DNA from: a virus | IMG/VR virus record: IMGVR_UViG_3300025889_000593 | Span: 1 to 31,041 of that record | Length of the DNA stretch: 31,041 nucleotides | Reading direction: 5' to 3' (one strand) | Shown: positions 1 through 31,041 of the stretch, in pieces | How the letters are laid out: the number at the start of each line of letters is the position of its first letter | Numbering within the stretch: position 1 is the stretch's first letter | Notes under the pieces: generated by a model | What the model saw: only the letters and a program-made list of their open reading frames with translations | What the model was told of the DNA's origin: nothing | Database searches by the model: none | Translations under genes and position numbers: made by a program

Positions 1-247
1 CCAAGCTGGGCACAGAGCAGTTGAAGAGTTAATTAAGATAGCTAGAGAACCTATTGTAGACTCAGAAGATGATATATCAGCAGATAGATTAAAGAACGCA
101 GCAGCGACAAAGAAATTAGCTATTTTCGATGCATTTGAAATATTAACTCGCATCGAGAATGAAAAAGAAATGTTAGAGGATAAACCTAAAGAAGTAAAAA
201 AGGAAGAAAAAGCTTTTAAAGGTTTTGCAGAAGGGAGAAGTAAGTGA
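1..247 (+). CDS. Probable terminase small subunit, C-terminal part (5' end outside window)
   Basis: An open frame enters from the left edge (first full codon at base 2) and ends with TGA at 245-247, giving 81 residues. The visible part is helical and highly charged. It contains a phrase reading ILTRIENEKEMLE and a lysine/glutamate-rich tail ending EGRSK. Its stop codon shares its last base with the ATG of the large terminase, so the two are probably translationally coupled. A small terminase subunit directly before terL is the usual arrangement in tailed phages, and the charged helical C-terminus fits. No diagnostic motif is visible, because a DNA-binding N-terminus would lie outside the window. 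The function is therefore inferred from position. It could instead be another small protein of the packaging operon. Confidence 0.5.
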   Translation, partial: QAGHRAVEELIKIAREPIVDSEDDISADRLKNAAATKKLAIFDAFEILTRIENEKEMLEDKPKEVKKEEKAFKGFAEGRSK

Positions 248-2469
248 TGTACGAACAAACATTATATAAAGTACTAAAAGATTATATCAACCCTAAGATA
301 CTTAAGAAAAATAATAGGTATAAAAAATGGGAGTATGGGTATAATAAAGAATATGATTTAGTTATAATCAGCAGAGACGGAACTATTGGAGACATCTACG
401 AAATACAAGATCTCAAGATTGCTATACCAGCAGTCTCTGAATGCTTTAAACGAAGCGAAGATAAAAAGGAACAATACTGGGAAAAACAAGAATACCCAAA
501 AGAACTAGCTAAAATAAAAAGTGTCTTTGACTGGGAAGAGTACCCTACAGATTTTAAAGAAAAATGGTATGACTATATCGATAAAGAATTTGAACGTCGT
601 GAGAAAGGTTACTTTTATTATAACAAGGGTGTTCCTAATTATATCACTGGGACTCACTACATGTATTTGCAATGGTCAAAAATCGACGTGGGTGCTGCCG
701 ACTACAGGGAATCGAATAAGTTATTTTTCTACTTCTGGGAAGCATGTAAAGCTGATAGCAGATGTTATGGGATGTGCTATCTTAAAAACAGACGATCTGG
801 GTTTTCGTTCATGGCTTCAGCAGAGCTCGTTAACGCCGCCACAATGTCGTCAGATTCAAGATTTGGGATCTTATCAAAAACTGGGGCTGATGCCAAGAAG
901 ATGTTTACGGATAAAGTCGTACCCATATCTCTTAACTATCCGTTTTTCTTCAAGCCGATCCAAGATGGTATGGATCGTCCTAAAACAGAGCTCGCCTACA
1001 GGGTACCAGCTTCTAAACTAACTAGAAGAAAACTTGATGATAATGTCAAATTATCAGATATTGTTGGTCTTGATACAACTATTGATTGGAAGAATACAGG
1101 TGACAACTCTTATGATGGTGAAAAGCTAAAGATGCTAGCACACGATGAAAGTGGTAAATGGGAGCGACCTGATAATATATTAAATAACTGGAGAGTTACA
1201 AAAACTACACTAAGATTAGGTAGTAGAATTATTGGTAAGTGTATGATGGGATCAACATCAAACGCTTTAGACAAAGGTGGAAACAATTTTAAGAAATTAT
1301 ATTATGATTCAAGCGTTACGAGAAGAAATAAGAATGGTCAAACAAGCTCGGGACTCTATAGTTTATTCATCCCTATGGAATGGTCCTACGAAGGATACAT
1401 TGATACTTATGGACTACCTGTCTTCGATACGCCAAAAACTGAAGTCACTGGAATCGATGGAGCAGCAATTGACCTCGGAGTTATCGAACACTGGGAAAAC
1501 GAAGTTGAAGGACTCAAACAAGACCAAGACGGATTAAACGAATTTTACAGGCAGTTTCCTCGTACTGAGAAACATGCTTTCAGAGATGAAACAAAAGAAT
1601 CTTTATTTAACTTAGTGAAGATATACGAACAGATAGACTACAATGAAGAAGTTTGTAATATAGCTTCTGTTACTCGAGGTAGTTTTCAGTGGCAAAATGG
1701 AGTTAAGGATACTAAAGTGATATTTTATCCTAATAAAGATGGTAGGTTTTTAATATCTTGGGTTCCACCTAAAAATCTTCAAAACCGAGTGATTATAAAA
1801 AATGGAACTAAATACCCTGGCAATGAACATGTTGGAGCGTTTGGTTGTGATAGTTACGATATATCAGGAACTGTAGATGGTAAAGGTTCTAATGGGGCTT
1901 TACACGGTCTTACTAAATTTAGTATGGAAGATGCTCCACCAAATCATTTTTTTTTAGAATATATATCAAGACCACAGACTGCTGAAATATTTTTTGAGGA
2001 CGTTCTTATGGCTTTAGTATTTTATGGTATGCCTATACTTTGTGAAAATAACAAGCCAAGACTTTTGTACTATTTAAAGCGTAGAGGTTATAGAGGTTTT
2101 AGTATGAATCGTCCTGATAAAATTTGGAACAAATTGTCTACAACAGAAAAAGAGATAGGTGGAATACCTAACTCTAGCGAGGATATAAAGCAAGCACACG
2201 CAGCAGCAATAGAAACATATATAGAAGAACACGTTGGCATTCAAGGTGAGGAATTTGGTGATATGTACATGCAGTTAACTTTAGAAGACTGGGCTCGCTT
2301 TAATATAAATAATAGAACTAAACATGATGCGTCTATAAGTTCAGGTTTGGCTATTATGGCTTGTAATAAGAATAAATACAAACCTAATCAAGAAAAGAAA
2401 TTAAAGCCAATTGATTTAGGCATAAAAAGATACGATAACAAAGGAAGTGTTTCCAAAATAATAAAATAA
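247..2469 (+). CDS. Terminase large subunit (packaging ATPase-nuclease)
   Basis: This is the DNA-packaging motor, which cuts concatemeric DNA and pumps it through the portal. I chose ATG 247 over the in-frame GTG 244 because it overlaps the upstream stop as TGATG. The 740 residues carry the full set of motifs. A deviant Walker A (NRRSGFS) lies near residue 183. Walker B with catalytic glutamate (LAHDESGKW) has its DE at 300-301. A coupling motif (GSTSN) lies near 336. The C-terminal RNase H-like nuclease has acidic residues at about D535 (GCDSYD), E600 (LCENN) and D694 (KHDAS). The length and the HDE form of Walker B resemble terminases of crAss-like and related Bacteroidota phages. Two stretches inside the ATPase half are clearly richer in G+C than the rest of the gene. 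The portal gene follows after four bases. Confidence 0.93.
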   Translation: MYEQTLYKVLKDYINPKILKKNNRYKKWEYGYNKEYDLVIISRDGTIGDIYEIQDLKIAIPAVSECFKRSEDKKEQYWEKQEYPKELAKIKSVFDWEEYPTDFKEKWYDYIDKEFERREKGYFYYNKGVPNYITGTHYMYLQWSKIDVGAADYRESNKLFFYFWEACKADSRCYGMCYLKNRRSGFSFMASAELVNAATMSSDSRFGILSKTGADAKKMFTDKVVPISLNYPFFFKPIQDGMDRPKTELAYRVPASKLTRRKLDDNVKLSDIVGLDTTIDWKNTGDNSYDGEKLKMLAHDESGKWERPDNILNNWRVTKTTLRLGSRIIGKCMMGSTSNALDKGGNNFKKLYYDSSVTRRNKNGQTSSGLYSLFIPMEWSYEGYIDTYGLPVFDTPKTEVTGIDGAAIDLGVIEHWENEVEGLKQDQDGLNEFYRQFPRTEKHAFRDETKESLFNLVKIYEQIDYNEEVCNIASVTRGSFQWQNGVKDTKVIFYPNKDGRFLISWVPPKNLQNRVIIKNGTKYPGNEHVGAFGCDSYDISGTVDGKGSNGALHGLTKFSMEDAPPNHFFLEYISRPQTAEIFFEDVLMALVFYGMPILCENNKPRLLYYLKRRGYRGFSMNRPDKIWNKLSTTEKEIGGIPNSSEDIKQAHAAAIETYIEEHVGIQGEEFGDMYMQLTLEDWARFNINNRTKHDASISSGLAIMACNKNKYKPNQEKKLKPIDLGIKRYDNKGSVSKIIK

Positions 2470-2473
2470 ATAT

Positions 2474-4885
2474 ATGCAAATTTACACTAACAACAATAGC
2501 TCTTTTCCAAGTCAGGTGGTACCTGATGCAGAGAAAGCTACTTTAGAATATGGTTTAGCTGTCGGTAGAGCTATTGAAGGAGAATGGTTTAGGAATTATA
2601 GAAGTGCATATAATACTCCGGGTTACGCTGTGAATTTCAATCAATACCATAACTTAAGATTATATGCTAGAGGTGAACAACCTGTTCAAAAATACAAAGA
2701 TGAATTAGCTATAAATGGAGATTTATCTTATTTAAATCTAGATTGGAAACCTGTTCCTGTTATATCTAAATTTGTTGATATTGTTGTTAATGGAATATCA
2801 CAAAGAAATTTTGAAATAAATGCTTTTGCTCAAGACCCAGTTTGTTCAAGGTCAAGAACCGAATATGCTACAGCTTTGTTAACAGATATTAATGCTAAGA
2901 AATTTTTACAAACAGCACAGCAAACACTAGGTATAAACGCTTTTAATTCTCCAAATCCTGAAACTGCTCCACAAGACGAACAAGAACTAGAGATACATCT
3001 TCAGATGGATTTTAAACAAAGTGTTGAAGTAGCGGAAGAAGAAGTTATAAACCAAGTTTTAGATAAAAATAAATACGATCTAACTAGAAGAAGGTTTAAT
3101 TATGATTTAACAGTTTTAGGTATTGGTGCTGTAAAAACAAATTGGAACAAAGCAGAGGGTATAACTGTAGACTACGTAGATCCAGCTTGCTTAGTTTATT
3201 CTTATACTGAAGATCCTAATTTTGAAGATATATATTACGCTGGAGAAGTCAAGTCTGTAGCTTTAGCAGATTTAAAAACGCAGTTTCCTGATCTCACAGA
3301 CGAAGAAATGGAAACTATACAACAATATCCAGGAAACGCAGAGTATTTAAGAAACTGGAGCGGTAGATCAGATGATTTAACTGTGCAAGTTCTTTATTTT
3401 GAATATAAAACATATAGCGACCAAGTCTTTAAAATAAAAAAGAATTCTTTCGGATTAGAAAAAGCATTAGAAAAACCTGATTTTTTCAATCCACCTGAAA
3501 GTGATAACTTTGAAAGAGTGTCTAGAACTATTGAAACTTTATATAGTGGAGCTAAAATACTAGGTCACCCTATGATGATGAGCTGGGGTTTATCAGAACA
3601 CATGACTAGACCCACCGCTGACACTGTTAAAGTAAAAATGAATTATAATATATGCGCCCCTAGAATGTATAAAGGGCGTATAGAATCTTTAGTTTCTCGT
3701 ATAACAGGTTTTGCTGATATGATACAACTAACTCATTTAAAAATTCAGCAAGTACTAGCTAGAGTAGTTCCAGATGGTGTATACTTAGACATGGATGGTT
3801 TAGCTGAAGTAGATTTAGGAAACGGAACTAATTACAATCCTGCTGAAGCATTAAACATGTATTTTCAAACTGGTAGTGTAGTAGGTAGATCTTTAACTCA
3901 AGACGGCGATGTTAATAGAGGTAAAATACCAGTGCAAGAATTACAGACTGGTTCAGGCGGTGGTAAAATACAATCTTTAATACAGACTTATCAATACTAT
4001 TTGCAAATGATAAGAGACGTAACCGGTTTAAATGAAGCTAGGGATGGAAGTACTCCAGACAAAAACTCTTTAGTTGGTTTACAAAAAATGGCAGCAGCTA
4101 ATTCAAATACAGCTACAAGACATATATTACAAGCAAGTATGTACCTTACCCTTAGAACATGTGAGAATATATCTCTTAGGGTAGCTGATTCATTAGCTTT
4201 TCCTTTTACTAAACAAGCTTTAAGAAATAGTATATCAGCTTTTAATGTTGGAACTTTAGATGAGTTAACGAAAATAAATATACATGATTTTGGTATATTT
4301 TTACAGCTAGAACCAGACGACGAGGAAAAAGCTAAACTAGAAGAGAATATACAAGTAGCATTAAAATCTGGACAGATATATTTAGAAGACGCTATAGACA
4401 TACGTGAAGTTAGAAACATTCAATTAGCTAATCAGTTTTTAAAATATAGAAGAAAGAAGAAACAAGAAGCTGATCAAAAAGCTCAACAAGCTAATATTCA
4501 AGCTCAAGCTCAAGCAAATGCAGAAACAGCTGAAAAAGCTGCTTTAGCTGAAGTTCAGAAACAGCAAGCATTAGCTCAAACTCAACTTCAAATTGAACAA
4601 GGCAAGTCACAGTTTGAAATAAAAAGAATGCAAACTGAACTGCAAATGAAAAAAGAATTAGCAATGCAAAAGTTTGAGTTTGATATGAAACTAGCTCAAG
4701 TAGATGTACAAAAAGAACAAGCTAGAGAGCAAAGTATTGAAGATAGAAAAGATAAAAGAACTAAGATACAAGCTACTCAACAAAGCAAGATGATAGACCA
4801 AAGACAAAATGATTTATTACCTACAGATTTTGAATCTGACCAAAACAGTGGAGAAGTTGATTTAAACAATTTACAAATCACCTAA
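2474..4885 (+). CDS. Portal protein
   Basis: This 803-residue protein probably forms the dodecameric ring at the capsid vertex, through which terminase packages DNA and to which the tail attaches. It sits directly after terL. Its long body includes a conserved-looking central segment with the phrase LLTDINAKKF and a later helical region. From about residue 655 there is a long K/Q/A/E-rich tail predicted to be coiled coil, with AQAQAQ runs and many glutamines. Such a tail is typical of the roughly 800-residue portals of crAss-like and related marine podoviruses, and would form the helical barrel or crown inside the capsid. The identification rests on position, size and general resemblance. No catalytic motif is expected. 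The start ATG follows ATAT with no ribosome-binding sequence. Confidence 0.82.
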   Translation: MQIYTNNNSSFPSQVVPDAEKATLEYGLAVGRAIEGEWFRNYRSAYNTPGYAVNFNQYHNLRLYARGEQPVQKYKDELAINGDLSYLNLDWKPVPVISKFVDIVVNGISQRNFEINAFAQDPVCSRSRTEYATALLTDINAKKFLQTAQQTLGINAFNSPNPETAPQDEQELEIHLQMDFKQSVEVAEEEVINQVLDKNKYDLTRRRFNYDLTVLGIGAVKTNWNKAEGITVDYVDPACLVYSYTEDPNFEDIYYAGEVKSVALADLKTQFPDLTDEEMETIQQYPGNAEYLRNWSGRSDDLTVQVLYFEYKTYSDQVFKIKKNSFGLEKALEKPDFFNPPESDNFERVSRTIETLYSGAKILGHPMMMSWGLSEHMTRPTADTVKVKMNYNICAPRMYKGRIESLVSRITGFADMIQLTHLKIQQVLARVVPDGVYLDMDGLAEVDLGNGTNYNPAEALNMYFQTGSVVGRSLTQDGDVNRGKIPVQELQTGSGGGKIQSLIQTYQYYLQMIRDVTGLNEARDGSTPDKNSLVGLQKMAAANSNTATRHILQASMYLTLRTCENISLRVADSLAFPFTKQALRNSISAFNVGTLDELTKINIHDFGIFLQLEPDDEEKAKLEENIQVALKSGQIYLEDAIDIREVRNIQLANQFLKYRRKKKQEADQKAQQANIQAQAQANAETAEKAALAEVQKQQALAQTQLQIEQGKSQFEIKRMQTELQMKKELAMQKFEFDMKLAQVDVQKEQAREQSIEDRKDKRTKIQATQQSKMIDQRQNDLLPTDFESDQNSGEVDLNNLQIT

Positions 4886-4899
4886 TCCTTACATTAACT

Positions 4900-4912
4900 A
4901 TTATATTATATT
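4900..4912 (+). repeat. TTATA pentamer leader before the scaffold gene
   Basis: Two TTATA units plus TT run directly into the ATG at 4913. The same unit, three copies long, precedes the ATG at 8048. Bacteroidota start regions are A/T-rich, so this may act as the initiation region or as part of a promoter -10 element. There is no experimental basis for either reading. Confidence 0.4.
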
Positions 4913-6043
4913 ATGTCAAAAACAAAACAAGAAGAGGAGGCTAAACCTCTTAAAATTAAAAAACCAACGCTTAAAAAACACGAAGACAAACTTCACAAAG
5001 TAACAATTAACGAAAAACCTAAAGAAAATGCCGTTCAAGAGCAAAGCACAACAAAGGTGGATGTACAAGTTCATGCCGAAGATGGCAAAAAAGTGGAGCC
5101 AGATGTATCAAAGCAAGAACTTACCGGAGAAAGTATCAAAGAAGTAAAATCTCCTATAACTGAAATAAAAGCGAAAAATACGCTAGACGACAAACCAGAA
5201 CTAAAAGCACCTGTAGAGAAAAAGGTTGTAATGCCTGAAAATATAGAGAAGTTAGTAAACTTCATGAGAGATACTGGTGGAAGTATAGAAGATTATACTA
5301 GGTTAAATAGAGATTATTCTCAGTTAGATGAGTCTAATTTATTAAAAGAATATTATAAAAATACTAAACCTCATTTAGATCAAGAAGAAATAGAATTTAT
5401 AATGGAAGATAAATTTTATTACGACGAAGAGATGGATGAAGAACGCGAGGTAAAGAAAAAGAAACTTGCTAAAAAAGAAGAAATTGCAAAAGCTAAAAGC
5501 TTTTTGGAGGAAACAAAGAGAAAATATTACGATGAAATCAAGTTGAAATCAAACGTAACTCAAGAACAAAAAAAAGCAATGGAGTTTTTCAATAAATACA
5601 ACGAGGACCAAAAAATAGCTAGTAAGAGACGAGATATATTTAACAATAAAACTAAAGAGCTTTTTTCCGATAAATTCAAAGGTTTTGAATTTAACATTGG
5701 AGATAAACAATTTAACTATAATGTTCAAAATGTAGAAACTGTCGCTGAAGATCAAGCAAGCTTAACAACGTTTATTAAGAAGTTCTTAAATAAAGACGGA
5801 GAAATAGCAGATGCTAAAGCTTATCATAAAGCTATTTACGCCGCGAAAAATGTAGATACTATAGCTAATCATTTTTATGAGCAAGGTAAAGCCGACGCCG
5901 TTAAAGATGTTATGGCAAAATCTAAAAACATAAACGCAGAACCAAGATCACAAAGTGGTGGTGATGTATTTATAAACGGATTAAAAGTAAAAGCAATAAG
6001 TGGGGATAATGGTACTAAGTTAAAATTTAAAAGTAAAAAATAA
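4913..6043 (+). CDS. Probable capsid scaffolding protein
   Basis: The 376-residue product is extremely charged. It has a lysine/glutamate/proline-rich N-terminal third (about 1-95) that is probably disordered. A long K/E helical segment, likely coiled coil, spans about 155-230. A compact lysine-rich C-terminus ends KLKFKSKK. Highly charged, helical proteins encoded between portal and major capsid protein in short-tailed phages are usually the internal scaffold that templates capsid assembly. A basic C-terminal end is typical of the capsid-binding part. No protease motif is visible. The assignment is inferred from position and composition, and an internal core protein is the main alternative. 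The ATG follows a TTATA-repeat leader and the stop is 18 bases before the capsid start. Confidence 0.6.
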   Translation: MSKTKQEEEAKPLKIKKPTLKKHEDKLHKVTINEKPKENAVQEQSTTKVDVQVHAEDGKKVEPDVSKQELTGESIKEVKSPITEIKAKNTLDDKPELKAPVEKKVVMPENIEKLVNFMRDTGGSIEDYTRLNRDYSQLDESNLLKEYYKNTKPHLDQEEIEFIMEDKFYYDEEMDEEREVKKKKLAKKEEIAKAKSFLEETKRKYYDEIKLKSNVTQEQKKAMEFFNKYNEDQKIASKRRDIFNNKTKELFSDKFKGFEFNIGDKQFNYNVQNVETVAEDQASLTTFIKKFLNKDGEIADAKAYHKAIYAAKNVDTIANHFYEQGKADAVKDVMAKSKNINAEPRSQSGGDVFINGLKVKAISGDNGTKLKFKSKK

Positions 6044-6061
6044 AAACTAAAACTAAAAATT

Positions 6062-7558
6062 ATGAGTTTTGTAACTGGTGGGAGTTTTCCCGCTTCATTA
6101 GTCCCTGCGCAAAACAGGATGGCTTTACAATCAAACTACTTAACGTTTGATGGTGGTGCTGGAGGAAACTTCGCACAACAATATTTACCAGAGCTTTACG
6201 AAGCAGAGGTAGAAAGATACGGAAACCGAACTATTGGTGGTTTCTTGAGAATGGTAGGTGCAGAAATGCCTATGACTTCTGATCAAGTTATTTGGTCTGA
6301 ACAAAATAGACTTCACGTTGCTTATAAAGGTGTAACTTCTGCTCTTGTTGGTGGTGGTAATACTACTGATATAACTGTAACTTTGAATATTACAGCTGCT
6401 GAAAACCCAAGTTTAAACGGTGCTGTAAGACAAGGTCAAACTATCTTACTATCAGATGTTGCTACAGGTTTAGTTACAGCTAAAGCTTTAGTTCAAACTG
6501 TAACTAGTACAGGTGGTGGTATAACAAACGATATACTTACTTGTTCATTATATGAAACAACTGCTGCTGCTTTTCCAGCTGGATTATTAGGTACTGCTGC
6601 ATGTAACGTATTTGTATACGGTTCTGAATTTGGAAAAGGAATGGTTGGAATGGAAGGTTCTATTGAGCCAAATTTCACTCAATACCACAACTCTCCATTA
6701 ATTCTTAAAGATAACTTCAAAATCAGTGGATCTGATGCTGCTCAAATTGGTTGGGTTGAAGTTTCAACTGAAGATGGTCAATCAGGATATTTATGGTATT
6801 TAAAGTCTGAATCTGAAACAAGATTGAGATTTGAAGATTACTTAGAAATGGCTATGATTGAAGGTGAATTAATGACTAATGCTGGCGTTAATTTTCAATA
6901 TGGACCAGCTGGTGGTGGTAGTGATATCAAAGGTACTGAAGGTTTATTCGCTGCTATTGAAGCAAGAGGTAATGTATACTCTGGTTTTGCTGGAGCTGCT
7001 GCTCCTGGTTCAGGTGCTTTAGGTGATTTCGATGAAATCCTTAAAAACTTAGACAAGCAAGGTGCTATTGAAGAAAACATGTTATTCTTATCTAGATCTA
7101 CTGCTCTTGATTTTGACGATATGATTGCTGCTGTTAACGGTGGATTTGCTTCTACTCAAGCTGCTTCTTACGGTCTTTTTGAGAACGATGGAGATATGGC
7201 ATTAAACTTTGGTTTTTCTGGTTTCAGAAGAGGTTCTTATGACTTCTACAAAACTGACTGGAAATATCTAAATGATGCTTCTTTAAGAGGATTAGATAAA
7301 GAAATAGACGGTGTATTAGTTCCTGCTGGAACAACTACAGTATATGACCAAATGTTAGGATCAAATATTAGAAGACCTTTCTTACACGTAAGATATAGAG
7401 CTTCTGAAACTGAAGACAGAAGAATGAAGTCTTGGGTAACTGGTTCTGTAGGCGGCGCGTATACTGACACTTTAGATGCGATGACTGTAAGTTTCTTATC
7501 TGAAAGATGTTTAGTAACTCAAGCTGCTAATAACTTCGTGTTATTCAAAGGAGCTTAA
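6062..7558 (+). CDS. Major capsid protein
   Basis: This 498-residue protein follows the probable scaffold gene and has the features expected of a phage shell protein: no cysteine-rich or catalytic motifs, glycine/alanine-rich loops, and a body including LPELYEAEVERYGNRT near the N-terminus and a C-terminal region with RRPFLHVRYRASETEDRRM. Residues from about 95 to 185 are rich in T, G, A and V and probably form a beta-rich surface insertion. The protein looks like the HK97-fold capsid proteins of crAss-like and uncultured marine podoviruses, by recall. Codons are strongly biased toward GCT, TCT, ACT and GGT, as expected for a highly expressed gene. The leader has three AAACT/AAAATT-like units directly before ATG and no Shine-Dalgarno sequence. 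Confidence 0.85.
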   Translation: MSFVTGGSFPASLVPAQNRMALQSNYLTFDGGAGGNFAQQYLPELYEAEVERYGNRTIGGFLRMVGAEMPMTSDQVIWSEQNRLHVAYKGVTSALVGGGNTTDITVTLNITAAENPSLNGAVRQGQTILLSDVATGLVTAKALVQTVTSTGGGITNDILTCSLYETTAAAFPAGLLGTAACNVFVYGSEFGKGMVGMEGSIEPNFTQYHNSPLILKDNFKISGSDAAQIGWVEVSTEDGQSGYLWYLKSESETRLRFEDYLEMAMIEGELMTNAGVNFQYGPAGGGSDIKGTEGLFAAIEARGNVYSGFAGAAAPGSGALGDFDEILKNLDKQGAIEENMLFLSRSTALDFDDMIAAVNGGFASTQAASYGLFENDGDMALNFGFSGFRRGSYDFYKTDWKYLNDASLRGLDKEIDGVLVPAGTTTVYDQMLGSNIRRPFLHVRYRASETEDRRMKSWVTGSVGGAYTDTLDAMTVSFLSERCLVTQAANNFVLFKGA

Positions 7559-7588
7559 TAATTATAAACATTTAAAAATATAGAAATT

Positions 7589-7987
7589 ATGGGTTTATTA
7601 AAAATGTCAAACGCAGCAACTGGAAAAGTAGTTAGCTGTGACAACGTTATAGATATAGTATCTGGATCAAGTGGTTCTGGTGCTACAGAAGTTATAACAA
7701 TAGATATATCTTACGGTGTATCAGTAAGTATGGATGATGGCGCAGGATCTAAGTCTGCTTTATTAAAAGCTGCTATCACTTATGCTGCTCCTGGTGCTAG
7801 TAATGAGTATACATCTACTGAAGCTCAGGTGGAAGAGGCATGGCTTAAAGCTATTGCTAACCTATCTGGCGCTACAGGAAGTATGATCGAAGCTCCACAG
7901 CTTGGTGTAAAAGTAACGGCAACAGGTGCTGCTTTAGCAAACTCTGTTCCTACTTTGGTTATCAAACATGGTGCTGAATTAGCATAA
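7589..7987 (+). CDS. Small protein after capsid gene, possible capsid decoration or accessory protein
   Basis: I do not recognise this 132-residue protein by family. It is rich in S, G, A, V and T, with alternating hydrophobic stretches such as EVITIDISYGVSVSM that suggest beta-strands, and a short helical stretch around residues 72-85. It has only one cysteine and no signal peptide. It lies 30 bases after the major capsid gene and immediately before a strong terminator, so it is probably co-transcribed with the capsid gene and made in large amounts. Position and size suit a capsid-stabilising or decoration protein, which is an inference only. The ATG follows an A/T-only leader. Confidence 0.6.
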   Translation: MGLLKMSNAATGKVVSCDNVIDIVSGSSGSGATEVITIDISYGVSVSMDDGAGSKSALLKAAITYAAPGASNEYTSTEAQVEEAWLKAIANLSGATGSMIEAPQLGVKVTATGAALANSVPTLVIKHGAELA

Positions 7988-8000
7988 ACAATTGCAATAA

Positions 8001-8025
8001 GATCCCGCTTCGGCGGGGTCTTTTT
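8001..8025 (+). terminator. Rho-independent terminator closing the capsid operon
   Basis: An 8-bp stem (8001-8008 with 8013-8020, one T-G wobble) is capped by a UUCG tetraloop closed by C-G, one of the most stable RNA loops. A T-run follows at 8021-8025. It lies 13 bases after the stop of the small capsid-associated gene and is GC-rich in an otherwise AT-rich spacer. Confidence 0.93.
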
Positions 8026-8029
8026 AATT

Positions 8030-8047
8030 ATTATATTATATTATATT
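8030..8047 (+). repeat. TTATA pentamer leader before the insulated gene
   Basis: Three TTATA units plus TT (8031-8047) fill the space between the terminator and the ATG at 8048. Any transcript reaching this gene must read through the hairpin or start within these few bases. The tract is therefore a candidate promoter core or start region. The same unit precedes the ATG at 4913. Confidence 0.4.
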
Positions 8048-8818
8048 ATGGAAACAAAAGAAAAGAAATCTTCTAAAGTAGTAGACGCTTGGGAGTATAA
8101 AGATAGAAATTATTATTTATTAGGAAACAAAGAACCTTTAACGTATACTTTACCAAGTAGACATTCAAAGAGATATCCTTTAGTTTGGTTTGATGAAGAA
8201 CTAGGATATGAAAGAGAGCTTAGATATGCTACTAATCAACAAAGCGTTTTTGTAGATGAGCAAAAAGGCAACGTAACTCTTAAGCATATTGTATTTGAAA
8301 AAGGTCATTTATTAGTACCTAAAGAAAAAAGAAATCTTCAACAATTTTTAGCAAAACACCCACACTCTAATTTAATATTTAAAGAGCATGATGAGGTTGT
8401 TGTAGCTGAAGATGAGTTTGACTATTTAGAAATGGAGATAGCAGCCATGAACTTAGCTTATGATATGGATATTGAAAAAGCAGAAGCTATATTAAGAGTT
8501 GAAGTTGGCACAGCAGTCTCTAAACTAAGTTCTAAAGAGTTAAAAAGAGATATATTAGTTTTTGCAAAAAGAAATCCAAGACTATTAATAGAATTATCTC
8601 AAGATGAAAATGTAGAGCTAAGAAACTTTGCTATAAAAGCTGTAGAAGCTAGAATAATAACTTTAGCTGATGATCAACGAACTTTTAAATGGGCAAGTAA
8701 TGGTAAAAAATTAATGACCGTACCTTTTGAAGAAAATACTTACTCAGCTATAGCTGCGTGGTTTAAAACAGATGAAGGACTTGAAGTTTATAAGTCTATA
8801 CAGAAAAAGTTAAGATAA
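8048..8818 (+). CDS. Conserved phage protein of unknown function, between two terminators
   Basis: This 256-residue soluble protein has no signal peptide or membrane segment. The N-terminal part (about 10-85) contains aromatic and charged strands, including PLTYTLPSRHSKRYPLVW and WFDEELGYEREL. The rest is mostly charged helices, with a HEAT-like stretch near 185-205 (NVELRNFAIKAVEARI). The C-terminus has TFKWASNGKKLMTVPFEENT. From memory, similar proteins sit at this position in many marine podovirus contigs, so it is probably part of the conserved structural set, but no function is known to me. The gene stands alone between strong terminators at 8001-8025 and 8835-8863. It is thus transcribed as its own unit or by read-through. 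Confidence 0.8.
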   Translation: METKEKKSSKVVDAWEYKDRNYYLLGNKEPLTYTLPSRHSKRYPLVWFDEELGYERELRYATNQQSVFVDEQKGNVTLKHIVFEKGHLLVPKEKRNLQQFLAKHPHSNLIFKEHDEVVVAEDEFDYLEMEIAAMNLAYDMDIEKAEAILRVEVGTAVSKLSSKELKRDILVFAKRNPRLLIELSQDENVELRNFAIKAVEARIITLADDQRTFKWASNGKKLMTVPFEENTYSAIAAWFKTDEGLEVYKSIQKKLR

Positions 8819-8835
8819 CAAGTGATTATAAATTA
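8818..8835 (+). repeat. 18-bp repeat, copy 1 (acaagtgattataaatta)
   Basis: This 18-bp word begins on the last base of the stop codon at 8816-8818 and touches the terminator stem. An exact second copy lies at 15144-15161, also intergenic, ending in the ATG of the next gene. It has no inverted symmetry. It may be a phage promoter element, an RNA-processing signal or a remnant of copying between spacers. Confidence 0.6.
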
Positions 8836-8863
8836 GGGTGGTATTTCGCCACCCTTTTTTTTT
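8835..8863 (+). terminator. Rho-independent terminator after the insulated gene
   Basis: A 7- to 8-bp stem (AGGGTGG at 8835-8841 with CCACCCT at 8849-8855, plus a T-G wobble) has a loop of about five bases and runs into nine T residues at 8855-8863. The ATG of the next gene is only 13 bases beyond the T-tract. Confidence 0.93.
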
Positions 8864-8875
8864 AAAAATATTAAA

Positions 8876-9937
8876 ATGGCAATAAACGTAAACACTGTAT
8901 ATACAACTGTACTAAGTATTTTAAATAAAGAGCAAAGAGGATATATAACGCCTGATGAGTTCAATAAGCTAGGCACTCAAGTACAATTAGAAATCTTTGA
9001 AAAGTTTTTTGAAGATTATAACCAGTACATACGTATGCCAAAAACAGATGTAGAGTTTGCATCAAGAATGGATCATATACGTGAAGAATTTCAAGTATTT
9101 GAAAAAAGTGAGTCAGCTTATAATCCTGCTGCTCAAACAAATAATATTTATACTCAACCTCAAGATCTACATAGATTTGGTTCAGTAAATTACAATAAAG
9201 GAATAAACTCTCCTGAAATAGAAATAGTAAGTGCTAGAGAATACACACAGCAAATACTTTCTCCTTTGACACAACCGTCGTCAAATTTTCCTATAGCTAA
9301 ATACAAAGAAGATAAGATTACTGTATATCCTACAGTTACCAACGCTTATGCTACAACTGATGTAACTTTTAATTATATTAAAAAACCATCAGACGTGAGA
9401 TGGGGTTATACTATTGGAAGTTTAGGACAATATATTTATGATTCTAGAGTTTATGATGCTACTGCTGTAGCTTTAGGTAGTTTAACTTCTTCTACAAATT
9501 TTGGCGGGTTTGAAGCTAGCTCTGGAACATATCCGTTAGTTCAAGGAGCGCTTGGAACTAATTTTACTACTAGTGGGTCAGGTACAGGTTTAGAAATTTC
9601 AGTTAATATTATAGGCACTAACCCTGTTGTTTTATCAAGTGCTACTGCTTCTATTACTGTAACTGCTTCTGGAAATGGGTATGCTGTAAACGATACTATA
9701 ACAATACCCTCTACAGCTATTACTGGGCTAACAGGTCCTATTGTTATAACTTTAACTGCTGCTAATTTAATGGGAGCAACAGGTCAAGGTTCTATAGACT
9801 TCGAGTTAAGCAGCGCTCAACAAACAGAATCAGTTTTAAATATTTTAATGTACTCTGGTATAATAATAAGAGAAACTCAAATAAGTCAAATGGCTGCTAG
9901 TATGGCAAAACAAGAAGAAGACAATTCAAAAAGATAA
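8876..9937 (+). CDS. Ring/adaptor protein of the neck (tail-tubular A-like), with an inserted beta domain
   Basis: The 353-residue product begins with a helical N-terminus containing ILNKEQRGYITPDEFNKL, then a region with QPQDLHRFGSVNY. It ends with a helical tail (FELSSAQQTESVLNIL onward). I recall this N- and C-terminal framework from ring or head-tail adaptor proteins of crAss-like and marine podoviruses. Between about residues 188 and 303 lies a serine/threonine/glycine-rich segment of alternating hydrophobics that contains GNGYAVNDTITI. It looks like a beta-sandwich inserted between strands that would otherwise be adjacent. The protein should sit below the portal and join head to tail. 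The next gene starts six bases after the stop and encodes a second ring-type protein. Confidence 0.72.
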   Translation: MAINVNTVYTTVLSILNKEQRGYITPDEFNKLGTQVQLEIFEKFFEDYNQYIRMPKTDVEFASRMDHIREEFQVFEKSESAYNPAAQTNNIYTQPQDLHRFGSVNYNKGINSPEIEIVSAREYTQQILSPLTQPSSNFPIAKYKEDKITVYPTVTNAYATTDVTFNYIKKPSDVRWGYTIGSLGQYIYDSRVYDATAVALGSLTSSTNFGGFEASSGTYPLVQGALGTNFTTSGSGTGLEISVNIIGTNPVVLSSATASITVTASGNGYAVNDTITIPSTAITGLTGPIVITLTAANLMGATGQGSIDFELSSAQQTESVLNILMYSGIIIRETQISQMAASMAKQEEDNSKR

Positions 9938-9943
9938 TAAAAA

Positions 9944-11098
9944 ATGGGATTAATAAAAGAAACAAATGCTCAGTACTATTCTGGAGAAGACTTCGTAACC
10001 TCTACAGGTCAAACAACTATTACTTCCCCTTTTAACGTGCCTTTAAACGATGCTGGTGGAGGTAATCCTGCTTCTATAGCTAATTACGTAGTAGCCGTTA
10101 ATAGTGCTTTAAATCCTAATACTTACACTGATTTAACTATTGGAACATATAGTGTATTTCAAAATACAATAACTATACCTGCTCAAGCTGTTGGCTTAAT
10201 AATTAGAGTTAGATTAATACAACAAAGCATATGGGACAATTATAATAGCTATGCATATTTAAGTCTTAAAGATGTAGTAAACAATTTCATGGTAGGTTAT
10301 GTTGGGTTAGATAAGGTAATACCTAGAGTAAAAAGATCTGACGTTATATTCCACGCGAAAAGAGGTTTACAAGAATTTAGTTATGATACGTTAAAATCTG
10401 TTAATCAATTAGAACTATCTATACCTCCTAGCTTATCTTTAGCTATACCTCAAGACTATGTTAATTATGTTCAGTTGTCATGGGTTGATACTTCTGGAGT
10501 TAAGCATATAATATATCCTACTAGATTAACAAGTAATCCTACACCTTTATTACAAGATAGCGAAGGCGTTCCAGTTCAAGGTAATTGGGGTGAAAATCTT
10601 GAGCCAGTTCAATCTGAAACAGATATTAGATGGGCTTCTAATAACAATTTAAACATTACAGGTCAAATAACCAATAGTCAAATAACTAATTATGCTAATG
10701 TTTATAACTGGTCATGGTGGAAGACAGCTTATGGGCAGAGATATGGTTTGGAACCTGAGACCTCTCAAAAAAATGGATGGTTTACTATAAATGAAAGAGA
10801 AGGGAAATTTAGTTTTTCAAGTGATTTAGCTAATCAAATAATAATACTAGAATATGTTTCTGATGGATTAGCTTATGATATGGACAGCAAGATACCTAAG
10901 ATGGCAGAAGAAGCTTTGTACATGCACATAGCTTATTCAATACTAGCTGGTAGAGCTAATGTTCAAGAATATATAGTACAAAGATTTAAAAAAGACAGAC
11001 GTGCTCAACTTAGAAATGCTAAAATAAGATTAAATAACATTAAAATAGAAGAGTTTACACAAGTGATGAGAGGTAAATCTAAATGGATTAAACATTAA
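9944..11098 (+). CDS. Second ring/tail-tubular protein, with an N-terminal beta domain
   Basis: The 384-residue protein has two parts. Residues 1 to about 100 are strand-rich and end near SIWDNYNSYAYLSL. The rest has the sequence I associate with conserved neck/ring proteins of crAss-like and marine podoviruses: VIPRVKRSDVIFHAKRGLQ near residue 125 and a helical, basic C-terminus with QRFKKDRRAQLRNAKIRL. The C-terminal helices probably pack within a 12-fold ring beneath the first adaptor. The first 100 residues may be a surface-exposed decoration. Tight spacing on both sides (6 and 4 bases) places it in the tail operon. The role is inferred from position and resemblance, with no catalytic motif. 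Confidence 0.72.
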   Translation: MGLIKETNAQYYSGEDFVTSTGQTTITSPFNVPLNDAGGGNPASIANYVVAVNSALNPNTYTDLTIGTYSVFQNTITIPAQAVGLIIRVRLIQQSIWDNYNSYAYLSLKDVVNNFMVGYVGLDKVIPRVKRSDVIFHAKRGLQEFSYDTLKSVNQLELSIPPSLSLAIPQDYVNYVQLSWVDTSGVKHIIYPTRLTSNPTPLLQDSEGVPVQGNWGENLEPVQSETDIRWASNNNLNITGQITNSQITNYANVYNWSWWKTAYGQRYGLEPETSQKNGWFTINEREGKFSFSSDLANQIIILEYVSDGLAYDMDSKIPKMAEEALYMHIAYSILAGRANVQEYIVQRFKKDRRAQLRNAKIRLNNIKIEEFTQVMRGKSKWIKH

Positions 11099-11102
11099 TA
11101 AT

Positions 11103-14100
11103 ATGGGTAACGTACAAAACACTTTCATCAAATCTAAGATGAACAAAGACTTAGATGATAGATTGTTAAGTAAAGGTGAATATAGAAATGCTGAAAATGT
11201 TAGTGTTAGCCGATCTGAATCAGCTGACGTAGGTGCTTTAGAAAATGTTTTAGGAAATTTAAACATAAATACATTTACTAGTGAACCTGGTGTAGTAGCT
11301 ATTGGTAGCTACATGGATGAGTCTACCGATATGATATATGTTTTTCTTACAAATTATTCTGACACATCTAATGACTCTTTATCTAATACAGCTCCTAAAT
11401 CAGCGTATTGTAGTATATGCATGTACAATGTTAACTCTAGTACATCACAAACATTAGTTAAAGGAAGTTTCTTAAATTTTTCTACTACACATAGCATGTA
11501 TGGTATAAACGTTATAGAACAACTATTATTTTGGACTGATAATAGAAATCAACCTAGAAAAATAAATGTTAATTTAGCTTCTAGCGCTGATGCTACATCA
11601 CCATACCCTCATTATTACAATGAAGAACAAATATCTTTAGCAAAGTATTATCCCTATAATGTTCCTACTTTATGGGATAAGATTGACAATATTACTTGCT
11701 CCTCAACTGCTGGTGGCGTAGTTACATTATCTGTCGCGAGTTCTGTCATAAAAGAAGGTATGTATATTAAGTTGAGTGGCAATAATTCCGCTGGAGATCC
11801 TCAGTCACAAAATATACGTGTAAGTGAAGTATTAGGATCACTACCTACAACGGATTTGATTGTTCAATCTACAGTTGCAGCTGATTTAATTTGGAGTAGT
11901 CAAGACGTAACTATTTACTATCCTACTAGCAAAAATAAAGCTACAGAATTTCTAGCTCCATCTACCTATGGAATGCTAACCAATAATGTTAGTTCAGGAA
12001 CAACTGGTCCATTAAACATTACGCTACCCGTGTCTTCAGCTGGATTAGCTAATATTGAACCAAAAGTTGGGTGGAATATAATATCAGATACACTACAAGA
12101 GGATACAAAGATTCAATCTATTGATCCTTCATCCGTTTTTCCTAATTTAATAATAACACTATCAAAAGCGTCAGTAAATAATTCTGTTGGTAGAGATCAG
12201 TATTTATTTGCTTCTCCAAATCCTAACTATGATTCCGAATGGGCAGGTGATGAAGATTTTTTGTCAGATAAGTTTGTTAGATTTGCTTATAGATATAAAT
12301 TTGAAGATGGAGAATATTCTTTAATATCACCTTATACTCAACCTGCTTTTATACCTAAGCAAGATGGATATATAACTTCTTTACCTGGTAATTTTGAAAA
12401 TGTACTAACTGCTTCACCAATTGGTAGTTTACAAAGATTGAGTCTATTATTGTCTCAAGAAGAACAAATTGGTAATTCTACTATTATAGATTTTTTTGAA
12501 AACAAAGTACAAAATGTATCTTTAAATATAGAAACACCTTATGCTGTAAACACTTTAGCTAATGCTTTAAAAGTTTCTGATATTGAGATTTTATATAAAG
12601 AATCTGATGCTTTAGCTGTAAAAGTTTTAGATACTATTCCAGTAACTGATCTATCTATTACTAGTAATTCTACGACTAACTACTTATACAACTACGAGTC
12701 TAGAAAACCTATAAAAACATTAACAGAAGCTGACACAGTTAGAGTTTATGATAAAATACCAGTACGTTCTAAAACACAATCAGTAACTGGAAATAGAGTC
12801 GTATTAGGAAACTTTAGAGATAAACACTCTTCTCCTAGTACTTTAGATTTTTATGTAGGTGTATCTCCTAAGCTACAACCTTTTGAATCTAATACAAGTT
12901 ATTCGTCTGTAGCATATCCTAACCATACACTAAAGCAAAACAGATCTTATCAAATAGGTATAGTTTTACAAGACAAATACGGAAGATCATCCGATGTTAT
13001 ATTGTCCTCTGCAACTGATGAAAGAGTTGAATTTCCAGCTAGCTCAAATCAATACTATGGAGGTTCTACCGTGTATGCTCCATATAAAAGTATATATTCT
13101 AATCCTGCGTGGAGTGATAATGACTTATGGAATTGGTTTGGTGATAGTTTAAAAGTTTTAATTCAAAACCCTATACCAAGTGTAATATCTAATGTTCCTG
13201 GATATCCTGGATTATATAAAAGTGGTGAAATAGACTCAGTAGCGAGTAATCCAACTGGACCACCGGTATTAGATGAGTTTATATTAGCTGGTGATTGGGA
13301 CTCTGATATAGAAGTAGGTGATATAGTTGAAGGAATAGATAGCTCTTCAGACGCGTTTTCTGTAAGTATAATAGCAATAGATATACCTAATAAAACTATT
13401 ACGTTATCTGAAGATGTAACAATAAGCGCTTCTACTTCTATAAAAATATACGGTAGATCAAATGAGACAGGATATTACTCTTATAAAGTAGTAGTTAAAC
13501 AAACTTCACAAGATTATTACAATGTTTATTGTCCAGCTCCTTTAGCTGGATCACCTAACATAGAAACAGATCAAACAGAAAAAACTATTATTACATTACT
13601 AGCTGACAACATAAATAAAGTTCCTGCAGACTTAGCTAAAGTATCTCCAGTTCAAACACAGTTTAGAACCAGCGATGAGGTTCTTTTTCCACGAATAGCT
13701 GGTTTAAAAGATAATAATTTTAGTCGTCAATACTATTTAGGCACTAAGTTCTTCCCTGTTAATACTATAGGTAAAATGACTGATGTTGGTATTGAGATAG
13801 ATATAAATGCGCCTGCATCTACACCTGGTATATATACTCCTAATAGTAATCCTTCATTAGGTATTTTAAATACTACTGGAACTACTTACGGCAATTTATA
13901 TGGAAGTAATATTTGGGGACATAGTTTATTTGGGTCATTTACGCCGTCTCCAGGACCAACATTTTATTATTACTTGTCTGATCCAAGACCAGTGTGGGAA
14001 GTACAAACTAGTTCTGGAACTATAGAAAATGATTCTCCTGTAGATTGGAGTGCAGTGCAAGATACGTTTCCTATTACTGGTGTAGGTTTTGGCATGACAG

Positions 14101-15131
14101 TTCAAGTTTTATCTAATAGTACAGCTGAGGATAGAGATGATTTAGACGAACTTACAATAAGAGTAGTAAACGGTGGGAGTGGATATTTACCAGGAGACAA
14201 AATTAAAATAGCTAAACAACCAAATACAGTTGGTTCTTTTGGATGTTCATGGTCAGAACCTTTTATTATAACAATAGCTCCAGACGATATAAATATACCA
14301 CAAGAAGGAAGACCTTTAGGCGTATTAGAGGTTAAGCCAAAAGAGTCAGCTTTAGATATATATTGGGAGACTTCTACAATGGGATTAATATCTACTTTAA
14401 ATAAAGATATTCAAGAAGCAAACGCTCCTTATCAACCTACAGATTTAGACTTTGTAGCTTTAGGTCCAAAAGGAGGTATATTTAAATATGAAGAAAACGA
14501 TGTTGTTAATACTACTATTTCTCAGTTCAAAATTAATAGACAAGATGGAACTCAATTAGTTTCTGCCACTGCTAGCTTAACTAGAGTTTTAGATGGTAAT
14601 GGAACCAATGTAACTAATAATTTTGCCTTAAATACTGGTGGAGGTGGGACTTTTTCTTTATCTAACAGTGTACCTAATTACTTTAAGCAAGATCTTCCTT
14701 CTAATTCTTATAGTTTTACAATAGATGTAGTTAATACTGTTTCCGGATTACCTTATAGTAATACTTTTTTAATAGATGGTTCTTTAACAAACATTACCCC
14801 ATCTTTTACGGTTTGTCCAGCACCTGTTACTTCAACAACCGATAATAATTATGTATTCACTCTTAAAGCTGTAAATGGAGCAGCTGGTGATCAAGCTTCT
14901 AAACAATTGCAATGGAGTCAAAGTGACACAAATAATAATTGGATATTCTTAGATCCTATATCCGGAGCTGAGGCTAGTACTGGTTTATTTAATCAACAAA
15001 GAATACAATTAAACAACGTAGCAGATGGCACATATGTTAATAGTATAACTGTAACCGACGCTAGTGGTAATGGTTTAGTTAGTGCTTCTTGTGATTTAAC
15101 TATAACAGTTCAAACTACATTTGCTAGTTAA
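11103..15131 (+). CDS. Large tail hub/stabilisation-type protein
   Basis: This 1,342-residue protein starts with a very characteristic N-terminus, including MNKDLDDRLLSKGEYRNAEN and then VGALENVLGN. I recall this signature from tail stabilisation (P22 gp10-like) or muzzle proteins of crAss-like and marine podoviruses. The body is strand-rich, with many S, T, N, P and Y residues and little charge, as in tail-tip or hub proteins. Near residue 1025 it contains GGSGYLPGDKIKI, a motif shared with the inserted domain of the first ring protein. The last 200 residues look like one or more Ig-like domains ending in VTDASGNG and TITVQTTFAS. It probably forms the tube below the rings. The exact structural role is inferred. 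Confidence 0.68.
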   Translation: MGNVQNTFIKSKMNKDLDDRLLSKGEYRNAENVSVSRSESADVGALENVLGNLNINTFTSEPGVVAIGSYMDESTDMIYVFLTNYSDTSNDSLSNTAPKSAYCSICMYNVNSSTSQTLVKGSFLNFSTTHSMYGINVIEQLLFWTDNRNQPRKINVNLASSADATSPYPHYYNEEQISLAKYYPYNVPTLWDKIDNITCSSTAGGVVTLSVASSVIKEGMYIKLSGNNSAGDPQSQNIRVSEVLGSLPTTDLIVQSTVAADLIWSSQDVTIYYPTSKNKATEFLAPSTYGMLTNNVSSGTTGPLNITLPVSSAGLANIEPKVGWNIISDTLQEDTKIQSIDPSSVFPNLIITLSKASVNNSVGRDQYLFASPNPNYDSEWAGDEDFLSDKFVRFAYRYKFEDGEYSLISPYTQPAFIPKQDGYITSLPGNFENVLTASPIGSLQRLSLLLSQEEQIGNSTIIDFFENKVQNVSLNIETPYAVNTLANALKVSDIEILYKESDALAVKVLDTIPVTDLSITSNSTTNYLYNYESRKPIKTLTEADTVRVYDKIPVRSKTQSVTGNRVVLGNFRDKHSSPSTLDFYVGVSPKLQPFESNTSYSSVAYPNHTLKQNRSYQIGIVLQDKYGRSSDVILSSATDERVEFPASSNQYYGGSTVYAPYKSIYSNPAWSDNDLWNWFGDSLKVLIQNPIPSVISNVPGYPGLYKSGEIDSVASNPTGPPVLDEFILAGDWDSDIEVGDIVEGIDSSSDAFSVSIIAIDIPNKTITLSEDVTISASTSIKIYGRSNETGYYSYKVVVKQTSQDYYNVYCPAPLAGSPNIETDQTEKTIITLLADNINKVPADLAKVSPVQTQFRTSDEVLFPRIAGLKDNNFSRQYYLGTKFFPVNTIGKMTDVGIEIDINAPASTPGIYTPNSNPSLGILNTTGTTYGNLYGSNIWGHSLFGSFTPSPGPTFYYYLSDPRPVWEVQTSSGTIENDSPVDWSAVQDTFPITGVGFGMTVQVLSNSTAEDRDDLDELTIRVVNGGSGYLPGDKIKIAKQPNTVGSFGCSWSEPFIITIAPDDINIPQEGRPLGVLEVKPKESALDIYWETSTMGLISTLNKDIQEANAPYQPTDLDFVALGPKGGIFKYEENDVVNTTISQFKINRQDGTQLVSATASLTRVLDGNGTNVTNNFALNTGGGGTFSLSNSVPNYFKQDLPSNSYSFTIDVVNTVSGLPYSNTFLIDGSLTNITPSFTVCPAPVTSTTDNNYVFTLKAVNGAAGDQASKQLQWSQSDTNNNWIFLDPISGAEASTGLFNQQRIQLNNVADGTYVNSITVTDASGNGLVSASCDLTITVQTTFAS

Positions 15132-15143
15132 ATATGTATAAAT

Positions 15144-15161
15144 ACAAGTGATTATAAATTA
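15144..15161 (+). repeat. 18-bp repeat, copy 2 (acaagtgattataaatta)
   Basis: An exact second copy of the word at 8818-8835. Here it fills the 3' part of a 29-base spacer, and its last A is the first base of the start codon at 15161. No other full copy was noticed in the window by eye. Confidence 0.6.
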
Positions 15162-16882
15162 TGGCAATATTATTAGAAGTAGATTATTTTAATTCTTACT
15201 GGGTAAAGAAACTTACAGGCAATGGAGTAGCATACGCTGGCTCTAACAAACCTGTTGATCTTCCAGATGTAATGGCTATAAATCCAGGTGTAGCATATCC
15301 TGGTATAACTAAGTCATCTGAAAAGAATTTTTACATAGAAGAAGGAAGAATAAAGGGAGGTTACAATAACTTAGCCACAGATTATGGTGTTAAAGCTTAT
15401 TTAAACGAGCCAGAACCTATACAACAACATAGGTTTAATTCTTTAATATATTCCGGTGTATATAATTCTAGAACAGGAGTTAATAATACTAATGTGTTTT
15501 CAGTGGCTGATGATTTGATAAGATCAGCGGATCCTGTTAATGGACCTATTCAAAAGACATATGCTGAAGACACTAACTTAATAGTACTTCAAAGAGATAA
15601 ATGTAGTAGAGCATTAATAGATAAAGATACTATATACACAACTGAAGGTGGTACTCAAACTCAAGCCGCTAATAAAGTAATAGGACAAATAGTTCCTTAC
15701 ACTGGAGAGTACGGTATTAGCAATAATCCAGAATCTTTTGCTGTATATGGTTATAGAAAGTATTTTACTGATAAAGACCGTAATGCTGTAATGAGGTTGT
15801 CTAATGATGGTTTAACCGAAATTAGTGCGTATGGTATGACTGATTACTTTAGAGATGAGTTTGCTACGATAAGTGATGTAGGTATAGATTATAATGTAGA
15901 CGCTAGCTTATCTGCAAATTCTTCAAGTACTAACACTACTTTTAAAATCGAAACTTCTACTTTAACTGGAGTAATAACTCCTGGAATGTCATGTTCTTAT
16001 AGTGTTAATAATGGAAGTACTTGGGTTAATACAGGTGGTTTTGTAGTAAAAACATTAATAGACGGAACGGATACAATAGTTTATTTGTCAGAATTATTTG
16101 TGACAATAAGTGTTCCAACACCTCCAACTACAAACAATAACTTAATAAGATTTTATTATTCTACAACAGGTAAAATGATAGGCGGATGGGATATACATAA
16201 TAAAAACTATGTATTGTCTATGCAAACAAATCCTTCATCTATAAGTACTTCAGTTGATACATATAATACTTTGTGTTTTGACGAGCAAATAAACGGCTGG
16301 GTAAGCTTTTACACTTATAAACCTACTCTAATGGGTAGTTTAAGAAATAAGTTTTATTCTTTAGATAACTCTCAGTTGTATCAACATTACGACGATACTG
16401 TTCAAAATAATAGAGGATTGTTTTATGGAGTTAGAAACCCATCTAATGTAACTTTTGTTTTTAATCCAAACCCTTCTAATGTTAAAGTATTTAAGACAAT
16501 ATCTTATGAAGGAAGTAATGGATGGGAAGTTAATTCGTTTGTGTCTGGACTGGAACAACCAAACCCAAGCACTAGTAATCCAGGCTCTTATATATCTAAT
16601 CAGGATACTTCTAACAAAGTATATAGCTACGAAGAAGGTTTATATACTGACTCAGTAACTGGACAGCCTCAGCGCGCAGGATTTGACAGGAAAGAAAACA
16701 GATATGTTGCTAACTTAGTTTCTAGTTCTATAGCTAGAGCAGGTGAAGTAAGATTTGGATCTGACATGACGGGTATAAAAGGATATTTTGCTACAGTGAC
16801 TATTGAAACAGATAACAGTACTCAATTAGGTGGAGCTAAAGAACTATGGGCAGTTTCATCAGACTTTGCTCAATCATCATAA
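15161..16882 (+). CDS. Tail stabilisation/muzzle-like protein
   Basis: The 573-residue product is strand-rich and uncharged like its upstream neighbour. It carries phrases I recall from phage stabilisation or muzzle proteins: GEYGISNNPESFAVYGYRKY near residue 190, then GGWDIHNKNYVLSM near 345, VNGWVSF-like INGWVSFYTYKP near 380, and FVFNPNPSNVKVFKTI near 432. Regularly spaced tyrosine- and tryptophan-rich strands suggest a beta-propeller-like hub with blades of 40-60 residues. It probably works with the preceding 1,342-residue protein in the distal tail. In other phages one long polypeptide may combine both regions. The 18-bp repeat lies in its leader, which may give it separate expression. 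Confidence 0.68.
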   Translation: MAILLEVDYFNSYWVKKLTGNGVAYAGSNKPVDLPDVMAINPGVAYPGITKSSEKNFYIEEGRIKGGYNNLATDYGVKAYLNEPEPIQQHRFNSLIYSGVYNSRTGVNNTNVFSVADDLIRSADPVNGPIQKTYAEDTNLIVLQRDKCSRALIDKDTIYTTEGGTQTQAANKVIGQIVPYTGEYGISNNPESFAVYGYRKYFTDKDRNAVMRLSNDGLTEISAYGMTDYFRDEFATISDVGIDYNVDASLSANSSSTNTTFKIETSTLTGVITPGMSCSYSVNNGSTWVNTGGFVVKTLIDGTDTIVYLSELFVTISVPTPPTTNNNLIRFYYSTTGKMIGGWDIHNKNYVLSMQTNPSSISTSVDTYNTLCFDEQINGWVSFYTYKPTLMGSLRNKFYSLDNSQLYQHYDDTVQNNRGLFYGVRNPSNVTFVFNPNPSNVKVFKTISYEGSNGWEVNSFVSGLEQPNPSTSNPGSYISNQDTSNKVYSYEEGLYTDSVTGQPQRAGFDRKENRYVANLVSSSIARAGEVRFGSDMTGIKGYFATVTIETDNSTQLGGAKELWAVSSDFAQSS

Positions 16883-16891
16883 TAAAATTAA

Positions 16892-17392
16892 ATGAAAAGT
16901 AAAACATCTAACGAATTAAAAAAAATTATTTCAGGAGCAGGTGTATTAAGTAAAAAAGACTTTAGAAGTAAAATGATAAAATTTCAAGATCAGTTTGCTA
17001 ATCATGAGTTTTCAGTAATAAGAAAGTCTTTTGCCGAAGGAGATGATTTAGATTCGTTTGAAGGCGGAAGTTTAGAGCATGAGTTCGGAGATGGCACATA
17101 TATTAGAAAAATAACAATGCCTAAAGGAACTATGCACCTGAGCGCTATTCATTTAGTTACTCATCCTTTTTTTGTAATGGAAGGAAAAGCAACAGTTATT
17201 TCTGATGAAGGTGTTTTTGAAATTGAAGCACCGTACCATGGTATGACAAAGCCTGGTACTCAAAGAATTTTGTATATAAAAGAAACTATGGTATGGATAA
17301 CAGTACATCCTACTAATAAGAAAGATGTAGAACAAGTGGTTGATGATGTAATAGCGAAAGACTATAATCACCCAAAATTAAAACTAAAATAA
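16892..17392 (+). CDS. Cupin-fold protein
   Basis: This 166-residue protein has a single cupin barrel from about residue 62 to 140. Candidate metal ligands are H82, H87, H91, E97 and H139 (GTMHLSAIHLVTH, MEGKA and VWITVHPT). A hairpin turn at PYHGMTKPGTQR joins the halves. The N-terminal 60 residues are charged and helical. Cupin proteins of this type occur beside tail genes in many phages. Whether they bind sugars, trimerise fibres or have an enzymatic function is not established to my knowledge. It lies 9 bases after the muzzle-like gene and 1 base before the next gene, so it belongs to the tail operon. The fold is fairly secure but the role is unknown. Confidence 0.72.
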   Translation: MKSKTSNELKKIISGAGVLSKKDFRSKMIKFQDQFANHEFSVIRKSFAEGDDLDSFEGGSLEHEFGDGTYIRKITMPKGTMHLSAIHLVTHPFFVMEGKATVISDEGVFEIEAPYHGMTKPGTQRILYIKETMVWITVHPTNKKDVEQVVDDVIAKDYNHPKLKLK

Positions 17393-17393
17393 T

Positions 17394-18050
17394 ATGGCAT
17401 TTGGTATAGGCGCAATCACAGCCGCTGTTATAGCAGCTCCAGCAGTTATAGGAGCAATAGACGCAGGCGTAAAAAAACATAAATCTAACAAAGAAGCTGA
17501 CGAAGCTGCTGATGCATTAGATCAAATAAACTCTTTAAAAGAAAGTAGACAAGACGTGATAGATAAATCTGATGACATCAGAGCTCTAAAAGCTCAAGTA
17601 AGTAATCCTTATGCTAATCTAACCGTTGCTACTCAAGCCGCTGAAATGCAAGCAGAGCAAACTGACATGGCGCTAGCAAATAGTTTAGACGCAATGATGA
17701 GTTCAGGTGCTTCTGCAGGTGGCGCAACTGCTTTAGCTAGAGCAGCAATGCAAAGTAAAAAAGGTATAGCAGCAAGTATAGAAGCTCAAGAGTCTGCTAA
17801 TATTATGAAAGCAGCAGAAGGTGAAGAAAAAGCAGCAGCTGAAAGAATGGCGTTGGAAAAAGGAGCTTTATCTGAAGAAGTCAATGTATATAATAGACAA
17901 GAGCAGAGAGATTTAGACGAGTTAGCTAGATTAGAAGAAAAAGAAGATTATCATACTATGAGAGGAGATAACTTAAGTGACGCATCTACAGAGGCTTTTA
18001 TGTCTGGTTTGTCAGGTAGTGCTCAAATTGCTGCAGATGCATATTTGTGA
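17394..18050 (+). CDS. Putative ejected internal virion protein with hydrophobic N-terminus
   Basis: The 218-residue product opens with a glycine/alanine/isoleucine-rich hydrophobic stretch (residues 2-25, including ITAAVIAAPAVIGAI). Long alanine/glutamate/glutamine helices follow, interrupted by a glycine/serine turn (SSGASAGGATAL near 105). The arrangement resembles the small ejection proteins of short-tailed phages (T7 gp14- or P22 gp7-like), in which a membrane-active segment helps build a trans-envelope channel. A near-identical phrase, LTVATQAAEMQAEQ, is familiar from marine podovirus contigs. Its place just before two further large internal proteins supports this. There is no signal-peptide cleavage site, so it is not an exported protein. 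The specific role is an inference. Confidence 0.6.
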   Translation: MAFGIGAITAAVIAAPAVIGAIDAGVKKHKSNKEADEAADALDQINSLKESRQDVIDKSDDIRALKAQVSNPYANLTVATQAAEMQAEQTDMALANSLDAMMSSGASAGGATALARAAMQSKKGIAASIEAQESANIMKAAEGEEKAAAERMALEKGALSEEVNVYNRQEQRDLDELARLEEKEDYHTMRGDNLSDASTEAFMSGLSGSAQIAADAYL

Positions 18051-18085
18051 GAAAATCAAACAAAAAATAAATAAATAAAAATAAG

Positions 18086-19774
18086 ATGGCATTAACAGCA
18101 ACAGGAGGTAATTTAATAGCGGCATCACAAGCTAGAACATCTAAATTAGTAAGTGGTATTACTGGTACAATAAATAGATTAGCACAAGAGCAAAAAGCAG
18201 AAAACGAAGCACAAAATAGATTAACACGTGAAGCTAATGCATATACAGCTAATTTTGTTGAAGTATACTCTAAATCAGAAAAATCTTCTAATGTACAGTT
18301 TAATGAAGGAGCTAGAAAATGGGTTACCCAAGCAGCATCAAAGCAAAACAAAATGTATATGGAAGCTTATGGGCCAAATGGCACACCAGAGCTTAGAGAT
18401 GCTTTAAGACTTCAACAACTTATGGACAATCAAGCATTGACCGACATGGGTGTTTTGATGGTTAAAGGTAATGAAATGAACAAGAAAATTGAAGCAAATA
18501 GAATCGGTGTTAATAAACAGGTTGAGTTAGGTAGATTTGTAAGAGGTTCTTCTACAGATTATTTAAACACTTTTCAAGGCTTGAGCATGAACCAATTTAA
18601 CGAAGATGGAGTAAATTTTAAAACAGATGAAAATGGCCAGATTAGTCTTGTTGGAAAGTTAAAGAATGGGCAAGATATTAATAGAAACATAACAGCTGAT
18701 GCAGCCGCTACTTCTAATGGTATCGAAGAAATAGAATCTATAGGTGAAGATGATTTAATAGAAAAAACACTTGGTGACAAATGGAATAATGACAAAACTG
18801 GATTAAAAAAACATTTTCTAGGCCAAACTAAAGACTTTACCACATATAGTAAAGATGGTTTAACAAAAACAACTACAACAAGAAGTGTTTACGATGCTGA
18901 AAGTATTAAAAAGTCTTTATTAACTGACTATAAATCTAAACTAAATGCAGACATAAGAAATTCTGGATTTGGTAAAACTTGGGATCAATTATACAGAGGC
19001 GGCTATATAAAAGATGAAGATGGAAATCAAATGATTGAAGGAGATTTAGCTTGGAAAACCATAAAAGATATAAATCAAGGGATATACAACAAGGCTGCTG
19101 ACACGAATGACGATAATGAAATATCTGATGAAGAGCTTAAGGAATTCAAAGAAAGAACAGAAAATGCTGCTAGAAGAGGTTTAGCTAACTATTATTCAGA
19201 GATGCTAGCTCCTCAAAATGATGAAAACTTAGATACTAAAACTATTAAGATGCATAGTCTTAGCCAATACACTAACCAACAGAAACAAGCATTTGAAGAA
19301 GACAAAGATTCGTACTATAAATTTACAGAAGACATTGACAAGAAGAACTACAAAGGCGATCCTGCAGGAATAGTTAAAGTATTAAACGAGACTAGAACTG
19401 CTGCTCAAAGATCAAAAGATAATCCAACACAGAATCAAAAATACATGACTGGAAAAGAGTATAATGAAGCTAATCCACCTGAAGGTATGTTTGAGGATGG
19501 TTTACCTGAGGGCAGTATAATAAAAATTATTGGTGGCACTCAACCTGTTATTGTTATGACAGCAGACGAGGTTAAAACATCAAACCAAGCAGAACTTAAT
19601 AACTTAATATTTGACGTTAGTGGATATGATGGAGCAGCTAAAGGTTATTTTAACATACTTGATCAAAGTATACAAGATGAAACCCGCACGTTCGACACAC
19701 AAAAAGCGGCAGAAGAAGCTTATGGTGTTGGAAATGTTATAAAAATTAATGGAATCTTTAGAAAAAATAAATAA
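18086..19774 (+). CDS. Putative internal virion (cargo) protein with EF-hand-like loop
   Basis: I do not recognise the family of this 562-residue protein. The first 170 residues are alanine/glutamine-rich helices (TGTINRLAQEQKAENEAQNR). The middle is charged and mixed. A consensus EF-hand loop lies at residues 339-350 (DTNDDNEISDEE), with D, N, D, N, E at positions 1, 3, 5, 6 and 12 of the loop and I at 8, preceded and followed by helices. A weaker loop-like stretch (DEDGNQMIEGDL) lies 30 residues earlier. The gene sits between the hydrophobic ejection-type protein and the giant internal protein, so it is probably packaged with them, like T7 gp15. Calcium binding is inferred from the motif. 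Confidence 0.58.
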   Translation: MALTATGGNLIAASQARTSKLVSGITGTINRLAQEQKAENEAQNRLTREANAYTANFVEVYSKSEKSSNVQFNEGARKWVTQAASKQNKMYMEAYGPNGTPELRDALRLQQLMDNQALTDMGVLMVKGNEMNKKIEANRIGVNKQVELGRFVRGSSTDYLNTFQGLSMNQFNEDGVNFKTDENGQISLVGKLKNGQDINRNITADAAATSNGIEEIESIGEDDLIEKTLGDKWNNDKTGLKKHFLGQTKDFTTYSKDGLTKTTTTRSVYDAESIKKSLLTDYKSKLNADIRNSGFGKTWDQLYRGGYIKDEDGNQMIEGDLAWKTIKDINQGIYNKAADTNDDNEISDEELKEFKERTENAARRGLANYYSEMLAPQNDENLDTKTIKMHSLSQYTNQQKQAFEEDKDSYYKFTEDIDKKNYKGDPAGIVKVLNETRTAAQRSKDNPTQNQKYMTGKEYNEANPPEGMFEDGLPEGSIIKIIGGTQPVIVMTADEVKTSNQAELNNLIFDVSGYDGAAKGYFNILDQSIQDETRTFDTQKAAEEAYGVGNVIKINGIFRKNK

Positions 19775-19780
19775 AATATA

Positions 19781-22700
19781 ATGGAAGAAATATACTTGAT
19801 CGACGGTATAGAAAACACTTTAGCTGAAATGCAAGCAGCAGCAGCAGCTTCTCGAATGGAACTTACTGATTATATAGCCGCTACTGGTGCTGTTAAAAAG
19901 CAAGCAGAAGAAGAAGTGGAAAAGCAAGAAGCTACAGCGGTGGATGCTGCGGAAGTTGTAGCGGAAGATGTAGCAGTAGAAGAGAGTACGGATTTAGAGT
20001 CGGTAGATACTTCATTGGATTCTCCATATCTTAGTGCCGGAAATGTAGGTAAATTTTTAGGTTATAGAAATTCATTCAATCCAACCAGTTCTTTAGAAGA
20101 GTTAGCACAATCAAGCATTGAGCAAGAAGAGGAAGAAGATTTTATTTTAAACCCTGATTTAGATTATCAAACAGGTAAAGATGAATATGGTAGAGAACGT
20201 GATGGATCTATAGAAGATGCATTAGACGATGCTAATCCTGGAAGCTATGGTGTTACAGGACAAGATGTTGTAGATAATTACGTTCGTAATCAAAAAACAA
20301 TTCAAAAGGATAGAGAAAGAATAGAACAAGAAGCTAAAGATTTAGAGAAAAGAAGAAATAAGCTTGAGTTAGCAGAAAAATATGCTGGATTTCCAACTCA
20401 TAGAGAATTTTGGACGAACAATGAAAAGCAACAAAGAAACGAGGATGAAAGAATAGCCTATGAAAAAGCTTATGAAGAAAATCAATTAGAACTTGAAGCT
20501 TTAGTTGATGAAGAGTCTAGATTTTATAGGTATAAAAGTAAAGAAGCTTATAATGAGGAAATAGCTGCAAATCCTTTATTAAATTCTAAGTTAACAGTAG
20601 ACGAACAAGTTGCAGCATACCAAAATGATTTAAATGCTGTTAGAGATTTAAACACTACTGATGAGGAAAAAGCAAGATTAATGCTTCAGCTACCGGTTCC
20701 TAGGTTAGTAAACATAAAATATGATTCTAAAAGTCAAACAACTAATGTTATTCCTAAACCAGAAATAGTTAATAAAGTTCAATCTAAACTTGGTACTATA
20801 ACTAATACAGATAATGAAAAAACTATACAAGTAAAAGTAGACAAAGCTGTTAAAGAGTTAATGAACGAAAATCCTATTGTAACATTGACTAGAAAAACTA
20901 TTGCTGCTAAATATGAAAAAAGAATTGCTGTTGAACAAAAAAGATTAGAAGATTTACCTATTACAAACGAAGAAAGAACAAAACTTCAAGCTGAGTTTAA
21001 TAGCAAAATGAATACTGAATATGCTAAGGAAATAAACTCTAATCAAAACATTAATGATTTTTTTGAAGACTATACTTTAATAGCCAGCGATGCTGCCGCT
21101 AAAAATAATAAGGAATGGAAAAGAGCCAATAATGTAATACTAGCTGGTGTTGATTTTGCAAGATACAAAACAAGTGGTGTTCCAATAGTGGCTGGTGCTG
21201 TAGATTTTGGAACAAGTATAATTGAGGGAGTATACAAAGCTTTAGGAATTAATGCTCCTATTACTGCTAATCAAATAACTATATCAAGTAGTCAGTTAGG
21301 TGCAGAGAGAACAGCTGGTGAAATAGCTATGGCTTCAAGACTTAATCCTAAAGACATTCTTAATGTTAAAGTAAGTGGTTTTTATGGTGAAGAAGTTATT
21401 GGTGATATTAAAAGTGTAGATACTCCTAATGGACCAAAAGGTTTTGATGTTTTAGACGAAAGAGGTAAATCAAGAAATACTGCTGATTACAGAGGAAAGA
21501 CTAAAAAAATGACTGTAGCTGAGTATTTAAAATATAAAGAAAGCCAAGCTGCGGGATATAAAAAAGATATAATAACTGATATAGAAGATATAGAAGGTTA
21601 TGATAAATATGCTGAAATATTTCAACAAGTAGACTGGGATGAAGGTATAACTTTTGCAAATGCTGGTATGGCGGTAGGAGAAACCCTTCCACAGATGGGT
21701 GTTACTATGGCTGGTGCTGTAACTGGAAATCCTGTGCTAGTTGCTCTTGGAACCGCAACTATGTTTGCTCAAGAATATGGTTCGATGTATTACGATACTT
21801 TGCTAACTGGTTTGAGAGAAGATTTAGACAGAGAACCTACTACTGAAGAAATATACCAAGCGTTAGAAGAAGGTAAATATGCAGATCAATCTGAAGCTGC
21901 TGCTTTTGCAGCAATTAGTACTTCTTTAGAGCAAGCTGGTAACTTAATAGGTGTTAGTAAAGCTTTTAAAGCTTTAGGTGTAACAGAGAAAACAGGTTTA
22001 AAATCTTTATTCAGAGGTGAAATAAAAGGTTTTTTAAAGAATACTGGTAAAACAGCTTTAGTAGCTGGAGAATCTGGTTTTGTTGAAGGATTAACAGAAG
22101 GCATGCAGCAAGGTGTTTCACAGTTAGGTACTGGTTATCAATTAAAAGGTTTACCAGGCTTGTTTGATTATGGAAACTTTGATGAAATAGTTGAAGCAAG
22201 TAAAAGTGGTGCTGTTGTAGGTGTTATTATACCTAGCGCAAGAGCTTTTAGAAGACAAACTAAAGTGGAAACTAGAGCAGCTTTAACTAAAGTAGCAGTT
22301 GGGTTAGATATTAGTGGTTTAGGAGAAAATTTAAAGAAAGCAGATAAAGCTTTTAATAATGCGATTGAAGGCGTTGATCAAAAAGTAAAAGACAATGAAA
22401 TAACAGAAGAACAAGGTCGTGAAGAAAAAGAAGCAATATCAGATGTAAGAAACTCTACATTAAAAATGCCTAAAGAGTTTTATAGTTTTAATGAATCACA
22501 GCGTTCTTCTTATTTAGATGCAATGATTAGAAAGCAAGAACTTGTTAGAAAAATCAAAAACCTTGATGATAGTTTTACTGAAAAAGATAATGCAGAACTA
22601 GATCAAGTAAATGAATATTTAAGAGGTTTAATTCAACGTCAAACTGGTACTGAAACTAAATCATATGAAGTTTCTGACGCTATAAAGCCCACAGAAATAG

Positions 22701-25700
22701 TTGAAGAAGGATCTAAAGAAGATCTAGAAGGTAAAATAGCTGCTACTGATCTAGAGTTATCAGCTATGGAGCAAGTTGAAAAAATGCGTAAAGGAGAAGG
22801 AGCTGTTGCAAAAATAGCCTCGGAAGTGGGTGATACTGAATTTAAAGCTGATGAGTCTATAGGAGAGGGAGCAGCTATGGAGGTATTTGATACAACTGAA
22901 GAGTTAGAAAGTAATTACACGACTTACGCTGAAAACCAAAAAGCTAAAGTACAAAAACAAATTGATGCTATTAAAGATCCTAATTCTAAAGAAGGTAAAG
23001 CTAAAGTACAGGAATTGCAAGATCAAATATCTCAAATAGATCAACAAGTAAGTGATATAAAACGTTCTGACGCTTTTATTTTACCTAATGGACAAATAGT
23101 AATAAATAAAGAAGTTGCCGCTAGAAAAGGTGCTATTTCGGCTGCTTCACACGAGTTGCTTCACAAAATTTTAAAATCAGAATTTAGCGATAAAACTAGA
23201 GCTGTAGAATTAGCAGATCAATTTAAAAAGACTTTAAGTAGTAAAGAGTTAAGAATAGTTCAAAGAAGAATAGACAATAATTATAGATACCAAAGGGATG
23301 AGAACGGTAATATATTGTTTGATGAGTATGGAGCTATAGAAAACGACTATAAAGACTATGCTGAAGAGTACTTAACATCGTTCTCTGATGCTATAGCTAA
23401 AAAAGAAATTAAATGGTCTGACAACCTAGGCGCGAGACTATGGGAGATGAAAGAATTTTTGCTTAGCGGTTTTAGAAAAAAAGGATACACTGATATAAAA
23501 TTTCAAAACGGAAGAGATGTTTATAATTTTATAAAAGATTATCAAAAAAATATTAAGAAAGACAGAATATCTAAAAGAGCTAGATTAATGGCTGATGCAG
23601 GCAAAGGACTTGTTGCTGATACAAAGACTTCTAAGACTGATAAACCCACAGCACTGCAAGCTATTAATCAACTTGTTCCACAAGACATCAAAACTAAGGC
23701 AGATTACGATGCTTTTGTTAGTGATCGTAGAAAATTTCCAGCTTTGTTTAATGCTACATTCGACAGTCAAGAAGCACAAGCTTTTGGCATGAATATTGAC
23801 CAAGATGGTGTGATAAGCAACTACGTTAAAAGTAGATCTACAGGTGATGAGTATCCTGGCGCTATACAATCAGTTAGAGATAGGTTAACTAATTTTGATC
23901 CAACTGCTAAAAGAGCTGATGGTTCGACGGTAGGTATAGAAGGTTTTGGTGAATTTATATTTGCTAATACTAACTTTGGAAAAATGGACTCTAAAAAGAA
24001 ATTAGCAAAAGCTAGTGAAAAAAGAAAGTCTGAAACTGGTTTAACTGATAAAGAAGGTAAACCTTTGAATATAGCAGCTGATGATACTCCTACAACAAGA
24101 GTTGAAAGTAAAAAAGATAAAGTAACTCCAAGATCTAAAATTAAAAAAGCAGTTCCTGAATTAATAACTCAACAAGTTGAAGAAGATATAGAAGTTGCTG
24201 CGTTAGAAATATTAGAAGGTGTAAGACCAGATCCTAATTCTAAAGAGTATAGACCTTTTATTACACAAGTTCTTGAAGCTAAGCTTACTCCAAAGATGAA
24301 AAAAGCTTTTGGTACAGCTAAAGGGTATGAGTTTCTAATCAAGAAGCTAGCTCCTAAAATGAAAGAGCTTTTACCTGTTCAATACTTTGTTAAGTTAGAA
24401 TCACAAGTTAAACCTGAAGATAGAGTTTTCACTAACCCACCTGTAGACTTAGGTACAAATGCTGAAATTGATGCAGCTATGGATAAAGGAACAGTATATG
24501 TAGAGAACAATGCTCAAGGTGTTAATTCTTACACATTTAAAGATTTTAACAATCAAGATCTTATAGATTTTATACTAGCTCCACCGGTTAGCCCAACGAC
24601 TGGTAAGAAAAGTGGATTAAGAGGTACTAGAAAAACATCAACTGCTGCATCTACTGCTATAGAAGTAGGTAGAGATATGGTAGTATCTTTAGCTGAAGGA
24701 AGAGTTTCACCTGCTGAAAGAGCTTTACTAGCTAAAAAACTACAAAGAGATCCAAGAATTAAGTTTAGTAATACTGCTCAAAAAGAAGAATATAAAAGTC
24801 ATATTAAGAAATTTGCAGATAATTTAGTAGATCAAAATTTAGGTTATAATAAAAAAGCTATTGAAAGAGCATTATATAAGACCTATATAAATGAAAACAC
24901 TAGTGATGTATGGGGTAAAACTTTAGAAGATAAAGAAAGAAGTTTATCAGAGTTAGCTAGAGATCTAGTCAATCCTATTAAAAAACTTACTAAACCCAAG
25001 GGTAAAACATCTTTAAAAACATTAAAAGCTTTCCCAGACATAGGAGAATTTACTGTAGAAGAATTAACACAAAAAGAATTAGCCACAAACTTAATTAAAG
25101 CTTTAGACTTAGATATAAAAAACTTTGGAATTGCATTTGAAGATCCAGCAAATGTAACATTTCAAAGACAACTAGAAGCTGATTATATAAATAGCTTAGT
25201 TGAAAGTAAAGGTAAAGAGGAAGCAGTGAGAATAGCTCTTACTATACTTAAAGGTCATAATGCAACTGCTTCTAAAATAGGAGCTAGTAACTTAGGTGTT
25301 TTAGAACCAGGAGGGCAACGATACCAAGTTTTTGAAGGTATGGAGGATTATGTAAACTCTGTTATTAATACAATACCTAAAGTTAGAGTTAAGACAGGTA
25401 AAACTAAAGATGGAAAAACAACTATAGAGTCTATAACTATAGATGGCAAACCTATTGATAAATACCCAAGTAGACAAGCTCAAAAGTCTAAGAGTAAAAA
25501 ACATTTTCAAGAAACTTTTGAAAAGAGAAAAGAAGAATCTGATGAAGTTTGGGAACTTTTATTAGATTATATTGATTTCATGAAAGCAAACGGAAATAAC
25601 TTGAGTTTTGGAATGACTATGATGTCATTAAAAAGTAGTATGGATAGCATGCTTAAAGCTGCTGCTTTAGCTAAATACTATTATGTAGGGCCCAATATGA

Positions 25701-28700
25701 AAGCTAGTGAACTTAGATATGAACACATGATACCTACGGAATATGTAGCTTTAAAACTAACTCAACATTTTTTAGGTAAAAAAATAGATTTAAAAGCTTT
25801 AAAAGATAGATACAATGTAGCTGTTATTCCTAAAATAATGGATGATAATATTAACGTTCAACTTCAAGCCGTGATGCCATCGTACTGGAACGAAACTATG
25901 TCAGAAACTGAGCGCTACTTTAGCGAGCTTACGTTAGGTTATCCTAATATGTACGCTTTAGAAGTTATTGGTGGTGAAAATAAAGGAGATATAATAGGTG
26001 AAGATTTTTTAAAGCTAAATGATGCTAAATTAAAAGCTAAAGTAAAAGTTAATATACCAATAATTGACGATGCTAAAGTAATGAATACTAAAAATTCATA
26101 CAGCATGTCATCAGAAGATGTTCTTAATAAAGCTGCTAGTTTAGATGAAGCTTTACGTAATGCTCGTAATCCTAATGCTCCAGTTAAAAAGATTAGAGTA
26201 TTTGACTTTGATGACACATTGGCTAGAACTAAAAGCAACGTACTATATACAATGCCTGACGGTACTAAAGGTAAATTAACCGCTGAAGAGTTTGCTAAAA
26301 AAGGAGATGCTATGTTAGCTGAAGGAGCTGTATGGGATTTTTCAGAGTTTAACAAAGTAATGGATGGTAAAAAAGGTCCATTATTTGAAGTAGCTAAGAA
26401 AATACAAGATACTAGAGGAACAGAAGATTTGTTTGTACTAACAGCTCGTGCTCAAGAAGCTTCACCAGCTATTAAAGAATTTTTAGATGCTATTGGTTTA
26501 AATATACCACTTAAGAATATATCTGGCTTAGGTGATAGCTCTCCATTTGCTAAATCAAACTGGATAGTTGATAAAGCAGCAGAAGGTTACAATGACTTTT
26601 ATTTTGCTGATGATGCAACACAGAATGTTAAAGCAGTAAGAGATGCATTAGAAGTATTAGATGTTAAATCTAAAACTCAACAAGCTAAGATTAAGTTTAG
26701 TATGTCAATGAGCGAAGAGTTTAACGTTATAATAGAACAGTCTAAAGGAATAGATAGGTTTAAAGTATATTCAGACGTTAAAGCTCAGTTGATTGGAGCT
26801 AGAAAAGGTAAGTTTAAGTTTTTTATACCACCATCAGCTGAAGATTTTCAAGGTTTATTATACGCTACATTAGGTAAGGGTAAACAAGGTATGGAACAAA
26901 TGAAGTTCTACGACAAAGCTTTATTAAAACCTTATTCTCAAGCTATGGAAAACTTGTCTACTGATAGAGTTAATTTAATGGCTGATTTCAAAGCTCTTAA
27001 AAAAGAATTAGATGTTCCTAAAGACTTACGTAAAACTACTGAATCAGGATTTACTAACGAACAAGCAGTAAGAGTTTATTTATGGGCTAAGACTGGTCAA
27101 GAAATACCTGGTTTATCTAAAAAAGATTTTAAAGAACTAAATGACTTAATAGAAAACGATCCTAAGCTTAAGACGTTTGCTGAGCAAATACTATCTATAA
27201 CTAAAGGAGATGGTTATTCCACACCTAAAGCTGATTGGGCTGTAGGAACTGTTACAACTGATTTAATAGAAGTTTTAAATACTACTAAGCGTGGTAAATA
27301 TTTAGAAACATGGCAAGCTAATGTAGAAGCTATATTTTCTAAAGAAAACATGAATAAATTAGAAGCTGCTTTAGGAACTAAATATGTAGATGCTTTACGT
27401 AATAGTTTAGCTAGAATGAAGTCTGGTAGAAACAGGATTGAAGGGGGTAACAAACTAAGTAATCAAGTATTAAATTATATTAATCAATCCACTGGTGTTA
27501 CAATGTTTTTTAATACTAGATCAGCATTGCTACAAACTATATCTGCTGCTAACTTTGTTAACTGGAGTTTTAATAATCCATATCGTGCTGGTAAAGCTTT
27601 TGCTAATCAACCTCAATATTGGAAAGATTTTACTATGTTAATGAACTCTGACTATCTTATGGATAGACGTAATGGTTTAAAGTTAAATATATCTGAGTCT
27701 GAAATTGCAGATGCAGCTAAAACTTCTAAGAATAAAGCTAAGTCGGTTTTAAATTACATATTAGAAAAAGGTTATTTACCAACTAAGTATGCTGATAGTT
27801 TTGCTATAGCTTCTGGTGGTGCTATGTTTTATAGGAATAGAATAAACGACTTGATAAAGAATGAAGGTAAATCTATAGAAGAAGCTGAAGCTCAGGCTAT
27901 GGAAGAGTTTAGAACTGTATCAGAAACATCTCAACAGTCTTCTGATCCGAGTAAGATATCACAACAACAATCTGGTGATATGGGTAGAATTATATTACAG
28001 TATGTTAATACTCCTATGCAATACGCTAGGATACAAAAGCGTGATATACAAGATATGATTAATAGAAGACCTATGCCGGGTAAAACTTTAGCAGAAAGTA
28101 ATAGAACTAGATTAGCTAGAATAAGTTATTATGCCTTTGTACAAAACTTAATGTTTAATGCACTTCAACAAGCATTATTTGCTGTAGACTTTGGAGATGA
28201 TGATTTAGATGAAAAGGAGCAAAGAACAATGGTTAATACAGCTAACGGAATGCTAGACTCGTTTCTTAGAGGATTAGGATTTGCTGGAGTCACTGTTCAA
28301 GTACTTAAAAATTTAGGTATAGACATATACGACAGGAGTCAAAAATCAAGACCAGAATATAGTGATGCTTGGATTAAGCTATTAGAATTTTCTCCTGCTA
28401 TTAAAACTAAGCTGTCTAAGCTTAAAGGTGCTGCATACCCATTTGATTCTAAAAAACGAAGACAAGAAGTATTTGATAAAGGTTTTAGCTTGGATAACCC
28501 AGCATATGAGTCTGCTGCTAAAGTTATATCAGCCACTACTAATATACCAATAGATAGACTTTATAATAAGATAAACAATATAAGTGCTGCGTTAGCAGAA
28601 GATACAGAAGCTTGGCAGTCTGTAGCTATGATGTTAGGTTGGCCAGAATGGCAAATAAAACCTCCACCACCTAAAGTTAAACGAAAAGCCAAGGCGAAAT

Positions 28701-28723
28701 CTAAATACAAAAAAGTTATTTAA
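19781..28723 (+). CDS. Giant internal virion protein: metallopeptidase-like site, HAD domain, conserved C-terminal region
   Basis: At 2,980 residues this is the largest gene in the window, and it is probably injected with the DNA. The order is as follows. An N-terminal short domain (YLIDGIENTLAEMQ) is followed by an acidic linker. Charged helices run up to about 450. Hydrophobic stretches at about 453-483 and 629-665 may associate with membranes. A zinc-peptidase signature HELLH lies at 1124-1128, with a possible third ligand at E1195/E1196 (YAEEY). A HAD phosphatase domain spans about 2140-2285: DFDDT with D2142 and D2144, T2221 in LTAR, and D2277-D2278. A conserved region follows (FFIPPSAEDF near 2347, MFFNTRSALLQTI near 2575, and QQSSDPSKISQQQ). 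The tail is proline- and lysine-rich. It resembles polyvalent internal proteins of marine podoviruses. RNA-polymerase motifs were not seen. Confidence 0.75.
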   Translation: MEEIYLIDGIENTLAEMQAAAAASRMELTDYIAATGAVKKQAEEEVEKQEATAVDAAEVVAEDVAVEESTDLESVDTSLDSPYLSAGNVGKFLGYRNSFNPTSSLEELAQSSIEQEEEEDFILNPDLDYQTGKDEYGRERDGSIEDALDDANPGSYGVTGQDVVDNYVRNQKTIQKDRERIEQEAKDLEKRRNKLELAEKYAGFPTHREFWTNNEKQQRNEDERIAYEKAYEENQLELEALVDEESRFYRYKSKEAYNEEIAANPLLNSKLTVDEQVAAYQNDLNAVRDLNTTDEEKARLMLQLPVPRLVNIKYDSKSQTTNVIPKPEIVNKVQSKLGTITNTDNEKTIQVKVDKAVKELMNENPIVTLTRKTIAAKYEKRIAVEQKRLEDLPITNEERTKLQAEFNSKMNTEYAKEINSNQNINDFFEDYTLIASDAAAKNNKEWKRANNVILAGVDFARYKTSGVPIVAGAVDFGTSIIEGVYKALGINAPITANQITISSSQLGAERTAGEIAMASRLNPKDILNVKVSGFYGEEVIGDIKSVDTPNGPKGFDVLDERGKSRNTADYRGKTKKMTVAEYLKYKESQAAGYKKDIITDIEDIEGYDKYAEIFQQVDWDEGITFANAGMAVGETLPQMGVTMAGAVTGNPVLVALGTATMFAQEYGSMYYDTLLTGLREDLDREPTTEEIYQALEEGKYADQSEAAAFAAISTSLEQAGNLIGVSKAFKALGVTEKTGLKSLFRGEIKGFLKNTGKTALVAGESGFVEGLTEGMQQGVSQLGTGYQLKGLPGLFDYGNFDEIVEASKSGAVVGVIIPSARAFRRQTKVETRAALTKVAVGLDISGLGENLKKADKAFNNAIEGVDQKVKDNEITEEQGREEKEAISDVRNSTLKMPKEFYSFNESQRSSYLDAMIRKQELVRKIKNLDDSFTEKDNAELDQVNEYLRGLIQRQTGTETKSYEVSDAIKPTEIVEEGSKEDLEGKIAATDLELSAMEQVEKMRKGEGAVAKIASEVGDTEFKADESIGEGAAMEVFDTTEELESNYTTYAENQKAKVQKQIDAIKDPNSKEGKAKVQELQDQISQIDQQVSDIKRSDAFILPNGQIVINKEVAARKGAISAASHELLHKILKSEFSDKTRAVELADQFKKTLSSKELRIVQRRIDNNYRYQRDENGNILFDEYGAIENDYKDYAEEYLTSFSDAIAKKEIKWSDNLGARLWEMKEFLLSGFRKKGYTDIKFQNGRDVYNFIKDYQKNIKKDRISKRARLMADAGKGLVADTKTSKTDKPTALQAINQLVPQDIKTKADYDAFVSDRRKFPALFNATFDSQEAQAFGMNIDQDGVISNYVKSRSTGDEYPGAIQSVRDRLTNFDPTAKRADGSTVGIEGFGEFIFANTNFGKMDSKKKLAKASEKRKSETGLTDKEGKPLNIAADDTPTTRVESKKDKVTPRSKIKKAVPELITQQVEEDIEVAALEILEGVRPDPNSKEYRPFITQVLEAKLTPKMKKAFGTAKGYEFLIKKLAPKMKELLPVQYFVKLESQVKPEDRVFTNPPVDLGTNAEIDAAMDKGTVYVENNAQGVNSYTFKDFNNQDLIDFILAPPVSPTTGKKSGLRGTRKTSTAASTAIEVGRDMVVSLAEGRVSPAERALLAKKLQRDPRIKFSNTAQKEEYKSHIKKFADNLVDQNLGYNKKAIERALYKTYINENTSDVWGKTLEDKERSLSELARDLVNPIKKLTKPKGKTSLKTLKAFPDIGEFTVEELTQKELATNLIKALDLDIKNFGIAFEDPANVTFQRQLEADYINSLVESKGKEEAVRIALTILKGHNATASKIGASNLGVLEPGGQRYQVFEGMEDYVNSVINTIPKVRVKTGKTKDGKTTIESITIDGKPIDKYPSRQAQKSKSKKHFQETFEKRKEESDEVWELLLDYIDFMKANGNNLSFGMTMMSLKSSMDSMLKAAALAKYYYVGPNMKASELRYEHMIPTEYVALKLTQHFLGKKIDLKALKDRYNVAVIPKIMDDNINVQLQAVMPSYWNETMSETERYFSELTLGYPNMYALEVIGGENKGDIIGEDFLKLNDAKLKAKVKVNIPIIDDAKVMNTKNSYSMSSEDVLNKAASLDEALRNARNPNAPVKKIRVFDFDDTLARTKSNVLYTMPDGTKGKLTAEEFAKKGDAMLAEGAVWDFSEFNKVMDGKKGPLFEVAKKIQDTRGTEDLFVLTARAQEASPAIKEFLDAIGLNIPLKNISGLGDSSPFAKSNWIVDKAAEGYNDFYFADDATQNVKAVRDALEVLDVKSKTQQAKIKFSMSMSEEFNVIIEQSKGIDRFKVYSDVKAQLIGARKGKFKFFIPPSAEDFQGLLYATLGKGKQGMEQMKFYDKALLKPYSQAMENLSTDRVNLMADFKALKKELDVPKDLRKTTESGFTNEQAVRVYLWAKTGQEIPGLSKKDFKELNDLIENDPKLKTFAEQILSITKGDGYSTPKADWAVGTVTTDLIEVLNTTKRGKYLETWQANVEAIFSKENMNKLEAALGTKYVDALRNSLARMKSGRNRIEGGNKLSNQVLNYINQSTGVTMFFNTRSALLQTISAANFVNWSFNNPYRAGKAFANQPQYWKDFTMLMNSDYLMDRRNGLKLNISESEIADAAKTSKNKAKSVLNYILEKGYLPTKYADSFAIASGGAMFYRNRINDLIKNEGKSIEEAEAQAMEEFRTVSETSQQSSDPSKISQQQSGDMGRIILQYVNTPMQYARIQKRDIQDMINRRPMPGKTLAESNRTRLARISYYAFVQNLMFNALQQALFAVDFGDDDLDEKEQRTMVNTANGMLDSFLRGLGFAGVTVQVLKNLGIDIYDRSQKSRPEYSDAWIKLLEFSPAIKTKLSKLKGAAYPFDSKKRRQEVFDKGFSLDNPAYESAAKVISATTNIPIDRLYNKINNISAALAEDTEAWQSVAMMLGWPEWQIKPPPPKVKRKAKAKSKYKKVI

Positions 28724-28737
28724 TAGGAACAATAAAA

Positions 28738-28818
28738 ATGGGCACCATACCCAACGTTCCTGTAACCAAAAAAGGGGATCTCAAAACGAGGTCCCCTTTT
28801 TATTTAACATTAAGATAA
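28738..28818 (+). CDS. Possible 26-residue ORF overlapping the terminator
   Basis: ATG at 28738 opens a frame to TAA at 28816-28818. The peptide begins MGTIPNVPVTKKGDLK and ends FYLTLR. The start follows AATAAAA, like the other starts in the window, and the first codons (GGC, ACC, CCC, AAC, ACC) are richer in G+C than the surroundings. The second half is encoded by the terminator stem, so translating ribosomes would disrupt the hairpin. The start codon also lies partly inside a small hairpin formed by 28725-28730 pairing with 28756-28761. It may be a real tiny gene, or a chance frame across a structured 3' untranslated region. Confidence 0.25.
   Translation: MGTIPNVPVTKKGDLKTRSPFYLTLR
28771..28799. 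terminator. Bidirectional terminator between structural module and lipoprotein region
   Basis: A 12-bp stem (28771-28782 with 28788-28799, one T-G wobble; GGGGATCTC against GAGGTCCCC) has a five-base loop. The A-run 28768-28773 and the T-run 28797-28801 flank it, so the hairpin is followed by U-rich RNA in either direction. It ends the structural transcription unit, and it would also stop minus-strand transcripts coming from the nrdJ side. Confidence 0.9.
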
Positions 28819-28821
28819 TGT
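28807..28821. promoter_or_regulatory. Small palindrome, possible operator
   Basis: ACATTA, AGA, TAATGT is a perfect 6-bp inverted repeat with a three-base centre. It lies between the terminator and the small lipoprotein gene. A weak TTGACT at 28838-28843 with TAAACT 18 bases later might form a sigma70-like promoter, but no Bacteroidota-type TAnnTTTG element is present. Regulatory function is speculative. Confidence 0.2.
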
Positions 28822-28878
28822 AAGATGTAGTAATTAGTTGACTAGCTGTGTAATTGTAGCTTAAACTAAACTAAAACT

Positions 28879-29067
28879 ATGAAAAAATTATTACTTACTA
28901 TTATCGCATTATTTATATTTAACTCTTGCGTAGCTGTTGAACCTTGCTTTTTTAGCGATGATTTTCAATACGCTAATTACCAAAGTTCTATTGATACTAC
29001 ATTTAATTACTTAGAAGATATAGATATTTTAATATCGTGTGGTGCAGGTTCTTGCCCGCCAAAATAA
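28879..29067 (+). CDS. Small lipoprotein
   Basis: The 62-residue product has a lipoprotein signal: MKK, a hydrophobic core (LLLTIIALFIF) and an F-N-S-C site with Cys17 as the likely lipidated residue. The mature 46 residues are acidic and aromatic and end SCGAGSCPPK, which includes a C-x4-C pair that could form a disulfide. The start follows a leader of three AAACT-type units, closely like the leader of the capsid gene, and there is no Shine-Dalgarno sequence. It is the only plus-strand gene beyond the structural module. Its 3' end overlaps the opposing lipoprotein gene by 61 bases. Known phage lipoproteins often alter the host envelope or block superinfection, but no family is recognised here, so any such role is a guess. 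Confidence 0.62.
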   Translation: MKKLLLTIIALFIFNSCVAVEPCFFSDDFQYANYQSSIDTTFNYLEDIDILISCGAGSCPPK

Positions 29068-29585
29068 GGATACAACTGATATCTTCTATATTCTCGTGGA
29101 CAGTTTCTAGGTACATGTACATAAGTTCCGTCTACAGATAATTTATAATCCCAAGTGGATATTGTAAGCTCATAATAATGAGACTCTTCTAAAGTTACTC
29201 TTTTGATTAAATCAAAACTAAACTCTCCTAGCTCATGTTTAAACCAGTGTATTTCTAAACTGTCGTTTAACCATCTCCAGCCAAATCGTATAGAATTATC
29301 CATATGATTACTTCCGCAATCACTCCATCCTATTAATTTATTAATGTCTAATTGATTAAGGCTATCCACAGTTTTGTAGATAGCACTTGAATCAAATTCA
29401 ATGTTCCAACCGAACACTGTGTCTTTACTATAGTTTAAAGCATATGTCGACCTATGTCTTCCTTTCTTTATAGTAAATACTTTTTCTTTACTTGTTATTT
29501 TATTACAGCTAGTTAATTTCACAAGCACCGCCAGCACAAGCAAGCTCACCAGAAAGATCTGTATTGTCTTCAGTTTCTGTAACAT
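29007..29585 (-). CDS. Lipoprotein resembling an uncharacterised Bacteroidota family
   Basis: The 192-residue product has a classic lipoprotein signal: MLQKLK, a hydrophobic core (IFLVSLLVLAVLV) and a lipobox L-T-S-C with Cys27. There is no other ATG before the lipobox, so the start at 29585 is required for export. The mature part is strand-rich with tryptophans. It contains the phrases IRFGWRWLNDSLEIHWF and YPYFGGQEPAPHDI, which I recall from uncharacterised lipoproteins of Bacteroidota genomes, so host origin is plausible. The first 77 bases lie inside the nrdJ 3' end in another frame, which suggests translational coupling. The last 61 bases overlap the opposing small lipoprotein gene. Its function is unknown; envelope modification or superinfection exclusion is possible. 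Confidence 0.8.
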   Translation of the reverse strand: MLQKLKTIQIFLVSLLVLAVLVKLTSCNKITSKEKVFTIKKGRHRSTYALNYSKDTVFGWNIEFDSSAIYKTVDSLNQLDINKLIGWSDCGSNHMDNSIRFGWRWLNDSLEIHWFKHELGEFSFDLIKRVTLEESHYYELTISTWDYKLSVDGTYVHVPRNCPREYRRYQLYPYFGGQEPAPHDIKISISSK

Positions 29586-31041
29586 TAGTTAAATCAATTT
29601 CCGTTAATGACTTCATCATATACTCATATGTAGACTTGCTAATATCCTCGAAAGGAGCTTGAGTATAAGTACCACCATCATATGGTAAAACAGATAAACC
29701 GTTGTAGTGTTCTCTGTTATTCCACATCCATTCGCCAGCAAAGTTCCATTGCTCTGGTTTTAAGCTAACTGTAGCAGATACATTGTGAGTGTTAGATCCT
29801 TTTCTATGACCTGGCTTTACCCACTCTGTAGCAACTTTCTTTATACGTTCAAGTAATTCAAACGGTGATTCATCTCTCATAATAGCACCTTCAGGAGCTT
29901 TTTGCGGTATACTAATTACAGCAGTGTCATGAGGTCTAAAATACTCATCTTCAATAAGCTCAGGATGGTTTGTAGCTAAGTAATTATATATACTTTCGTT
30001 TTTTCCAACCCTGATCCTACGGACATAATAATCGCTGTGCCATGCGTGAATACCAGATGATGTTCCTAATGCCAGAGATGTTGTCCCAGCAGGCTTCACG
30101 GTTGTACATCTGGCTGCAGGATTGATCCCAATAAGCTTTGCAACTCTTGAGTTCTCTCTTTTAACTACATCAGCTGCTTTAGTCATATCATAACCAAGCA
30201 CAACTCCTGATCCTATACCTGTCATTGATACTCCTATCAGTGCATCTTTCTCAGTCGTCTCTCTCCATACATTTCTTAAGTAATGAAAATTAGTATAGCC
30301 AGCTTGTAGTGTACCTATAAATGCAGCAGCTTTTACTCTCTTGTTTAAATCTTCTTGTGATTCAATATCAGAAGCATTTACTTCGCACAAGTTACAGAAC
30401 TGATAAGGTCTTAGTGCTATCTCGCAGCAAGGATTAGTTCCCCAATCTTTATCATTGTTAAAGTAAATACCTGGTTCACCAGCATTACTAAGCTCTACAC
30501 GTTTCCATAAATCCATAAAAAATTCTTTAGTTATCTTATGTCTCATTAAGCATGCTGAGTTATTAGCACGACCTCTTTGTGGATTTGTTTCCCACCAATT
30601 ACCTGACTTACAAGAAATCATTTCATCATCATCAGCAGAGAATAAACTAATCAACGCTGCTCTACGTATACCACCAGCTAAGACTGCATCTGCTACGTGA
30701 CAAACAATATCGTGTACTTCTATAGTGGATAATGTTTCTCCAGACTCTTTGCTATTTAATATACCTGTTATTTTAAGTATGCACTCTTTTAATGGTTGAG
30801 GACCAGGAGCTTTACCTCCTGATGTTACTAACTGTGCTCCCTTAGGTCTTATATCAGAGAAGTCAAAGTCAATTGTTGATTGTCTTTTATCTCCCATATA
30901 AGACTTCATAAGAACTTTTATAGCGTCTGCCCAACCTTCTATGGAGTCTCCAACTAAAAATCTTCTAGTTCTTTTTGCATATGGTTTATTAACTGGTTCT
31001 AAGTTTTGTACGTGATGTTTCTGTACAGAGTAACCTACACC
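29509..31041 (-). CDS. nrdJ: Class II (adenosylcobalamin-dependent) ribonucleotide reductase, 5' end outside window
   Basis: The frame runs from the right edge to TAG at 29509-29511, giving 510 residues and lacking the N-terminus. Without a small subunit, this enzyme reduces ribonucleotides to deoxynucleotides using a radical generated from coenzyme B12. The active-site pattern matches Lactobacillus leichmannii reductase spacing. NPCCEI gives the first active-site cysteine and the glutamate two residues later. The cysteine of QFCNLCEVN is exactly 11 residues after the first, equivalent to C408, E410 and C419. The C-terminal CAGGAC has the C-x4-C spacing of the re-reducing pair C731/C736. The thiyl cysteine (C119 equivalent) lies beyond the edge. 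Extra cysteines beside the active-site residues are notable. Part of the gene (about 30001-30120) is GC-rich. It is first in a minus-strand operon with the lipoprotein gene. Confidence 0.93.
   Translation of the reverse strand, partial: GVGYSVQKHHVQNLEPVNKPYAKRTRRFLVGDSIEGWADAIKVLMKSYMGDKRQSTIDFDFSDIRPKGAQLVTSGGKAPGPQPLKECILKITGILNSKESGETLSTIEVHDIVCHVADAVLAGGIRRAALISLFSADDDEMISCKSGNWWETNPQRGRANNSACLMRHKITKEFFMDLWKRVELSNAGEPGIYFNNDKDWGTNPCCEIALRPYQFCNLCEVNASDIESQEDLNKRVKAAAFIGTLQAGYTNFHYLRNVWRETTEKDALIGVSMTGIGSGVVLGYDMTKAADVVKRENSRVAKLIGINPAARCTTVKPAGTTSLALGTSSGIHAWHSDYYVRRIRVGKNESIYNYLATNHPELIEDEYFRPHDTAVISIPQKAPEGAIMRDESPFELLERIKKVATEWVKPGHRKGSNTHNVSATVSLKPEQWNFAGEWMWNNREHYNGLSVLPYDGGTYTQAPFEDISKSTYEYMMKSLTEIDLTNVTETEDNTDLSGELACAGGACEIN

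Follow-up and report, generated by a model that had tools for sequence, protein, structure and literature searches.

The last 77 bases of nrdJ, a phage gene for a class II ribonucleotide reductase, also encode, in a second reading frame, the predicted signal peptide of a lipoprotein. The gene pair lies on the minus strand of the window, the 31,041-nucleotide stretch of viral DNA analysed here (IMG/VR record IMGVR_UViG_3300025889_000593). The explanation proposed, which the comparisons below make highly probable, is that in the clade of phages represented by the window the lipoprotein family's own signal peptide was replaced by the +1 reading of the nrdJ end. An ATG inside nrdJ would be the start of translation; the hydrophobic core would come from an out-of-frame reading of the enzyme's conserved C-x4-C tail; and part of the lipobox serine that stands ahead of the lipidated cysteine would come from the nrdJ stop codon. 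Export by the Sec route, cleavage by LspA and lipidation would follow.

The 3' part of nrdJ occupies positions 29509 to 31041, its 5' end running off the window. Its translation matches PHROG 367 (E 1.4e-108) and TIGR02505 (RTPR; E 1.1e-66, 225.5 bits, which is below the curated cut-off of 340), and it ends in the C-terminal redox pair C-A-G-G-A-C (C-x4-C; codons at 29521 to 29538), both cysteines of which are kept in 70/70 of the other nrdJ tails tabulated. From the family match and the motif, as read in this 3' part, the product is classified as a B12-dependent (adenosylcobalamin-dependent) class II enzyme. The lipoprotein gene (192 amino acids, 29007 to 29585) begins at an ATG at 29585 that falls, as originally predicted, on the second base of an nrdJ codon (Asn, AAT, 29586-29584), and the two genes overlap by 77 nt (29509 to 29585), the lipoprotein being in the +1 frame relative to nrdJ. 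Its N-terminus reads MLQKLKTIQIFLVSLLVLAVLVKLTS followed by C27. The first 26 codons (29508 to 29585) form the predicted signal peptide, of which residues 2-24 are helical in the structure model, and the Cys27 codon (29507-29505) starts, as had been said, at the second base after the nrdJ stop (TAG, 29511-29509). The accompanying claim that all 26 residues are read from the last 77 bases of nrdJ was right about the length of the overlap and one base short for the peptide: 78 bases are needed, and the last of them, in codon 26 (29508), lies past the stop. The hydrophobic core SLLVLAVLV (29520 to 29546) is, as noted originally, the other reading of the nrdJ codons for E-L-A-C-A-G-G-A-C, and in the lipobox L-T-S-C (29505 to 29516) the serine at -1 is made from the AG of the nrdJ TAG and the next base. 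The sequence has the charged n-region, hydrophobic core and lipobox ([LVI]-x-[GAS]-C) of a lipoprotein signal, with an unusual Lys at -4, and it is read in another frame of a functional gene that lies upstream. Translation and, as described below, conservation bear out that the redox tail also serves as a predicted lipoprotein signal.

Because the lipoprotein frame begins at the second bases of nrdJ codons, the third positions of nrdJ are the second positions of the signal-peptide codons. A T at the second position of a signal-peptide codon gives a strongly hydrophobic residue, so that T- or C-ended nrdJ codons yield Leu, Val and Ala in the signal peptide. Codons ending in A yield polar residues, or a stop if Leu is written TTA or CTA before GCN, and it is by such A-ended codons that the +1 frame is closed in most other phage nrdJ genes. 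Every overprinted signal peptide has Lys or Arg at -4, which comes from an invariant nrdJ Glu codon; this position is charged in 0/29 of the family members with ordinary signals, and the charge may lower the efficiency with which the overprinted signal is exported. The lipobox residue at -2 is H, P or N in some relatives, which is not typical. In 6/7 of the phages examined there is less structure around the start than across most of nrdJ, which suits independent initiation, and with 77 nt between the start and the nrdJ end ordinary stop-start reinitiation is unlikely.

An open frame with a start and the lipobox Cys is kept in the window and nine relatives. The 77-nt overlap is identical in extent in L001-L004, L006, L007 and L015, and is shorter, with the Met elsewhere, in L005 and L016, in which the usual ATG is lost and another ATG, followed by Lys, lies in frame downstream. 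When synonymous codons were drawn from the usage of the window's own nrdJ clade, the +1 frame of the window was open in 4.9% of draws, and both open and as hydrophobic in 0.01%. The main conservation test covered nine phages, the window among them, whose nrdJ sequence is long enough; the tenth, L016, is cut near its contig end. Across the core of these nine lipoprotein-bearing phages the nrdJ third position is a pyrimidine in 81/81 codons, compared with 45% upstream, and pairwise purine/pyrimidine differences number 0/310 in the core and 25% upstream; other nrdJ genes have no such contrast between core and upstream third positions. A tree-based count, from which loci found only by a tail pattern demanding pyrimidines were excluded, gave 0 purine/pyrimidine changes against 9.2 expected in the lipoprotein-bearing phages (P 1.5e-4), and 3 against 6.6 expected (P 0.11) in relatives without a full-length overlapping lipoprotein. 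Synonymous differences in the overlap are 0.74 of expected in lipoprotein-bearing pairs, a modest effect, and 1.03 of expected in other nrdJ. The nrdJ stop is TAG in 9/9 lipoprotein-bearing phages and in 8/71 other nrdJ, and it is TAA in 4/4 clade members without the lipoprotein.

Judged from these site tests, which are weakened by the small number of phages (nine), by their relatedness and by nrdJ trees that differ in places, suggesting recombination, selection is acting on the second frame and the overlap is not due to chance. Both of the outcomes that the original prediction had looked for in relatives, a retained lipoprotein frame and constrained synonymous choice, were accordingly seen. 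Where clade members lack the lipoprotein, this selection looks relaxed.

These members nevertheless keep an open hydrophobic frame, so openness alone is no proof of use. It is conceivable, if rather unlikely, that the short frame is a functional membrane peptide without any lipoprotein, and that the lipoprotein was joined later to an already selected small gene. Strongly hydrophobic ATG ORFs of 26-31 aa do occur in L051, L101, L075, L047 and others, as found with a biased search pattern, and for the L051 frame P is below 5e-5; but the constraint is not significant in members without the lipoprotein, and in L223 the frame has been lost. Moreover, members without the lipoprotein are mixed among the lipoprotein-bearing ones in the tree, so that recent loss explains their open frame. 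The four clade members that keep such a frame could also mean that it is a by-product of the codon habits of this nrdJ clade, the lipoprotein starting elsewhere or decaying. That reading is very improbable given the codon simulation, the contrast with other nrdJ genes, the use of TAG and the relaxed changes where the lipoprotein is absent, and decay is at odds with a mature protein that is 77-85% identical in the closest relatives and has a high-confidence predicted fold.

The origin of the arrangement was sought in the wider lipoprotein family, which comprises 42 viral loci. Most members have an ordinary short signal peptide and lipobox and adjoin other genes; where the N-terminus of a wider relative is intact, it nearly always has a signal peptide and lipobox of its own away from nrdJ, and the lipobox, including its Cys, is conserved across the family. 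In the tree the overprinted members form one clade. The next branch is L009, which has its own signal (support 95.6/100 for the group including L009), and the overprinted clade and L009 together lie inside a larger group with ordinary signals (support 99.4/100). The original prediction had proposed that the phage might in this way have turned a non-secreted protein into a secreted one. This does not agree with the tree: the overprinted clade is nested among homologs that already have signals, which indicates that export came first and that the signal was replaced rather than created.

Homologs free of any signal do occur in the phages Pan5 (Pseudanabaena) and Lbo-JY46 (Leptolyngbya), and a 636-kb phage has one as its second copy. 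They lend some support to the view that acquiring the nrdJ-derived signal turned a cytosolic protein into a lipoprotein. The Pan5 and Lbo-JY46 proteins have the same domain by tblastn (29-30% identity), lack a signal peptide and lipobox, and are not beside nrdJ in the stretches read. However, these cytosolic forms are distant outgroups, while the clade sits within a large group of ordinary signals and conserved lipoboxes and its nearest outgroup, L009, has a signal, and the view is very improbable. A K...S-x-R...Y-x-Y pattern conserved in the cytosolic homologs may resemble that of PL14 alginate lyases. That the downstream frame is a frameshifted C-terminal extension of NrdJ and not a separate protein, as its +1 overlap and its position directly after the nrdJ stop might suggest, is scarcely credible, since every homolog outside the clade is a gene by itself, in nearly all cases with its own signal, the ATG shifts yet persists, the lipobox is kept and the L008 gene is separate from nrdJ.

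L008 is nested in the overprinted clade and is informative about signal replacement. A relative with the frame broken inside the overlap and the downstream gene intact with another start had been named originally as evidence against the proposal. L008 does have a broken frame and an intact gene with another start, but the break falls just after the overlap, and the intact mature part has a new, independent signal peptide, MQKRNKKLCLIFLIYILISC, ending ISC. L008 therefore supports export.

Two further observations concern the distribution of the family. The 636-kb uncultured phage (L011) contains two copies of the lipoprotein domain (1546-2046 and 3911-4507), one with a signal peptide and one without. 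In the genome collection a single relative was found, on a contig filed under a Prochlorococcus single cell; since a contig of equal length stands in the viral collection as L017, this is probably phage sequence. Among the best matches listed there was no isolated phage that has the overlap.

The position of a second small gene is consistent with insertion of the lipoprotein gene behind nrdJ. A conserved 12-aa Cys-rich ORF, MC[PE][YL]C..[YLF]C..C (CxxCxxxCxxC), follows nrdJ in L130, L133, L136, L140, L143, L144, L149, L156, L157, L159, L168 and L179; it is absent from the window, exists in 13 distinct DNA versions and did not arise in shuffled sequence. It could encode a redox or metal-binding micropeptide working with NrdJ. 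In phages without the lipoprotein it lies 17 nt past nrdJ, and in three phages with the lipoprotein it lies at the lipoprotein stop, which are the positions expected if the lipoprotein had been inserted between nrdJ and the 12-aa ORF. Signal replacement would then have begun with this insertion as its likely origin, the incoming gene being joined at its lipobox to the hydrophobic frame at the nrdJ end, and later selection would have fixed pyrimidines at the nrdJ third positions. In L051, L047, L101 and L223 the site behind nrdJ differs in its contents, with a methyltransferase-like gene, a gene for a secreted protein of 470 aa or simply no lipoprotein.

Other reading frames also appear to use the nrdJ tail, and further users were sought with a pattern of pyrimidine-ended nrdJ tails. 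In one genome, L152, which belongs to a different nrdJ lineage than the window clade, the tail runs on into an unrelated predicted lipoprotein of 88 aa in another lipobox register, the lipobox Cys codon being made up of bases from the final nrdJ codon and the nrdJ stop. A search for a second example of this protein found none. Its mature part has a Kazal-like look, but the comparison with a Kazal inhibitor gave only E 0.22 and Pfam no match. In L133, L158 and L008 the nrdJ tail gives predicted lipopeptides of 43-48 aa; those of L133 and L158 have a common ending, GVCR..LYQS, and past the overlap they differ by five synonymous and five non-synonymous codons. The ConA-fold lipoprotein of the window clade, the 88-aa lipoprotein of L152 and the lipopeptides of L133, L158 and L008 are candidates for separate joinings, each in one or a few genomes. 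It is tentatively suggested from these sequences that the C-terminal redox motif of NrdJ is, through its +1 frame, a recurrent ready-made source of export signals for unrelated downstream frames.

The mature part of the lipoprotein was examined by structure prediction. An AlphaFold2 model of the 192-aa protein (pLDDT 90.5) consists of an N-terminal helix and a beta-sandwich, and the 166-residue mature part is predicted to be a ConA-like jelly roll. Foldseek matched it to ConA-like carbohydrate-active or carbohydrate-binding folds with E about 1e-5 and moderate TM scores of 0.3-0.6; a far closer structural match is the unnamed viral protein H9YSE3 (E 8.7e-14, TM 0.74/0.87). Searches with the lipoprotein family in Pfam, NCBIfam, PHROGs and PADLOC returned nothing usable, and no solved structure matched in sequence. 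The likeness to ConA-like lectin and glucanase proteins (GH16, PL7 alginate lyases, kappa-carrageenase, CBM66, galectins) is accordingly one of predicted fold alone. We infer that the protein would be placed in the envelope and bind or alter glycans there, for example changing or masking the host surface in the course of infection.

The window virus, a marine phage, is placed by the relatives of its portal protein among the podoviruses of Flavobacteriia: nearly all of the portal homologs (n=87) are in phages of Flavobacterium, Cellulophaga, Tenacibaculum and Maribacter. Beyond the lipoprotein gene lies a convergent ORF of 62 codons on the plus strand (28879 to 29067) with a lipoprotein-like N-terminus, MKKLLLTIIALFIFNSC. 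At its 3' end it overlaps the lipoprotein gene in antisense orientation, and it has no part in the overlap mechanism; no full-length homolog was found among the fetched loci. A 2,980-aa ORF (19781-28723, plus strand) adjoins structural genes.

The closest known systems are the embedded and overlapped two-component spanins, such as lambda Rz/Rz1 and the P2 type (PMC6139136), which have made phage lipoproteins with an overlap of this sort familiar. As in the window, the lipoprotein signal of these spanins lies in another frame of the preceding gene, with a start inside it, and such genes are often missed by annotation. In spanins, however, the upstream gene encodes a partner in the same lysis complex, whereas in the window it encodes a metabolic enzyme whose catalytic tail gives the signal; the window protein is also a 166-residue beta-sandwich with homologs whose ordinary signals reveal the swap. 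That the lipoprotein is the outer-membrane component (o-spanin) of such a pair is not supported, as the upstream gene is nrdJ and not one for an inner-membrane i-spanin; no lysis gene was identified beside nrdJ among the neighbours looked at.

The surface lipoprotein export signal (LES) of Bacteroidota is C-X-K-(D/E)2-X after the Cys (PMC5080379). The lipoprotein family resembles LES proteins in that the known hosts of the phage group are Flavobacteriia and that C-x-K begins at the lipidated Cys, many wider members continuing I-D-(D/E). The window protein reads C-N-K-I-T-S-K and differs in having no acidic pair, so surface display by the LES route is not predicted for it.

Overlap of an upstream gene by a phage lipoprotein is known; what is new is that the host of the overlap is an enzyme gene, that its catalytic motif is used and that an exchange of signals is documented. 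A literature search found no report of an nrdJ/lipoprotein overlap in open-access papers. For the annotation of environmental phages the consequence is that gene callers that avoid overlaps can shorten or miss such lipoproteins. Among the relatives are phages with an ordinary signal, with a shared signal and with a signal that has become separate again, and together they provide a direct comparative case of signal replacement. The origin of signal peptides, and the carrying of two functions by one DNA stretch, are usually discussed in the abstract; here they are testable.
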